A stretch of DNA of 64,000 nucleotides, taken from NCBI RefSeq assembly GCF_005155025.1, contig NZ_CP039731.1, positions 3,596,001 through 3,660,000 on the forward strand, read 5' to 3'. The notes under the pieces are model-generated. The model was not told where the DNA came from. It did no database searches and saw only the letters and a program-made list of their open reading frames with translations. Within the stretch, counting starts at the first letter, position 1, and each line of letters begins with the position of its first letter. Positions 1 to 64,000 of this stretch are shown here, one piece after another. Both the position numbers and the translations under genes were made by a program. Source of the DNA: Aquitalea aquatilis. Its GTDB lineage: Bacteria > Pseudomonadota > Gammaproteobacteria > Burkholderiales > Chromobacteriaceae.

Positions 1-857
1 CGCTCCGGCCAGGCCAGTGCGCAGGCAATCGGCGTACGCATATCGGGCGACCCCAGCTGCGCCATCACCGAGCCATCGCGGTATTGCACCATGGAGTGGA
101 TGACACTTTGCGGATGAACAACCACATCAATGCGTTCCGGCGGCGCAGCAAACAGCCAGTGCGCCTCGATCACTTCCAGCCCCTTGTTCATCAGGCTGGC
201 TGAGTCCACCGAAATCTTGCGCCCCATCACCCAATTGGGATGACGGCAGGCATCTTCCGGCGTGACCTGCAGCAAGGCCTCGGCGCTGTGCTGGCGAAAC
301 GGCCCGCCTGAGGCAGTAAGAATGATCTTGCGGATGCCGGCCGCATCCAGATTGCCGGCATAGTCATGCGGCAAGGACTGGAAAATGGCGTTGTGCTCGC
401 TATCCACCGGCAGCAGCGTGGCACCATGCAAGCGCACGGCTTCCATGAATAGCCGGCCAGCTACCACCAGTGCTTCCTTGTTGGCCAGCAGGATTTTCTT
501 GCCGGCACAGGCAGCCGCCATGGCTGACGGTAGCCCGGCAGCGCCGACAATGGCGGCCATCACCACATCGACTTCCGGCAAGGCAGCCACTCGCTCCAGC
601 GCAGCCGCACCGTACAGCACTTCGGTGGTCAGCCCACGCTCACGCAGCCGGCCTTGCAAGGCATTGGCTGCGGCGGCATCAGCCACCACGACATAAAGGG
701 GAAGAAAACGACAAGCCTGTTCGAACAGGCGATCCACCTGGCGGTGACCACTCAGAGCCACTACCCGGTAACGATCAGGATGACGGGCAACCACATCCAG
801 CGTATTGACGCCGATGCTGCCGGTTGCCCCAAGAACTGCAATGCCTTGAGGTTTCAT
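1..857 (-). CDS. dxr: 1-deoxy-D-xylulose 5-phosphate reductoisomerase (partial, C-terminus outside window)
   Basis: Catalyses the NADPH-dependent conversion of DXP to MEP, the committed step of the non-mevalonate isoprenoid pathway, in the cytoplasm. The leftward frame opens with ATG at 857 and reads [16 protein letters not shown], the Rossmann nucleotide-binding start typical of Dxr. It stays open to the window edge, giving about 285 of the usual ~395 residues. It is the last visible member of the rpsB-tsf-pyrH-frr-uppS-cdsA-dxr block, 9 nt after the cdsA stop, so it is probably co-transcribed. Its product feeds the undecaprenyl phosphate made by UppS next door. Confidence 0.95.
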
Positions 858-866
858 GAGATGAGC

Positions 867-1673
867 TTACAGCCCGCCCAGCACGCGCAGCGCATTGCTG
901 ACTGCCAGAACGGCAATGAGACTATCGATTCGGTCGTAAACGCCGCCATGACCAGGCAGCAACTTGCTGCTGTCTTTCATGCCCGAGACACGCTTGAACC
1001 AGGATTCCAGCAGATCACCACAGACACTGACTGCGGTCAGCGGCAAGGACAGCAGCACCAGCCCCCACAGTGGCAGCCCTACGGAGATCCAGCCCAGCTT
1101 GCTGACGATGACCACATACACCGCCACGCCAAGCAATGCACCATACACACCCTCCCAGCTCTTGCCGGGACTGATGGAAGGCGCCAGCTTGCGCTTGCCA
1201 AAGGCCTTGCCAGAGAAATAAGCCGCCACGTCGGCCACCCACACCAGCCCCATGACTGCCAGCAAAGTCAGTGCATGGGCGCTGTCAGCCTGCGGCCGCC
1301 ATTCCAGAAAACCATACCAGGCCGGCAGCATCAGCAACCAGCCCAACACCATGGCCAGCGGCAGCGAAACCAGCTTCCAGCGCCGCACCAGCCACAAGGG
1401 CATGACCAGCAACCAGAAAGCCAGCGCCAGGCCATGCCCGGCCAGCGGCATATGCCAGCCCTGCTGCCAGGACACAGCAGCAAATGCGCTGCTCAGCGCC
1501 AGATACGCCCATTGCGGCGCACCGTACAAACCGGCCATGCGGGAGAATTCCCACAGAGCCAGCAAAATGATCAACCAGGAAAAACCGGCCCAGGCATTGG
1601 CCGGAAACAGGAACAGTGCCGCCAGCATCAGCGGCAGCAATACCAGAGCAGTCAGAATGCGAGTCTTGAGCAT
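867..1673 (-). CDS. cdsA: Phosphatidate cytidylyltransferase (CDP-diglyceride synthase)
   Basis: Integral inner-membrane enzyme making CDP-diacylglycerol from phosphatidic acid and CTP, the precursor of all the cell's phospholipids. The 268-residue protein is mostly hydrophobic helices. It ends with the family signature region: SPGKSWEGVYGALLG around residue 170, then a GDLLESWFKR...KDSS...PGHGGVYDRIDS block, matching the CDS signature with its metal- and CTP-binding acidic residues. Length is normal for the family. It starts 6 nt after the uppS stop, so translation is probably coupled; no strong Shine-Dalgarno is seen. Confidence 0.95.
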   Translation of the reverse strand: MLKTRILTALVLLPLMLAALFLFPANAWAGFSWLIILLALWEFSRMAGLYGAPQWAYLALSSAFAAVSWQQGWHMPLAGHGLALAFWLLVMPLWLVRRWKLVSLPLAMVLGWLLMLPAWYGFLEWRPQADSAHALTLLAVMGLVWVADVAAYFSGKAFGKRKLAPSISPGKSWEGVYGALLGVAVYVVIVSKLGWISVGLPLWGLVLLSLPLTAVSVCGDLLESWFKRVSGMKDSSKLLPGHGGVYDRIDSLIAVLAVSNALRVLGGL

Positions 1674-1679
1674 GAAGGA

Positions 1680-2429
1680 TCAGTTTCTGCGCTGCTGGGC
1701 TGGCAGCTGTTCGCTGGTACGGCCAAAGCGGCGCTCGCGTTCGCGATAGGAATTGAGCGCGCCCTCCAGGGCCGTGCGATCAAAGTCCGGCCACAACAGA
1801 TCGGTAAAATACAGCTCGGAATAAGCCAGTTGCCACAGCAGGAAGTTGCTGATGCGCTGCTCGCCACCAGTACGGATGAACAGGTCCGGCTCCGGTGCCC
1901 AGTGTGTGGACAGCCGCTCGGCCAGATTTTCTTCGGTAATCTGGCTGACGCCGTCGGCGATCAGGCCATTGACGGCATTGAGCACATCCCAGCGGCCACC
2001 GTAGTCGGCGGCGATACTCAGCACCAGGCCATCGTTGCCAGCCGTCTTGTCTTCTGCCGCCTGGATGCGCTCGGCCAGCGCCGGACTGAAGCGCTCGCGC
2101 GTACCCAGCACCCGCAGCCGGATGTTATTGGCATGCAGCTTGCTGACTTCGTTTTCCAGCGCCCGAATGAACAGATCCATCAGGAAGGACACTTCATCCT
2201 GCGGCCGCCGCCAGTTTTCAGTGGAAAAGGCGAACAGCGTCAGGTACTCCACCCCCAGCTCCTTGCAGGCGGTCACCACTTCGCGCACGGCATCCAGCCC
2301 TTTTTTATGACCGGCTACCCGTGGCAGGAAACGCTTCTTGGCCCAACGGCCATTGCCATCCATGATGATGGCGATATGCCGGGGTACACAGCGCACCTCC
2401 GGCACGTCCTTGGTGGAGCTTCCAAACAA
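1680..2429 (-). CDS. uppS: Isoprenyl transferase (undecaprenyl diphosphate synthase)
   Basis: Cis-prenyltransferase that extends farnesyl diphosphate with isopentenyl units to give the C55 lipid carrier for cell-wall synthesis. 249 residues. The catalytic motif [13 protein letters not shown] places the essential Asp at residue 24. The C-terminal [19 protein letters not shown] segment is the conserved substrate-binding RxSxFxxWQ region. The best start is TTG at 2429, preceded by an AAAGGAA-type ribosome site; the first ATG in frame lies inside the catalytic motif and is too late. Sits between frr and cdsA in the conserved block. Confidence 0.95.
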
Positions 2430-2440
2430 GGCTATTTCCT

Positions 2441-2998
2441 TTATACCGCCATCAGGTCTGCTTCTTTGCCTGCCAGTGCCTTGTCGATCTCGGCAATGAA
2501 CTTGTCGGTCATTTTCTGGATGTCGTCCTGGCCGCGACGCTCGTCATCCTCGGTAATCGACTTGTCCTTGAGCAGGTTCTTGAAGTCATTGTTGGCATCG
2601 CGGCGGATATTGCGCACGGCCACGCGGGCACCTTCGGCCTCGCCCTTCACCACTTTGATCAGGTCGCGACGACGCTCTTCAGTCAGCATCGGCATCGGCA
2701 CGCGGATGATCTCGCCCATGGAAGCCGGATTCAGACCCAGATCAGAATCACGGATGGCCTTTTCGATCTTGGCCACCATATTCTTTTCCCAGGCTTGCAC
2801 ACCGATGGTGCGGGAATCGATCAGGCTGACATTGGCCACCTGATTCACCGGTACACCGCTGCCATAGTAGTCGACCATGACATGATCAAGAATGCCGGTG
2901 TGGGCGCGACCTGTTCGCACTTTGGTCAGGTCGGTCTTGAACGCCTCCAGAGTCTTGCTCATCTTCTGCTCGGCGGATTTCTTGACTTCATTAATCAT
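2441..2998 (-). CDS. frr: Ribosome recycling factor
   Basis: Splits post-termination ribosomes together with EF-G. The 185-residue protein begins [20 protein letters not shown] and contains the conserved KVRTGRAH segment and a C-terminal helical [16 protein letters not shown] region, full length for the family. I chose the ATG at 2998 because a GGAG sits 8 nt upstream; the frame stays open for 11 more codons, but those residues are not family-like. Follows pyrH in the common bacterial order tsf-pyrH-frr. Confidence 0.97.
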
Positions 2999-3079
2999 GC
3001 TTGCTCCAAAAATCGGTACTTTGAAAAACAAGGCGGAAAGCGGCTTCCAGCCGTTTCCGCCCCTTGGTATTCGTCAAGC

Positions 3080-3799
3080 TCAGCAGTGTACCAGCGTGCC
3101 TTCATCTTCGCCAAGCACTACGCGCTTGAGCGCGCCCTGCTTGAAGATGCTGAACACCTTGATATTCAGGTGCTGGTCACGGCACAGCGCGAAGGCGGTC
3201 GCATCCATCACTTTCAGATTACGGCCAATGGCCTCATCGAAAGTCAGGGTCTGGTAGCGCACGGCATCGGGATTCTTTTTCGGATCATCGGTATACACGC
3301 CATCAACCTTGGTGGCCTTGAGCATGATGTCCACATTCATTTCCATGCCGCGCAGTGCGGCTGCGGTATCAGTGGTGAAGAAGGGGTTGCCGGTGCCCGC
3401 ACCGAAAATCACCACTTTGCCCTCTTCCAGATACTGCATGGCCTTGCCGCGCACATAGGGTTCGGCAATCTGCTGCATGGTCAGTGCGGATTGCACGCGG
3501 GCAATCAGACCCACCTTGCCCATTGCATCCTTCAGCGCCAGTGCATTCATCACCGTCGCCATCATGCCCATATAATCGGCCGTTGCACGATCCATGCCGC
3601 TGGCAGCACTGGAAACGCCACGGAAGATATTGCCGCCACCAATCACGATACCCACCTGCACACCAAGCTCTACCACTTCCTTGATCTGGCCAACAATCTG
3701 CTCGATGGTCGAGCGGTTGATGCCGTAGTTATCGTCGCCCATCAGGGCTTCACCAGACAGCTTGAGCAGAATGCGTTTATAGGAAGGAGCTTGGCTCAT
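3080..3799 (-). CDS. pyrH: UMP kinase
   Basis: Phosphorylates UMP to UDP with ATP; hexameric amino-acid-kinase fold enzyme, usually controlled by UTP and GTP. The 239-residue product begins [20 protein letters not shown], with the kinase Lys/Gly loop at the N-terminus, [12 protein letters not shown] about residue 55, and the late [10 protein letters not shown] segment typical of bacterial PyrH. ATG at 3799 has GAGG about 6 nt upstream; the 14-codon upstream extension is rejected. It is separated from tsf by a terminator-like hairpin, so pyrH expression may be partly independent or depend on read-through. Confidence 0.97.
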
Positions 3800-3841
3800 G
3801 ATAACCTCGAGTTGGGTGTTTTTAGGGCATTCAGTTTGCAA

Positions 3842-3869
3842 AACGGCACCCTGCAGGCAGGGTGCCGTT
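3842..3869 (-). terminator. Hairpin between tsf and pyrH
   Basis: Perfect 10-bp stem (CGGCACCCTG / CAGGGTGCCG) with a 4-nt loop, extended by AA/TT. On the minus strand it ends in TTTTG, just after the tsf stop. The short U-run suggests partial termination, leaving read-through into pyrH-frr. Confidence 0.75.
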
Positions 3870-3891
3870 CGATCATACAGTCTTGTCAGAC

Positions 3892-4758
3892 TTACAGCTT
3901 GGCAGCAGCAGCCACTTCAGCAGCATAGTCTACAACCTTCTTCTCGATGCCTTCGCCAACAACAAACATGGCGAATGCCTTCACAGAAGCGGATTTTTCA
4001 GCCAGCAGCTTTTCAACGGTCACGTCCGGGTTCTTGACGAAAGGCTGACCCACCAAGGTCACTTCAGCCAGGTACTTGTTGACGCGGCCTTCTACCATCT
4101 TGGCGACGATATCAGCCGGCTTGCCGGATTCAGCAGCTTGTGCGGTGTAGATCTTGCGTTCTTGTTCCAGGGTTTCGGCCGGAACCTGATCCTTGGACAC
4201 GCAGATCGGCTTGGAAGCAGCGATGTGCATGGCAATGTCGCGACCCAGCGCTTCGTCACCCTTCAGGTCGACGATCACGCCGATCTTGGCACCGTGCAGG
4301 TAGGTGGCGATGGTGCCGTCGGTTTCGTAACGCACGAAACGACGGATGGTCATGTTCTCACCCAGCTTGGCAATGGCAGCCTTGCGGATTTCTTCAACGG
4401 ACACGCCGTCTACTTCAACAGCGGACAGGGCTTCAACATCAGCCGGGTTCGCAGTTGCAGCAGCCTGGGCAGCAGCAGCAGCCAGCGCCAGGAAGGTCGG
4501 GTCCTTGGCAACGAAGTCGGTTTCACAGTTCACTTCAACCAGGGCGCCAACGCCACCAGCCACGTAGGAACCGATGATACCTTCGGCAGCCAGACGGCCA
4601 GCCATCTTGGAAGCCTTGTTGCCGGACTTGATGCGCAGAATTTCTTCGGCCTTGGCAGCGTCGCCTTCAGCTTCAACCAGGGCTTTTTTGCACTCCATCA
4701 TGCCCAGGCCGGTAGCAGCGCGCAGATCCGAAACCATCTTTGCGGTAATTTCCGCCAT
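3892..4758 (-). CDS. tsf: Elongation factor Ts
   Basis: Nucleotide exchange factor that regenerates EF-Tu-GTP. 288 residues. The N-terminal UBA-like module reads [20 protein letters not shown] followed by [13 protein letters not shown], and the core holds the TDFVAKD motif that contacts EF-Tu (around residue 80). ATG at 4758 is preceded by CAGGAG. Lies directly after rpsB as in nearly all bacteria, and is separated from it by a strong terminator hairpin that probably attenuates rather than fully stops transcription. Confidence 0.97.
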
Positions 4759-4795
4759 TTGTAACTCCTGTATTCGATACGTAAGGTAATCAGGT

Positions 4796-4823
4796 CTAAA
4801 AAAAGGGGCTTGCGCCCCCTTTC
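4796..4823 (-). terminator. Rho-independent terminator after rpsB
   Basis: Minus-strand GC stem (AAAGGGGG-CGCAAG-CCCCTTTT type) immediately followed by a run of seven T. It lies 9-35 nt after the rpsB stop and before tsf. Likely sets the S2 to EF-Ts ratio. Confidence 0.85.
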
Positions 4824-4831
4824 GAGTCTGC

Positions 4832-5560
4832 TTACTCAGCCTGGGCCGTTTCAGCAGCGGCTACGACTTCTTGCAGCGACTGAGCGCGGCCTTCCAGTAC
4901 GGCGTCGGCGATGCCGCGAGCGTACAGGCGGATAGCGCGACTGGAGTCGTCGTTACCCGGAACTACGTAGTCGATGCCGTCCGGGGAGTTGTTGGTATCA
5001 ACAACGCCGATCACCGGAATGCCCAGTTTCTTGGCTTCAACAATGGTACCTTTCTGGTAGCCAGTGTCGATAACGAAGATGGCGTCCGGCAGGCCCTTCA
5101 TATCTTTGATACCGCCCAGCGAGCGTTCCAGTTTGTCAACTTCGCGTTGCAGGTCCAACAGTTCTTTCTTGTTGTAACCCATGTCAGCGCCTTCCAGGAT
5201 GGCACGCTTCTCTTCAAGACGCTTGATGGACTGCTTCACGGTCTTGTAGTTGGTCAGCATGCCGCCGAGCCAGCGGTGATCAACAAACGGCATGCCAGCG
5301 CGAGCGGCTTCTTCACGGACGATCTCACGTGCCTGACGCTTGGTACCAACAAACATTACGGTACCCTTGTTGGCGGCCAGACGACGCACATATTCCTGGG
5401 CGCTGATGAACAGCGGCAGAGTCTTTTCCAGGTTGATGATGTGGATCTTGTTGCGGCTGCCAAAGATGTACTGAGCCATCTTCGGGTTCCAGAAACGGGT
5501 TTGGTGGCCGAAGTGAACACCGGCCTCAAGCATTTGACGCATGGTAACGTTGGTGGACAT
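4832..5560 (-). CDS. rpsB: 30S ribosomal protein S2
   Basis: Small-subunit ribosomal protein S2, needed for S1 docking. 242 residues beginning [20 protein letters not shown], followed by the S2 signatures [12 protein letters not shown] and, later, [19 protein letters not shown] and [10 protein letters not shown]. The ATG at 5560 has AAGGAG about 8 nt upstream, so the longer open frame to 5662 is leader. The ~110-nt leader holds inverted segments (for example around 5590-5635) and could carry S2 autoregulation, which is known for rpsB in other bacteria but is not shown here. Confidence 0.98.
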
Positions 5561-5677
5561 GCAAAAACTCCTTAAAGGGTTAAGCCTCCATCCGCGCAGA
5601 CAACCGTCAGTCAATGACGGCACCCTTTGGCACGGATGTGCGTAGTTTATTCCCCTACCCAATGTAGAGGACGCAAG

Positions 5678-5707
5678 ATTCTAGCACCACAGGGCAAGCT
5701 CACTCAA
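5678..5707 (-). promoter_or_regulatory. Candidate sigma-70 promoter for rpsB-tsf
   Basis: On the minus strand TTGAGT (5702-5707) and TAGAAT (5678-5683) are separated by 18 nt, predicting a start near 5671 and a leader of about 110 nt. The -35 box overlaps the stop codon region of the preceding small gene. Confidence 0.55.
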
Positions 5708-5900
5708 GCGTCTTGCCTGCATTTGCCTGCTCACGGGCCAATTCCTGCCTTTTTAGCAGGCGGCGGCGTGTCATTCTTGCAATAAACAGGGTGGGCAGAA
5801 AGCCCAGAAAGAACAGAATGGAAAACGCCGCCCACAGACTGTTCTGCGCCACCGCCAGCATCAACACCACGTAGAGCCAGCCAATCAATACCATATACAT
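5700..5900 (-). CDS. Small inner-membrane protein of unknown function (66 aa)
   Basis: Not recognised as a named family. The product begins MYMVLIGWLYVVLMLAVAQ and contains two hydrophobic stretches (about residues 2-17 and 22-39), a short turn (NSLW), and a strongly basic cytoplasmic tail with RRRLLKR. A two-helix hairpin membrane protein is the simplest reading. The start is uncertain: ATG at 5900 or 5894, neither with a good ribosome site, and the frame is open to 6038. It sits between rpsB, transcribed the same way, and a divergent nitronate monooxygenase gene. Confidence 0.55.
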   Translation of the reverse strand: MYMVLIGWLYVVLMLAVAQNSLWAAFSILFFLGFLPTLFIARMTRRRLLKRQELAREQANAGKTLE

Positions 5901-5979
5901 AATCAAACAACCGTTTGAAATTTTCGAAAAAAGCCTGAACAATAGCCCCACATTGTAAACCACCCGCCCGGTTCCCATC

Positions 5980-7020
5980 ATGCAAACCCGATTTACCGAA
6001 ACCTTTGGCGTGAGCCTGCCACTAGCCTGCCCCGGCATGAGCTATATCGCCACTCCCGAACTGGTCGCTGCCACGGCCAATGCAGGTGGACTGGGCATTC
6101 TGGCAAGTGGCCCGCTCAGCCCGGAACAGACCCGCGCCGCCATCCGCCGCATCCGCAGCCTGACGGATCGCCCTTTTGGCATCGGCTGCACGCTGATGAT
6201 GCCGGGTGCGCGCGAAAACTGTGAAGTCGCCCTGCAAGAACAGGTAGCGGTGATCAACTTCTCACTGGGCAAAGGTGACTGGATCATCAAACGCGCCCAT
6301 GCCTACGGCGGCAAGGTCATTGCCACCGTAGTTACCGAGAAACATGCCATTTCTGCCGAAAAAGCCGGCGTGGACGGGCTGTTGGTCACCGGCCACGAAG
6401 CGGCAGCACATGGCGGCGAGGTGACCTCGCTGGTGCTGATCCCGGCCATCCGCAAGGCAAGCTCGCTGCCCATCATCGCCGCCGGCGGCTTTGGCAGCGG
6501 TGCCGGCCTGCTCGCCGCGCTGGCACTGGGAGCCGACGCCGTGGCCATGGGTAGCCGCCTGGCAATGACGCAGGAAAGTCCGGTCCACGAGCGCAGCAAG
6601 GAGATGATTCGTCAGCGCAGCGTGGCCGATACCTTGTACTCGCGCAATTTCGACGGCCTGTGGTGCCGCATGATGGACACCCCCACCGCCCGTGCCGCCA
6701 CCCGCAAGCCAATGAACCTGCTGGCAGCCGCCTGGAAAGCCAGCGCCATCGCCCGCAAGATGGGCATGCCGGTACTGAAAGTCGCCCTGGGCGGCATGCT
6801 GCAAAAACCGCAGGAGCTGCGCCAGCTGGCGCTGTTTGGCGCAGCCACCGAATCCATCCGTCTGGCTATTGAAGATGGCAATCACCAGCAAGGGGTGCAA
6901 CTGATCGGCCAGGTACAAGGGCTGATTGATGATGTCCCCACCGTGCAGCAGCTGTTCGACCGCATCATGCAGGAGGCCGAACATAGCCTGAGCCACCTGC
7001 AACAGCTACACCAAGCCTGA
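5980..7020 (+). CDS. Nitronate monooxygenase family flavoprotein
   Basis: FMN-dependent TIM-barrel enzyme of the 2-nitropropane dioxygenase family, which oxidises nitronates such as propionate-3-nitronate. 346 residues, normal length. Visible motifs are the N-terminal CPGMSYIATPELVAATANAG substrate loop, GLLVTGHEAAAHGG near residue 135 (conserved His region) and the phosphate-binding IIAAGGFGSGAGL followed by GADAVAMGSRL. The actual substrate cannot be read from sequence; some family members are enoyl reductases. Followed by its own terminator. ATG at 5980 has no strong Shine-Dalgarno. Confidence 0.85.
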   Translation: MQTRFTETFGVSLPLACPGMSYIATPELVAATANAGGLGILASGPLSPEQTRAAIRRIRSLTDRPFGIGCTLMMPGARENCEVALQEQVAVINFSLGKGDWIIKRAHAYGGKVIATVVTEKHAISAEKAGVDGLLVTGHEAAAHGGEVTSLVLIPAIRKASSLPIIAAGGFGSGAGLLAALALGADAVAMGSRLAMTQESPVHERSKEMIRQRSVADTLYSRNFDGLWCRMMDTPTARAATRKPMNLLAAAWKASAIARKMGMPVLKVALGGMLQKPQELRQLALFGAATESIRLAIEDGNHQQGVQLIGQVQGLIDDVPTVQQLFDRIMQEAEHSLSHLQQLHQA

Positions 7021-7025
7021 TCACC

Positions 7026-7064
7026 GCGCCGCCCGTTCATTCCAAGCGACTGGCGGCGCATTTT
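7026..7064 (+). terminator. Terminator of the nitronate monooxygenase gene
   Basis: Perfect 8-bp stem GCGCCGCC / GGCGGCGC (7026-7033 with 7052-7059), 18-nt loop, then ATTTTTC. Starts 6 nt after the stop codon. Confidence 0.75.
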
Positions 7065-7086
7065 TCATGATGCGTTGTGCCAAATG

Positions 7087-7113
7087 ACAAGATTTACACC
7101 ATGCAAATCTTGT
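7087..7113. promoter_or_regulatory. Perfect 9-bp inverted repeat upstream of the MFS transporter
   Basis: ACAAGATTT and AAATCTTGT are separated by a 9-nt spacer, so the half-sites are 18 bp apart centre to centre, close to two helical turns. It lies 140 nt before the transporter start in an otherwise unstructured gap (7065-7252). It looks like an operator for a dimeric regulator; no regulator gene is adjacent. Confidence 0.45.
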
Positions 7114-7252
7114 TTACACGCAACAAGATGCCAGCACGCAGCACCTGACCACATTGCCCGCCTCCGTCCCTTCCCGTATTCTCCCAGACTGACCCACCAG
7201 CCCGACAGCATGCCGCCACAGAGCGGCCAGCCCACACATCAAGAGATGACGC

Positions 7253-8578
7253 ATGATCCCGCACCACAACGAGGCCGACCTCAGCACACCACGCCCGCTC
7301 AACCGCCAGGACTACCGCACCCTGGCCCTGGCTGCCCTGGGCGGCGCACTGGAATTTTACGACTTCATCATTTTCGTATTTTTTGCCCTGGTCATCGGCA
7401 AGCTATTCTTCCCGCCGGACATGCCGGACTGGCTGCGCCAATTCCAGACCTTCGGCATCTTTGCCGCCGGCTATCTGGCTCGACCACTAGGCGGCATCGT
7501 GATGGCCCACTTTGGTGACAAGCTGGGGCGCAAGCGCATGTTCACCCTGTCCATCGTGCTGATGGCCGTCCCCACCCTGCTGATGGGCATGCTGCCCACT
7601 TACGCCAGCATCGGCATCGCCGCGCCGCTGGCACTACTAGCCCTGCGCATTCTGCAGGGCGCAGCCATTGGCGGCGAAGTGCCCGGTGCCTGGGTATTCG
7701 TGGCCGAACACGTACCCGCCCGCCACACCGGCTATGCCTGCGGCACGCTGACTGCCGGCCTCACCGCCGGCATCCTGCTGGGTTCGCTGCTGGCCACCCT
7801 GATCAACAGCAGCTTCAGTCCGGCACAAATCAGCAACTGGGCCTGGCGGCTGCCTTTTCTGGTGGGTAGCATTTTTGGCCTGCTGGCCATGTATTTGCGC
7901 CAATGGCTGCAGGAAACGCCGGTCTTTGCCGAAATGCAGGCGCGTAAGACCCTGGCCGACGAACTGCCACTGAAGACTGTGCTGCGCGAACACAAACGCG
8001 CCGTCATCATCTCCATGCTGCTGACCTGGCTGTTATCCGCCGCCATCGTGGTGGTCATTCTGATGACGCCCACCTATCTGCAAAAGCAGTTCGGTATGGA
8101 TGCCGCAACCACCCTCAAGGCCAACAGCCTCGCCACCATCGCCCTGACCGCAGGCTGCATGCTGGCCGGCCGCATCATCGACCGCATGGGCAGTGGCCTG
8201 ACCTTCATCGTCGGCAGCCTGTTGCTGGGCGCTTGCAGCTATCACTTCTACACCAGCGTGGCGAGCGATGGCAGCCAGCTGTATGCGCTGTACAGCCTCA
8301 CCGGCTTCAGCGTCGGCATTGTCGGAGCCGTTCCCTTCGTCATGGTGCGCGCCTTTCCGCCAGCAGTACGCTTTAGCGGCCTGTCATTCTCTTATAACGT
8401 CGCGTACGCCATTTTCGGCGGCCTGACACCAATGGCGGTTTCGCTATGGCTCAAGGCCGATCCGCTAGCCCCAGCCCACTATGTCGTCAGCCTGTGCGGC
8501 ATGGGCGCATTATTAGGTGTCTACCTGCTACTGACCGAATCACCCCAGCGTGCAGACCGCACATCGACGCAGCACTGA
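7253..8578 (+). CDS. MFS transporter, metabolite:H+ symporter (MHS) type
   Basis: Inner-membrane secondary transporter of 441 residues with about twelve hydrophobic helices. The N-terminal region (residues ~20-110) reads LGGALEFYDFIIFVFFALVI, then AGYLARPLGGIVMAHFGDKL with GRKRMF. This is the pattern of the MHS subfamily, which includes the ProP, KgtP and CitA carriers for compatible solutes and organic acids. Substrate is not predictable. ATG at 7253 follows a weak AAGAGA; the next plausible start would truncate the first helix. Single-gene unit with a terminator behind and a candidate operator in front. Confidence 0.85.
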   Translation: MIPHHNEADLSTPRPLNRQDYRTLALAALGGALEFYDFIIFVFFALVIGKLFFPPDMPDWLRQFQTFGIFAAGYLARPLGGIVMAHFGDKLGRKRMFTLSIVLMAVPTLLMGMLPTYASIGIAAPLALLALRILQGAAIGGEVPGAWVFVAEHVPARHTGYACGTLTAGLTAGILLGSLLATLINSSFSPAQISNWAWRLPFLVGSIFGLLAMYLRQWLQETPVFAEMQARKTLADELPLKTVLREHKRAVIISMLLTWLLSAAIVVVILMTPTYLQKQFGMDAATTLKANSLATIALTAGCMLAGRIIDRMGSGLTFIVGSLLLGACSYHFYTSVASDGSQLYALYSLTGFSVGIVGAVPFVMVRAFPPAVRFSGLSFSYNVAYAIFGGLTPMAVSLWLKADPLAPAHYVVSLCGMGALLGVYLLLTESPQRADRTSTQH

Positions 8579-8602
8579 TTGCAGCAGCAATCGCTTTTTT
8601 CC

Positions 8603-8625
8603 ACGGCCCTGCGGGGCCGTTTTTC
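8603..8625 (+). terminator. Terminator of the MFS gene
   Basis: Stem ACGGCCC / GGGGCCGT with a short loop followed by TTTTT, about 25 nt after the stop. The rest of the gap to 8816 holds a short palindrome AGAATTAATTCT (8662-8673) and nothing else I can name. Confidence 0.8.
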
Positions 8626-8816
8626 ATGCAACTGCGACCAGGATAATTCCGCAGCGCAGCAAGAATTAATTCTGACCACAGCGGAACCCTCGCGGCAAAT
8701 CAGCAGTCCCTAATTTATACACCCGGCATTTCAACCTGCCCGCAACGCCGTTCAAGACACAACTCCCAGCCTCATCCCGCCCCGGCGGGCCTCACCCACA
8801 GACCACGGAGACACCC

Positions 8817-10016
8817 ATGAGCCTCCTGCCCTGGCACAGCCTTTCCCTCAACCCGCTGGCTGCTTTTGGCATCCTGCTGACGCTGGGCGTCATCGGCGGC
8901 CAGATCGCCAACCGTGCCGGACGCCTGCCGGCCATTACCGGCTACGTATTGACCGGCCTGATCATCGGCCCAGCCAGCTTGCACCTGCTCAACCAGGAAT
9001 TGCTCAGCGCCGCCGACCTGTTCGTCAACCTGGCATTGGGACTGGCACTGTTTGAAAGCGGTCGCCGGGTCGACCTGCACTGGCTGCGCGTGGAGCGCAC
9101 CTTGCTGCTGACTACGCTGTGCTATTGCCTGGCGGTGTTTGCCGCGCTGTGCGCACTGCTATTGCAAGGCGGGCTGGGCTGGCAGGCCAGTAGCATGATG
9201 GCCGCACTGGGCATGGCCACCTCGCCTATCGTCATTCTGGAGATGCTGCGCGAAACCCGTGCCGAGGGGCAGGTCAGCGAAAGGCTGACCACGGCCACCG
9301 CATTATCCAGCCTGCTGTCGGTCATCGTATTCGCCATCGCCCTGGGCTCGGCCCACCTGCAGAACCAGCACAGCACCGAAGATGGCATCCTGTCGCCGGC
9401 CTGGCTGATTCTGGGTTCCAGCCTGCTCGGGCTACTGGCCGGCCTGCTGGCCATTGCCCTTAATCGCTGGCTGGGTAGCCAGCGACGCCAACAGCAGACC
9501 GTGCTGCTGTTTGGCCTGATCGCCCTACTGGTGGGGCTGTCGGTCATGCTGAACACCCTGCCCTCGCTGGCCCTGCTGGTCTTCGGCCTGGCCACGCGCA
9601 ATCTACGCGGCGGACACACGGTGAGCGAGCCGGGCCTGTTAAGCGGCAGCCATTTTTTCTTTGTTGCCTTTTTTGTTGCCGCCGGTGCCCAGCTGGCACC
9701 GCAGACGCTGGCCACTTACTGGCCACTGGCCTTGGCCTACCTGCTGCTGCGCTCGGCCATCCCCATGCTGTTCTGGTGGCTGCTGGCACCGCAAAACTGC
9801 CTGAGCCGCCGACGTGGCCTGTGGCTCGGGCTGGCGCTCAACCCGCTGTCCGGCGGCAGCGCCATGTTAATGGGAATGAGTACGCTGGCACTGGGCACGG
9901 ACGCCACCGCCTTTACCGGCACCATGATGGCGGTTTTTGTCATCAGTGAACTGGCAGGCCCCCTGCTAACCCGTCTGGCGCTGCGCCAGGTTGGCGACAT
10001 TCCATCGGAGGACTGA
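8817..10016 (+). CDS. Kef-type cation/proton antiporter (CPA2 family), membrane domain only
   Basis: Predicted monovalent cation:H+ antiporter in the inner membrane. 399 residues, nearly all hydrophobic helices. Early CPA2 features are GGQIANRAGRLPAITGYVLT with LIIGPASLHLL at residues ~22-60, LFESGRRVDLHWL, and LNPLSGGSAMLMGMSTLA near the end. It lacks the C-terminal TrkA-N/RCK domain that gates E. coli KefB/KefC, so control must differ. Start has GGAGA upstream. The following ligase gene begins 1 nt after this stop, with its ribosome site inside this gene, which means tight translational coupling. Confidence 0.85.
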   Translation: MSLLPWHSLSLNPLAAFGILLTLGVIGGQIANRAGRLPAITGYVLTGLIIGPASLHLLNQELLSAADLFVNLALGLALFESGRRVDLHWLRVERTLLLTTLCYCLAVFAALCALLLQGGLGWQASSMMAALGMATSPIVILEMLRETRAEGQVSERLTTATALSSLLSVIVFAIALGSAHLQNQHSTEDGILSPAWLILGSSLLGLLAGLLAIALNRWLGSQRRQQQTVLLFGLIALLVGLSVMLNTLPSLALLVFGLATRNLRGGHTVSEPGLLSGSHFFFVAFFVAAGAQLAPQTLATYWPLALAYLLLRSAIPMLFWWLLAPQNCLSRRRGLWLGLALNPLSGGSAMLMGMSTLALGTDATAFTGTMMAVFVISELAGPLLTRLALRQVGDIPSED

Positions 10017-10017
10017 C

Positions 10018-11139
10018 ATGCTGCACTTCAACAACAGCACCCCGCTGACACTGGGCGTGGAACTGGAACTGATGATCCTCAACCGGCGCGACTACAACCT
10101 GACGCGCGGCTCGGACGACTTGCTGCTACTGATAGACCGCCAGCCGCACGGTTATGACATCAAGCCGGAAATCACCCAGGGCATGATCGAAATCGGCACG
10201 GCCATTCACCAGGGCAGCGACACCATGCTGCAGGAGCTGCAGCAGATTCGTGCCCTCTTGGTCAGCAGCGCCCAAAAGCTCAATCTGGGTCTGGCTGGGG
10301 GTGGCTCTCATCCTTTCCAGCACTGGAGCGACCAGCAGATCTACCCCAAGGAGCGCTATCAGCTGGTTTCCGAGCTGTACGGCTATCTGGCCAAGCAGTT
10401 CACCGTGTACGGCCAGCACATCCACATCGGCTGCCCGGATGGCGATGCTGCCATCCGCCTCAGCCACTATCTGGCGCGCTATATCCCGCACTTTATCGCC
10501 CTGTCCGCGTCCTCGCCCTTCTATCAGGGCATGGATACGCTGTTCCAGACTTCACGCCTGACCAGTGTCAACGCCTTTCCCCTGTCCGGCTGCATGCCCT
10601 GCGTGGAAGACTGGGCACAGTTCAATGATTATTTTCAGCACATGGCCGAGCTGGGCATTGTCGCCAGCATGAAGGACTTTTACTGGGACATCCGTCCCAA
10701 GCCGGAGTATGGCACGGTGGAAATCCGCATCTGCGATACCCCGCTGGACATCGTCACCCCCACCCTGCTGGCGGCTTACGCCCAGATGCTGGCGCATCGC
10801 TGCCTGGCTGAGGAATGGCACGACATTCAGGCCGCGCACTACCATACCTATAACTACAACCGCTTCCAGGCCTGCCGTTTTGGCTTTGATGGCGTACTGG
10901 TCGATGGCGCGGCACGGCAGCAAATCAGCCTGCAGGAAGACCTGCTGAGCACGCTGAACGCCCTGCAGCCGCAAGCCCGGGCACTGAACTGCGAAAGCGA
11001 ACTGGGCCAGCTGCGCGAGCGCACGCTCAAGCGCCAGTCGGATAGCCAGTGGCTGCGCGCCATCTACCGCGCCAGCGGTTCCTTGTCCGAAGTGGTGCGC
11101 CGCCAGAGCGAGCACTGGATGTATGGCAGCAGCGCCTGA
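10018..11139 (+). CDS. YbdK-type carboxylate-amine ligase (glutamate-cysteine ligase family 2)
   Basis: ATP-dependent ligase of the GCS2 fold; E. coli YbdK has weak gamma-glutamylcysteine synthetase activity, but the physiological product is unknown. 373 residues from ATG at 10018, which has GGAGG 8 nt upstream; the 9-residue longer frame is rejected. Motifs: LGVELELMILNRRDYNL at the N-terminus (metal-binding Glu), the HPFQHW segment near residue 100, then GQHIHIGCPDG and the later PKPEYGTVEIRICDTP. Directly downstream of, and coupled to, a Kef-like antiporter. Confidence 0.88.
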   Translation: MLHFNNSTPLTLGVELELMILNRRDYNLTRGSDDLLLLIDRQPHGYDIKPEITQGMIEIGTAIHQGSDTMLQELQQIRALLVSSAQKLNLGLAGGGSHPFQHWSDQQIYPKERYQLVSELYGYLAKQFTVYGQHIHIGCPDGDAAIRLSHYLARYIPHFIALSASSPFYQGMDTLFQTSRLTSVNAFPLSGCMPCVEDWAQFNDYFQHMAELGIVASMKDFYWDIRPKPEYGTVEIRICDTPLDIVTPTLLAAYAQMLAHRCLAEEWHDIQAAHYHTYNYNRFQACRFGFDGVLVDGAARQQISLQEDLLSTLNALQPQARALNCESELGQLRERTLKRQSDSQWLRAIYRASGSLSEVVRRQSEHWMYGSSA

Positions 11140-11231
11140 ACGCCGACGCGCGCGCTACCCCGCAGTGCAATGCAGCAGACATCGCCGCGCTCAGCAGCTA
11201 AACTGGCGGCTTAGCGTCCCAAAGCCTCGTC

Positions 11232-12026
11232 ATGCCGCTCGAACTGCCCGAACACCGTAATCCCGATCTTCCCACGCGCTGGTGCATTTTCGATGGCCCG
11301 CGCCTGCTACTGCAAAATCAGGCCCTGCCCGGCGATGCCGCCCGCCACTGGCCGCTGGCCAACCGCCTGTTCATCGACCAGCAGCAAGGCAGCAATCTGT
11401 ACGCCGCCGACCTGATCGGCCCGCCCCCGCCCGACTGCGAATGGCTGCCGCTGCGCGCCGCCCTGATGGCGCTGCCGCCGGAGCAAACCGCCGGCATCGC
11501 CCGTGCTGCGCAGCTGCGCCAGTTTCAGCACACTCACCGTTTTTGCGGCCACTGCGCCAGCCCGCTGCAACAGCATGGTCATGACCAGGGCAAACACTGC
11601 CCCGGCTGCGGCCAGCTCTACTATCCACGACTGTCGCCAGCCATGATGGTGGCGGTGTATCGCGGCCAAGAGCTGCTGCTGGCACGCAGCCCGCACTTCC
11701 TGCCCGGCGTGTACAGCGCACTGGCCGGCTTTGTCGAACCGGGCGAAACCGTGGAGCAATGCGTACACCGCGAAACCCTGGAAGAAGTGGGCGTGCGGGT
11801 AAAAAACCTGCGCTATGTCTGCTCGCAATCCTGGCCTTTCCCGCATTCGCTGATGCTGGCATTCACTGCCGAATATGATGGTGGCGACATCCGCCCGCAG
11901 CCGGGAGAAATCGAGGACGCAGGCTGGTATCACATTGACGCCCTGCCCACCATCCCGGCCCAGCTGTCAGTGGCCTACCAACTGATTCGCCACACCAGCG
12001 ACTGGCTGCACCAAACACAAGCCTGA
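11232..12026 (+). CDS. nudC: NAD(+) diphosphatase / NADH pyrophosphatase
   Basis: Nudix hydrolase cleaving NADH to NMNH and AMP; in E. coli NudC also removes NAD caps from RNA. 264 residues. The zinc ribbon is seen as C105-x2-C108 and C123-x2-C126. The Nudix box GFVEPGETVEQCVHRE followed by TLEEVGV lies around residues 170-192, and SQSWPFPHSLM, the NudC-specific NADH motif, follows at about 200. Monocistronic and convergent with pncC-pgi across a shared terminator. Confidence 0.93.
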   Translation: MPLELPEHRNPDLPTRWCIFDGPRLLLQNQALPGDAARHWPLANRLFIDQQQGSNLYAADLIGPPPPDCEWLPLRAALMALPPEQTAGIARAAQLRQFQHTHRFCGHCASPLQQHGHDQGKHCPGCGQLYYPRLSPAMMVAVYRGQELLLARSPHFLPGVYSALAGFVEPGETVEQCVHRETLEEVGVRVKNLRYVCSQSWPFPHSLMLAFTAEYDGGDIRPQPGEIEDAGWYHIDALPTIPAQLSVAYQLIRHTSDWLHQTQA

Positions 12027-12040
12027 GCAGTCGTCATACA

Positions 12041-12067
12041 AAAGGGGAGCCGTCGGCTCCCCTTTTT
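12041..12067. terminator. Bidirectional terminator between nudC and pncC
   Basis: Stem AAAGGGGAGCC / GGCTCCCCTTTT with a short loop, A-tract on the left and T-tract on the right. It can serve both convergent transcripts. Confidence 0.88.
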
Positions 12068-12088
12068 TGCTCACGGCACACCGCAGAC

Positions 12089-12592
12089 TCAGGCAGACAG
12101 CACGCTGCTTTCGATCAACTGCAGCAAGCGACCCAGCGCCGTCAACACAGTCTGCTGCCGCACCGCCGCCCGGTCGCCAGCAAAGTGGCAGACAAAAGCC
12201 TGACTCAGTCCATCCGGCCCGGCCAGCGCCAGCCACACCGTGCCCACTGGCTTGGCTGGAGAACCACCACCCGGACCGGCAATGCCGGAAACAGCCACCG
12301 CCCAATCAGCAGCGGCACGCTCACGCGCTCCAGCAGCCATCTGCCGGACCACGGCCTCACTGACGGCACCGTGCTCCGCCAGTGTAACGGCCTGTACCCC
12401 CAGCAGATCCTGCTTGGCCTCATTGCTGTAGCTGACCAGGCCATAACCGAACCAGGCCGAGCTACCCGCAATATCGGTCAGCGCGGCGGCGATCATGCCG
12501 CCGGTGCAGGATTCTGCCGTGGCCACTGTTTCGCCTCGTGCCAGCAGCTGCTCGCCCAGTTGTGCCGCCAGCGCGGCTGCCTGCTTATCCAT
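12089..12592 (-). CDS. pncC: Nicotinamide-nucleotide amidohydrolase (CinA C-terminal family)
   Basis: Deamidates nicotinamide mononucleotide to nicotinate mononucleotide in pyridine nucleotide salvage. This is the stand-alone CinA C-terminal domain of 167 residues without the N-terminal MoCF domain. Motifs: GETVATAESCTGGMIAAALT at residue ~20, then YSNEAKQDLLGV, and VSGIAGPGGGSPAKPVGTV near residue 105. ATG at 12592 has AGGAG upstream and overlaps the pgi stop by 8 nt, so it is translated from the pgi transcript; the 7-codon longer frame is less likely. Facing nudC, another NAD-metabolism gene, may be coincidence. Confidence 0.88.
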   Translation of the reverse strand: MDKQAAALAAQLGEQLLARGETVATAESCTGGMIAAALTDIAGSSAWFGYGLVSYSNEAKQDLLGVQAVTLAEHGAVSEAVVRQMAAGARERAAADWAVAVSGIAGPGGGSPAKPVGTVWLALAGPDGLSQAFVCHFAGDRAAVRQQTVLTALGRLLQLIESSVLSA

Positions 12593-14237
12593 GCACGCTC
12601 CTGAAATATTCAATCAAACCGTGGGTTGAGCTGTCGTGCGCAGCTGGTGCGGCGGCAGCGGCATCCAGCTCGGGCAGGATGCGCCGGGCCAGCTGCTTGC
12701 CGTATTCTACGCCCCATTGATCGAAGGAATTGATGCCCCAGATCACCCCTTGCACAAAGACCTTGTGCTCATACAAGGCCAGCAGCATGCCCAGGGTGCG
12801 GGGCGTGACCTGGTCCAGCGCAATGGTGTTGGAGGGCTGATTGCCCGGAAACAGCTTTTGCGGCAGCAGCATGTCCAGCTCTTCGCCCGGCAGATCGGGC
12901 AATTCAGCCATGACCTCGGCCTCGCTCTTACCGCGCATCAGCGCCTCGGACTGGGCAAAGCAATTGGCCACCAGCACACGGTGCTGCTGCTCCAGCCCGT
13001 AATGACCGTTCATCGGCACGATGAAATCACAAGGCACCAAGCGGGTGCCCTGATGCAGCAGCTGGAAAAAGGCATGCTGGCTGTTAGCCCCTTCCTCGCC
13101 CCAGATCACCGGCCCGGTATCAAAATCCAGCGGCGCGCCAAAACGCCCCACCCGCTTGCCGTTCGACTCCATGTCCAGCTGCTGGATATGCGCCGGCAAA
13201 CGGCGTAGGCCGTGGTCGTAAGGCATGATGGCGTGGGTATGCGCCTGATAGAAGGTGTTGTACCAGATGCCGATCAGCGCCAGCAGTACCGGCATGTTCT
13301 GCGCCAGCGGCGCATTGAAGAAGTGCTCATCCATGGCATGCGCGCCATCCAGAAACTGGCGAAAGCTGTCGTAGCCCACGGCCAGCATCACCGGCAGACC
13401 AATGGCCGACCAGACCGAATAACGCCCGCCCACCCAATCCCAAAAGCCGAACATGTGTTCGGTATCGATGCCAAAAGCCTGCACGGCCGGCGCATTGGTA
13501 GACACGGCAACAAAATGCCGGGCAATGTCGCCCTGGCTTCCCGCCTGCAAAAACCAGGCCTTGGCCGCCTCGGCATTAAGCAGGGTTTCCGGCGTGGTAA
13601 ACGACTTGGACGCCACCACAAACAGCGTGGTGGCCGGGTCCAGCTGCTCCAGCGTACGCGCGATATGCTGGCCATCGACATTGGAGACAAAATGCACCTT
13701 CAGCGCGGGATGGGCATAGGCCGACAGCGCCTCTTTCACCACCAGCGGCCCCAAATCCGAGCCGCCAATACCCAGGTTCACCACATCGCGTATCGGCTGG
13801 CCGGTGTAGCCCAGCCACTGCCCGCTGCGTACCTTGTCGCTGAAAACCCGCATGCGCTGCAGCACGGCATGCACCTCGGGCACGATATCCTGCCCATCCA
13901 GCAGCAGGCTGGCCGACGCGGGCAGACGGAGCGCGGTATGCAGTACAGAGCGCCGTTCGCTGACATTGATGCGCTCACCGCGGCGCATGCGCTGCATCCA
14001 GCCTGACAGGTCCGCCTCGTGCGCCAGATCGATCAACAGCTCCAGCGTGCGTTCGGTGATACGGTTTTTCGAGTAATCCAGCAACAAGCCATCCAGCTGC
14101 AAGGAAAAACGTTGAAAACGCTGGGTATCGGTCTGGAACAATTCACGCATCTGCATGAAACGGGTGGCACGCTGATGCTGGTGCAGCCTGGCCCAGACGG
14201 GGCTGTGATTGATACCGGTTTTGCTGTCGTCAAACAT
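12585..14237 (-). CDS. pgi: Glucose-6-phosphate isomerase
   Basis: Interconverts glucose-6-phosphate and fructose-6-phosphate (glycolysis, gluconeogenesis, Entner-Doudoroff recycling). 550 residues, the same size as E. coli Pgi. Signatures: VNLGIGGSDLGPLVVKEAL at ~150, GPVIWGEEGANSQHAFFQLL near residue 350, and the C-terminal EHKVFVQGVIWGINSFDQWG with the catalytic Lys downstream in EYGKQLA. I start at ATG 14237 (MFDDSKTGINHSPVW); the frame is open to 14351 but those residues do not look like Pgi. Overlaps pncC. Confidence 0.95.
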   Translation of the reverse strand: MFDDSKTGINHSPVWARLHQHQRATRFMQMRELFQTDTQRFQRFSLQLDGLLLDYSKNRITERTLELLIDLAHEADLSGWMQRMRRGERINVSERRSVLHTALRLPASASLLLDGQDIVPEVHAVLQRMRVFSDKVRSGQWLGYTGQPIRDVVNLGIGGSDLGPLVVKEALSAYAHPALKVHFVSNVDGQHIARTLEQLDPATTLFVVASKSFTTPETLLNAEAAKAWFLQAGSQGDIARHFVAVSTNAPAVQAFGIDTEHMFGFWDWVGGRYSVWSAIGLPVMLAVGYDSFRQFLDGAHAMDEHFFNAPLAQNMPVLLALIGIWYNTFYQAHTHAIMPYDHGLRRLPAHIQQLDMESNGKRVGRFGAPLDFDTGPVIWGEEGANSQHAFFQLLHQGTRLVPCDFIVPMNGHYGLEQQHRVLVANCFAQSEALMRGKSEAEVMAELPDLPGEELDMLLPQKLFPGNQPSNTIALDQVTPRTLGMLLALYEHKVFVQGVIWGINSFDQWGVEYGKQLARRILPELDAAAAAPAAHDSSTHGLIEYFRSVHG

Positions 14238-14319
14238 GGTCGTGAGATGGCTGCATTCAAAAATGGAATTGGATTGTGCTTTAATCACCCCGCCACCGAT
14301 GGCCGGGCTGGCAAGAATA

Positions 14320-14339
14320 AAGGGGACTGACGTCCCCTT
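14320..14339 (-). terminator. Terminator after orn
   Basis: Perfect stem AAGGGGAC / GTCCCCTT with a 4-nt loop; on the minus strand it is followed by TATTCTT. It lies between orn and pgi and likely separates their transcripts. Confidence 0.7.
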
Positions 14340-14377
14340 GGCAAAATGCATGTTACCACTGTAGTGCCAGCACTACA

Positions 14378-14923
14378 TCACACCTTGAGAAAGTGCTCGC
14401 GGTAGTATTTCAGCTCTTCGATGGATTCCTCGATATCCGCCAGCGCTTCGTGCTTGCCGCGTTTCACCACGCCACGCGCCACCTCTGGCCGCCAACGCTT
14501 GCACAGCTCCTTCAGCGTGGACACATCCAGATTGCGGTAGTGGAAATACTCCTCCAGCTGCGGCATCCAGCGCACCATGAAACGGCGATCCTGATGGATG
14601 GTATTGCCGCACATCGGCGTGGTCCGGGCCGGCACATACTCGGCCATGAAGGCCAGCAACGTCGCCTCGGCCTCGGCCGCAGTCAGGGTAGAAGCCTTGA
14701 CCTTGGCAATCAGGCCGCTCTTGCCGTGGGTATTCTTATTCCAGTCATCCATGGCGTCCAGCACGCTGTCCGGCTGGTGGATCACCAGCACGGGCGATTG
14801 CCCCAGCACATTCAACTGGCTGTCGGTGGCAATCATCGCCACTTCGATAATGCGGTCGGTTTCAGGATTCAGCCCGGTCATTTCCATGTCGAGCCAGATG
14901 AGGTTGTTCTGATCTTGTGCCAT
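14378..14923 (-). CDS. orn: Oligoribonuclease
   Basis: DEDDh 3'-5' exoribonuclease that degrades 2-5 nt RNAs and the dinucleotide pGpG left by c-di-GMP breakdown; essential in many proteobacteria. 181 residues. Motif I is [20 protein letters not shown], with the catalytic Asp and Glu at residues 12 and 14. [20 protein letters not shown] is the central motif, and [18 protein letters not shown] is the ExoIII motif with its His/Asp. ATG at 14923 gives the usual family start; the frame extends to 14998 without family similarity. Divergent from the M48 protease gene. Confidence 0.95.
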
Positions 14924-14996
14924 ACTGTCCAATCTTTGCGAAACCCAAGCATTTTCCTTCATTGCCGCCGCGGCGGCAAACCCACCTGCGTAAATC

Positions 14997-16244
14997 ATGA
15001 CCGAGGCATTCCGCTATCTCTTTCTGGGCGCTCTGGCGCTGACCCTGATTCTCAAATTGTGGCTGGGCTTGCGCCACATCCGCCATATTGCGCGCCATCG
15101 CGCCCGCGTACCGGCAGAGTTTGCCGACGCCATCACACTGCAGCAGCACCAGCATGCCGCCGACTACTGCATGGCCAAAACCCGGTTGGGCTTGCTGTCC
15201 AGCTGCATCGACACCGCACTGATCGCCAGCCTGACGCTGGGCGGTGCACTCGACTGGCTGGCACGGCAGATTAGCGGCCTGGCTCTGGGAGAAATCGGCA
15301 GCGGCCTGCTGCTGGTCGTGGCCCTGACCCTGCTCACCTCCGCCATCAGCCTGCCCATCTCGCTGTATAGCACTTTCCGTATCGAGGCGCGCTTCGGCTT
15401 CAACAAGATGACGCTGGCCATGTTTGTGCTGGATGCCATCAAGGGCAGTGCCATCGGCGCGCTGATCGGACTGCCCCTGCTGGCGCTGGTACTGTGGCTG
15501 ATGGCCCAGGCCGGGCCGCTGTGGTGGCTGTGGGTGTGGCTGGTATGGTCGGCCTTCCAGTTATTGATGGTGGCACTCTACCCCACACTGATCGCCCCCT
15601 TGTTCAACCGCTTCCTGCCGCTGGAAGACCTGGAACTGAAACAGCGCATCGAAGCCCTGCTGGCACGTACTGGCTTTACCAGCCAGGGCGTGTTCGTGAT
15701 GGACGGCTCGCGCCGCTCCAGCCATGGCAATGCCTACTTCACCGGTTTTGGCAGCGCCAAGCGCATCGTGTTTTTCGACACCTTGCTCAAGCAGCTGTCG
15801 GCAGAGGAAATCGAAGCCGTACTGGCGCACGAACTGGGCCATTTCAAACGCAAGCACATCGTCAAGCGCATCGGTTTTGCCTTTGCCCTGTCGCTGGGCT
15901 TCCTGTTCATACTGGGTCAATTGCTGCATGCCGGCTGGTTCTACCAGGCATTGGGCGTCAGCACACCCAGCACCGCCATGGCACTGATCCTGTTCTTCCT
16001 TGCCGTGCCGGCTTTTACTTTTCCGCTGACACCGCTGTCCAGCCTGCTGTCGCGCCGTCACGAATACGAGGCTGACGAATTTGCCGCCAGCCAGTCCGAT
16101 GCGCACCATCTGGTCGCCGCACTGGTCAAACTCTATCGTGACAACGCCTCGACCCTGACACCAGACCCGCTGCACTCGGCGTTTTACGACTCCCACCCAC
16201 CGGCGAGCCTGCGCATCGCCCATTTGCAAGGAGCCCGTCCATGA
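14997..16244 (+). CDS. M48 family (Ste24/CAAX-protease-like) membrane metallopeptidase
   Basis: Zinc endopeptidase of the inner membrane, probably acting in membrane-protein quality control. 415 residues. The N-terminal ~200 residues form the CAAX-protease-1 membrane region with [18 protein letters not shown]. The catalytic HELGH lies at residues 278-282 ([14 protein letters not shown]) and the downstream zinc ligand in [12 protein letters not shown]. Family length is normal. Its stop overlaps the phhB start by 4 nt (ATGA), the first link of a three-gene overlap chain with phhB and rsgA. The same neighbourhood with orn is common in betaproteobacteria as I recall. Confidence 0.92.
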
Positions 16245-16567
16245 ATCTGCTCGCCCTGCATTGCGAGGCCCAGCACGGCAAAAGCCCGCTGGATGCCAGC
16301 ACCATCAATCAATTCCTGACCACCCTACCTGGCTGGGAAGTCAAAGGTATCGAGCTGTGCAAGACTTTCCGTTTTGACGACTATTACCAGACCATGGCCT
16401 TTGTAAATGCCCTGGCCTGGATTGCCCATCAGGAAGACCATCATCCCGACATGTCGGTGCACTACAACCGCGCCGTGGTGCACTTCAGTACCCACGACGC
16501 CGGCGGCCTGACCCTCAACGACTTCATTTGCGCGGCGAAAACCGAAGCGCTGCAAGGCCGGGCATGA
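16241..16567 (+). CDS. phhB: 4a-hydroxytetrahydrobiopterin dehydratase (pterin-4a-carbinolamine dehydratase)
   Basis: Dehydrates the pterin carbinolamine formed by aromatic amino acid hydroxylases. 108 residues. The active-site region reads HQEDHHPDMSVHYNRAVVHF, with the conserved HH and the later His, followed by STHDAGGLTLNDF. No phenylalanine hydroxylase gene is in the window. Translation is coupled both ways: ATGA overlap with the M48 gene before and with rsgA after. Confidence 0.92.
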   Translation: MNLLALHCEAQHGKSPLDASTINQFLTTLPGWEVKGIELCKTFRFDDYYQTMAFVNALAWIAHQEDHHPDMSVHYNRAVVHFSTHDAGGLTLNDFICAAKTEALQGRA

Positions 16568-17448
16568 GAGCAGCCATCGGACAGATCATCCGCAGCCATG
16601 GCCGCCGCTTCATCGTGGAGGCCGAAGGCCAGACCTACGGCTGCTCCACCCGCGGCAAACGGGTGGACTTCGCCTGCGGCGACCGCGTGGAAATCCTGAT
16701 TCAGAACAAGGAACAGGCCGTCATCGAGGAAAGCCTGCCACGCAGCAGCCTGCTGTACCGTCAGGACGACTGGAAGACCAAGGTGATTGCCGCCAATGTC
16801 AGCCGCATTCTGTTTGTGATTGCCGCCGTTCCCAGTCCCAACGAAGAACTGCTCAATCGCTGCCTGATTGCCGCCGAGGCCGCCGACATCGACCCAGTCA
16901 TCCTGATCAACAAGGCCGACCTGCCGGAAACCGCAGCGCTGATCGAGAAGCTGCAGCCCTATGCCGCGCTCGGCTACAAGATGATCACCCTGTCGGCCAA
17001 AGAAGACATGAGCCCGCTGCTGCCGCTGCTGGATGGTGAAACCTGCGTCTTTGTCGGCCAGTCCGGCATGGGCAAGTCCACCCTCACCAACGCCCTGCTG
17101 CCCGAGGCCAACGCCCGTATCGGCGATATTTCCGAAGCACTGGATTCCGGCAAGCACACCACCACCCACGCCACGCTCTATCATCTGGATACCCTGTCGG
17201 CGGGCAGCGACCTGATCGACTCCCCCGGCCTGCAGGAATTCGGCCTCAAGCATTTGCAGGCCACCGACCTGCTGCACTACTTCCCGGAAATGCGCCCGCT
17301 GATCGGCCAATGCCGTTTCCACAACTGCACCCACCGCAAGGAGCCTGATTGCGCAATCAAACAGGCCGCAGAAGATGGCACGATATCCCGGCAAAGACTG
17401 GATTTACTACAACGTTTAAGTAATGAATTGTTAAATCATTCTGCATAA
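16564..17448 (+). CDS. rsgA: Small ribosomal subunit biogenesis GTPase RsgA
   Basis: Circularly permuted GTPase that helps late 30S assembly. 294 residues from ATG at 16564, overlapping the phhB stop (ATGA). An N-terminal OB-fold (residues ~5-70) is followed by G4 INKAD, then G1 GQSGMGKSTLTN and G3 DSPG, in the permuted order diagnostic for RsgA. The C-terminal zinc knuckle has CRFHNCTHRKEPDC. The 12-residue longer frame is rejected. Together with nearby orn this matches the orn-rsgA neighbourhood known in E. coli. Confidence 0.95.
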   Translation: MRAAIGQIIRSHGRRFIVEAEGQTYGCSTRGKRVDFACGDRVEILIQNKEQAVIEESLPRSSLLYRQDDWKTKVIAANVSRILFVIAAVPSPNEELLNRCLIAAEAADIDPVILINKADLPETAALIEKLQPYAALGYKMITLSAKEDMSPLLPLLDGETCVFVGQSGMGKSTLTNALLPEANARIGDISEALDSGKHTTTHATLYHLDTLSAGSDLIDSPGLQEFGLKHLQATDLLHYFPEMRPLIGQCRFHNCTHRKEPDCAIKQAAEDGTISRQRLDLLQRLSNELLNHSA

Positions 17449-17570
17449 AACGTTTTGTCATCTGGCCTGTTTACAATTCGGTGCAGGACTCATATTCTGG
17501 TAAGAAAAAAGTCATATCAGACTTCAGATCAGCGAGTTTTTCGCCCCAACAAAGACAAGGAGCCAGCATC

Positions 17571-18311
17571 ATGACAAAACGCATCGCACTCGTAACCGGA
17601 GGCATGGGCGGCATTGGCACCGCCATCTGCAAGGCTCTGGCCGAATCCGGCCACACCGTCATCACCACCTACAGCAAGCCGGGCAAGGAACAGGCCTGGC
17701 TGGCCGACATGAAGGGCATGGGCTTTGCCGACATCCACGCCTACCAGTGTGACGTCACCGATACCGCAGCCTGCGCTGCCATGCTGGCAAAGGCCCAGCA
17801 GGAAGTCGGCGCAGTGGATGTACTGGTCAACAATGCCGGCATTACCCGTGATGGCACTTTCAAGAAACAAACCAAGGATGACTGGGACGCGGTCATCAAG
17901 ACCAACCTGGATTCGCTGTTCAATATGGTGAAACCGGTGCTGGACGGCATGGTGGAGCGCGGCTTTGGCCGCATCATCAATATTTCCTCGATCAATGGCC
18001 AGAAAGGGCAGTTTGGCCAGACCAACTACTCCGCCGCCAAAGCAGGCATGCATGGTTTCACCATGGCGCTGGCACAGGAAGTGGCCCGCAAGGGCGTCAC
18101 CGTCAACACCATCTCCCCGGGCTATATCGCCACCGACATGGTGATGGCCGTACCGGAAGAAGTACGCAACAAGATCGTCGCCAACATCCCGGTGGGCCGC
18201 CTGGGCAAGCCGGAAGAAATCGCCGGCCTGATCAACTACCTGGCCTCCGATGTTGCCGGTTTCATGACCGGTGCCAACCTGGCCATCAATGGCGGCCAGC
18301 ACATGATGTAA
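17571..18311 (+). CDS. phaB: Acetoacetyl-CoA reductase (PHB synthesis)
   Basis: NADPH-dependent SDR enzyme reducing acetoacetyl-CoA to (R)-3-hydroxybutyryl-CoA, precursor of polyhydroxybutyrate. 246 residues beginning MTKRIALVTGGMGGIGTAIC (nucleotide-binding TGGxGGIG). NNAGITRD lies near residue 88, the catalytic Ser is in INISSINGQKGQFGQTNYSA, and the YxxxK follows within YSAAKAG. The length and the GQFGQTNYSAAKAG segment favour PhaB over FabG. ATG at 17571 has AAGGAG upstream. No phaC or phaA lies in the window, so it is a detached PHB gene with its own terminator. Confidence 0.9.
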   Translation: MTKRIALVTGGMGGIGTAICKALAESGHTVITTYSKPGKEQAWLADMKGMGFADIHAYQCDVTDTAACAAMLAKAQQEVGAVDVLVNNAGITRDGTFKKQTKDDWDAVIKTNLDSLFNMVKPVLDGMVERGFGRIINISSINGQKGQFGQTNYSAAKAGMHGFTMALAQEVARKGVTVNTISPGYIATDMVMAVPEEVRNKIVANIPVGRLGKPEEIAGLINYLASDVAGFMTGANLAINGGQHMM

Positions 18312-18338
18312 GCCGGATTCCACAAGGGATACCGCACA

Positions 18339-18367
18339 AAAACCCGGCATCGCGCCGGGTTTTTTAT
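18339..18367 (+). terminator. Terminator of phaB
   Basis: AAAACCCGGC / GCCGGGTTTTTT stem with a short loop, about 30 nt after the phaB stop. Confidence 0.9.
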
Positions 18368-18430
18368 TGCCCTCTTCATGCGCGGCATTCTGCTATGCTG
18401 ACGGCCTTGAATTTCACATCAGAGCAAGAT

Positions 18431-18913
18431 ATGGCTGAACATTTGACCATTCAGGGCGAAACCAAGGAAGAAAAATACCAGACCCTGCTGCCGCAAACAC
18501 AGGCACTGGTGCAATACGAAGACGACCAGATTGCCGCACTGGCCAATCTGGCTGCAGCACTGCACGCCAGCTTTGACTGGTTATGGACCGGCTTTTATCT
18601 GGTCAAGGGCCAGCAACTGGTGCTTGGCCCCTTTCAGGGGCCAATTGCCTGCACCCGCATCCCGCATGGCAAGGGGGTATGTGGCAGCGCCTGGGCACAA
18701 AACCGCACGCTGATCGTGCCGGATGTCGATGCCTTTCCCGGCCACATTGCCTGCTCATCCAGCGCCCGCTCGGAAATCGTTGTCCCCGTACGCAATGCAG
18801 CCGGCGAAGTGGTCGCGGTGCTGGACGTGGACTCCGCTCAACTCGACCAGTTCGACGCCATCGACGCACAATATCTGGAAACCATCTGTCTGGCGCTGCG
18901 ACACCTGTTTTAG
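18431..18913 (+). CDS. msrC: Free methionine-(R)-sulfoxide reductase (GAF-domain fRMsr)
   Basis: Cytoplasmic GAF-fold enzyme that reduces free Met-(R)-sulfoxide during oxidative stress. 160 residues. It has the three conserved cysteines of the family, in PIACTRIPHGKGVCGSAW (two) and HIACSSSARSEIVVPV (one); the last of these is normally the sulfoxide-attacking Cys region. WTGFYLVKGQQLVLGPFQG is also typical. ATG at 18431 is preferred over the longer frame. Single gene ended by a hairpin that is repeated 200 bp further on. Confidence 0.9.
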   Translation: MAEHLTIQGETKEEKYQTLLPQTQALVQYEDDQIAALANLAAALHASFDWLWTGFYLVKGQQLVLGPFQGPIACTRIPHGKGVCGSAWAQNRTLIVPDVDAFPGHIACSSSARSEIVVPVRNAAGEVVAVLDVDSAQLDQFDAIDAQYLETICLALRHLF

Positions 18914-18920
18914 CCCAAAA

Positions 18921-18947
18921 AAAGCAGATGCGTAAGGCATCTGCTTT
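18921..18947 (+). terminator. Terminator of msrC, copy 1 of a twin hairpin
   Basis: AAAGCAGATG / CATCTGCTTT, a perfect 10-bp stem with a 7-nt loop, 8 nt after the msrC stop. The same stem sequence recurs at 19123-19150. Between the two lie a second small hairpin (CCCGGC-AAA-GCCGGG, 18987-19001) and another (CGCTTTC/GAAAGCG, 19080-19099); no gene is seen in 18948-19122. Confidence 0.75.
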
Positions 18948-19122
18948 CAGGCTGCTGACAAAGTAAACGGGGGCGATTTCACCGGACCCGGCAAAGCCGG
19001 GCCTTTCTGCTCACTGTATTGATCCGGCGGCCTTCCCATTGATTCCCCTTCCCCCCGCCCTTGCCCTGCGAGGGAGCCTCGCTTTCTTTGCAGAAAGCGA
19101 GATGGGTGTGTCAATAAGCTGA

Positions 19123-19150
19123 AAAGCAGATGTGCCATGCATCTGCTCTT
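19123..19150 (-). terminator. Terminator of the kfrA-like gene, copy 2 of a twin hairpin
   Basis: AAAGCAGATG and CATCTGCT with a 7-nt loop, 11 nt beyond the kfrA-like stop. On the minus strand the stem ends in TTTTC. Stem sequence and loop length equal copy 1; the loop sequence differs. Confidence 0.65.
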
Positions 19151-19161
19151 CAACCATCCAT

Positions 19162-20226
19162 TCAGGCCAGGGGCAATTGCAACTGCCGGCTGACCCACTC
19201 GCGCATGCCAGCCTCATCCAGCACAGCCAGATCCTGACGCGCATCATGCATGGCAGAGGCCAGCCGCTGCAATTGTCGCTCCAGCCCCGCCGCCATCTCC
19301 CCAGCCAGCCGCGCATTTTCTCCAGCCATATCCAGCAATCGGGCATTGGCCTGCTCCCCCAGCACCGACTGGCGCTCGGCCGCCTGTTGCAACTCGATAT
19401 TGCGCTGCTCCAGCATTTCCAGCCGCGCCGCCTGCTTGCCGGATTCGCGATCCCGCTCGGCCAGTCGCTCACGCCACACCTGCTCCACCTGCAATACCTG
19501 GCGCCGCGCCGCCTGCAACTCCTCCTGCAAGGCCGCCGTCGCCAGCTTCATGGCCTGGCGCTCCTCCTCGACCTGCTCATACAGGCGTAACCGCAAGCCT
19601 TCCAGCCGCTCATAAGCCAGGCTCTCACGCCGCTCGGCCTCCTGCCGTGCCTCTTGCAGCCTTTGCTCATGCCGCGCCTCCAGCTCGGCCACCCGCTCAT
19701 CACTATCTCGGCGCACTTGCTGCGCCTCCAGCCTGCTGGCTTCCAGCTGCTCACCCAGCCGCTGGCTGTTCGACTCCAGCAAAACATGCCGCTGCTCGGC
19801 AGACTGCAGCTTGCCGTCCAGCTCCTGCAGACGGACTGCCCGCAGCTCCAGCTCACGCAAGGCTGACTGCAAGGAAGCCTGTGTGGTTTCCAGCTGGGCC
19901 TGGGCCGCCGCCTGTGCCTGGAGCGAATCCGCCACTTGCTGCTCGGCCTCTTGCCGTACCGCTTCCCATTGCTGTTCGGCCGCGGTGCAAGACTGCTGCC
20001 AGATCAAGCCGAATGCCTCGGCCAGGCCGGCAGGCCAATCCGGATGACGGGCCGAACTGGCCATACGCGCCAGAAACTCCTGCCGCCACTCCTTGAGTGT
20101 GTTGTTGATGGTGGTATTGGAACCGGTACCCAAGCGGCTGCGCACCTCCACCACGGTAGGCCACACCCCTTCCCCCACCAATTCAAAAGCCACCTGCCGA
20201 ATGCGTGAATAGATGTCAGTTGCCAT
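19162..20226 (-). CDS. KfrA-like DNA-binding protein with long coiled coil
   Basis: Resembles KfrA of IncP plasmids: an N-terminal DNA-binding domain followed by an alpha-helical rod. 354 residues. Residues ~5-60 read YSRIRQVAFELVGEGVWPTV then VVEVRSRLGTGSNTTINNTL, the helix-turn-helix pattern of the KfrA N-terminal family. Residues ~75-320 are Gln/Glu/Ala/Arg-rich with heptad-like spacing and almost no Pro, so a long coiled coil. On plasmids such proteins autoregulate and form nucleoid-like arrays; a chromosomal role is unknown. ATG at 20226 gives MATDIYSR; three codons earlier is possible. An AT-rich region lies immediately upstream. Confidence 0.75.
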   Translation of the reverse strand: MATDIYSRIRQVAFELVGEGVWPTVVEVRSRLGTGSNTTINNTLKEWRQEFLARMASSARHPDWPAGLAEAFGLIWQQSCTAAEQQWEAVRQEAEQQVADSLQAQAAAQAQLETTQASLQSALRELELRAVRLQELDGKLQSAEQRHVLLESNSQRLGEQLEASRLEAQQVRRDSDERVAELEARHEQRLQEARQEAERRESLAYERLEGLRLRLYEQVEEERQAMKLATAALQEELQAARRQVLQVEQVWRERLAERDRESGKQAARLEMLEQRNIELQQAAERQSVLGEQANARLLDMAGENARLAGEMAAGLERQLQRLASAMHDARQDLAVLDEAGMREWVSRQLQLPLA

Positions 20227-20530
20227 GCCAACCATACCATTTCAGTTGAATGAGCACATTTTATCACAAGCATAAAATATTATTTATTACGTATTACATT
20301 ATTTTATTACACAATCGCTACAATTATTTCCGATTACTGTACTTATCGGATGTTTCTTTCAGAAAATTTCAAAATACCAGCCACCATGCAGCAAGCCCCT
20401 CCTTCCCAGAGCCCTCTTGCCGACCCTTCTTTAGACACCGCAAGCCAGCATCAATGCATGATCGATGCCGACCGCACACCATCCTGCATAACAACACCCC
20501 ACACCAAAGCCACCAGCAACGGCCCCCTCC
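20227..20530. other. AT-rich intergenic region upstream of the kfrA-like gene
   Basis: About 300 nt with no convincing gene. The part next to kfrA (20236-20370) is strikingly AT-rich for this genome, with alternating A/T tracts such as AAAATATTATTTATTACG. It probably holds the kfrA promoter and perhaps a KfrA or nucleoid-protein binding site. The rest is C/A-rich and unstructured. The base composition differs from all neighbours, which suggests acquired or binding-selected DNA. Confidence 0.5.
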
Positions 20531-20565
20531 AAAAACAAAAAAGCCCGGCATGCAAGCCGGGCCTT
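20531..20565 (-). terminator. Terminator of the response regulator gene
   Basis: On the minus strand GCCCGGC / GCCGGGC (20543-20549 with 20556-20562), then TTTTTTGTTTTT. Starts about 20 nt after the stop at 20584. Confidence 0.88.
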
Positions 20566-20583
20566 ACCAAGCACCACTTCACA

Positions 20584-21723
20584 TCAGGCCGAAGCATCTC
20601 CCGCCACCTGGCGCAAATCCGCCACCATCTGCGACAAGCGATTCTGCAGATCCGAAATATCCGCCTGCGAGTTCAGCAACTCATCCACCCCCTCATCCAG
20701 CGCCCGATTGAGCACATTCTCCTGATTCGTCGTCAACATCATCGACACATAAGCCGCATCCACCCGTTGCCGCACATTTTCCAGCGCAATGCGACTGGAA
20801 ACCTGGTTATCCCGCTGCGCCCTGTCCACCTCTCCCAGCACCTCGGTCATGCGCAAGGCCAGCCGCACGATTTCCTCATCACGATTCCGCGCCAACTCCA
20901 GCGCAGCCAGCGCACCAGCATGCACATCTGCCGTTTCCACCAGCATGGTCAGGTGATCACGCAAGCGGCCGCAGCGATCCTCATCCCCCAGCGGCATGTC
21001 GCGCACCAGCAAGGACACCACCGGATAGTTGATCACCATGCGCGCCTTGAACTGCACCAGACGCCCCATGCCGACCAGATGATCCATCACCGACAGCTCC
21101 AGCGGGCTAGCCTCACCACCGCGACAACGCGTTATCCCACCGGTCGGCACGCGCACCTGCACGCAAGACTCCAGCCCATACAGCGCCACACCAGCCACCA
21201 TGGCATCCGCCAGCTCCAGCACCGTGGATGCCGTACCCAAACGCTTCACCACCTCCAGCAAGGCCCCCATCTCGCTCATGCTCTGCATGGCGGTCATGGC
21301 AGCACAGCTGGCATCACGGGCCAATCCATTCAGCCTGCCACGCTCAACAGTGGAGTCAATCAGCCGCTGCAACTTCGCTACCAGTTCCGGCGCAGAAAAC
21401 GGTTTGACGACATAATCCTCACCCCCAGCCTCGTAGCCGGCCAGTCGGTCTTCTATCTCCTCGCGCGCCGACACAAATACGATCGGCACCTGCGCAAACT
21501 CTTCATTTGCCCGGATGCGGCGGCAAGTCTCAAAGCCATCGATGCCGGGATGCATTTCCACATCCAGCAAGATGGCTGCCGGACGCACCTCACTCAGCAT
21601 CGCCAGCGCCTCCTCGCCGCTACTGGCATCCACCACCTCAAAGCTACGCGACAAGCCCATTTTCAGCAGCCGCCGCACCGTCTCCACATCGTCCACCACC
21701 AGTATTTTTGCTTTTTCGTTCAT
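20584..21723 (-). CDS. Orphan response regulator: receiver plus GAF-like and helical C-terminus
   Basis: Signal-transduction protein of 379 residues. Residues 1-120 are a full receiver domain: acidic pair D11-D12, phosphorylatable D54 in ILLDVEMHPGIDG, S85 and K107 in VVKPF. Residues ~150-300 (around VRVPTGGITRCRGGEA and FKARMVINYPVVSLLVRDMP) look like a degenerate GAF-type sensor domain, followed by a helical tail (~310-379). There is no DNA-binding, GGDEF, EAL or HD output motif, and no histidine kinase next to it. The chemotaxis operon begins 1.6 kb away, so its partner could be CheA. The output is not known. Confidence 0.7.
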   Translation of the reverse strand: MNEKAKILVVDDVETVRRLLKMGLSRSFEVVDASSGEEALAMLSEVRPAAILLDVEMHPGIDGFETCRRIRANEEFAQVPIVFVSAREEIEDRLAGYEAGGEDYVVKPFSAPELVAKLQRLIDSTVERGRLNGLARDASCAAMTAMQSMSEMGALLEVVKRLGTASTVLELADAMVAGVALYGLESCVQVRVPTGGITRCRGGEASPLELSVMDHLVGMGRLVQFKARMVINYPVVSLLVRDMPLGDEDRCGRLRDHLTMLVETADVHAGALAALELARNRDEEIVRLALRMTEVLGEVDRAQRDNQVSSRIALENVRQRVDAAYVSMMLTTNQENVLNRALDEGVDELLNSQADISDLQNRLSQMVADLRQVAGDASA

Positions 21724-21827
21724 GCCTGAAACACCTTTTCCCCTTACCTATCTAAGTACTCAGTCTCTCTTCTATAGCTGCCAACACCAGTCCTATTCAA
21801 GCGACATCAGCAAAGTCAGCTGGACTA

Positions 21828-22049
21828 GGGCCTGTTAACACTATGTTTTCTGCAGCGCAGGCCCTGAAAGGTTGTCAATGCAAGGCGTAGGGTGCAGCGC
21901 TTGGTGGCCCCAAGCGCAAATCCGACAACGCAGCAGTGGCAAGCTAATCCGGCCTGCCCTGCGGGGCGGATGTTGAGCGGCGCGCGGTTTTTCGCGCATT
22001 GCATCCCCTCAACATCCGCTGCCGTGAAAAAAATAGCGTTAACAGGCCC
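21828..22049. mobile_element. MITE-like element with ~17-bp terminal inverted repeats
   Basis: GGGCCTGTTAACACTAT at 21828-21844 is matched by GGGCCTGTTAACGCTAT on the opposite strand at 22033-22049: 16 of 17 bases. Weaker similarity continues inward (T-rich run, then CAGCG). The 222-bp body has no ORF of its own that looks real. It contains a second inverted pair around GGATGTTGAG (about 21970) and CTCAACATCC (about 22010). No target-site duplication is clear. Best read as a non-autonomous transposable element or its remnant, inserted between the response regulator and the recombinase. Confidence 0.55.
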
Positions 22050-22137
22050 CAAGCCCACCCGGCCAAGCACCAACACCGCCACAACGCTGCAAGAGTGCTT
22101 GTCCACCGCACCATGCCGCCCTAGAATCGGCAAGCCC

Positions 22138-23226
22138 ATGCCCAATATCCTGCCCGACACCCGACACCCCGACGCCCTGATCGCCGCCCAGTCCGACCAG
22201 CAGGCCGTCCTGCTATGGCTGAGCGAATTCATCGACCGCCCCGCCACCTTGCGCAGCTATCGCAAGGAGACCGAGCGCTTCCTGCTGTGGCTGACAGATC
22301 GCCACAAGGGCCTGCAAGCCGTGCGGCGGGAGGATGTGCTGGACTACCAGCGCTTTTTGCAAGCACCCTGGCCAGCAGAACGCTGGATAGGACCAGCCCG
22401 GCCACGCCAGCATGCGCACTGGAAACCATTTACCGGGCCACTGAAGCCCGCCAGCATCCGCCAGGCCCTCACCATTCTGTCCGCCCTGTTCAGCTATCTG
22501 AGCGAAGCCGGCTACCGCCATGGCAACCCGTTCAAGCTGCTGCGCCAGCGCCAGACGCTGGACACGCGCCCGGTGGAACGCTTTCTCGACCACGCCGCCT
22601 GGCAAGCCATTCTCAGCGCACTGCAACACCTGCCACACAACACGCACCGCGAGCAACTACAAGCAGCCCGCGCCCGCTGGCTGCTCACCCTGCTCTACCT
22701 CACCGGCGCACGCCGGCAGGAAGTAGCCGCAGCCCGCATGGGTGACATCAGCCAGCGGCGGCAACAATGGTGGTGGCGCGTACATGGCAAAGGCGGCAGC
22801 ACTGCCGATATACCGGTATCCGATGAATTGCTGCAGGCACTGGGCGACTATCGCCACAGCCTGGGACTGGGCCGCCTCCCCCAGCACGCCGAAGACACGC
22901 CCCTGCTGTGCCGCATTCCCGGGCAAGGCAAGGACAGCCTGCACGGGGTCAGCGACAAGGCGATCTACCTGATCTGCCAGGAAATCTTCAAACGCGCCGC
23001 CAGCCATTGCGAAGACCCGCAAAGTCGCAGCCAGCTACTGCAGGCCAGCACCCACTGGCTGCGCCACACTGCGGCCAGTCATCAGCTGGAAGCGGGCGTG
23101 CCGCTGCTGATGGTGAGCCAGAACCTGCGCCACGCCAGCATCCAGACCACCCGCCGCTACCTGCACAGCGAAGACGAGGCGCGGCACGAATTCTCCCAAC
23201 GACATCGCTTTACCCGCTCAGAGTAA
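22138..23226 (+). CDS. Orphan tyrosine recombinase (phage integrase / XerC-D type)
   Basis: Site-specific recombinase of 362 residues. An N-terminal SAM-like core-binding domain (residues ~15-125, with ATLRSYRKETERFLLWL) precedes the catalytic domain. All active-site residues are present: R192 in TGARRQEV, K218 in HGKGG, H306 and R309 in HWLRHTAAS, H332 in NLRHASIQTT and Y341 in RRYLH. The frame is open upstream to 21892, but that part lies in the MITE-like element; I start at ATG 22138 (weak ribosome site). There is no excisionase, no adjacent tRNA and no phage gene, so it is not an obvious prophage integrase. Target site unknown. Confidence 0.85.
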   Translation: MPNILPDTRHPDALIAAQSDQQAVLLWLSEFIDRPATLRSYRKETERFLLWLTDRHKGLQAVRREDVLDYQRFLQAPWPAERWIGPARPRQHAHWKPFTGPLKPASIRQALTILSALFSYLSEAGYRHGNPFKLLRQRQTLDTRPVERFLDHAAWQAILSALQHLPHNTHREQLQAARARWLLTLLYLTGARRQEVAAARMGDISQRRQQWWWRVHGKGGSTADIPVSDELLQALGDYRHSLGLGRLPQHAEDTPLLCRIPGQGKDSLHGVSDKAIYLICQEIFKRAASHCEDPQSRSQLLQASTHWLRHTAASHQLEAGVPLLMVSQNLRHASIQTTRRYLHSEDEARHEFSQRHRFTRSE

Positions 23227-23344
23227 TCTTTTACTGATCAGCCTCTGCGGGCGCATACCTGTTGGCTGAAGGCGGACTTCCACCGACCATCCGCTCCTGC
23301 CAGCCCAGCAGCCCCGCCCGACATGCCACGCCACATCATCTGCA

Positions 23345-24424
23345 TCAGGCACGCAGGCCCGCCAGCATCACCGTGAGTTTTTCCAGCGACATCACCTCGT
23401 CCACACCACCGTGCTGGATGGCCTCGTTGGGCATGCCGAATACCACGCAGGATTCCTCATCCTGTGCCAGGGTACGGGCACCGTTATCATGCATCTCGCG
23501 CATGCCGCGCGCGCCATCGTCGCCCATGCCGGTCATGATGACGCCAACCGCATTCTTGCCGGCGCTGACCGCTACCGAGCGGAACAGCACATCCACCGAA
23601 GGGCGATGGCGCGACACCAGCGGGCCGTCCTTTACTTCGGCCTGGTACTGCGCACCATTGCGCTTGATCAGCAAATGCTTGCCCCCGGGCGCAATCAGCA
23701 CCGTACCGGGCAGCAGGCGGTCACCATTGCAGGCTTCACGAATCTCCACCTTGGCCAGCCGGTTCAGCCGCTCGGCAAACGAAGTGGTGAATTTTTCCGG
23801 CATGTGCTGCACCACGGCGATACCCGGACAGGTGGCCGGCAGTCGTGGCAGCATGTACTCCAGCGCCTGAGTACCACCGGTCGAGGTGCCGATGGCGATG
23901 ATTTTTTCCGTAGTACGAAACATGGCCCGGCCGGATGGCGCCTCCAGCACGGCATCGGCGGTCAGCTTGGGCGCTGGGCTGGCGGATGCCGCTGCGCCAT
24001 GCAGGATGCGCTTGACCGCGCCCATCCTGGCTCCGGCCGCGGCACGCACTTGCTGGATCAGCTCTTGCGCGCTGCCTTGCAGGAATGACTTCAGATTGAG
24101 TGCAGGCTTGGTGATGATGGCCACCGCGCCGGCAGCCATCGCTTCCAGCGTGATGTGCGCGCCTTTTTCGGTCAGCGAGGAACAAATGATGACCGGAGTG
24201 GGATGATCCGCCATGATCTGCCGCAGAAAGGTCAGGCCGTCCATGCGTGGCATTTCGATATCCAGCACGATCACATCCGGCCATTGCTGCTTCATGCGCT
24301 GCATGGCAAACAGCGGGTCGGGCGCGGCACCCAGCACCTGGATATCCGGCGCGGCGGCCAGCATCTGGCTGAGCACTTCCCGCACCACGGCGGAATCATC
24401 GACAATCAGCACCCGAATCGGCAT
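23345..24424 (-). CDS. cheB: Chemotaxis response regulator protein-glutamate methylesterase
   Basis: Removes methyl groups from MCP glutamates when phosphorylated by CheA, giving adaptation. 359 residues. Receiver: [20 protein letters not shown] with phospho-acceptor D55 ([13 protein letters not shown]). The C-terminal methylesterase triad is in [12 protein letters not shown] (Ser), [18 protein letters not shown] (His) and [15 protein letters not shown] (Asp). ATG at 24424 has AAAGGTGA upstream; 11 earlier codons are rejected. Last gene of the leftward chemosensory operon, 4 nt after cheR. CheB here acts with no cheD gene nearby. Confidence 0.96.
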
Positions 24425-24428
24425 GTTC

Positions 24429-25289
24429 TCACCTTTGTGTATGGCTGACCGGCACATGGCGGTAACGCGAAGGCTGCTCTTGCTGCAAGGGCAGGTCCAG
24501 ATTGCGCAAGGACTCCGAATGGCCGATCAGCAGATAGCCGCCGGGGCGGATCTTGCTACACAGCTGGCTGAGCACCTGCTGCTTGGTCTCGCCATCGAAG
24601 TAGATCAGGACATTGCGCAGCAACACCACATCGAACTGCGCCTGACGAAAGTCTTCGCAATGCAGCAGGTTGATATTGGAAAAATCCACCTTGCGCGCCA
24701 GTTCCGGCAGCACCCTGACCTTGCCGCTGTATTCGTCGATGCCGCGCAGCAAGTATTTGCGCCACATGGCTGGCGGTGTTCTGCGCACTCTGTCGTGCAG
24801 GTAGACGCCACGCCGGGCAAATGCCGTGACCTGGGTATTGATGTCACTGGCGTACACCTGCCAGTTGCCATGCAGGCCCAGGCTATCCGCCAGCGTCATG
24901 GCGATACTGTACGGCTCCTCCCCGGTCGAGCAGGCAGCAGACCAGATACGGATCGCACCACGGCGCTGGCCATGCAGCTCGCGCACATGGTGCTGCAGCC
25001 AGTCAAAGTGCTGCGGCTCGCGAAAAAAATAGGTTTCATTGGTAGAGAGCAGGTTGATCGCCCTTTGCTTCTCCACCCGGCCCTCCGCTCCCTGCAGCAA
25101 TTGCCAGTAGGCCATGAAACTATCCAGCTGCAGCTGGCGGATGCGTTTGGACAGGCGCGACTGCACCAGGGCCAGCTTGCCCGGCGGCAGGTCGATGCCC
25201 GCCTCCTGATAGATGAAACGACGAAAGCGACTGAACTCCTGATCGCTCAGCACCGGATCGCGCCCCAATAGCGGTCCTGGGCCAAACAC
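24429..25289 (-). CDS. cheR: Chemotaxis protein methyltransferase
   Basis: SAM-dependent methyltransferase that methylates MCP glutamates. 286 residues: the N-terminal helical domain ([20 protein letters not shown]) and a Rossmann domain with the SAM motif [17 protein letters not shown], then YASDINT and LLRNVLIYF. Translation starts with GTG at 25289, sharing one base with the cheW stop (TAGTG), so it is coupled to cheW. Neither MCP of this operon ends in the NWETF-type pentapeptide that tethers some CheR proteins. Confidence 0.96.
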
Positions 25290-25831
25290 TAGCTGACCTC
25301 GGCTTCATCGCTGAAATACTGCAGGCTGGCCGACTCGGCCATGGCACTCAGCTCGGACACCGACAAGGCCTGCTGCACATTCAGCAAAATGGCAAAGCGC
25401 TCGTTGATGGTGGCAATCCCCTCGATGAAGTCGCCACGGATGCTGGCACCAAAGCTGGGCGAGGGGTCGATGTCGCGGCGCGGGATTTCCAGCACTTCGC
25501 ACACGGCATCCAGCAGGATACCGACCTCGCTATAGCCGCTTTCCAGCCCAGGCAGCGACAGAATGGCCACACAGGTGGAGGGCTTGAGCTCGGTCATGCC
25601 CCGGCCAAAACGGATGGAAAGATCAATCACCGGCACCACCGAGCCACGCAGATTGATGATGCCGCGCACAAAGCCGGGCATCATCGGCACCTGGGTGATG
25701 CCGTCAAACTCAATGATCTCGCGGATGAAGTTGATCTCAATCCCAAACAGATCCTCACCGAGAATAAAGGTCACGCAGTGAAACTTGCTGTCGGTGGCGG
25801 CGCCGGCCACAGGTTCAAGACGTTCTTTCAT
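25289..25831 (-). CDS. cheW: Chemotaxis coupling protein CheW
   Basis: Adaptor linking MCP tips to CheA in the signalling array. 180 residues with an SH3-like CheW domain over residues ~15-160: CVTFILGEDLFGIEINFIRE, then PMMPGFVRGIINLRGSVVPV, the conserved Arg and NLRG core. ATG at 25831 has AGGAG upstream. It lies 10 nt after the MCP stop and overlaps cheR by one base. The C-terminal ~20 residues (SASLQYFSDEAEVS) are variable. Confidence 0.95.
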   Translation of the reverse strand: MKERLEPVAGAATDSKFHCVTFILGEDLFGIEINFIREIIEFDGITQVPMMPGFVRGIINLRGSVVPVIDLSIRFGRGMTELKPSTCVAILSLPGLESGYSEVGILLDAVCEVLEIPRRDIDPSPSFGASIRGDFIEGIATINERFAILLNVQQALSVSELSAMAESASLQYFSDEAEVS

Positions 25832-25841
25832 GGTCTTGCTC

Positions 25842-27503
25842 CTAGTACTTGGTGAATTTGTCGTCGTCTATCTCGTCGTCGAAATCGTCATCACCGTGCG
25901 ACTGCGGTGGCGGAGCACTGGCCTTGCGCGTGCTCCCTGCGCCATGGCCAAGCTTGCGCATGCTGCTGCGACCACCGCGCAGCTTGAACTGCTGCATCAG
26001 CTCTTGCAGCTGCATGGCGGCGGAGCTGAGTTCTTCCGAGGTGGAGCTGAGTTCTTCTGCCGACGACGCCGACGACTGCATGCCGCTGCTGATCTGGGTC
26101 ACTGCGCTGTTGATCTGGTCGATACCGGTACGCTGCTCGCGCGAGGCGGCGGAGATTTCCTGCACCAGGGTCGCGGTCTGGTCGATGCCCGGCAGCATCT
26201 CCTGCAGCAGCACACCAGCACGTTCGGCCACGCCCACCGAGCGCCCGGCCAGATCACCGATTTCCTTGGCGGCCACTTGCGAGCGCTCGGCCAGCTTGCG
26301 CACCTCCACCGCCACGGTGGCAAAACCCTTGCCATGCTCGCCGGCACGGGCCGCTTCGATAGCAGCGTTGATGGCCAGCAGATCGGTCTTGTTGGCGATA
26401 TCGTTGATGACGGTAATGCGCGAGGCGATTTCCTTCATGGCATGCACCATGTCACCCACGGCACGGCCGCCATCGGTGGCGCTGCTGGCCGATTTGGCGG
26501 CAATGCCTTCGGTGACGCGGGCATTATCGGCATTCTGGGTAACCGTAGCGGCCATTTCCTCGACCGAGGCACTGGTTTCCTCAACACTGGCCGCCAGTTC
26601 CGACGAAGTTTGTGCCAGCGAATTGGCGGTGGCCGACACCTGTTCCGAGGCCGAACCGATCGATTCGGACATGGAGCTAACCTCCAACAGCGTGTCGGAC
26701 AGGCGGTGTGCCATGCCCTTGATGGAAAACAGCAGGCTGGAATCGTCATTGCTGCGCAGGCGGATGGGCACCGTCAGATCACCCTGGGCCACCCGCGACA
26801 CCACCTGCATGGCATAGGAAGGATCACCACCCAGCTGGCTGAGGATGCTGCGAATCACCAGCAGCGCCACCACGATGCTCACCACGATGGCCAGCAGCAC
26901 GATGACCAGGATCATTTCCAGGGTATGCCCGCTGGTGGCCTTGCTTTCATCCATCTCCGCACTGGCCTGCTTGAGATTGGCATCGATCAGCTCGGTCATG
27001 ATGCTGTTGATGCTGTCGAAGGTAGGCCGGGCCTTTTCCGACATGATCTTCAATGCCAGCTTGTTGTTTTCGCCATTACCGTTATCGGTGTAGGACAGCT
27101 TCTTGACTTCAGCCGCATAGCCCTCATAGGCCGCCCAGGCGGTATCAAAACGCCGCAGTGCGTCTACTTCTTGCGGGCTGAGTGCCGTTTTACGGTAGTG
27201 ATCCAGCGCGCCATTCATTTCCTTTTCAAACTTGCCGATATTGATGTCCACCTGGTCCATGACCTTGGTGTCGCTCTCGGCGATATAGCGGTAGAGCGAA
27301 CGATTACAGGCCATGGCATAACGCGCGGCATGGCCCAGATCCCTTACCGGTATCAGCTCGCGCTCATACATATTGACGGTTAGGCCAGTCATCTTGTCGG
27401 TAGAGGAGTAAGCCAGCACTCCCAGCAATAACAGAAATGCCAACACCAGCGAAAAGGCAATGGTCAGCTTGTTTCTAACCTGCAGTGTGTGAAACCAGTT
27501 CAT
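25842..27503 (-). CDS. Methyl-accepting chemotaxis protein with 4HB-type periplasmic sensor
   Basis: Transmembrane chemoreceptor, 553 residues. TM1 is at ~10-32, a helical periplasmic ligand-binding domain (four-helix-bundle type) covers ~33-195, TM2 ~196-218, then HAMP, and a long methyl-accepting coiled coil. The signalling tip is [20 protein letters not shown] followed by [20 protein letters not shown]. Glu/Gln/Ser/Ala heptads suggest methylation sites. The tail is acidic ([16 protein letters not shown]) with no CheR-binding pentapeptide. ATG at 27503 has a strong GGAGG. Ligand unknown. Sits between cheA and cheW. Confidence 0.93.
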
Positions 27504-27542
27504 GGCAGCCTCCGGACCTGTTAGAAAATAGGCAATGCGGGT

Positions 27543-29690
27543 TTAGTTCTTATCGCTCACCAGCGCTTCGGCACGCTGGCGGATGGTACGACGCTCACGC
27601 CGGCAGGCGTGCTGGATCAACTGGGGAATGTCCAGCACCAGCGCCGGCTTGCCATTGCCGAGGATGGTGGAGCCACTGATTCCCCGCAGTGACTTGAAAA
27701 TCTCGCCCAGCGGCTTGATGACTGCTTGTACTTCGCCCATCAGCTTGTCCACCACGATGCCGGCACGATGCTCGCCGTAATGGACAATGACGATAAACTC
27801 CGGCCCGCTGGCCGGCGGCAGGCCGAACAGCTCGCGTAGCGAGACAAAGGGCAGCCAGTCGCCACGCAGGTTTACCTGGCGGGTGTGCTGGTTCATGGCC
27901 TCCTGCGGCATGTCGACGCATTCGATCATCATGTCCAGCGGCATCACCAGCGCCGAGTCGTTTACCTCCACCCGGAAGCCATCGATGATGGCCAGCGTCA
28001 GCGGCAGCCGCAGGCGGAAGGTGGAGCCGACGCCCGGCGTGGACTGGATTTCGATTTCGCCGCGCAGCGCCTCGATATTGCGTTTCACCACATCCATGCC
28101 GACTCCGCGACCGGACAGGTCGCTCACCGCGTCGGCAGTAGAAAAGCCCGGCAGGAAAATCAGCTGCAGGATGTCCTGGTCGCTCAGCGGCCGGCCGTCG
28201 GCCAGCAAGCCACGCTCGGTAGCCTTGGCCAGCACCTTGTCGCGATTGATGCCGCCACCATCGTCACTGACTTCCACCACCACCGAACCGGCATCGTGAT
28301 AGGCATTGAGCGTGATGGTGCCCACTTCCGGCTTGCCGGCGGCACGCCGCTTGTCCGCCTGTTCCAGCCCGTGATCAACGGCATTGCGCACGATGTGCAT
28401 CAGCGGGTCGGTCAGCTTTTCCACCATGGACTTGTCGATTTCGGTGTCAGCCCCCTTGATCTCCAGCTGGATGGCCTTGTCCAGTTGCCGCGAGACTTCA
28501 CGCACCATGCGCGGGAAGCGGCTGAACACCTCATCCACCGGCACCATGCGCAGGGTCAGCGCGTCATCGCGAATGCTTTCCACCAGGGTATTGATGATGG
28601 CCACCGACTCCAGCAGCTCGGCATCGCCACGGCTTTGCGCAATCAGCTTGGTGCCGGACGAGGCAATCACCAGCTCGCCCACCCGGTTGATCAGCCGGTC
28701 CAGCTTGCTGGCCTCGATGCGGATGTACTGGTTTTCACTGCGCGGCACGGCCTTGGCCGCCGCGCTGGCACTGGCTACCGGCTTGTCTTCATCCACCACG
28801 GCGGGCTGAGTCTCCAGCGGCACATCCTCGCGGACGCGCAGGGCCTCCTCCGGCGTCAGCGCCGCACGTTGCAGCCAGCGCTGCAACTGCTCGGGCTCAT
28901 CCAGCCGTTGCCACGCGGCGCGGTAATCTGCCAGCGGCGCATGCGGCGGCAGGATGCAGATCAGGCTTTCTTCCTCGATGAATTCAAAGGTGCCGGCGAT
29001 CTTGTCCAGGCTTTCGTCGGAATCCAGCGCCAGGTCCAGGCCGATGAAGCACTCGGTCGGGTCCAGTTCTTCCAGCTGGGGCGTGGCACGCCAGACCAGC
29101 TCGATGCAGCGCACCTCGCCCAGCTGCCCCAGATAGCGCAAGAAGGACAAGGGATCAAAACCATGGCGAAAGGTGTCGGGATGAAAACGCAGCGACAGCT
29201 GCCAGTACGGGCTCTGGCTTTGCTCTGCCGTCGCCGGCAGCTCGGCGGCGACCGGACTGGTCACTGCAAGGACCGGAGCCGTCACCCCGGCAGTGGAGGA
29301 TGACTGCTGGTAGGCACTGAGCCACTTGAGCAGTGCTGCGCCTTCCGGCAGGTCCTGCACCGCCTGCTCCTCATTGCCGTTGGCGGCCTCCAGCAGCAGG
29401 CGCAGGTGGTCGTTGCAGTTGAGCAGCAGATTGACCAGGTCATCACTGAGCTCGACCTCGCCCGAGCGCAGGCGCTCCAGCACGTTCTCCACCACATGAG
29501 CGAAGCGCACCAGCGCGTCCAGCCCGAAAATACCGGCCGAACCCTTGATGGTATGGGCAGTACGAAACAGCAGATTGAAAGTTTCCGCATTGGGCGGATA
29601 GATGTCCGGGTGCAGCAGCGCATTTTCCAGCGCCGTGCACAATTCCTGGGACTCTTCAAAGAAGATGGCCTTGGCCTTGCTCAGATCCAT
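27543..29690 (-). CDS. cheA: Chemotaxis histidine kinase CheA
   Basis: Soluble histidine kinase of the array, 715 residues. The P1 Hpt domain has phospho-His at H46 in FRTAHTIKGSAGIFG. The P2-like region (~165-290, with FRHGFDPLSFLRYLGQLGEV) is of the type found in alternative, non-E. coli CheA proteins. Then come the P3 dimerisation domain, the P4 ATPase (N box HIVRNAVDHGLE, G boxes VSDDGGGINRD and GRGVGMDVVK) and a C-terminal CheW-like P5. ATG at 29690 has AGAGGA and lies 2 nt after the STAS gene. The frame is open for 90 more codons, but that overlaps STAS and is rejected. Confidence 0.95.
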   Translation of the reverse strand: MDLSKAKAIFFEESQELCTALENALLHPDIYPPNAETFNLLFRTAHTIKGSAGIFGLDALVRFAHVVENVLERLRSGEVELSDDLVNLLLNCNDHLRLLLEAANGNEEQAVQDLPEGAALLKWLSAYQQSSSTAGVTAPVLAVTSPVAAELPATAEQSQSPYWQLSLRFHPDTFRHGFDPLSFLRYLGQLGEVRCIELVWRATPQLEELDPTECFIGLDLALDSDESLDKIAGTFEFIEEESLICILPPHAPLADYRAAWQRLDEPEQLQRWLQRAALTPEEALRVREDVPLETQPAVVDEDKPVASASAAAKAVPRSENQYIRIEASKLDRLINRVGELVIASSGTKLIAQSRGDAELLESVAIINTLVESIRDDALTLRMVPVDEVFSRFPRMVREVSRQLDKAIQLEIKGADTEIDKSMVEKLTDPLMHIVRNAVDHGLEQADKRRAAGKPEVGTITLNAYHDAGSVVVEVSDDGGGINRDKVLAKATERGLLADGRPLSDQDILQLIFLPGFSTADAVSDLSGRGVGMDVVKRNIEALRGEIEIQSTPGVGSTFRLRLPLTLAIIDGFRVEVNDSALVMPLDMMIECVDMPQEAMNQHTRQVNLRGDWLPFVSLRELFGLPPASGPEFIVIVHYGEHRAGIVVDKLMGEVQAVIKPLGEIFKSLRGISGSTILGNGKPALVLDIPQLIQHACRRERRTIRQRAEALVSDKN

Positions 29691-29692
29691 TG

Positions 29693-29992
29693 CTAATCCT
29701 CTGCGTGTGGCGGCAACGACATGCCGATCAACAGCCCTATTTCGTCCAGCACCGGACTGCTGCCAAACAGCCGCAACACGTGCCCGGCTGCGGCGGATTT
29801 GGCCTGCAGCAACAGCAATAGCTGCAGACCGCAGCCATCCAGTTCGCTCAGTGCGGATAAGTCCAGCTGCACCCGTGGGTACTGCAGCAAGCCGAGCAAG
29901 GCATCCTGCACTTCGTGCATGGTGTAGATCGTCAGCTCGCCGCTGAAGGCGGCCTGACACACATCCTGCTCATGACTGAGGGTCAGCGACAT
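29693..29992 (-). CDS. STAS-domain protein of the chemosensory operon
   Basis: Small cytoplasmic STAS-fold protein of 99 residues, the fold of anti-anti-sigma factors such as SpoIIAA. Visible are FSGELTIYTMHEVQDALLGL and VQLDLSALSELDGCGLQLLL. The position normally occupied by the phosphorylatable Ser reads DGCGLQ, where the family usually has D-S-x-G/A; here a Cys stands close to that point. It lies between cheY and cheA, 2 nt before cheA, with its own GAGAGG. Such STAS genes accompany some alternative che clusters; their role is unclear, possibly binding CheA or the array. Confidence 0.85.
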   Translation of the reverse strand: MSLTLSHEQDVCQAAFSGELTIYTMHEVQDALLGLLQYPRVQLDLSALSELDGCGLQLLLLLQAKSAAAGHVLRLFGSSPVLDEIGLLIGMSLPPHAED

Positions 29993-30003
29993 GGCAGGAC
30001 CTC

Positions 30004-30375
30004 TCAGGGCTGAATCAGCTTGGCTACCGCATCCAGCAGCTTCACCGGATCAAACGGCTTGACCACCCACGCCTTGGCACCGGCTTCGCGCCCCTGGTTT
30101 TTCTTGTCGTCACTGCCCTCGGTAGTCAGCATGATGACGGGCAGAAAACGGGTGGCCGGGCCTTCGCGCAAGCGCTTGAGCAAGGTGATGCCATCCATGC
30201 CGGGCATGTTGACATCGGAAATCACCAGATTGACGCGGGTACCTTGCAGCTTGTACAGGGCATCATTGCCGTCCAAGGCTTCGATCACGTTATAACCGGC
30301 GCCTTTGAGCGCGATACTGACGGTCGCCCTGATGCTGGCGGAATCGTCCACAATCAATACGGATTTGCTGGCCAT
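30004..30375 (-). CDS. cheY: CheY-family response regulator
   Basis: Single receiver domain of 123 residues. Acidic pair D10-D11 ([14 protein letters not shown]), phospho-acceptor D54 in LVISDVNMPGMDG, Thr in MLTTEGSDDKK, and Lys in WVVKPFDPVKLL. No output domain, so it acts by protein contact, for example with the flagellar motor or another effector. GGGAGAG precedes the ATG at 30375. The gene is 60 nt downstream of the MCP-like gene and 11 nt upstream of STAS. It is the likely target of the CheZ-like motif described for the upstream protein. Confidence 0.94.
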   Translation of the reverse strand: MASKSVLIVDDSASIRATVSIALKGAGYNVIEALDGNDALYKLQGTRVNLVISDVNMPGMDGITLLKRLREGPATRFLPVIMLTTEGSDDKKNQGREAGAKAWVVKPFDPVKLLDAVAKLIQP

Positions 30376-30435
30376 TTTCGGCTCTCCCTGGCAATGAAAT
30401 GGTTCTGCTACCGATGCCGGACCTGCGTCCTGGGC

Positions 30436-31593
30436 TTAGAAGAAATCCACATCCCCATTGGACGCCGCCACGGCCTGCTGACTGCCACCCTTGTGCAGTG
30501 CCGCCTGTTCCAGCGTGGTATAGGTGGATTCAAGACGCCGCAGCCATTCGGCTGGGCTGGCGACCGGCAGGCTCTGCCCCTGGCGCACGGCATCGCGCAA
30601 TGCCTGCACATGGCCATGCATCAACTGCAGGTCGTTGCCGACGTGCTGCAAGATCTGGCACACCCGGTCCTGATACTGCATGGCAATCAGCGAGGTATTC
30701 AGATCCCCCTCCACCTGCTTGCCGTGCAATTGCATGTCGTGATTGATGGTGGCCAACTGGCCGGCCGCCTGGCTGAAATCCTGCACCGAGGCATCCAGCA
30801 GCTGCAGGGCGCTTTTGCCTTTTTGCACGTCTTGCGCACCCAGCTCCAGCGTGCTGCTGCGGGTGCGCTCCAGCGCGGCATTGATGATTTCCACCTTTTC
30901 GGTCATGCGCAGCCCGGTTTGCGCCGACAGCAGCGACAACTTGCGCACCTCGTCGGCCACCACGGCAAAACCGCGACCGAATTCACCGACCCGTGCGGCT
31001 TCGATACTGGCGTTCAAGGCCAGCAGATTGGTCTGGCTGGAAATCTTGCCGACATCCTCGGCCATGGTGCGCAGTTCAGCAGAAAAGGTGGTCAGGCTGG
31101 CGACTTCATCGATGATGATCTGGCGGTGGCTGACGATCTCGGCCAGCACCTGGGCAATTTCCTGGCTGCGCTGGCGTGCTGCATCCACCAACCCGCCCAG
31201 GCTGTCGCTACCCGCCTCACCGCTTGCCGACCGTGAAGAGTCAATCGTCGCGTGCAGGCCGCCGGCAATATCGGCCAGGCTCTGCGCCACCTGGTTGCCA
31301 CCCTGGGTGGACTGCGCGATGACCAATTGCAGATTGCCGCCCCACTTCTGGATCACCTGCTCGATCAGGTTGAGCTGGCCATCCAGTTCATGCGGTGCGC
31401 TGGTGTTTTCCGGCGAGGGTTCAGACGTGGTATTTGCCGGCTCGGCAGGCTTGGCGCTGACCAGCAACAGCAGGGTGGCGCTGACCAGAAACGAGAAAAT
31501 CACCAGCAGCCAGAGCGGCAGAGCATGGTTTCCCAGCCAGACCAGGACATTGGCGGACGCCAAGATGGCCAGACTCAATCCCCGTGACACCAT
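30436..31593 (-). CDS. Membrane-anchored MCP-like protein with CheZ-type DxxxQ motif (possible receptor-phosphatase fusion)
   Basis: 385 residues, first gene of the chemosensory operon. Two adjacent membrane helices (~5-22 and ~26-47) leave almost no periplasmic part, so sensing would be cytoplasmic or membrane-based; there is no HAMP. Residues ~180-220 form a canonical MCP tip ([18 protein letters not shown], then [13 protein letters not shown]) able to bind CheA/CheW. C-terminal to it, residues 305-315 read [11 protein letters not shown]. Aligned with the E. coli CheZ active-site helix (FQDLTGQVI), it keeps the catalytic Asp and Gln spacing (D309, Q313). The last residues, NGDVDFF, resemble the acidic/aromatic CheY-binding tail of CheZ. 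MCP family membership is firm; phosphatase function is inference. ATG at 31593 has GGGGGTG. Confidence 0.8.
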
Positions 31594-31703
31594 GTTGACA
31601 CCCCCACCCGCTATCGCTTTCACGGCACAGCAGGTGGCCGCAGGCGTACCCACGGCGATTGCATCCTGTATGCACAAGCGAATTTATTGAAATTGGATCA
31701 GCT

Positions 31704-31711
31704 TTATCGGC
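31704..31711 (-). promoter_or_regulatory. Perfect FliA (sigma-28) -10 element upstream of the chemosensory operon
   Basis: On the minus strand GCCGATAA matches the sigma-28 -10 consensus in all eight positions. The sequence where the -35 should lie (GGCCGGTT against TAAAGTTT) keeps only part of the consensus. Predicted start is about 105 nt before the MCP-like ATG. If active, it ties the operon to flagellar gene control. Confidence 0.4.
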
Positions 31712-32100
31712 AGATTTTGCCAAACCGGCCTTGTTAGCTGCTGTTGTTCAATAAAGTTCAGCATCCCCAGGCTGTCAATGTGGATTTGAAATTAATTCAT
31801 TATTTTACATATTTCATTAACAGTAATATTGATGGTGCTTTTAGCTGCAAGCCGCCGATAGCGATGTCCGGCAGATTGCGCAGCAGGTAACACCGCAAGG
31901 TCATCTTGCTATTCTTGACCAACACGCGCGAGGCAGAACACCAGCAGCGACCGCCAGCCCACTGACGGAGAGTGCGGAAAAATCCGCTGTGCGGCAAAAG
32001 TCAACCGCCGCCCGGCCATCCGCCCGACAAGCCACAACACCCCTGCGCGGCCCTTCACAAAAAGCGCCATTGCGCGTACCATCCCGCCTCGCTTTTCGGG
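31712..32100. other. Intergenic region between the chemosensory operon and the Hsp70-like gene
   Basis: About 390 nt without a supported gene. The stretch 31740-31850 is AT-rich (for example TTCATTATTTTACATATTTCATT) and the remainder has normal GC. It must contain the divergent promoter of the Hsp70-like gene; I cannot pick a convincing -35/-10 pair. Confidence 0.4.
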
Positions 32101-33375
32101 ATGGCATCAATGACTACTAGCAGCGCTGCGCAGGCATGCGGCATCGACTTCGGCACCTCCAATTCCACGGTTGGCTGGCTGCGCCCTGGCGCAGACACCC
32201 TGATTCCGCTGGAAGACGGCAAGATCACCCTGCCCTCGGTTGTCTTTTTCAATTACGAAGAGGACCACTCGGTATTTGGCCGCCGCGCCCTGCTGGAATA
32301 CACCGAAGGCTATGAAGGGCGCCTGATGCGCTCGCTGAAAAGCCTGCTGGGCAGTAGCCTGATCGACAGCCAGACCGAGGTACAAGGCCGCGCCCTGCCG
32401 TTTCGCCATCTGCTCACCCTGTTCATCCAGGAGGTCAAGCAGCGCGCCGACCGTGCCGCTGGCCGCCCCTTCGAACAAGTGGTGCTGGGCCGCCCGGTGT
32501 TCTTTGTCGATGACAACCCCAAGGCCGACGCGCTGGCGGAAGAAACCCTGGCGCAGATTGCCCGCCAGGTGGGCTTCAAGGAGATTTCCTTCCAGTTCGA
32601 ACCACTGGCAGCCGCCTTTGACTACGAATCCTCCATTACCCGCGAAGAGCTGGTGCTGATCGTCGATATCGGCGGCGGCACTTCGGACTTTTCGCTGGTG
32701 CGCCTGTCGCCGGAAAGACGTGAGCTGGACGACCGCCGCGCGGACATCCTGGCCACCGGCGGCGTGCATATCGGCGGTACCGACTTCGACAAGCAGCTGA
32801 GCCTGCACGGCGTGATGCCGCTGTTCGGCTTCAAGAGCCGCCTGCGCAACAATGCCGAAATGCCCTCGGCGCAATACTTCAACCTCGCCACCTGGCACAC
32901 CATCAACTTTGCCTACACCCGCAAGGCGTGGATGGATTTGCAGGATATTCATCGCGACGTGGAAGACCCGCGTGCGTTCGACCGCCTGTTCAAGCTGATT
33001 CAGGAACGCGCCGGCCACTGGCTGGCCATGCAGGTGGAGGAAGCCAAGATCGCCCTCTCCAGCCAGGAGCGCCATCAGCTGCAACTGGAACTAATCGAAG
33101 ACGGACTGTATGCCGAACTGCTGCGCCAACAGTTCAACCAGACCATTGACGGCATGCTGGGGCAGATCGGCAAAACCATTGGCAGCCTGCTGGCCGATGC
33201 CGGCATCAGCGCCAGCCAGATCGACACCGTGTTCTTTACCGGCGGCTCCAGCGGCGTCCCCGCGCTGCGTCAGTGCGTACAGCAACTGCTGCCCAATGCT
33301 CACCACGTGGAGGGCAATCTGTTTGGCAGCATTGGCAGCGGCCTGGCCATCGAAGCGAAAAAACGCTACGGCTGA
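32101..33375 (+). CDS. yegD: YegD-type short Hsp70-like protein
   Basis: Actin/Hsp70-fold ATPase of 424 residues. Phosphate 1 loop GIDFGTSNSTVGW is at residue ~14, phosphate 2 is LIVDIGGGTSDFSLVRL near 190, GGVHIGGTDFDKQLS follows, and the adenosine motif is FFTGGSSGVPALRQ near 385. It ends just after the nucleotide-binding domain; the DnaK substrate-binding domain and lid are absent, as in E. coli YegD. Function in the cell is poorly defined. I start at ATG 32101; ATG 32110 is also possible. It stands alone, with a terminator behind it. Confidence 0.85.
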   Translation: MASMTTSSAAQACGIDFGTSNSTVGWLRPGADTLIPLEDGKITLPSVVFFNYEEDHSVFGRRALLEYTEGYEGRLMRSLKSLLGSSLIDSQTEVQGRALPFRHLLTLFIQEVKQRADRAAGRPFEQVVLGRPVFFVDDNPKADALAEETLAQIARQVGFKEISFQFEPLAAAFDYESSITREELVLIVDIGGGTSDFSLVRLSPERRELDDRRADILATGGVHIGGTDFDKQLSLHGVMPLFGFKSRLRNNAEMPSAQYFNLATWHTINFAYTRKAWMDLQDIHRDVEDPRAFDRLFKLIQERAGHWLAMQVEEAKIALSSQERHQLQLELIEDGLYAELLRQQFNQTIDGMLGQIGKTIGSLLADAGISASQIDTVFFTGGSSGVPALRQCVQQLLPNAHHVEGNLFGSIGSGLAIEAKKRYG

Positions 33376-33383
33376 CAGATGCA

Positions 33384-33413
33384 AAAAGGGCTGCCCAAAC
33401 GGAGCAGCCCTTT
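33384..33413 (+). terminator. Terminator of the Hsp70-like gene
   Basis: AAAGGGCTGC / GCAGCCCTTT, 10-bp stem with a 9-nt loop, A-rich on the left and TTT on the right. Convergent with the small gene at 33434-33784, so it may serve both. Confidence 0.78.
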
Positions 33414-33433
33414 GACAAAGAAGGTGCAGTGAA

Positions 33434-33784
33434 TCAGCCCTGGCGCTTGCGCGGGGCTTTTTTTGTGGCTGCCGGCGGCAGGTCGAGATCAAACAGCATG
33501 CCGGTGCGCCCGGTCTGCGACTGGCAGGCAATCTGCAGCGCACGGTTGATCGCTTCCTTCTTGCTCACCCCCCACCACTCGATCATCTTGTCCAGCGACT
33601 TCTGTGCATCACGACTCAACTCCACCGTCACCGACAGCTCCTGCAAGCGGTTGCGGCGCTGCTCGCGGCTGCGGCGCTTGCGCTCGGCCACCGTCATGGC
33701 GCGCTCGCCCAGCGGCTTGCGTCCGGGCTTTTTCTGCACGCCGCCAATCAGGTCGAAGGTGTAGTGATCGCAGGGATCTTTCAT
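33434..33784 (-). CDS. Small basic protein, possibly ribbon-helix-helix DNA-binding
   Basis: Not recognised by name. 116 residues from ATG 33784 (MKDPCDHYTFDLIGG). A basic middle part (GRKPLGERAMTVAERKRRSR) is followed by LQELSVTVELSRDAQKSLDK and MIEWWGVSKKEAINRALQIA. A beta strand plus two helices of that shape is the pattern of CopG/MetJ-type ribbon-helix-helix domains. The C-terminus is Lys/Arg/Pro-rich. The frame is open to 33871 but starts better at 33784; no strong ribosome site. Nothing in 33785-34043 looks like a gene or a toxin partner. Confidence 0.5.
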   Translation of the reverse strand: MKDPCDHYTFDLIGGVQKKPGRKPLGERAMTVAERKRRSREQRRNRLQELSVTVELSRDAQKSLDKMIEWWGVSKKEAINRALQIACQSQTGRTGMLFDLDLPPAATKKAPRKRQG

Positions 33785-34043
33785 GGATGGGTGACGGGTC
33801 ACAATCAAGAGGGGCGCAAGAATACCACAAAGCCACGCCAGATGGGGCATACAGGCCCATCGCCCCTGCAATTAGTCGCTTCGCATAGCCTGCCCCGCCC
33901 AAGCAGCAATTCACGATTTAGCCAACGAAGGGTCAGCCAAGGCGAAAGGGCGTGAAAAAGCGCAATGGACAGGGCATCCATGAGCATGGTGAACGACCTG
34001 TCAACGCAGGATCACCCGAGTCTCGCAGAGCGTAAACAGGTTC

Positions 34044-34928
34044 TTACAGCGGATTGGCGCTGAAGGTATCGCACTGCGCGATATCACCACCGTCGAAACC
34101 ACGGCGGAACCAGCGCACGCGCTGCTCGCTGCTGCCGTGGGTGAAGGAATCCGGCACCACGGCCTGCCCGGCGGAACGCTGCAAGGTGTCATCGCCGATC
34201 TTGGAGGCCGCATTCAGCGCCGACTCCAGATCACCGCCCTCCAGAATGTGCCGCGCCTTGTCGGCATGGCTGCCCCACACCCCAGCAAAGCAGTCGGCCT
34301 GCAATTCCAGCCGCACCGACAAGGCATTGGCCTTGCGCTCCGAAGCACCACGCCGTGCCGCATCCACCTTGCCGGAAATACCCAGCAGGTTTTGCACATG
34401 GTGCCCCACCTCATGCGCAATCACATAAGCCTCGGCAAACTCGCCCGGTGCACCCAGCTGCTGATTCAGCGTGCGGTAGAAGGCCAGATCGATATACACC
34501 TTGCGGTCGGCCGGGCAATAAAACGGCCCCATGGCCGACTGCCCCTGACCACAGGCGGTCGGCGTGCTATTGCTGAACAACACCAGCTTGGGCTGCTGGT
34601 AGCTGGCACCGCGCTGCTGGAAAATCTGCCCCCACACATCCTCGGTATCCGCCAGCACCACGCGCACCAGCTTGGCCTCGCGCTGTTCTTCGGCAGAATG
34701 CACCTTGGGCTGCTGCGGCTGGGTCTGCACTTGCTGATGCCCGCCACCGCTCAGCGCCGAGATGACCTGCAGCGGGTTGGCACCAAACACCAGCCAGGCC
34801 ACCAGGCCAATGGCAATCGTACCCAGACCGATACCGCCGCCACCCAGCCTGAACCCGGGAGAGCCACCACCGCCCTCGTCACGGCGGTCTTCTACATTGT
34901 CACTTTCACGATTGCCATCCCAACGCAT
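34044..34928 (-). CDS. ypfJ: Neutral zinc metallopeptidase (YpfJ / putative metalloprotease family)
   Basis: Membrane-anchored putative zinc protease of 294 residues. Residues 1-35 are hydrophilic and Gly-rich (RRDEGGGGSPGFRLGGGG), one membrane helix lies at ~35-55, then an extracytoplasmic catalytic domain has HEVGHHVQNLLGISG, where the two His and Glu of HExxH are the zinc site. Conserved FCACGQ-like segments appear as STPTACGQGQSAMGPFYCP. Length and architecture match YpfJ. Substrate unknown. Not obviously in an operon with pgpA (21-nt gap, same direction). Confidence 0.88.
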   Translation of the reverse strand: MRWDGNRESDNVEDRRDEGGGGSPGFRLGGGGIGLGTIAIGLVAWLVFGANPLQVISALSGGGHQQVQTQPQQPKVHSAEEQREAKLVRVVLADTEDVWGQIFQQRGASYQQPKLVLFSNSTPTACGQGQSAMGPFYCPADRKVYIDLAFYRTLNQQLGAPGEFAEAYVIAHEVGHHVQNLLGISGKVDAARRGASERKANALSVRLELQADCFAGVWGSHADKARHILEGGDLESALNAASKIGDDTLQRSAGQAVVPDSFTHGSSEQRVRWFRRGFDGGDIAQCDTFSANPL

Positions 34929-34949
34929 GCCAGCTCTCCTTTTATCCGA

Positions 34950-35465
34950 TCAGGCCGGCAGATAGCCAGCCAGCAGCGCCTGCACCAGCAAGGCGAACAG
35001 CGCGGCAATGATGTCATCCAGCATCACGCCAAAGCCGCCATGTACCCGGCGGTCAAACCAGCCGATTGGCCAGGGTTTCACAATATCAAACAGGCGGAAC
35101 AAGGCAAAGGCCAGCAGCCAGCCCGCCCAACTGGCCGGCGCATACGCCAGCACCAGCAGCATGGCCACCACCTCGTCCCAGACGATGCCGCCGTAGTCGT
35201 GCACCCCCAGCGCATCGCCGGTTACCTGACACACCCACACCCCCAGCACAAACAACGGCAGGCATAACAAGGTCAAGCCCAGGCTGCCCACCCCCAACGC
35301 ATGCAGCAGGAAAAACAGCGGGTAAGCCACCAGCGTCCCCCAGGTGCCCGGGGCCTTGCGTGCCAGACCGCTACCAAAGCCAAAAGCCAGCAGGTGCGCC
35401 GGATGGCGACGCAGAAAAGCCCAATCGGGGCGGAAAGCCGGTGCCCGTTTATGCGAAGTGGTCAT
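34950..35465 (-). CDS. pgpA: Phosphatidylglycerophosphatase A
   Basis: Dephosphorylates phosphatidylglycerol phosphate, the last step to phosphatidylglycerol. 171 residues, polytopic membrane protein. Family motifs: GFGSGLARKAPGTWGTLVAY near residue 30, IVWDEVVAMLLV near 95 and LFRLFDIVKPWPIGWFDRR near 125, holding the conserved metal-binding acidic residues. Its ATG at 35465 lies 17 nt inside the end of thiL, the thiL-pgpA overlap commonly seen in proteobacteria. Confidence 0.94.
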   Translation of the reverse strand: MTTSHKRAPAFRPDWAFLRRHPAHLLAFGFGSGLARKAPGTWGTLVAYPLFFLLHALGVGSLGLTLLCLPLFVLGVWVCQVTGDALGVHDYGGIVWDEVVAMLLVLAYAPASWAGWLLAFALFRLFDIVKPWPIGWFDRRVHGGFGVMLDDIIAALFALLVQALLAGYLPA

Positions 35466-36405
35466 AACCTGCCTTGTTCAATGTAATTACTTGGCCTGTG
35501 GCATCCAGCAAGCGCGCGCCACTGCCTGCCACGACACGGCCGATACGTGTCACCCGGCAGCCCGCCTGCTCTGCCGCCGCCAATACCGCCTCCCGCGCAG
35601 ACAAGGGCGCAGTGAAGCAAAGTTCGTAATCATCGCCACCTGCTGCCAGAAACTCCAGCCAGCGCGGCCGCTCTGCCTCCAGCGGCGGCAAGGATGGCAG
35701 GCTGTCGGCCCAGATTTCTGCCGCCACGCCCGAGGCCGCCAGAATATGCCCCACATCAGCCAACAGCCCGTCTGACACATCGGCCGCAGCATGGGCCGTC
35801 CCCAGCAAGGCCTGGCCCAGCTCCAGCCGTGGCACCGGGAAATCCAGCCAGCACTGGCAAGCTGCCAGCACATCATCCGACACGCTGCCAGCCGGCAGCC
35901 GCCCCAGGCGCTGCGCCACCGCCAGCGCCCCCAGGCCCAGCTCACCACTGACCCAGACATCGTCATCCACCCGGGCAGCATCGCGCCGCAGGGCCTGCCC
36001 TTGCGGTGTTTCACCCATGATGGTGATGGACAGCGTCAGCGGCCCACGGGTGGTATCCCCGCCGGCCAGCTCCACGCCATATTGTTCGGCCAGCGCAAAC
36101 AGGCCACGACTGAAACCCTGCGCCCAGGCTTCATTCACCTCGGGCAAGGCCAGTGCCAGAAATGCCCAGCGCGGGCGGGCGCCCATTGCCGCCATGTCCG
36201 ACAGATTCACCGCCAGCGTCTTGTGACCCAGCGCGTGCGGGCTGACATCGGCAAAAAAATGCCGCCCCTCAACCAGCATGTCTACCGACATATGCAGGTC
36301 CAGCCCCGGCGTCGGCCGCAGAATGGCGGCATCGTCGCCCACCCCCAGCACGGCAGAAGGAGCTGGGCGGGTGAAATACTGGCGGATCAGTTCAAATTCG
36401 TTCAT
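35449..36405 (-). CDS. thiL: Thiamine-monophosphate kinase
   Basis: Phosphorylates thiamine monophosphate to the active cofactor thiamine diphosphate. 318 residues beginning MNEFELIRQYFTRP. The PurM/AIR-synthase fold features are GVGDDAAILRP (metal-binding DD), MSVDMLVEGRHF, KTLAVNLSDMAAMGARPRWA and VSDGLLADVGHIL. The ATG at 36405 is chosen; the frame is open 11 codons further, overlapping the nusB terminator. Overlaps pgpA. Confidence 0.95.
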   Translation of the reverse strand: MNEFELIRQYFTRPAPSAVLGVGDDAAILRPTPGLDLHMSVDMLVEGRHFFADVSPHALGHKTLAVNLSDMAAMGARPRWAFLALALPEVNEAWAQGFSRGLFALAEQYGVELAGGDTTRGPLTLSITIMGETPQGQALRRDAARVDDDVWVSGELGLGALAVAQRLGRLPAGSVSDDVLAACQCWLDFPVPRLELGQALLGTAHAAADVSDGLLADVGHILAASGVAAEIWADSLPSLPPLEAERPRWLEFLAAGGDDYELCFTAPLSAREAVLAAAEQAGCRVTRIGRVVAGSGARLLDATGQVITLNKAGYDHFA

Positions 36406-36430
36406 GCGCAGCAACTCCGCGTCTTCATGC

Positions 36431-36454
36431 AAAAACACCCGCCGTAGCGGGTGT
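36431..36454 (-). terminator. Terminator between nusB and thiL
   Basis: ACACCCGC / GCGGGTGT 8-bp stem with a CGTA loop; the minus strand ends in TTTTTG. Lies 22 nt beyond the nusB stop and directly before thiL, so thiL expression relies on read-through or its own promoter. Confidence 0.75.
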
Positions 36455-36475
36455 CAGTTTCATGCAGCAAGATTA

Positions 36476-36922
36476 TCAGCCCTGACGACGCGAACGCTGC
36501 GAGGCAACCTCGTCGGCGCGTACATCGGCAGCCAGCTTGTCCAGCACGCCGTTGACGAATTTGTGGCCGTCGGTACCACCAAAAGTCTTGGTGATTTCGA
36601 TGGCTTCATTGATGATCACCGGGTAAGGCGTTTCCGGGTGCTGGGTCAGTTCCAGCGCCGCCATCAGCAGCACGGCGCGCTCCACCGGGCTGACTTCTTC
36701 TTCGTTGCGCTCGTAATAGGGACGAATGCGGCCGGACAGCACGGCAACGTCTTTCAGTACACCGTACAGCACGGCGCGAAACAGGGTTTCGTCCGCCTTG
36801 GCGAAGTATTCGTTTTCGCGCAGGTGTTTTTCAATCAGCGAAGCCGGACGATCCGGATTCAATTCCCATTCATAGATGCCCTGAACGGCAAATTCGCGGG
36901 CACGGCGACGGGCGGTTTTCAT
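36476..36922 (-). CDS. nusB: Transcription antitermination factor NusB
   Basis: RNA-binding helical protein that, with NusE/S10, forms the rRNA antitermination complex. 148 residues: MKTARRRAREFAVQGIYEWE N-terminus, then VSPVERAVLLMAALEL, PYPVIINEAIEITKTFGGTD and HKFVNGVLDKLA, the standard NusB order. Follows ribH, as in most proteobacteria (ribH-nusB-thiL-pgpA). Confidence 0.96.
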   Translation of the reverse strand: MKTARRRAREFAVQGIYEWELNPDRPASLIEKHLRENEYFAKADETLFRAVLYGVLKDVAVLSGRIRPYYERNEEEVSPVERAVLLMAALELTQHPETPYPVIINEAIEITKTFGGTDGHKFVNGVLDKLAADVRADEVASQRSRRQG

Positions 36923-36971
36923 GTCGGTTTCCTAAAAAGAACAAGTGAGCGGCATCATCCCCAAGGGATGA

Positions 36972-37439
36972 TCAACCGCGCAGCGTTTTATGCAGATTGG
37001 CCATTTCCACCGCAACGCGTGCTGCGTCACGGCCTTTTTCCAGCATGCGCACTTCGGCCTGCTCGTCGTTCTCGGTGGTGAGGATGGCGTTGGCAATGGG
37101 GATGTCGAAATCCAGACCAACACGGGTCACACCAGCACCGGATTCATTGGAAACCAGCTCGAAGTGGTAGGTTTCGCCACGGATGATGGCACCCAGTGCC
37201 ACCAGCGCATCGAACTTGCCGCTCTTGGCCATGGTTTGCAGTACCAGCGGCACTTCCAGCGCCCCCGGCACCGTGGCCAGCACCACGTCATCCGCAGCCA
37301 CACCCAGCACCTTCAGCTCGGCCAGGCAGGCGTCACGCAGCCCGTGGCACACTTCCTCGGTAAAACGCGCCTGGACGATGCCGACCTTGAGGCCGCGGCC
37401 GTTGAAATCGGAAGAAATGCGCTGGATAGCTTCAAGCAT
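36972..37439 (-). CDS. ribH: 6,7-dimethyl-8-ribityllumazine synthase
   Basis: Penultimate riboflavin step: condenses the ribitylamino-pyrimidinedione with the DHBP made by RibB. 155 residues. Motifs: [60 protein letters not shown] (catalytic His region) and [21 protein letters not shown] at 37439 has GAGGA upstream. Between it and ribBA there is a long imperfect hairpin (37475-37511, CCCTCTG / CAGAGGG) with no good T-run. Confidence 0.96.
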
Positions 37440-37535
37440 GGGAGTCCTCGCTGCTGAAATTCGGATCAGATAAGCCCTCTGTGCCACCGGCAGCTACCGG
37501 CACCCAGAGGGAGTCATGACGGAAAACCGGCTATT

Positions 37536-38642
37536 TTAACCGATTTCGATATGAAAGTGTTCCGGCTGGCAAAAGCCGGTGACTTCCAGATTAAAACCGG
37601 CCATCGACGGCACGCTCAACGGCGGCGACATCAGCTTCATCTTGCCCACACCCAGCGCCTTGAGCATTTGTGCACCCACGCCAAAGGTTTTGCCGTCCCA
37701 GGGTGAGCGTTTCACATTCTGACCCAGCGCACGCTGCAGCAGGTCATCGCCGGTTTCATCGCGATACAGCAGGATGACCACGCCCTTGCCGGCTTCATCG
37801 ATGGCTTCCAGCGCACCCGGCACGGTCCAGGAGTGCGGCCGCGAAGTCGGGTCCAGCACATCCATGATGGACAGCGGCTCGTGCACGCGCACCAGGGTTT
37901 CCTCCGCCTCATCCAGCTGACCCTTGACCAGCGCCAGATGGGTTTCGCGGGTGGTGACATCGCGGAACACATGTAAGTCGAAAGCACCGAACGGGGTTTC
38001 CACCGGGCGCTGCCCCACTTCTTCCACCAGCGATTCGGTACGGCTGCGGTAGTGGATCAGGTCGGCAATGGTGCCGACTTTCAGGCCGTGGGTCTTGGCG
38101 AACGCCAGCAGCTCCGGCATGCGTGCCATGGTGCCGTCGTCGTTCATGATTTCGCAGATCACCCCGGCCGGCTCCAGCCCGGCCAGCATCGGCAGGTCGC
38201 AAGCCGCTTCGGTGTGACCGGCGCGAATCAGCACGCCGCCATTCTGTGCCTTGAGCGGGAAAATGTGGCCCGGCTGCACCAGATCGCTGGCCTTGGCATT
38301 GCGCGCCACCGCAGCCTGCACGGTCTTGGCGCGGTCGGCGGCGGAGATACCGGTGGTCACGCCTTCCGCCGCTTCGATGGAAACGGTGAAATTGGTGCCG
38401 AAAGAGGTGCCGTTATTGGCCGCCATCATCGGCAGCTCCAGCAGTTTGCAGCGCTGCTCGCTCAGCGTCAGGCAGATCAGGCCACGCGCATGCTTGGCCA
38501 TGAAGTTGATGGCTTCCGGGGTGACGAACTCGGCCGCCATCACGATATCGCCTTCGTTTTCGCGATCTTCCGCATCAGCCAGCACCACCATTTTGCCGGC
38601 CTTGATGTCGGCAATGATGTCCTGCACCGGAGAAATAACCAT
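37536..38642 (-). CDS. ribBA: RibBA: DHBP synthase with degenerate GTP cyclohydrolase II domain
   Basis: 368 residues. The N-terminal ~205 residues are a complete 3,4-dihydroxy-2-butanone 4-phosphate synthase: [20 protein letters not shown] (metal-binding Glu), [31 protein letters not shown] and [16 protein letters not shown]. The C-terminal ~160 residues align with GTP cyclohydrolase II by position, but the zinc-binding cysteine cluster (C-x10-C-x-C after VRVHSE) is missing: the segment reads [20 protein letters not shown]. So only the RibB activity is expected, and a separate ribA should exist elsewhere. ATG at 38642 has AAAGGATG. Confidence 0.92.
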
Positions 38643-38811
38643 TTGCTACATCCTTTATATAGAGGGCACTGCGCGGCTGAGCCGGGCAGACTGCAAATCC
38701 TGACGGCTGGCGGTAGTCCTGCCCAGACCGTGAGCGGGGCATCCGCCCCGCGCTGTATTTTCACAACATGGAGGCAATCGGCAGCCTATACAAGCCGATT
38801 CGCCACTTTTT

Positions 38812-39435
38812 TCAAACCAGTCCTGCGCCATGGCGCTGTGCCAGCACCCGCTCCACCGTGTCCACAATGGCCTGGGTTTGCGGATCGACCTCGATATTGA
38901 TGGCGTCCCCCACCTGCCGGAACTGGATGATGGTGCGCTCCAGCGTTTCCGGAATCAGGTGTACGCAAAAACGGCTGCCTTCGACGCTGCCAATGGTCAG
39001 ACTGCAGCCATCAATACCGATATAGCCCTTGGCAAACAGATATTTGCCGAACGCTGCCGGCAGCGTGAACCACACCGTGCAGTTGTTCGGGCTGCGGATG
39101 ACCTCGTCCACCTGCGCCAGGCAGATGATGTGACCAGACATGGCATGGCCGCCGATTTCATCACCGAAGCGGGCTGCCCGCTCCACATTGACCTTGTCGC
39201 CCACCTGCAGCCGGCCCAGATTGGTCAGACGCAGGGTTTCGGCCATCAGGTCGAAAGCCACCCGGTCGTCCTGCACCTCGGTTACGGTCAGGCAGCAGCC
39301 GTTATGGGCAATCGATGCCCCCAGTTCGATACCGCCCAGCATGGACGGCGGCAGCCGCAGCACATGGCGACGGAAATCCTGTCTTTCCTCGATGGCCACC
39401 ACCTCGGCCATACCCTGCACGATACCGGTAAACAT
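38812..39435 (-). CDS. ribE: Riboflavin synthase, alpha subunit
   Basis: Dismutates two lumazines to riboflavin. 207 residues with the internal two-fold repeat of the family: MFTGIVQGMAEVVAIEERQD opens repeat 1, with SIAHNGCCLTVTEV inside it; repeat 2 starts near residue 98 with GGHAMSGHIICLAQVDEV and has YIGIDGCSLTIGSV. ATG at 39435 has CAGGAG; the 41-codon longer frame is rejected. The 169-nt gap to ribBA holds a GCGGGGC / GCCCCGC hairpin but no convincing FMN riboswitch on the coding strand. Confidence 0.95.
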   Translation of the reverse strand: MFTGIVQGMAEVVAIEERQDFRRHVLRLPPSMLGGIELGASIAHNGCCLTVTEVQDDRVAFDLMAETLRLTNLGRLQVGDKVNVERAARFGDEIGGHAMSGHIICLAQVDEVIRSPNNCTVWFTLPAAFGKYLFAKGYIGIDGCSLTIGSVEGSRFCVHLIPETLERTIIQFRQVGDAINIEVDPQTQAIVDTVERVLAQRHGAGLV

Positions 39436-39689
39436 GCTTGCTCCTGTTCTGGACCGCCCGGCCGCTGCTGCAGCCGTCAAAACACCCATGATAACCAAAT
39501 CGCCGCCGAGTGCCGACCCGCTTTCAAGCCTTGGCGCAAGGCCCGGCCACGCCGGCAAAGCTATCTTGCTGATGTCAAAAGAAAAGCTTTTGTCAAAACG
39601 ATGGCAGAAATTTGCAGTCTGCGAGGTTTTGTTGCGCGCCGCTATCCTGTAAAATCACCGCCTTCTTAAGTCAAGCCTGTTCCTACTCC

Positions 39690-41300
<1,611 letters not shown>

Positions 41301-41316
41301 AAAGGCCAGCGCCACC

Positions 41317-42165
41317 ATGCAAGATCTGCTCGAACTGATCCGCCAGCTGCGCACCGATTACTCTCACGAGATCGTGCGCTCGCTGATGCTGGTCGCTGTA
41401 TTGCTGCTGATCCGCGTGGTGGTGGGCCGCATCCTGTCCAGCAATGTGAGCGTGCCGGTGGAGGAAAGACGGCGCTGGTCGATTTCCACCCGCAACTTCC
41501 TGTTCATTGCCGGCCTGGCCGGCATCGGCATGATCTGGGCCAACGAGCTGCAAACCATCGCCGTCTCGATGCTGGCCTTTGCCGCGGCGCTGATTCTGGC
41601 CACCAAGGAGCTGATCCTGTGCGTGTCCGGCTTTGTGGTGCGCCACGCTTCCAACAGCTACAGCCTGGGCGACCATATCGAGGTTGGCACGATACGCGGC
41701 CGCGTGGTGGACATCGGCCTGTTGTCGACCACGGTGATGGAGATCGGACCGCAGCACAATGCGCACCAGATGACCGGGCGCGCCCTGACCTTTCCCAACA
41801 GCCTGTTGCTGTCCAATGCGGTGATCCGGGAAAACTACATGGGCGATTATGTGATGCACATCATCAACATCCCCATGGGCTATCACATCCCGCCTACCCG
41901 CGCCCAGCGCCTGCTGCTGGAAGCCGCCGAGCAGCACTGCCAGCAGCATGTTGAGGCGGCGCGCGTCCACATGGAACGCATGGCCGAGCGCTATCTGGTG
42001 GACACGCCATCGGTAGAACCGCGCATCGGCATGCAGGCGGTGGATGAAAAACGCTATCAGTTGATCTTGCGCATCGCCATTCCGGCCAAGGAAAGGCAAC
42101 GTATCGAGCAGGCCATCATTCACCAGTTCATGGAACAGTGCTATCCGGACATTCCGGCCAAATAA
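41317..42165 (+). CDS. MscS-family mechanosensitive channel-like protein
   Basis: Inner-membrane channel-type protein of 282 residues. There are two to three hydrophobic helices (about 20-38, 62-80 and 85-108, the last the likely pore helix, AVSMLAFAAALILATKEL). A beta domain follows with YSLGDHIEVGTIRGRVVDIG and LTFPNSLLLSNAVIREN, the MscS signature PNS. It ends without an extra C-terminal domain. It may protect against osmotic downshock. 16 nt after prfC and probably co-transcribed. Confidence 0.85.
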   Translation: MQDLLELIRQLRTDYSHEIVRSLMLVAVLLLIRVVVGRILSSNVSVPVEERRRWSISTRNFLFIAGLAGIGMIWANELQTIAVSMLAFAAALILATKELILCVSGFVVRHASNSYSLGDHIEVGTIRGRVVDIGLLSTTVMEIGPQHNAHQMTGRALTFPNSLLLSNAVIRENYMGDYVMHIINIPMGYHIPPTRAQRLLLEAAEQHCQQHVEAARVHMERMAERYLVDTPSVEPRIGMQAVDEKRYQLILRIAIPAKERQRIEQAIIHQFMEQCYPDIPAK

Positions 42166-42191
42166 TTAGAGCTAGAACTCCAAACAGCAGT

Positions 42192-42197
42192 TATAAT
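42192..42197 (+). promoter_or_regulatory. Consensus -10 box before the TetR gene
   Basis: Perfect TATAAT 28 nt before the TetR ATG. No good -35 at 17 nt; the region there holds GAGCTAGAACTC, a partly palindromic stretch that could be an autoregulatory operator. Confidence 0.4.
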
Positions 42198-42225
42198 CCC
42201 GACTTGCCCCATTGTCCGGTGCCCC

Positions 42226-42873
42226 ATGAGCAAACCTCGCATCAAAACCTACGACCGCATCATTCTGGAAAGTCTGAAACTGTTCAACGAACAGGGCGAG
42301 CGCAACATCACCACCAACCATATCGCCGCGCATCTGGGCATTAGTCCGGGCAATCTGTACTACCACTTCCGCAACAAGGAAGAGATCGTCTACCAGATTT
42401 TCCTGATGTACCGCGACTTCATCAATGAACGGCTGGCCGTACCGGAAGCGCGCGACATGACGGTGGCCGATCTGGTCAATTATCTGGACACCGCCTTTCT
42501 GGCGATGTGGCAGTTCCGTTTCATGTTCTACGACCTGCCCGGCATGCTGGCGCGCAGTCCGCAGCTGCAGTCGGAGTATCACCAGTTCGTCAATACCGAA
42601 CTCAAGGGCATTCTGGGCGAGCACTTCCGCGAATTCATCCGCCTGGGCCTGCTGAAGATGGACGAAGACGATATCGAAGCGGTCAGCATCAATATCTGGC
42701 TGGTGGTGAAATTCTGGTTTGCCTTCGAGCAAACCTCGCGTCCCAAATCGCCCATTACCGAAGCCTCTGGTCATCGCGGCGTGCGCCAGGTCATGGCACT
42801 GCTCAAGCCCTATGTGCAGCCGGATTTCATGACCCCCTTCCAGCAGCTGAGCGAACGCCACGCCGGCCGCTAA
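42226..42873 (+). CDS. TetR/AcrR-family transcriptional regulator
   Basis: 215 residues. The N-terminal helix-turn-helix covers residues ~8-55: RIILESLKLFNEQGERNITT and then HIAAHLGISPGNLYYHFRNK with EEIVYQIF, the typical TetR recognition helix. The C-terminal ligand domain is Phe/Trp-rich (LAMWQFRFMFYDLPGMLARS), suggesting a hydrophobic ligand. Target genes are not evident; the neighbours are a MscS-like channel gene upstream and a convergent alcohol dehydrogenase downstream. Ended by a strong terminator. Confidence 0.88.
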   Translation: MSKPRIKTYDRIILESLKLFNEQGERNITTNHIAAHLGISPGNLYYHFRNKEEIVYQIFLMYRDFINERLAVPEARDMTVADLVNYLDTAFLAMWQFRFMFYDLPGMLARSPQLQSEYHQFVNTELKGILGEHFREFIRLGLLKMDEDDIEAVSINIWLVVKFWFAFEQTSRPKSPITEASGHRGVRQVMALLKPYVQPDFMTPFQQLSERHAGR

Positions 42874-42892
42874 CTCCTGCCAGCACAAGCCA

Positions 42893-42923
42893 AAAGGCCG
42901 CCGCCCCACGGGACGACGGCCTT
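42893..42923. terminator. Bidirectional terminator between tetR and the alcohol dehydrogenase gene
   Basis: AAAGGCCGcC / GACGGCCTTT stem with a GC-rich loop, A-tract left and TTTATT right. Serves the two convergent genes. Confidence 0.82.
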
Positions 42924-42958
42924 TATTGTTTCAGCCAGCCAGCCTGGCTGGTGCAGAC

Positions 42959-44056
42959 TCAGGGACGGATGGCGATCTTCAGCACACCGTCGCGCTGGTG
43001 GGCAAACAGGTCGTAAGCGGCCTCGATATCATCCAGCGCGTACTGATGGGTCACCAGCGGCCCCAGGTCCACCCTGCCCGAGGCAATCACCCCCATCAGC
43101 CGGCGCATGCGCTCCTTGCCACCCGGACAGAGCGCGGTATTGATCTTGTGGTCGCCCAGGCCCGCGGCAAACGCCCCCAGCGGAATGGTCAGGTCGCTGG
43201 AATACACACCCAGGCTGGACAAGGTGCCGCCGGGCTTGAGCACGCGCAAGGCCGAGGCAAAGGTGTGCTGGGTGCCCAGCGCCTCGATGGCGGAATCCGC
43301 CCCGCGCCCGCCGGTCAGCTTCATCACTTCGTCCACCACGTCGCACTGGGTGAAATTGAGGGTGATATCCGCCCCCATCAGCCGCGAAATCCCCAGACGG
43401 TGATCATTGCCATCCACCGCGATGATGGTGGTAGCCCCCAGCAGGCGTGCTCCCGCCGTGGCACACAGGCCAATCGGCCCCTGGGCAAACACCACCACGG
43501 TGTCGCCAATGCGGATATTGGCGTTTTCCGCGCCCTTGAAACCGGTGGACATGATATCCGGGCACATCAGCACCTGCTCGTCGCTGAGGCCATCCGGAAT
43601 GGGCGACAGATTGGCCTGGGCATCCGGCACCAGCACGTACTCGGCCTGGGTGCCGTCGATGAGGTTGCCAAAGCGCCAACCGGCCGTGGCCTTGTAGCCG
43701 TGGCAGCCGCATTTGCCGGAGGCAATCAGATAACTGCCATCCTGTGAAGCCACACCATCCTGCGCCGCATAGGAATTGAAATTGGGACAGATGGCCCCGG
43801 CAATCACCCGCTGGCCTTCCTGATAGCCGCTGACTGCGCTGCCCAGTTTTTCGATGATGCCCACCGGCTCGTGGCCAATGGTCAGGCCCGGTGCTACCGG
43901 GTATTCACCCTTGAGGATGTGCACATCGGTACCGCAGATGGTGGTGGTGGTGATGCGGATCAGCGCATCGTTGGGACCTACGTCCGGAATGGGCTTTTCG
44001 GCGATTTCAATCCGGCCCGGCGCCACAAAAACTGCTGCTTTCATCATGCTGCTCAT
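42959..44056 (-). CDS. Zinc-dependent (medium-chain) alcohol dehydrogenase
   Basis: MDR-superfamily enzyme of 365 residues, closest in pattern to secondary-alcohol dehydrogenases. Catalytic zinc ligands are C41 (TICGTDVHILKG) with H62 and E63 (LTIGHEPVG), and a later Asp in MCPDIMSTGFKGAE. The four-Cys structural zinc loop of horse-liver-type enzymes is absent. The cofactor loop AQGPIGLCATAGARLLGA is followed by IIAVDGND; an Asp after the second strand usually favours NAD over NADP. ATG 44056 has AGGAGA. Substrate unknown. Confidence 0.88.
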   Translation of the reverse strand: MSSMMKAAVFVAPGRIEIAEKPIPDVGPNDALIRITTTTICGTDVHILKGEYPVAPGLTIGHEPVGIIEKLGSAVSGYQEGQRVIAGAICPNFNSYAAQDGVASQDGSYLIASGKCGCHGYKATAGWRFGNLIDGTQAEYVLVPDAQANLSPIPDGLSDEQVLMCPDIMSTGFKGAENANIRIGDTVVVFAQGPIGLCATAGARLLGATTIIAVDGNDHRLGISRLMGADITLNFTQCDVVDEVMKLTGGRGADSAIEALGTQHTFASALRVLKPGGTLSSLGVYSSDLTIPLGAFAAGLGDHKINTALCPGGKERMRRLMGVIASGRVDLGPLVTHQYALDDIEAAYDLFAHQRDGVLKIAIRP

Positions 44057-44179
44057 GGATATCTCCTGTATGAGAGATGCAATGCACGCAGTGCCGCACA
44101 CCGGCAGGGCTGCCAGCGCACAGCAGTGTCACCGCCCATGCTCGGGCGGCTATCACTCTCAGGCAAGCCGCGCCACTAT

Positions 44180-44218
44180 TGGTTTCCTCTGGTGGTTTCC
44201 CCTAGTGGTTTCCCCTGG
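44180..44218. repeat. Three tandem copies of a 13-bp unit
   Basis: TGGTTTCCTCTGG, TGGTTTCCCCTAG and TGGTTTCCCCTGG follow one another without a gap, in the 185-nt gap between the alcohol dehydrogenase gene start and the ABC permease stop. Possibly a binding-site array or a slippage product. The gap holds no gene. Confidence 0.6.
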
Positions 44219-44241
44219 CCCGACAAAACAGCCGGTCCGGC

Positions 44242-45402
44242 TCAGTCGAATTGTTTTCTGAACAGCAGCAGGCCACCGGTAAACACCAGCAGGCCGATGC
44301 CGCTCATGCCCAGGATCGCCGGTTGCAATTCCGCCAGCCCCTGCCCCTTCAGCAGCACGCCGAAAGCGATGTCCAGATAGTAGTGCAAGGGCGAGGCATA
44401 CATCAGCCCGCGCAGCCACACCGGCATGGCTTCCGGCGGCGTCCAGGCACCGGACAGAAACAGCATGGGTGCCAGAATCAGGATGGACAACATCCCCGCC
44501 TGTGCCAGATTGCGCGCAATGGTGGCGGCAAACAGCCCCAGCCCGGCCGTGGTAAACACGTATAGCGCCGACAAGGCAAAAAACAGCAGCAGGCTGCCCT
44601 TTACCGGAATGGCAAACACCGGAATCAGGATCAGGAACAGGCTGAGCGCCACGCCACACAAGATGACGCCAGTCATCGACACCACTTTGGGAAACAGGAT
44701 GCCGAACGGCGTCAGTGGCGACACGATCAGCTGCTCCACCGTGCCTCGCTCCTTCTCGCGCACCAGCGCGGCAGCCGGCAGCAGCACGGCAAACACCGTG
44801 GCGATGTTCAGCATCTCGGCCACGCCCATGAACCAGCTGTCCTGCTGGTTCGGGTTGTACCAGACGCGGATATCGTTCTGCACTTTTGGCAGGCTGGCCG
44901 CTGCCTTGTCGTCCAGCCCCAGCCGCCGCATGGCCGACTCCAGCCCGTACTGGCTGACAATCTGCTGGGCATGGCTGGTGGCCAGAAAACCCAGTACCGA
45001 ATTGGTGGTATCCACCTGCATGGCCACGCTGGTGGACTGACCGTTGGCCAGTTGCTTGCCGAATTGCGGCGGCACCGACAACACCAGCATGGCACGGCCC
45101 TGATCCAGCGCCGCCAGCGCGGCGGCATCCTGCGCCACCGCCCCATCCATGCGGAAATAGGGCTGCTGGAAACGGGACAACAATTCACGCGACTGCGGGC
45201 TGCGGTCCTGATCCTGCACCAGCGTGGCGGCATGATTCAGCGACAAGGACACACCGGAAGCCGCCAGAAAGATATCGGCGGTAAAGGCGTAGACGATGAA
45301 GGCCAGCAATACCCGGTCCCGCCCCAGTTGCTTCAACTCCTTGACCAGCATCACGGCAAAGCGCCGCCAGTGCAGTTGCCAGCCAGATGGCAGCCATTTC
45401 AT
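44242..45402 (-). CDS. ABC-2 type transport permease (second permease, YbhR-like)
   Basis: 386-residue inner-membrane subunit of an exporter. TM1 is near residues 30-45, followed by a large periplasmic domain (~50-190) and five helices in the C-terminal half; LVREKERGTVEQLIVSPLTP is the conserved ABC-2 cytoplasmic loop contacting the ATPase. ATG 45402 overlaps the previous permease stop (ATGA). The in-frame extension to 45801 runs through the neighbouring permease and is rejected. Fifth and last gene of the tolC-hlyD-ATPase-permease-permease operon. Confidence 0.9.
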   Translation of the reverse strand: MKWLPSGWQLHWRRFAVMLVKELKQLGRDRVLLAFIVYAFTADIFLAASGVSLSLNHAATLVQDQDRSPQSRELLSRFQQPYFRMDGAVAQDAAALAALDQGRAMLVLSVPPQFGKQLANGQSTSVAMQVDTTNSVLGFLATSHAQQIVSQYGLESAMRRLGLDDKAAASLPKVQNDIRVWYNPNQQDSWFMGVAEMLNIATVFAVLLPAAALVREKERGTVEQLIVSPLTPFGILFPKVVSMTGVILCGVALSLFLILIPVFAIPVKGSLLLFFALSALYVFTTAGLGLFAATIARNLAQAGMLSILILAPMLFLSGAWTPPEAMPVWLRGLMYASPLHYYLDIAFGVLLKGQGLAELQPAILGMSGIGLLVFTGGLLLFRKQFD

Positions 45403-46553
45403 GTATTCGGCCTCTTGCTGAATAGTCGATAACCAATAGCAAACAGCAGGCAGGCATAGCCAGCCAGCACGGCCAGCGGCCGCCACAGCGACAGCAGCCC
45501 CACCCCCTTGAGAAAACAGCCCACCACGATATCGGTGTAATACATGGCTGGCATCAGCTGAGCCACCAGCCGGGCACCGGACCCCAGCGACACGATGGGA
45601 ATGATCAGGCCGGAATACAGCACGGCCGGAATCATGGTCACCACCATGGTGACAATCATCGCCGCCACCTGGGTACGCACCAGCACCGATACCAGCAGGC
45701 CGATACCGGTGGTGCACAGCACGTACACCAGCGTGGCGGGCAGGAAAAACAGCAAGCTCCCCTTGAACGGCACCTGATACAACAACACCGCCAGCAGCCA
45801 CAGCAGCAGGATGTTGACGCTGGAAATGGCCACATAAGGTGCCAGCTTGCCCACCAGAAACTCGCCGCGGCTGACATTGGAGGCGTAGATATTGAAGATG
45901 GAGCCGTTTTCCTTTTCCCGCACCACGCCCAGCGCGGTGAGGAAAGGCGGCGACAGCATCAGGATCACCATGATCAGCTTGGGGGCCAGCGACCAGATGC
46001 TGGACACGCTCTGGTTGTACAGATAGCGCGACTCCAGCGCGATAGGCGTTAGCTGCGCCAGGGCGTCCTGCTGCGACAGGCCGGTGGCATGCGATACCGC
46101 CTGCGCCACCGCTGCCAGACTGAAGGCGGCATTGATGGCGCTGACATAGCCCTTGGTGGTCATGGCGCGGCTGGGAAAACTGCCATCCACCAGCGTCTGG
46201 ATGGCAGCTGGCCGGCCCTGCGCCAGGCGCTTGCCAAACTGCGGCGGAATTACCAGCACCACCCGCACCTCGCCCGAGCCGATCAGCTGCCCGGCCATGC
46301 GCTCGTCGCCGACGTAGCCGTGAAAGCGGAAATAGCGCGAGTCGATAAAGCGGTAAGCATAATCACGGCTGGCAGCACTGCGGTCGTGATCGACCACGGC
46401 AAACGGGATGTTTTCCACATCCAGCGACAGGCCATAACCGAACAGCAGCATCAATAGCGCCGGCACCACAAAGGCCAGCGAGAAAAACAGCCGGTCGCGC
46501 ACGATTTCGCGCCACTCCTTGCCGGCGATGGCCCATACACGTTGCAGATTCAT
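45399..46553 (-). CDS. ABC-2 type transport permease (first permease, YbhS-like)
   Basis: 384 residues beginning MNLQRVWAIAGKEWREIVRD, with TM1 at ~22-42 (FSLAFVVPALLMLLFGYGL), a periplasmic domain and five C-terminal helices. GVVREKENGSIFNIYASNVS is the ABC-2 coupling loop. Overlaps the ATPase gene by 4 nt and the next permease by 4 nt, so the two permeases are translated together and presumably form a heterodimer. Confidence 0.9.
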   Translation of the reverse strand: MNLQRVWAIAGKEWREIVRDRLFFSLAFVVPALLMLLFGYGLSLDVENIPFAVVDHDRSAASRDYAYRFIDSRYFRFHGYVGDERMAGQLIGSGEVRVVLVIPPQFGKRLAQGRPAAIQTLVDGSFPSRAMTTKGYVSAINAAFSLAAVAQAVSHATGLSQQDALAQLTPIALESRYLYNQSVSSIWSLAPKLIMVILMLSPPFLTALGVVREKENGSIFNIYASNVSRGEFLVGKLAPYVAISSVNILLLWLLAVLLYQVPFKGSLLFFLPATLVYVLCTTGIGLLVSVLVRTQVAAMIVTMVVTMIPAVLYSGLIIPIVSLGSGARLVAQLMPAMYYTDIVVGCFLKGVGLLSLWRPLAVLAGYACLLFAIGYRLFSKRPNT

Positions 46554-48493
46554 GCGCTGCCTTTCTGTGCGGACTTCTGTGCCTCCAGCTGACTGACCCG
46601 CTGCACGAACACATCTTCCATGCTGATGGGGTGGGACTGCGGCGGCTGCGCCACCCCCAATCCACGCAATACCGTGCCCAGCCGCTCCACGTCCGGCGTC
46701 AGCACATGCAAGGCCGTGCCATACGGCGACACATTGGCAAACCCGGCCTGGCGCAGTGCTGCCACCAGCGCGGCGGCGTTGTCAGCGCGGACCTGGTAGA
46801 GCTGGCCAACCTCGGCCTGCAGCTGCTGCTTCATGGCATGGGGCGAGGCATCCGCCACCACGCGGCCGGCAAACATCAGCGCCAGATGGTCGCAATGTTC
46901 CGCCTCGCTCATATAGTGGGTGGTCACCAGCATGGCCACCCCGTCCAGCCGCGACAGGCGGAACAGAATGTCCCAGAAGGCACGGCGGCCCAATGGATCG
47001 ACCCCGCTGGTGGGCTCATCCAGAAACAGCACCCGTGGCTGGTGCACCAGGGCGCAGCCCAGGGCCAGCCGCTGGCGCAAGCCCATGGGCAAGGTGCTGG
47101 CCAGATCGTTTTCGTGACCATGCAGGCCAGCCATATCCAGAATCCACGCCAGCCGCAGCGCGGTTTGCTGGCGATCCAGCCCGTAGATGCCGGCATACAG
47201 GCGGATGTTTTCCACCACGCTCAGGTCCAGATACAGCGAAAACGCCTGCGACATATAACCGATGCGCGACTTGATCAGCGCCCCGGCCTGCTTCATGTCA
47301 GCCCCGGCCACCATCCCGCTGCCACTGCTGGGCGGCAGGATGCCGGTCAGCATCTTGATGGCGGTGGTCTTGCCGGCCCCGTTGGCACCCAGCAAGCCGA
47401 AAATCTCACCCGGTTGCACCTGGAAACTGACGTCACCCACGGCAACAAAATCGCCAAAGCGCTTGCTCAATCCCTTGGCCTCGATGGCCAGCGCGCTGCT
47501 GTCCAGCGGCTGGCGCGGCGCGGCCAGCGCAGCCAGGGTCTGTGCCTGCTGGCTGTCCGGGCCGGGTGCGGCCAGCAGGGCCACGAATACGTCTTCCAGC
47601 TCCGGTTCCAGCACATCCAGCTGCTGGCAATCCAGCCCGGCCAACAAGGTAGTCACCCGGGAGCGGGCCTGCTCTGCCGTCAAACCAGGCAGAAACAGCC
47701 GAATGGCCGGCCCCATCGCCTCGCATTGCCCGCCAATGGCGCTCAGGCGGCGCATGGCTTCCAGTTGCGGCTCGGCACGGCACAGCACGATGCTGCCCGG
47801 CGCGCGCTGCAGAATCTCCGCCGGGCTGCCCTCGGCCAGTTTCTGCCCCTGATGCAGGACGCTCATGCGGGTAAAGCGGCTGGCTTCATCCATATAGGCG
47901 GTGGACACCAGCGCGGTCAGGCCCTGGCTGACGATCAGCTCGGCCAGAATGGACCAGAAATCACGGCGCGATACCGGATCGACCCCGGTGGTCGGTTCGT
48001 CCAGGATGATCAGCTGCGGGGCGTGGATCAGCGTGCACACCAAGCCCAGCTTCTGCTTCATGCCGCCGGACAGCTGCTTCATCGGCCGCTGGCGAAAGGC
48101 GGCTAGGCGAGTGATGGCCAGCAGCTGCTCCTTGCGGGCGGCGGCCTCTGCGTGCGGCACCAGCCGCAGCCGGGCAAAGAAATCGACATTCTCCTCGACC
48201 GACAGATCGCCATACAGGTTCTGCCCCAGCCCCTGCGGCATCAGGCCGATGCGGCCTTTGATGACTTCGGCGCTGCGTTCGCTGTCGAGCAACTGGCCGA
48301 ATACCTCCAGCTGGCCTTGCTCGTAGGACAAGACGCCAGCCACCGCCTTCATCAGGCTGGATTTGCCGGCGCCATCGGGGCCGATCAGCCCGTACAGCTC
48401 GCCGCGCTGCACGGCAAGGTCAAGGCCACTGACTGCCTGATGACCAGCATAGCGCTTGCCAAAGCCGCTGGCGCGGATGATGGTGTCGCTCAT
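46550..48493 (-). CDS. Fused tandem ABC ATPase (YbhF-like)
   Basis: 647-residue cytoplasmic ATPase with two complete nucleotide-binding domains in one chain. NBD1: Walker A GPDGAGKSSLM, signature LSGGMKQKLGL, Walker B LIILDEPTTGVDP. NBD2 (from ~residue 340): Walker A GANGAGKTTAIK, signature LPMGLRQRLAL (LPMG in place of LSGG), Walker B VLFLDEPTSGVDP. The deviant second signature may make one ATP site weak; I recall similar changes in YbhF proteins. ATG 48493 lies 2 nt after the hlyD stop. It energises the two permeases downstream. Confidence 0.93.
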   Translation of the reverse strand: MSDTIIRASGFGKRYAGHQAVSGLDLAVQRGELYGLIGPDGAGKSSLMKAVAGVLSYEQGQLEVFGQLLDSERSAEVIKGRIGLMPQGLGQNLYGDLSVEENVDFFARLRLVPHAEAAARKEQLLAITRLAAFRQRPMKQLSGGMKQKLGLVCTLIHAPQLIILDEPTTGVDPVSRRDFWSILAELIVSQGLTALVSTAYMDEASRFTRMSVLHQGQKLAEGSPAEILQRAPGSIVLCRAEPQLEAMRRLSAIGGQCEAMGPAIRLFLPGLTAEQARSRVTTLLAGLDCQQLDVLEPELEDVFVALLAAPGPDSQQAQTLAALAAPRQPLDSSALAIEAKGLSKRFGDFVAVGDVSFQVQPGEIFGLLGANGAGKTTAIKMLTGILPPSSGSGMVAGADMKQAGALIKSRIGYMSQAFSLYLDLSVVENIRLYAGIYGLDRQQTALRLAWILDMAGLHGHENDLASTLPMGLRQRLALGCALVHQPRVLFLDEPTSGVDPLGRRAFWDILFRLSRLDGVAMLVTTHYMSEAEHCDHLALMFAGRVVADASPHAMKQQLQAEVGQLYQVRADNAAALVAALRQAGFANVSPYGTALHVLTPDVERLGTVLRGLGVAQPPQSHPISMEDVFVQRVSQLEAQKSAQKGSA

Positions 48494-48495
48494 GG

Positions 48496-49407
48496 CTACC
48501 AGCGCGGCGCTTGCCAGGCCACGCCGTCCTTCCAGCGGATGACGGCATCGGCCGGCAAGCCGGGCGTGAGTCGCCATGCCGGGTTGTCGGCCAAGGCCAG
48601 CTTGACCGCATACACCAGCTTGACCCGCTCATCCGGCGTCTGCACCTCTTTCGGGGTGAATTCGGCACGGGCGGCAATATGGCTGACCGTGGCGGCAAAA
48701 GCTTGCTGCGGGAAGGCATCGGTATAGATCTGCGCCGGCAAGCCCAGCCTGATCTTGCCGATCTGGTTTTCCGGCACATAGACCTTGAGATAGAGCCGGT
48801 TCAGATCGACGATTTCCACCACCGCGCCACCGGCCGCCAGCATCTCGCCCGGTTCGCGCAGGCGGGTACTGACCATGCCGCCGGACGGTGCTTTCAGTTG
48901 CAGCTCCTGCAGCACCGCCGAGGCTTCGGCCACGGCAGCGGCGGCCTGATGAATCTGCTCGGCTGCCTGGGTGCGCTGGCTGCGTGCGCTCACGGCAGCC
49001 AGCTGCATCTGCTCGGCATGCATGCGGTCCACCGAGCCGCGCGCCAGCAGGTCGGCAAAACGGGCGGCATCCTTGTCAGCCTGGGCGGCAACGGCACTGG
49101 CGCGCTGCTGCTGCGCCTGGGCCGCAGCCAGCGCGGCACGGGCAGCCGCCAGCCGTGCCGTCAGCTCGTCCGAACTCAGGCGGGCCAGCAATTGGCCGCT
49201 GCTGACCACATCGCCCTCATGCACCCGCACCTCGGCCAGCCGGCCGGGATATTTGGCGGCCACCAGCACGCTATCGCCCTCCAGCCGGCCATTGGCCTGC
49301 AGCAGGCCATCCGCCAAGCCACGGTCGCGCGACTGCCACACGCCATAAGCCACCGCCCCCACCAATGCCAGCCCGAGACCGGCCCATACCAACTTGCTCT
49401 TGTTCAT
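48496..49407 (-). CDS. HlyD-family periplasmic adaptor (membrane fusion protein)
   Basis: 303 residues: N-terminal membrane anchor (~6-25, LVWAGLGLALVGAVAYGVW), half of a biotinyl-lipoyl domain (YPGRLAEVRVHEGDVVSSGQ), a long Ala/Gln-rich helical hairpin (~75-150), the second lipoyl half (LKAPSGGMVSTRLREPGEML) and a beta-barrel end. It bridges the ABC permeases to the TolC-like channel. ATG 49407 overlaps the tolC-like stop; a GTG four codons earlier is possible. Confidence 0.9.
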   Translation of the reverse strand: MNKSKLVWAGLGLALVGAVAYGVWQSRDRGLADGLLQANGRLEGDSVLVAAKYPGRLAEVRVHEGDVVSSGQLLARLSSDELTARLAAARAALAAAQAQQQRASAVAAQADKDAARFADLLARGSVDRMHAEQMQLAAVSARSQRTQAAEQIHQAAAAVAEASAVLQELQLKAPSGGMVSTRLREPGEMLAAGGAVVEIVDLNRLYLKVYVPENQIGKIRLGLPAQIYTDAFPQQAFAATVSHIAARAEFTPKEVQTPDERVKLVYAVKLALADNPAWRLTPGLPADAVIRWKDGVAWQAPRW

Positions 49408-49408
49408 G

Positions 49409-50731
49409 TCACAACTCACCGATAGCCCGTTGCAGCGCCACTACCGCCAGGGCGTGGTCATAGCGGGCATTGAAAAGATTGCGCTGGCTGTCCGCCCGCC
49501 GCGCTTCGGCGACCAGCACTTCGGTCTGATTGGCCAGGCCGTTGCGGTAGCGATCGCGCTGGATGGCCAGATACTCGTCCGCCGACTGCAAGGCCGCCTG
49601 CGCCACCGTGATCCGCGCTGCAGCCTCGATTTGCTGGCTGTGGCTGCGCTCCACTTCCAGCCGCACCAGCGACTGCGCTTCGTGCAGCTGATCCTCCACC
49701 GCCATGGCCTGTTCGCCGATGCTGCCGGCGCGGGCGCGGATCAGGCCGCTGTCAAACAGCGTCCAGCTCACGCCCAGCCCGACCGAGCCGACGCCCTTGT
49801 TCACCAGATAGGGATTATTGAGATAGCTGTAGGCGGCATAGGCCCCCACTTGCGGCAGGCTTTCCGCCCGTACGCTGCGGGCGCTGGCCTGCAGGGAGGT
49901 CGACCACTCGGCCAAGGCGGCCAGTTCCGGGCGCTGGCGCAAGGCCAGATCGCTGAGCTGCCCCAGCGGGCGCTGCTCGGTCTGCAATGTGACTTCATCC
50001 GGCAGTGCCGGCTGACTGAACGCGCGTCCCAGCAAGCGGTTATAGGCCGCCTGGCTCAGGCTTTGCGCCTGCTGTGCCGCAATCTGCTTTTGCCGTGCTT
50101 CGGCCACCGCCAGTTCGGCCCCCAGCACATCGCCCCGCGCTACCACGCCCTTGCGGAAAAAATTGTTCACATCACGCTGATAGGCCTGCAAGCTGGCCAG
50201 ATACTGCGCAGCCACCGTGGCCGCATGGCCGGCGCGCAGCACATTGAAATAGGCTTCGGCCACCTGCAAGCGCAGTGCCTGCCGCGCCTGCTCCTGCCCA
50301 TAGCGGCTGGCACTGGTGGCTGCGGCCGCCGACTGCTGCAGCGCATCGAGCTTGCCGCCGGTGTAAACCGGCAGACTGAGGCGGGCATTGGCAAAGCGCA
50401 CATCCTCATCGGTCAGTGGCACATCCACCGCGGCCGGCAAGCGGGCGGCCAGCGCCCCCAGTCCCTGGGTGAGCGGGCTGACATCCAGCCGTGCCGTCGG
50501 GGTGTGGTCCAGCCGGCTCCAGCCGGCATCGACACTGAGCGTGGGGCCGGCTGCCGCCTGCGCCACCTGCTCCTGCAAATGCGCCGCCCCTACTTTGCGC
50601 GCCTCGGCACGCAAGCTGTTGCTGCTTTGCTCGGCCTGCAGCCAGGCTTGTTGCAACGATTCTGCCTGGGCACAAGCCGTTGCGATCAGCAGGCTTAGCA
50701 GCCCACAGCGCGAACCCGAAAAAAATGTCAT
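49409..50731 (-). CDS. TolC-family outer-membrane efflux protein
   Basis: 440 residues with a Sec signal peptide (MTFFSGSRCGLLSLLIATAC, cleavage likely after ACAQA). The mature part is two repeated helical halves (~190 residues each) rich in Ala/Gln/Leu, with internal KGVVARGDVLGAELAVAEAR and NGLANQTEVLVAEARRADSQ, the paired OEP repeats. First gene of a complete tripartite exporter, so the operon carries its own outer-membrane channel. ATG 50731 chosen; GTG 50746 would add five residues. Substrate unknown; YbhFSR-type pumps export drugs. Confidence 0.9.
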   Translation of the reverse strand: MTFFSGSRCGLLSLLIATACAQAESLQQAWLQAEQSSNSLRAEARKVGAAHLQEQVAQAAAGPTLSVDAGWSRLDHTPTARLDVSPLTQGLGALAARLPAAVDVPLTDEDVRFANARLSLPVYTGGKLDALQQSAAAATSASRYGQEQARQALRLQVAEAYFNVLRAGHAATVAAQYLASLQAYQRDVNNFFRKGVVARGDVLGAELAVAEARQKQIAAQQAQSLSQAAYNRLLGRAFSQPALPDEVTLQTEQRPLGQLSDLALRQRPELAALAEWSTSLQASARSVRAESLPQVGAYAAYSYLNNPYLVNKGVGSVGLGVSWTLFDSGLIRARAGSIGEQAMAVEDQLHEAQSLVRLEVERSHSQQIEAAARITVAQAALQSADEYLAIQRDRYRNGLANQTEVLVAEARRADSQRNLFNARYDHALAVVALQRAIGEL

Positions 50732-50737
50732 TGCAGT

Positions 50738-50763
50738 AATGAACACTCATTCATCAAGATGAA
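50738..50763. promoter_or_regulatory. Two overlapping palindromes at the start of the tolC-ABC operon
   Basis: AATGA-ACAC-TCATT (50738-50751) and TTCATC-AA-GATGAA (50750-50763) abut directly upstream of the tolC-like ATG. This is typical of a TetR-type operator over a promoter or leader; no regulator gene is adjacent. Confidence 0.5.
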
Positions 50764-50829
50764 TAGATTGTATTGCGATGACAGTGATGGCGCTTGCGCT
50801 GCATCAGCCCGCTGGCGATAAAACGCAAA

Positions 50830-50874
50830 AAAAGACCAAAAAAGCTGACAAAAGCAGCTATTTTTGGTCTTTTA
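50830..50874. terminator. Long hairpin after the GMC gene
   Basis: AAGACCAAAAAAGCTG pairs with CAGCTATTTTTGGTCTT around a 7-nt loop. It lies 10 nt beyond the GMC stop and has T-rich ends both ways, so it should stop minus-strand transcription. Confidence 0.8.
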
Positions 50875-50883
50875 CTCTAAAAA

Positions 50884-52488
50884 TCAGGCTTTCAGCGCAT
50901 CCCGTAACTGATGTGCGGCACGCAGGGCAAACGCATAGATGGACAGTTGCGGATTGGCCCCGATACTGGTGGGAAAGACCGAACCATCGATCACGCTGAG
51001 ATTGCGCAGCTGCCAGTGGCGGCCATATTCATCCACCACGCCCTGCTCAGGCTGACTGCTCATGGCCACACCGCCCATGACATGCGCACTGACCACCCGC
51101 GCCAGCAAGGGCTTGAGCGGCAGCTGCATGATCTGTTCGCGCGTGGCCTGCCAGCTGCTTTGCAGGCTCGCCTGCTCGTGCAGCACCAGCACCTGGCGCG
51201 CACCGGCGGCGAACTGCAGTTCGGCCATGGTCAGCCAGCTGCGCCGCACGCCATCCCACAGCACATCATTCAGCGGGTAATCCAGCTCCGGCGAGCCATC
51301 CTTGCGCAAGCGCACCTGGCCACCCTGGCTGTCCGGATGAAAGCCGTCGCGCAGCAAGGCCAGCATCACGTTCAGATGTGGCAGCTGCTGCATCAGGCTG
51401 GTTGTTTCCTGGCCAAAGCCGGACAGGGTGACGCCCATCAGCAAGGGATGCACCGGCGGCACTTCCAGCTTGTAACCCAGTGGGCCATCCAGCGGCTGGG
51501 TGTGCATGAAGTGGTCGGAATACACGGTTTGCGGGGCACCGTTATACGGCTCGATGCGTTGCGGCATCACCGCACCGCTGATGACGACCGGGTGCAGGAA
51601 GGTGCGCTTGCCCACCTGCCCCCCGCCCAGCTCGCTGCGCAGCAGAATGGCCGGACTGCCAATGGCACCGGCGGCCAGCACCACATGCCTGGCCTTGATG
51701 CTGAACTGGCGGCCATTCAAGCTGTGGCCATCAGCAGCCAGCAGGCGGCCCTCGGCCCCCAGCAAGGATTTGCCATCCGCCGCCGGCAGCAGGCGCTCGA
51801 CCCTGGCCCGCGACAACAGCCCGGCCTTGTGCTGCAAGGCACCGGGAATGGTGGTCACCAGCATCGACTGTTTGGCATTGGTGGCGCAGCCCATGCCGCA
51901 ATAGCCCAGATTCCAGCAGCCGCGCACATTGCGACGGATACGGCCATGCTTCAGCCCCAGCGCCTGGCAGCCACGTTCCAGCACGCTGTTATTGGGGTTG
52001 GGATCGGTCTGCCAGTCGGCGATGCCCAGCCTGGCCTCGGCCATGTCAAACCACGGTGCCATGGCTGGCGGATTCAAGCCTTTGAGGCCATAGCGCTCGC
52101 CCCACCAGTTCAGCGTATCCGGCGGCGTGCGAAAGGCGCTGGTCCAGTTGACCGTGGTACTGCCACCCACCGTGCGCCCCTGCAGGATATTGATGGCCTT
52201 GTCAGCGGTCTTGCGGCTAGCGGATTCCTGATACAGCTCGGGATAGGCCTTGGCTTCCAGCAGACGGAAATCGCGCGAGGTACGCAGCGCCCCCTCTTCC
52301 ACCATCAGCACATCCAGCCCGGCCTGGGCCAGCACTTCGGCCGTCATGCCGCCACCGGCACCGGTGCCGATGATCAGCACATCGCAAGTCAGTTGCAGAT
52401 CCTGCGTCTGCGCCGCACCATCCAGCACCCGCCAGCCGCTGGCCACGCCCTCGGCCACCGGATCGGGCAAACTCATCTTGTCACTCAT
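50884..52488 (-). CDS. GMC-family FAD-dependent dehydrogenase (large subunit)
   Basis: 534 residues. FAD-binding GTGAGGGMTAEVLAQAG at ~41 and GRTVGGSTTVNWTSAFRTPP near 104, both GMC signatures. The C-terminal catalytic His is in VSAHVMGGVAMSS and the Asn in GANPQLSIYAFALR. A cysteine group C191-x5-C197-x3-C201 (GCWNLGYCGMGC) recalls the iron-sulfur site of FAD-glucose dehydrogenase type enzymes. It has no signal peptide but overlaps (ATGA) a Tat-signal small-subunit gene, so it is probably exported by hitch-hiking. Paired with an aldehyde dehydrogenase, it likely oxidises an alcohol. Confidence 0.85.
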   Translation of the reverse strand: MSDKMSLPDPVAEGVASGWRVLDGAAQTQDLQLTCDVLIIGTGAGGGMTAEVLAQAGLDVLMVEEGALRTSRDFRLLEAKAYPELYQESASRKTADKAINILQGRTVGGSTTVNWTSAFRTPPDTLNWWGERYGLKGLNPPAMAPWFDMAEARLGIADWQTDPNPNNSVLERGCQALGLKHGRIRRNVRGCWNLGYCGMGCATNAKQSMLVTTIPGALQHKAGLLSRARVERLLPAADGKSLLGAEGRLLAADGHSLNGRQFSIKARHVVLAAGAIGSPAILLRSELGGGQVGKRTFLHPVVISGAVMPQRIEPYNGAPQTVYSDHFMHTQPLDGPLGYKLEVPPVHPLLMGVTLSGFGQETTSLMQQLPHLNVMLALLRDGFHPDSQGGQVRLRKDGSPELDYPLNDVLWDGVRRSWLTMAELQFAAGARQVLVLHEQASLQSSWQATREQIMQLPLKPLLARVVSAHVMGGVAMSSQPEQGVVDEYGRHWQLRNLSVIDGSVFPTSIGANPQLSIYAFALRAAHQLRDALKA

Positions 52489-53000
52489 GGCAGTAGCCCC
52501 ATGACCTGTTGCGGTTGCTGATAGCCCAGCGCAGCCCAGCTCGCCGGGTTACCAAACCAGGCAGCATTGATCAGCGCATGCAGGGCCTGATAACCGGAGC
52601 GCAGCAGCAAGAGCGGGCTTTGCTGCCAGCGCCGCAAAAAAGCGGCCAGATCATCCGGCGTCGCCTGTACCCACGGGCCGTGCACACCAGCCAGCCAGCG
52701 CCGGCCCCAGCGATTGCCCAACAGGTCGAACAGCTGGCGCAGCTCCTGCTGCACGGCAGGCAGCAGATTGCGGATGGCCACATCCACCCCGCGCACGATG
52801 TCCGGTAGCGGCAGGCCGGCCATGCCCAGCATCACCGGAGCCAGGCTGCGGATAATCTGCTCGTCACCCGCTTGCAGAAATACATGGTGGTCCTGGCTGG
52901 CCGTGGGCAGATCCGGCTGCGGGGCGGCCAGGAAGCCGGCCGCCAGCAATACCACGCTACCGGCCATGCCGGTCTTGATCAATTGGCGTCGGGTGATCAT
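52485..53000 (-). CDS. Tat-signal small subunit of the GMC dehydrogenase
   Basis: 171 residues. The N-terminus MITRRQLIKTGMAGSVVLLA is a twin-arginine signal (TRRQLIK) with a hydrophobic core. The mature part is helical (LPAVQQELRQLFDLLGNRWG, SGYQALHALINAAWFG) and resembles the gluconate-2-dehydrogenase subunit 3 type of GMC partners in size and position. Its likely job is to fold with the FAD subunit and carry it through the Tat pore. Starts 1 nt after the calB-like stop and overlaps the GMC gene. Confidence 0.75.
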   Translation of the reverse strand: MITRRQLIKTGMAGSVVLLAAGFLAAPQPDLPTASQDHHVFLQAGDEQIIRSLAPVMLGMAGLPLPDIVRGVDVAIRNLLPAVQQELRQLFDLLGNRWGRRWLAGVHGPWVQATPDDLAAFLRRWQQSPLLLLRSGYQALHALINAAWFGNPASWAALGYQQPQQVMGLLP

Positions 53001-53001
53001 C

Positions 53002-54432
53002 TCAGCCTCGCATCATCAAGCGGAGCAGCCATTGCACGGTGCGGCCATAGGGTGGCCGGGTCATCCAGCTACCCGACCAGCGGCTCTGCTCGAACACCGG
53101 TTTGAGCTTGGAGAAGGTGAGGAAACCTTCATAACCATGGTAATGCCCCATGCCGGAAGCCCCGACACCACCAAAAGGCATATCGTGCTGTATCACATGC
53201 AGCACGGATTCATTGATGCAGACCCCGCCGGAAATGGTCTGATGCAGGGTTTTTTCGATACGCAGCGGGTCGCTGTCGAACAGATACAGGGCCAGCGGTC
53301 GTGGCCGGGCGTTGATGTAATCGAGGGCCTCGTCGAAATTGTCGTAACAGACCACCGGCAGGATCGGGCCAAATATTTCCTCGCGCAGCAGAGCGCAATC
53401 GGCCGGGCAGTTCAGCACCAGAGTCAGCGGCAGCTTGCGGGTGCCGGACAGATCCTCGGCGGCGGGGTTGATCTGGCGGATGTCGGCACCGGCCGCACGC
53501 GCCTCGTCCAGCCAGCTCTGCAGCCGCTGGTAATGGCGCTGGTTGATGATATTGCTGTAGTCGGGATTATTGGCCAGCGTGGGATAGGCCCGCGGCGCGG
53601 CGGCATCCAGCATGGCCAGCAGCCGGTCGCGGTCCTTGGCATTGACCAGCACATAGTCCGGGGCTACACAGGTCTGGCCGGCATTGAACAGCTTGCCGGC
53701 GACAATCGACTCCGCCGCCCGGGCAAAATCGGCATCGCGCGCCACCAGTGCCGGCGACTTGCCCCCCAGCTCCAGCGTGACCGGAGTCAGGTTGTCAGCC
53801 GCAGCACGCATCACATGGTGGCCGACCTCGGTGGAGCCGGTGAACAGCAAATGGTCGAAGGGCAAGCGGGTAAAAGCCTGCGCCAATTCCGGCCCGCCAT
53901 TGATCACGCGGATCAGATCCGGCTCGAAGTAACGCCCCACCAGCTCTGCCAGCAACTGACCGGTGGCAGGGGTGAATTCCGACATCTTGATCATCACCCG
54001 GTTACCCGCCGCCAGTGCGCCAATCAAAGGGCCCAGGGCAAGAAACAGCGGGTAATTCCACGGCACCACAATGCCCACCACGCCCAGCGGCTGGGGCAGC
54101 ACGCGATTGCGCGCCGGGCGAAACCACAACGACACCCCGCGCCGCTGCGGCTTCATCCAGCGCCGCAGCTGACTGCGCGCACTGCGCAACTCTTCCAGGC
54201 TGGGAAACAGCTCGCCCAGCCGGGTTTCCACGCTGCTGCGCTGGCCAAAATCGCTGCTGATGGCCGCGATCAGAGCATCCCGGTTTTGCTGGATCAGCTG
54301 CTCCAGCGTATTCAGCCAGCCCAGCCGGCGGGCCAGTGCAGGGAAACGCTCGGCAGCCGCAGCGCGGCGCAAGGCGGCATGGGCATCCGGCAAGCCGGCA
54401 GCGCTTGCCTGCGGCATTGGCATGACATTCAT
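53002..54432 (-). CDS. Coniferyl-aldehyde-type dehydrogenase (class 3-like ALDH)
   Basis: NAD(P)-dependent aldehyde dehydrogenase of 476 residues, shaped like the short class-3/CALDH group. VVPWNYPLFLALGPLIGALA is near 125, FTGSTEVGHHVM near 205, the catalytic Glu is in VTLELGGKSPALV and the catalytic Cys in FNAGQTCVAPDYVLV. ATG 54432 has AGGA at good spacing; the 8-residue longer start lacks one. First gene of the ALDH-small subunit-GMC operon, suggesting stepwise alcohol-to-acid oxidation. Real substrate unknown; coniferyl aldehyde is only a family label. Confidence 0.85.
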   Translation of the reverse strand: MNVMPMPQASAAGLPDAHAALRRAAAAERFPALARRLGWLNTLEQLIQQNRDALIAAISSDFGQRSSVETRLGELFPSLEELRSARSQLRRWMKPQRRGVSLWFRPARNRVLPQPLGVVGIVVPWNYPLFLALGPLIGALAAGNRVMIKMSEFTPATGQLLAELVGRYFEPDLIRVINGGPELAQAFTRLPFDHLLFTGSTEVGHHVMRAAADNLTPVTLELGGKSPALVARDADFARAAESIVAGKLFNAGQTCVAPDYVLVNAKDRDRLLAMLDAAAPRAYPTLANNPDYSNIINQRHYQRLQSWLDEARAAGADIRQINPAAEDLSGTRKLPLTLVLNCPADCALLREEIFGPILPVVCYDNFDEALDYINARPRPLALYLFDSDPLRIEKTLHQTISGGVCINESVLHVIQHDMPFGGVGASGMGHYHGYEGFLTFSKLKPVFEQSRWSGSWMTRPPYGRTVQWLLRLMMRG

Positions 54433-54470
54433 TGTGCTATCCTCGTGTTGTTCCATCCGGCAAACGGTCG

Positions 54471-54490
54471 TTTAGAGCCACGACTCTAAA
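54471..54490. promoter_or_regulatory. Inverted repeat in the divergent ALDH/VWA promoter region
   Basis: TTTAGAG-N6-CTCTAAA, a perfect 7-bp pair, in the 106-nt gap between two divergent starts. It could be an operator acting on either or both promoters. Confidence 0.45.
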
Positions 54491-54538
54491 GCCAGAATAG
54501 CACCGGGAAATTTCCTTGTCACTCTCCGTGGACTGACC

Positions 54539-55744
54539 ATGCTGATCGATTTCTTTACCGCCCTGCGCGACGCCGGCCTGCCGGTATCGCTCAAGGAATT
54601 CCTGACCCTGCTGGAAGCGCTGAAACAGCAGGTGGCCTTTGGCAGCCTGGACGCCTTTTATTACCTGGCGCGTACTACGCTGATCAAGGACGAAAAGCAT
54701 TACGACCGCTTCGACCAGGTATTCGGCCACTACTTTCAGGGCAAGGCGCTGGTACTGGATGATCTGCAGACCGAGATCCCGGAAGACTGGCTGCGCAAGC
54801 AGGTAGAGAAGTTTCTCAGCGAAGAAGAAAAGCAGCAGCTGCAGGCACTGGGCTGGGACAAGCTGATGGAAACGCTGCGCCAGCGCCTGGAAGAACAAAA
54901 AGAACACCATCAGGGCGGCAACAAATGGATAGGCACCGGCGGCACCAGCCCGTTTGGTGCCTATGGTTATAACCCGGAAGGCATACGCATTGGCCAGGAT
55001 GGCTCGCGCCACCGCCGGGCGGTAAAGGTGTGGGACAAAAGGGAATTCCGCAATTTCGACAATGCGGCAGAACTGGGCAGCCGCAATATCAAGCTGGCCT
55101 TGCGCCGCCTGCGCGAATTCGCCCGCGAGGGAGCGGAAGAAGTACTGGACCTGGACGGCACCATCACCGCCACGGCACGCAATGCCGGCCTGCTCGACCT
55201 GAAAATGCTGCGCGAGCTGCGCAACACGGTGAAGGTACTGGTGCTGTTCGATGTGGGCGGCTCGATGGACGACCACATCAAGGCGGTGGAAGAGCTGTTT
55301 TCCGCGGTCAAAAGCGAATTCAAGCACCTGGAGTATTACTACTTCCACAACTGCGTCTACGAAACGGTGTGGAAAGACAATCGCCGCCGTCAGGGCAGCA
55401 GCCTGTCCACTCATGAGCTGATCCACACCTTTGGCAGCGACTACAAGCTGATCTTTGTCGGTGACGCCACCATGAGCCCGTATGAAATCAGCTACCCGGG
55501 CGGCAGTGTGGAGCACATGAATCCGGAGTCCGGCGAAGTATGGATGCGCCGCCTGCTACAGCAGTTTCGCCATGCGGTATGGCTCAACCCGGTGGCCGAG
55601 CAAATCTGGGACTACACCCAGTCGCTGCAGATGATGCGCCGCCTGCTGCAAGAACGCATGTACCCGCTCACCCTGCAAGGGGTGGACCAGGCCATGCGGG
55701 CACTGAAGAAAACCATGCCCGCCAGCGCCCTGCCCCCAGTCTAA
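54539..55744 (+). CDS. VWA-domain protein of the CoxE-like family
   Basis: 401 residues. The N-terminal ~110 are helical (FFTALRDAGLPVSLKEFLTL). The middle is Gly/charged (residues ~120-160). A von Willebrand A domain lies from ~230 with VKVLVLFDVGGSMDDHIKAV: the MIDAS reads D-x-G-G-S rather than the usual D-x-S-x-S, while a Thr/Asp set occurs later (FVGDATMSPYEIS). Such proteins usually work with a MoxR AAA+ ATPase on metalloenzyme maturation or complex remodelling; no MoxR gene is in the window. Its last 4 nt overlap the stop of the convergent GGDEF gene. Confidence 0.82.
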   Translation: MLIDFFTALRDAGLPVSLKEFLTLLEALKQQVAFGSLDAFYYLARTTLIKDEKHYDRFDQVFGHYFQGKALVLDDLQTEIPEDWLRKQVEKFLSEEEKQQLQALGWDKLMETLRQRLEEQKEHHQGGNKWIGTGGTSPFGAYGYNPEGIRIGQDGSRHRRAVKVWDKREFRNFDNAAELGSRNIKLALRRLREFAREGAEEVLDLDGTITATARNAGLLDLKMLRELRNTVKVLVLFDVGGSMDDHIKAVEELFSAVKSEFKHLEYYYFHNCVYETVWKDNRRRQGSSLSTHELIHTFGSDYKLIFVGDATMSPYEISYPGGSVEHMNPESGEVWMRRLLQQFRHAVWLNPVAEQIWDYTQSLQMMRRLLQERMYPLTLQGVDQAMRALKKTMPASALPPV

Positions 55745-58608
55745 TCAGCGGGGAAACGCTGGCCGTTGCCGTCGAAGGCACGCACCTGATCGCGACCAGC
55801 CAGCTTGGCCTCATACAAGGCCTGATCGGCCAGCGCCAGTGCCACACTGGCCTCCTGCTGGTCGCGGGCAAAACAGCTGACGCCGATACTCACCCGCACC
55901 TGCAGTTCGCCGGCATCCAGCGCAACCCGGTGGGCGCGCACGGCCTGGCGCAATCGTTCCGCCAGCGCCAGCGCCCCGGCCATGCCACAGCCAGGCAGCA
56001 GGACGGCAAACTCCTCGCCGCCCAGCCGGCCCAGCACGTCGACCTTGCGCACCACCTGCTGGCAGATGCCGGCAAAGTCGCGCAGCACACGGTCGCCCAC
56101 GGCATGGCCCCAGCTATCGTTAACCTGCTTGAAGTGATCGATATCCAGCATCAGTACTGCCACCGGATTGCTGAAACGCTGGAAGCGGACAAACTCCTCC
56201 TCCTGCTTTTCCATGAAGCTGCGCCGGTTGGCGATGCCGGTCAGCGCATCGGTGGTGGCCAGCAGCCGTAGCGACTCCTCCTGCTGCTTGCGGCTGCTGA
56301 TGTCTCGGTATACCCACAGCACACTGCGCAAGCGCCCCTCGATGAAGATGGGCACGTGGTCGCGCTCCAGTATGCGGCCGTCGGCCAGCGGCCACTCTTC
56401 GCCCAGCACCACCTCGCGTGAGCGCTGTAGCTCCTCCAGCCTTTGCAGCAGCCGTTGCGGGTCGGCAAACTGCTGCGCCGCCATGGCCGCCACCTGCGCA
56501 CGCCCCTCGTGCTGCAGCTGTTCCGGTGTATAGCCGGGCAGGAACAGCTGGCAGTACTGCTGGTTTACCAGCACTACTTCGCCGTATTGGTCCTCCAGCA
56601 GCATGGCACCGTGGAAATTTTCGATGATGGCCAGCAATTGCCGCTGCAGGGTGGCGAGCGCCTCTTCGGCCTGCCGGCGTGCGGTAATGTCATGGATGAT
56701 GGAAAACAGCAGGGTGCGTCCGCCAGAATCCACCGGTGAGGAATGCACGTCCACCGTGCGCAGCTGGCCATTGGCCAGGCGGTGGGTGAAGGTGAAATGG
56801 TTGTGTGCCTGCTGCAGGGCCACGCCCATGGTGCCGCGTATCCTGGCCTCTTCCATCTGGTTGATATTGCTCATCGGCATGCCCACCAGCTCGGCGCGGC
56901 GATAACCATAAAAGCGCTCGGCCGATGAGTTGGCATCCACGATCACACCACTGGCCGGATCAACCAGGATCATCACCGCGCCGTGATTCTGGAACAGCAT
57001 GCGAAAATGCGCCTCGCTGTTCTCCAGCAGTTTTTGCGCCTGCTTGTGAGTGGTGATGTCCTGCACCGTGCCAACGATGCGACAGACATTGCCATTGCCA
57101 TCCACCTCGGTGGCCTGGCCCTTGTCCAGAATCCACAGCACCTCGCCATTGCGCCGCAACAGCCGGTACTGGATCTGGTATTGACTGGCCTCGCGCTTGA
57201 GCAGGGCGCGGATATTGTGCCGCACGGTGGGCAGGTCGTCCGGATGCACCAGTGCCTGCCATTGCCCCGGGTTGTCATGCAGCTCGTGATAGTCGTAACC
57301 GACCATACTGACCAGCTGCTGGTTAAAATCCAGCCGTCCCAGCGCCACATGCCAGTCCCACAGCCCGATATTGGCCGCGCGCATGGCCATGTCCAGCCGC
57401 TCCTGGCTTTCACGCAAGGCTTCCTCGGTACGCTTGCGCTGGGTAATCTCCGAAATCAGGCCGTGCCAGCGTACCGACTGGTCATCCTGCAATTCCGGTG
57501 TGGCGCGGGCCTCTACCCAGATCAAGCGGCCATCCGGCAGCAGGACACGAAACTCGCTGATCCACGGCAACTGATAGCGCAGCGCCGACTCACCCTCTTC
57601 CCGCACGCGCTGCCGGTCATCCGGAAACACGCGCTGCCAGACCAGATCGGCATCCTGCTTGACCTGGGCTGGAGTGACGCCAAAGATGGTCAGCACCCCG
57701 TCGCTGACATAGGAAAACCTGCCCTGCCCCTGCGGATCGGACCAGAACTGATAGATCATGCCGGGGATATTGGTGGCGATCTTGGCCAGCCGGTCTTCAC
57801 CCTCCACCTGGTTGCTGACATCCATCCAGTAACCCTGCACCACATCACCGGTCACTTGCTGCACCTGCTCTTCCAGCCAGCACCAGTAACCTGCGCCATG
57901 CCAGAAACGATAGCGCCGGCTGCTAAAGCCGTGCTCCTGCCCCAGCCGCCAGCCGCCATCGGCCAGTCCACTCAGTTCGTCCGGATGCAGATGCTGCAGC
58001 CACCAGTCAGGCTCCAGCAGAATGTCCTCGGGGAAATAACCCAGAATCGATGCCACATTGGGGCTGACTTCCACCACAACCCGCGGCTGCTGTGCATGGC
58101 AGGCGAACGCCACCATCGGGCCATTGGCAAACAGCGCATGCTGGCGCGTCATCAACTGTTGCAGGCGCTTGAGCTCGGTCACGTCCTGCATCACCACCAT
58201 ATAGCCGCCGGCAGCACCCGGCTCAACCATGGCCGTGATGGACAGATTGACGGTATGCAGCCGACCATCCTTGCCACGCAGCGGCCATTCCCGCGTCAGG
58301 CTGCGGCCGGGCTGAACTTCGGCAGTGAAAATCTCGACAGCCGCCACCTCGCGCCCCAGCCGGGCCGCCAGCTGGCAACGCTCCTGCTCCAGCAAGTCCG
58401 GCTCCAGCAGGACGCTGGGCAGGGCCTGCCCGCACAATTCATCAGACCGATAGGCCAGCAGCTTTTCTGCCGCATGATTGAACAGGATGATCAGGCCATC
58501 TGCACTCAGCGCCATCAGCGCGCTGTCGGCAGCATTGAGCATCGACAACAACAGGCCAGCCGGTGGCGGCTGGCCCTGTGGCGCAACCGAAGATGATGAC
58601 AAGCTCAA
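55741..58608 (-). CDS. Multi-PAS diguanylate cyclase (six PAS domains plus GGDEF)
   Basis: Soluble c-di-GMP synthase of about 955 residues. I count six PAS-type modules in series, recognisable by ADGLIILFNHAAEKLL, VSPNVASILGYFP, YVSDGVLTIFGVTP, LDFNQQLVSMVGYD, IVDANSSAERFYGY and VVLVNQQYCQLFLPG. The C-terminal GGDEF domain has an intact active site, LGGEEF, and an upstream RKVD five residues before it, the product-inhibition I-site. There is no EAL and no membrane helix. Start uncertain: TTG at 58608 has a GGGAGA site; a TTG at 58677 and ATG at 58542 are alternatives. Nearby orn degrades pGpG, but there is no operon link. Confidence 0.88.
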   Translation of the reverse strand: MSLSSSSVAPQGQPPPAGLLLSMLNAADSALMALSADGLIILFNHAAEKLLAYRSDELCGQALPSVLLEPDLLEQERCQLAARLGREVAAVEIFTAEVQPGRSLTREWPLRGKDGRLHTVNLSITAMVEPGAAGGYMVVMQDVTELKRLQQLMTRQHALFANGPMVAFACHAQQPRVVVEVSPNVASILGYFPEDILLEPDWWLQHLHPDELSGLADGGWRLGQEHGFSSRRYRFWHGAGYWCWLEEQVQQVTGDVVQGYWMDVSNQVEGEDRLAKIATNIPGMIYQFWSDPQGQGRFSYVSDGVLTIFGVTPAQVKQDADLVWQRVFPDDRQRVREEGESALRYQLPWISEFRVLLPDGRLIWVEARATPELQDDQSVRWHGLISEITQRKRTEEALRESQERLDMAMRAANIGLWDWHVALGRLDFNQQLVSMVGYDYHELHDNPGQWQALVHPDDLPTVRHNIRALLKREASQYQIQYRLLRRNGEVLWILDKGQATEVDGNGNVCRIVGTVQDITTHKQAQKLLENSEAHFRMLFQNHGAVMILVDPASGVIVDANSSAERFYGYRRAELVGMPMSNINQMEEARIRGTMGVALQQAHNHFTFTHRLANGQLRTVDVHSSPVDSGGRTLLFSIIHDITARRQAEEALATLQRQLLAIIENFHGAMLLEDQYGEVVLVNQQYCQLFLPGYTPEQLQHEGRAQVAAMAAQQFADPQRLLQRLEELQRSREVVLGEEWPLADGRILERDHVPIFIEGRLRSVLWVYRDISSRKQQEESLRLLATTDALTGIANRRSFMEKQEEEFVRFQRFSNPVAVLMLDIDHFKQVNDSWGHAVGDRVLRDFAGICQQVVRKVDVLGRLGGEEFAVLLPGCGMAGALALAERLRQAVRAHRVALDAGELQVRVSIGVSCFARDQQEASVALALADQALYEAKLAGRDQVRAFDGNGQRFPAD

Positions 58609-58815
58609 GACCGTCTCCCGGCATCGATAGGCTGATTCATGCTTTACTTTATAGATGATGTTTGGATTGCTCCGCAAAGTGCTATGAAATTACTGCGCTT
58701 TGCTTGAAAAAAATGGCAATACCCGCATATTTAGCTTGAGCAATCAGCCAGTTGCACCAACAATGAAGGCAGAGGTCAGCCCAACAAGACCTCACCTAGC
58801 CGAGGGAAGCCCGCC

Positions 58816-58968
58816 ATGGAAACCATACTGATGATCCTTATGATCGCTGCCTTTGCCATCGTGCTGGGCATGCTGACCGCCCCGCTGGAGAAAAAGCGCG
58901 AGCTGATCCCCATCCCCATCCGCATCCGCAAGGAAGACGAGCAGCCACGTCGCCGGTCTTCACGCTAA
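58816..58968 (+). CDS. Small single-pass membrane protein (50 aa)
   Basis: Short gene from ATG 58816 to TAA 58966-58968, preceded by AGGGAAG and followed by a strong terminator. The product has a hydrophobic helix at residues ~4-22 (ILMILMIAAFAIVLGMLTA), then LEKKRELIPIPIRIRKEDEQ and a basic Arg-rich end. Start, ribosome site and terminator together support a real gene. Function not known; it is not part of a neighbouring operon. Confidence 0.6.
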   Translation: METILMILMIAAFAIVLGMLTAPLEKKRELIPIPIRIRKEDEQPRRRSSR

Positions 58969-58986
58969 GCGGATACCCGCGCAAGC

Positions 58987-59012
58987 AAAAAGGCAGCCAC
59001 GGCTGCCTTTTT
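58987..59012. terminator. Bidirectional terminator between the small gene and ftsK-like gene
   Basis: AAAAAGGCAGCC / GGCTGCCTTTTT, symmetrical with A- and T-tracts on both sides; 18 nt after each of the two convergent genes. Confidence 0.9.
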
Positions 59013-59029
59013 GCATGGGGCGGCCTGTG

Positions 59030-62000
59030 TCAGAACTCGCGCTGCGGCACCAGCACCGTACGGTTGCCATTGCTTTCCATGGCACTGACAATGCCGGCGG
59101 CTTCCATCTGCTCGATCAGCCGCGCCGCACGGTTATAGCCTATGCGCAAATGACGCTGCACCGCTGAAATCGACGGCTTGCGCGTTTTCAGCACGATTTC
59201 CACCGCTTCATCGTAGAGCGGGTCGCTCTCGGTTGCCGCCTGGGTCTTGCCGGTGGCCGCAGCAGACTCTTCATCCGCCTCGGTTTCGCCGGTGAGCAGG
59301 CCTTCCACATAATCCGGCTCGCCCCACTGCTTGAGGAAATCCACCACGGCATGCACTTCGTCATCGGTGACAAAAGCGCCATGCACCCGTTGCGGATAAC
59401 CGCTGCCCGGCGGCAGGAACAACATGTCCCCCTGACCCAGCAGGCTTTCCGCGCCCATCTGGTCCAGAATGGTCCGACTGTCGATCTTGCTGGACACCTG
59501 GAAGGCAATCCGTGTCGGGATGTTCGCCTTGATCAGACCGGTAATCACATCCACTGAGGGGCGCTGGGTGGCCAGAATCAAATGAATACCCGCCGCCCGC
59601 GCCTTCTGCGCCAGACGGGCAATCAGTTCTTCGATCTTCTTGCCGGCCACCATCATCAGGTCGGCGAACTCGTCCACCACCACCACGATGAAGGGCAGAT
59701 TATTCAGCGGCTCCGGTGTTTCCGGTGTCAGGCTGAAGGGGTTGGTCAGCCGGCGGCCAGCCGCCTCGGCTTCGCGCACCTTGTCGTTGTAACCCGCCAG
59801 ATTACGCACGCCCAGCGCGCTCATCAGCCGGTAGCGCCGTTCCATTTCACCCACACACCAGTTGAGCGCATTGGCGGCCAGCTTCATGTCGGTCACCACC
59901 GGGGCCAGCAGGTGCGGAATATCGTTGTATACCGACAACTCCAGCATCTTGGGGTCGATCATGATGAAGCGCACTTCGTCCGGCGTGGCCTTGTACAGCA
60001 TCGACAGGATCATCGCATTGACGCCCACCGATTTGCCCGAGCCGGTGGTACCCGCCACCAGCAGGTGCGGTGCCTTGGCCAGATCAATGGCCACCGGCTG
60101 ACCGGTAATGTCCTTGCCCAGCGCCATGGTCAGGCGCGAGGCCGGCTGCTGGAACACATCGGCCGAGAAAATCTCTGACAGCCGGATCATCTGGCGCTTG
60201 GCATTGGGCAGTTCCAGCCCCATGCAGGTCTTGCCGGGAATGGTTTCCACCACCCGGATGGAGGCTAGCCCCAGTGCCCGCGACAGGTCTTTCATCAGGT
60301 TGACCACCTGGTTGCCACGCACGCCAACAGCAGGCTCGACCTCGTAACGGGTAATCACCGGGCCGGCATAGGCATCCACCACGCTGACCTTGACCTTGAA
60401 TTCGGCCAGCTTTTCCTCGATCAGGATGCCGCGCTCCAGCAATTCGTCTTCCGATACCACCGTGGTGGCTTCTTCGGCCGGGCGCAGCAAGTCCAGACCC
60501 GGCAGGCAGTCTTCACCGTAAATCACCGGCAGGCTGGAACGATGGGCGACGGCTGGTGGCAAGCTCCATGGCAGCGCAGCGTTTGCGCTACTTGTCGCAG
60601 CAGGCTCCGACACCACAGCCAGCGGCGCAGCCACTACCGCAGCCACCTCGCTGTTGGCCGTAGCTGGGGCAGTTTGCGGCAAATCAGTCTCGTCCAGCAG
60701 ATGCCACACCAGATTGCTTTCCGGCTTGCTGGCCGGGGTGGGCGTGGGAGCGTTCTCACGAATCATCGACCACGGCAAGACCGCTTCAGCTGCAGCCGGG
60801 GCGGCCAGCTCTGCCGGCCGGACCAGGCTATCCGGCGGCACCGCCTGCTGTCTTTGCTCGGGCCAGCGCCACGGCTGGCGCTCAGGCTCGAGCAGTGGCG
60901 CAACCGGCGCCACCACAGGAGTTGAGGCAGCCATCGTCACGGCCAAGGCAGCAGGCATCGCCGGCTGGATAAGGGGCTGCGCTAGCGGACTTACACTACT
61001 GGCTTCCGGCTCGACCGCGGGCAGCGCTTCGCTGACAGCGACAGCGACAGCTGCAGCAGACAGACTGATGGCAGACAGGCCTGCGGCTGAGCCCTCCTCC
61101 GCCTGTGGCAAAACGGGCAGCAGGTCAGGCGGCTCGGCGCTGGCAGCAGGCTCACTTACAGTGGCTGCGGCCGGGAGCGTATCGCTCACCGCCAGCTGCT
61201 GCGACGGCAGCACCGACGGTGTGGCATCCGGCATGGCTGCAGGTTCAGGTGCAGGTGCAGGTGCAGGTGCAGGTGCAGGTGCAGCAGACTCTGCCACGCG
61301 GGGAGACAAAGGCGCATCGGGAATATCGGCCAGCGACAGGCCGGGCAGCACAGCGGCCGGTTCAAGGTCCGGGGCCGGCTTGGCCGCCGCTGGGCGCGGC
61401 ACGGGCGGGCGGATCCAGCCTTCATAAGCATTGCTGCGGGGCTGTTGTTCGTGCCGCACGATGGCCGGCTCGGGCGGCGGCGGGCTGACCCGTGGCGGGA
61501 TAGGCTGGGTGATGATCTTGCGTGGCGCAGGATGCACCGGCTGCAACACCACCGCCGGCTTGACTACCGGGGCCTCATGACTGCGCCGTTTGCTGTGCAG
61601 GGCGTTGACCTGGGCACGCACTTCATGCGGATCAATCACCGGCAGCTGGCGCGGCTCGGGGTGACCGCCCAGCGACTGGCGCTGGGCCTGGCGACGACGC
61701 GAACCGTGATGCAGATTGTTTTGCAGCTCGTCCAGCCCGATGACCGGCAGATTTTCGCCACGCGGCTGACTGGACGATCCGGCTGGCGGCTTGGTCTTGA
61801 GCTTGCGGTAGCTACGCTCCAGCTCGACATGCGGCAGATCGGCGGCAGGCATGGCCGGCTTGGTCTGCACACGCGGAGACGCGCTGACCGGCTGCACCGG
61901 CACTGCGGCGGCAACTGCTACCGGCTGAGACTTGGCAACAATCGGGGCAGTCTCCGGCTCGCTGCGTGATGGCGGCAGCAGGTCCGCCTCATCATCCGGC

Positions 62001-62239
62001 GCGGCGGCATCAAAGCGGATGGCCACCGGCTCACGCCGGCGTTCGCGAAATGCCGCTGGCGCGATGTCCAGTTCTTCGTCATGACCCGCGCCCAGCACGC
62101 GATCCAGCTTTTTCAGCAGGCGCTCACGCTGCAGCGACACCCGCGCACGCCAGGGGTGCTCGGCTCCCAGCTTGCGCCAGGTCACCCCTGCCGCCACACC
62201 CAACATCATCAGCCCAAGCACAAACCACACGATCAGCAA
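59030..62239 (-). CDS. ftsK: FtsK/SpoIIIE-family DNA translocase with single N-terminal membrane helix
   Basis: 1069 residues. One hydrophobic helix at ~2-20 instead of the usual four, then a 550-residue Pro/Ala/Gln-rich linker including an (AP)6 run. The alpha/beta motor has Walker A GTTGSGKS at 730-737 and Walker [10 protein letters not shown] at ~852-860, with [19 protein letters not shown] between motor motifs. The C-terminal gamma winged helix (~1005-1069, [20 protein letters not shown]) should read KOPS and contact XerD. Thus a functional chromosome-segregation motor is likely. Start: TTG 62239 (GAGGA upstream) or GTG 62230. The genome may hold a second, four-helix FtsK. Confidence 0.92.
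61246..61281. repeat. Hexanucleotide microsatellite (CAGGTG)6 in the ftsK linker
   Basis: Six perfect CAGGTG units plus an imperfect CAGGTT before them. On the coding strand each unit gives one Ala-Pro dipeptide. Length changes would keep the reading frame. Confidence 0.9.
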
Positions 62240-62383
62240 CCTCTTTCCTCATTCTGCCGCAGCGGCGGACACCCGGCCCAAAGCCAGTATCGCGCCGCAC
62301 AGCAGGGGGCAATTCAAAGCGCCGATTGTACCCGGTTTTAACCGCGCTTCGCATTGCCGCACTGCGCAAATGGCGGCATAAAC

Positions 62384-62410
62384 AAAAAAAACCCCGCACA
62401 TGGCGGGGTT
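62384..62410 (-). terminator. Terminator of acnB
   Basis: On the minus strand AACCCCGC / GCGGGGTT with an ATGT-type loop followed by eight T, about 22 nt after the acnB stop. The rest of 62240-62383 should hold the ftsK promoter; no gene seen. Confidence 0.9.
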
Positions 62411-62431
62411 CCTGTTCAAGGTTCAAACCGG

Positions 62432-64000
62432 TCAGTTGCTGGCCACAGTAGCCGCGATGTCCTGGTAATCCTTGATCTTGTCGAAGCTCAGGTAACGGTA
62501 AACCTCGGCACCACTTTCATTGATGATGCCGATGTTTGCCTTGTACTCTTCCACGGTCGGAATCTTGCCCAGCTTGGAGCAGATGGCGGCCAGCTCAGCC
62601 GAACCCAGGAACACATTGGTGTTCTTGCCCAGACGGTTGGGGAAGTTACGGGTGGAAGTGGACATCACGGTAGCCCCTTCGCGCACCTGCGCCTGGTTAC
62701 CCATGCACAGCGAGCAGCCCGGCATTTCGGTGCGGGCACCGGCCATGCCGAACACACCATAGTGACCTTCGTCGGTCAGTTGCTGCGCGTCCATCTTGGT
62801 CGGCGGCGCCAGCCACAGCTTGACCGGCAGGTCGCGCTTGCCTTCCAGCAGCTTGGAAGCGGCACGGAAGTGACCGATGTTGGTCATGCAGGAGCCAATG
62901 AACACTTCGTCGATCTTGGTGCCGGCGACTTCGGACATGAATTTCACGTCGTCCGGGTCGTTCGGGCAGGCCACGATCGGCTCCTTCACGTCGGCCAGAT
63001 CAATTTCGATCACGGCGGCGTAGTCGGCGTCGGCATCACCCTTCAGCAGTTCGCCGTTGGCAATCCAGTCTTCCATCTTCTTGATGCGGCGTTCCAGGGT
63101 GCGCGGGTCGGCGTAGCCGTCGGCAATCATGGTCTTCATCAGGGTGATGTTGGAGCGCATGTATTCAGCGATCGGCTCCTTGTTCAGATGCACGGTGCAA
63201 CCGGCAGCAGAACGCTCGGCCGAAGCGTCGGACAGCTCGAATGCCTGTTCAACCTTGAGATTCGGCAGGCCTTCGATTTCCAGCACGCGACCGGAGAAGA
63301 TGTTTTTCTTGCCAGCCTTGGCCACAGTCAGCAGGCCTTGCTTGATGGCGTACAGCGGAATGGCATTCACCAGGTCACGCAGGGTGACACCCGGCTGCAG
63401 TTCGCCCTTGAAGCGCACCAGTACCGATTCCGGCATGTCCAGCGGCATCACGCCGGTAGCAGCAGCAAAAGCCACCAGACCGGAACCGGCCGGGAAGGAA
63501 ATGCCGATCGGGAAGCGGGTGTGCGAGTCACCACCGGTACCCACGGTATCCGGCAGCAGCAGGCGGTTCAGCCAGCTGTGAATCACACCATCGCCCGGAC
63601 GCAGTGCAACACCGCCACGGGTGGAGATGAAGGCCGGCAGCTCCTTGTGCATTTTCACATCCACCGGCTTCGGATAAGCGGCAGTGTGGCAGAAGGACTG
63701 CATCACCAGATCGGCGGAGAAGCCCAGACAGGCCAGATCCTTCAGCTCGTCACGGGTCATCGGGCCGGTGGTGTCTTGCGAACCCACGGTGGTCATCTTC
63801 GGTTCGCAGTAGGTACCCGGACGCACGCCCTGGCCTTCCGGCAGACCACAGGCGCGGCCAACCATCTTCTGTGCCAGCGAGAAACCCTTGCCGGAGTTGA
63901 CCGGATCTTTCGGCAGACGGAAGGTGGTGGACGGAGCCAGACCCAGTGCTTCGCGCGCCTTGGCGGTCAGGCCACGGCCGATGATCAGGTTGATACGGCC
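62432..64000 (-). CDS. acnB: Aconitate hydratase B (partial, N-terminus outside window)
   Basis: TCA-cycle aconitase, also active as 2-methylisocitrate dehydratase in propionate breakdown. 522 C-terminal residues are in the window of ~860. The frame enters from the right edge reading [20 protein letters not shown], followed by [15 protein letters not shown], the AcnB core. The Fe-S cluster cysteines are in [12 protein letters not shown]-type, [14 protein letters not shown] and [14 protein letters not shown] segments. Near the end [16 protein letters not shown] is the conserved C-terminal motif. Ends with its own terminator. Confidence 0.97.

Follow-up and report, generated by a model that had tools for sequence, protein, structure and literature searches.

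The window, a stretch of 64,000 nucleotides from Aquitalea aquatilis (contig NZ_CP039731.1), contains a compact chemosensory operon that begins with a gene for a receptor-like protein, here named MCPZ, and continues with cheY, a gene for a STAS-domain protein, cheA, the gene of an ordinary methyl-accepting chemotaxis protein (MCP), cheW, cheR and cheB (Table 1). An Hsp70-like gene (31972-33375) lies upstream of the operon in divergent orientation. The gene order read in the window confirms an earlier, sequence-only reading that had placed the MCPZ gene first, and the domain scan bears out its claim that the operon encodes a CheY but no CheZ, with no match to CheX or CheC anywhere in the host genome at E up to 0.01. 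The host genome (4.36 Mb, one contig) does possess two true cheZ genes, both outside the MCPZ operon; each adjoins another cheY.

Table 1. Features of the MCPZ operon (window coordinates)
Feature	Position	Strand	Basis
MCPZ, receptor-like protein, 385 aa	30436..31593	-	ORF, sequence, Pfam
MCPZ residues 3-45, N-terminal hydrophobic helix or hairpin (predicted)	31459..31587	-	hydropathy; helix 3-45 in a low-confidence model
MCPZ residues 187-217, MCP signaling tip	30943..31035	-	sequence; Pfam MCPsignal
MCPZ CheZ signature, A304-x-x-Y307-Q308-D309-x-x-x-Q313	30655..30684	-	sequence; conservation
MCPZ residues 379-385, C-terminal peptide NGDVDFF	30439..30459	-	sequence; conservation
cheY, presumed substrate of MCPZ	30004..30375	-	Pfam Response_reg
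STAS-domain protein of the operon	29693..29992	-	domain scan
cheA (start placed at MDLSKAK, position approximate)	27543..29690	-	ORF, domain scan
Ordinary MCP; 4HB sensor domain, pentapeptide-like C-terminus (KFTKY)	25842..27503	-	domain scan, sequence
cheW	25289..25831	-	domain scan
cheR	24429..25289	-	domain scan
cheB	23345..24457	-	domain scan

The MCPZ frame is open over its whole length from an ATG, and a longer, TTG-started frame of 413 residues also exists. The protein matches Pfam MCPsignal at 80.8 bits (cut-off 34.6) and has a signaling domain with the canonical MCP tip, as had been noted from the sequence. No sensor domain was detected: at E up to 10, the Pfam matches are MCPsignal and sub-threshold CheZ and LapA_dom. 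Hydropathy windows above 1.6 begin at residues 15-20 and 23-32, which points to one clear membrane segment preceded by a marginal one; these windows do not establish the two-helix membrane anchor originally proposed. An AlphaFold2 model built from an alignment of two sequences is poor (pLDDT 53.3, pTM 0.30), and its secondary structure agrees with a hairpin and a tail helix. Aeromonas plasmids of 6.8-8.0 kb (H1-H3) match the MCP tip over 94 bases, and in two of them the annotation places a methyl-accepting chemotaxis protein at the match.

Among the 45 MCP matches listed in the host genome (E up to 1e-10), MCPZ and a paralog score lowest. The paralog (P0003; L198:8073-9245; G000:C1 4297072 on) contains LQFQDMVSQ, ends GSIDLF and heads a second che cluster, with a cheY of its own next in line and then cheA, cheW, the gene of an MCP ending EWEEF, cheR and cheB; by virtue of that MCP, the cluster resembles an F7 cluster.

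The CheZ-type signature and the C-terminal tail

The signature AXXF(Y)Q-DXXXQ is reported to be widely conserved in CheZ, with a logo drawn from >1800 CheZ sequences (PMC7750401). The full signature occurs in MCPZ as A304-M-Q-Y-Q-D309-R-V-C-Q313, and the protein ends in GDVDFF, so that both segments singled out at the outset, YQDRVCQIL at residues 307-315 and the terminal NGDVDFF, are present as described. In 20,000 shuffles of MCPZ, DxxxQ appeared in 80%, [FY]QDxxxQ in 0.3% and AXX[FY]QDxxxQ in 0.025%; among the other host MCPs examined, namely the best-scoring 30 of the 45 matches, DxxxQ is present in 29 and [FY]QDxxxQ in none. Therefore, DxxxQ alone is no evidence of a relationship to CheZ.

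With the whole of MCPZ as the query and a limit of E 1e-20, 25 of 61 genomes of the host's family gave matches, and a scan of genome contigs returned two loci, one of them a close relative. A profile of the C-terminal half matched 109 of 369 genomes of the class (E up to 1e-5) and 94 of 398 genomes of the phylum (1e-6), tallies that include true CheZ and short proteins. Of the protein family to which MCPZ belongs, 93 loci with 92 distinct sequences were read (L003 and L009 are identical); a distant relative, L004, was left out of all counts, and L015, which ends at a contig end, out of the tail counts. The signature Asp is kept in 93 of the 93 loci, whereas the Gln is kept in 90 and replaced by Pro in three. 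These counts lean upwards because the later relatives were gathered with a profile containing the motif; the set from the host's family came from the whole-protein search. The CheZ-type active-site motif that had been read in MCPZ is real and conserved throughout a family.

In an alignment of 20 C-terminal halves, the invariant positions are just Gln306, Gln308, Asp309 and the last Phe. The strict AXX[FY]QDxxxQ occurs in 26 of 92 members, and looser forms are commoner ([FY]QDxxxQ, 73; Q[FY]xDxxxQ, 89); as the sequences stand, the signature Ala and the Gln before the Asp vary, the Asp never does, and the presumed catalytic Gln hardly. The distance from the tip Asn to the signature Asp is 120 residues in all 29 loci counted early (of 32 then collected; L003, L004 and L015 were left out) and in 81 of 81 with a recognized tip; the tip pattern failed in 12 of the 93 loci, in which the signature was read separately. 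Furthermore, according to column counts over the aligned helix, neither the Asp nor the Gln seems to fall on a hydrophobic position shared with the helix of CheZ, which would support a phosphatase reading of MCPZ; a tree from the same alignment was badly rooted and was set aside.

Of 92 members, 76 have a membrane-like segment somewhere in the initial 150 residues of the frame; the 16 that lack it include 12 from other classes of the phylum. Twelve members from other classes (L215, L217-L227), nine of which have 331-357 residues, contain LQFEDMV[TS]Q, end in G[DE][IV]ELF and lack a membrane-like segment in the first 150 residues; cheY was not found within their short flanks. The three Gln-to-Pro members (L026, L033 and L034, all of one genus, with LQFQDLVSP) keep the tail, and the response-regulator genes in their vicinity do not resemble cheY (31-34 bits), which makes these members natural test cases of a dead enzyme. 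These sole losses of the Gln among the 93 loci are found in members that do not adjoin cheY.

All 92 untruncated members end in Phe, as do 35 of 35 CheZ; in the members, the residue before it is Phe (56/92) or Leu, Met or Ile (36/92). Of the CheZ-like tail and terminal FF claimed for MCPZ, the conserved extreme C-terminus and the last Phe hold up across the homologs; the penultimate Phe does so in the 56 only, and in sequence the tail resembles that of CheZ in no more than a last Phe that follows acidic and aliphatic residues (DVDFF in MCPZ, DDLLSSLGF in CheZ). The CheR-binding pentapeptide x-[HFYW]-xx-[HFYW] fits none of the 92 members, whereas the other MCP of the operon fits it (KFTKY).

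Comparison of profiles delimits the similarity to CheZ. Pfam CheZ is the second match on MCPZ, with 15 bits and E=0.024 over residues 245-383, and does not reach the cut-off of 30.7 bits. Relatives gave E-values of 2.9e-5 and 9.5e-5, five of nine relatives scanned had no CheZ match, and the best receptor-type member reached 27.8 bits (E 3.4e-6 in a one-genome search), so that none of the receptor-type members seen exceeds the cut-off. MCPZ was accordingly rejected as a true CheZ, because it scores below the family cut-off and has a receptor tip and a membrane segment. Nevertheless, the receptor-type profile of the C-terminal half finds 34 of 35 true CheZ (best 30.6 bits), with controls of 0/700 shuffled and 1/35 reversed sequences (15.4 bits), whereas an ordinary-MCP profile of 28 sequences finds 6/35, at most at 14.1 bits; this profile supersedes a one-sequence MCP control (1/35 at 15.2 bits, HHalign 13.8%). 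The HHalign probability against CheZ is 85.8% for the C-terminal half of the family and 1.4% for the ordinary-MCP profile. In the reverse direction, a profile of CheZ detects 27/54 members, 0/30 MCPs, 0/54 reversed members and 0/9 of the short proteins described below. When the 15 motif residues were masked, 5/35 CheZ were found (best 16.7 bits), compared with 2/35 reversed sequences at 12.8 bits, and the HHalign probability was 7%. Nearly all of the CheZ-type signal of the family profile thus resides in the 15-residue motif, which is shared. Homology to CheZ beyond the motif was considered and found not significant under masking, and common descent of the whole bundle with CheZ is unsupported, because the masked similarity is near the level of reversed sequences.

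Of 20 short frames fetched among the weak matches of the receptor-type profile, 11 are undoubted CheZ (for example, one with LMAQDFQDLTSQ and the end DEVDDLLSSLGF), and the other nine are short proteins (L076, L077, L080, L083 and L090-L094) of 162-234 residues, measured as open frames, without an MCP tip or a membrane-like segment. All nine contain DxxxQ and a final Phe, and some have a YTxEE-like element. None of the eight scanned has a Pfam or NCBIfam match over the cut-off; one short protein matches CheZ at E=0.016. Their neighborhoods (L179-L186) include che genes in five of the eight read, with the short gene directly upstream of cheY in one and flanked, in two, by cheR and the gene of an MCP ending EWEEF; in the other three, no che cluster was seen. 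Because the short proteins keep motif and tail without the receptor body, these two elements look like the working part, and the receptor body seems dispensable as long as they stay together.

Linkage to cheY and co-occurrence with cheZ

The family gene is tied to cheY. In 62 of the 93 loci, a cheY ends 300-520 bases after the family gene. When the cheY of the window was the sole query, 117 of 369 genomes of the class gave matches. Of the 30 best loci, 26 have a family gene directly upstream of cheY; all 26 upstream genes encode Q[FY]QDxxxQ and a final Phe. No family gene adjoins cheY in the remaining four of the 30. In the genomes of L260 and L261, a receptor or short form is present on the same contig, ~7-10 kb from cheY, and around the cheY of L238 and L262 neither form occurs within the stretch read. 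A STAS match, which in the window corresponds to the gene between cheY and cheA, was recorded in 25 of the 30 loci found with the cheY query. The order family gene-cheY-STAS-cheA is also found on plasmids of Aeromonas sp. BC14 (L228) and Pseudomonas sp. HR96 (L229), neither of which has a CheZ match over the cut-off; on the HR96 plasmid, the chemosensory operon extends from the receptor-like gene to cheR, cheD and cheB.

It had been supposed that MCPZ stands in for a missing cheZ, with co-variation between the DxxxQ motif and the loss of cheZ named as a check, and the supposition is not supported. The host has two cheZ genes, and CheZ is present in 83 of the 93 genomes of the class with a family match (E up to 1e-10, short proteins included), as opposed to 61 of the 276 others (Fisher p 1.5e-31), a count of genomes and not of independent events; co-variation of the motif with the loss of cheZ was therefore rejected in favor of positive co-occurrence. 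Ten genomes with weak CheZ matches were scored as CheZ-less, among them three of the 93 (G085, G225 and G334) that pass the Pfam CheZ cut-off at 48-53 bits and would raise the count to 86/93. The family goes with an additional CheY rather than acting as a replacement of CheZ.

The CheY of the window has D10, D11, D54, T84 and K106, and the catalytic residues are all present in the 67 partner CheYs compared. At position 92 (E. coli numbering), 54 of these 67 have Asp or Glu, whereas all 35 CheYs that are partners of CheZ have Lys or Arg; furthermore, Trp replaces Tyr106 in 67 of 67 family partners. In CheZ, the Asp forms a salt bridge to Lys92 of CheY. Because the partner CheYs of the family differ at this position, the exact contact between CheZ and CheY cannot be copied. 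A swap of the salt bridge between position 92 and the residue after Asp309, which is often Arg, was considered and rejected for lack of association (44/13/10/0, p=0.19), and no compensating change or pairwise co-variation between the family and CheY position 92 was found. As a guess, Lys at the CheY equivalents of 94 (49/67) and 95 (58/67) may provide a substitute contact. More than any other observation, the difference at position 92 speaks against the CheZ mechanism being copied unchanged.

A candidate CheY-P phosphatase of receptor shape

Taken together, the conservation of the signature and the tail and the linkage to cheY suggest that MCPZ is probably a membrane-anchored, receptor-shaped CheY-P phosphatase for the additional CheY encoded just downstream. 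Under this proposal, two MCPZ chains would pair as in chemoreceptors and the tip would join the CheA/CheW array, while the tail, from about residue 338 to 385, would catch CheY-P. Asp309 and Gln313, predicted to face outward on the descending helix in its part nearer the membrane, could then place a water molecule for attack on the phosphoryl group, as do the Asp and Gln of CheZ. Termination of the CheY signal would thus take place at the membrane, within the array or next to it, and might be subject to control by receptors.

That helix and tail merely bind CheY or CheY-P at the array, to hold or deliver it as a dock or buffer without catalysis, is unlikely but deserves to be weighed first, given that binding alone would account for the linkage to cheY and the conserved tail, that the partner CheYs do not have the basic residue 92 used by CheZ, and that the three members without the Gln still keep the tail; however, a dock offers no reason to keep both the Asp and the Gln of CheZ in 90 of 93 loci and in nine of nine short relatives. 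Somewhat less probable still is an ordinary receptor or array adaptor, in which the LQFQD helix would be a packing motif of the membrane-proximal bundle and its likeness to CheZ convergent. The lack of significant similarity to CheZ outside the 15 residues is as expected under this explanation, and P. aeruginosa CttP/McpA, a probable relative, is listed, in the part of the literature available to us, as acting in chemotaxis to chloroethylenes; yet [FY]QDxxxQ is absent from all 30 other MCPs examined, and both the motif and the final Phe are found in short proteins that have no MCP tip. It is very improbable that the tail tethers CheR, CheB or CheD instead of CheY, since, although the C-terminal peptides of other receptors, similar in position and length, tether CheR, none of the 92 members fits the pentapeptide, the other MCP of the operon does, and in McpA a valine is stated to keep all four CheR homologs from interacting with the receptor (PMC7184735, accessible text).

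With a phosphatase as the preferred reading of MCPZ, a broader proposal can be advanced tentatively, as one that could well prove wrong: CheZ, the McpA/VC1394-like receptors and the short proteins would form one CheY-P phosphatase superfamily, in the receptor form of which the enzyme would be grafted onto a chemoreceptor and provide the off-switch of F7- and F9-type systems. As far as the accessible text of Ortega 2020 (PMC7184735) goes, the McpA-like receptors of F7 systems have a membrane region, are assigned to no heptad class and are dispensable for the F7 array, and their C-terminus is strikingly conserved, lacks the pentapeptide and has an "unclear biological role"; in P. aeruginosa McpA, Val is at the second position of the C-terminal end. 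The same text confines cheZ to F6 systems in stage 1 and 2 organisms. From the portions available of two further papers, VC1394 of the F9 cluster has the same topology as the McpA-like receptors, both being called 24H (PMC7534058), and V. cholerae clusters I and III have cheY but no cheZ (PMC11940527). A phosphatase role for McpA-like receptors or VC1394 is not proposed in the accessible parts of the open-access literature searched, supplements aside.

If the off-switch for CheY is built into a receptor-shaped protein in these systems, as it may be, then a "receptor" of many Proteobacteria ends a signal instead of starting one, and receptor-to-pathway assignments that include such proteins need revision. 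Should the superfamily proposal be true as well, array signaling could control both the kinase and the removal of the phosphoryl group, and the missing off-switch of F7-type and F9-type systems would be supplied. A single assay would address two questions, namely the role of the McpA-like C-terminus and the switching-off of CheY in clusters without cheZ, the latter being a question because, on our reading of the accessible text of PMC7184735, cheZ is found in F6 clusters only.

Among known systems, MCPZ resembles CheZ (PF04344) in the AXXF(Y)Q-DXXXQ signature on a long predicted helix, a free C-terminus ending in Phe and a gene adjoining cheY, but CheZ has neither the MCP tip nor the membrane segment of MCPZ and differs from it in the tail sequence and in positions 92 and 106 of the partner CheY. 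With ordinary chemoreceptors (PF00015), it shares a signaling domain with tip, far above the cut-off, but it lacks the sensor domain and the CheR pentapeptide and adds the CheZ signature. A further parallel is offered by the McpA-like receptors (PA0180/CttP, VCA1088) and VC1394, which, in the published descriptions accessible to us, likewise combine an MCP signaling domain with a membrane region and are encoded among che genes. MCPZ shows the McpA-like features of a membrane segment, an MCP signaling domain and a C-terminus that lacks the pentapeptide and has Val second among its final five residues, and the family members L210, L212 and L213 end in GEVELF. Moreover, the gene order of the window operon fits F7/F9-type clusters, a likeness that does not imply a class assignment. 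Thus, MCPZ and the McpA-like receptors are probably related, and MCPZ would be set beside PA0180, VCA1088 and VC1394 on the strength of their published descriptions.
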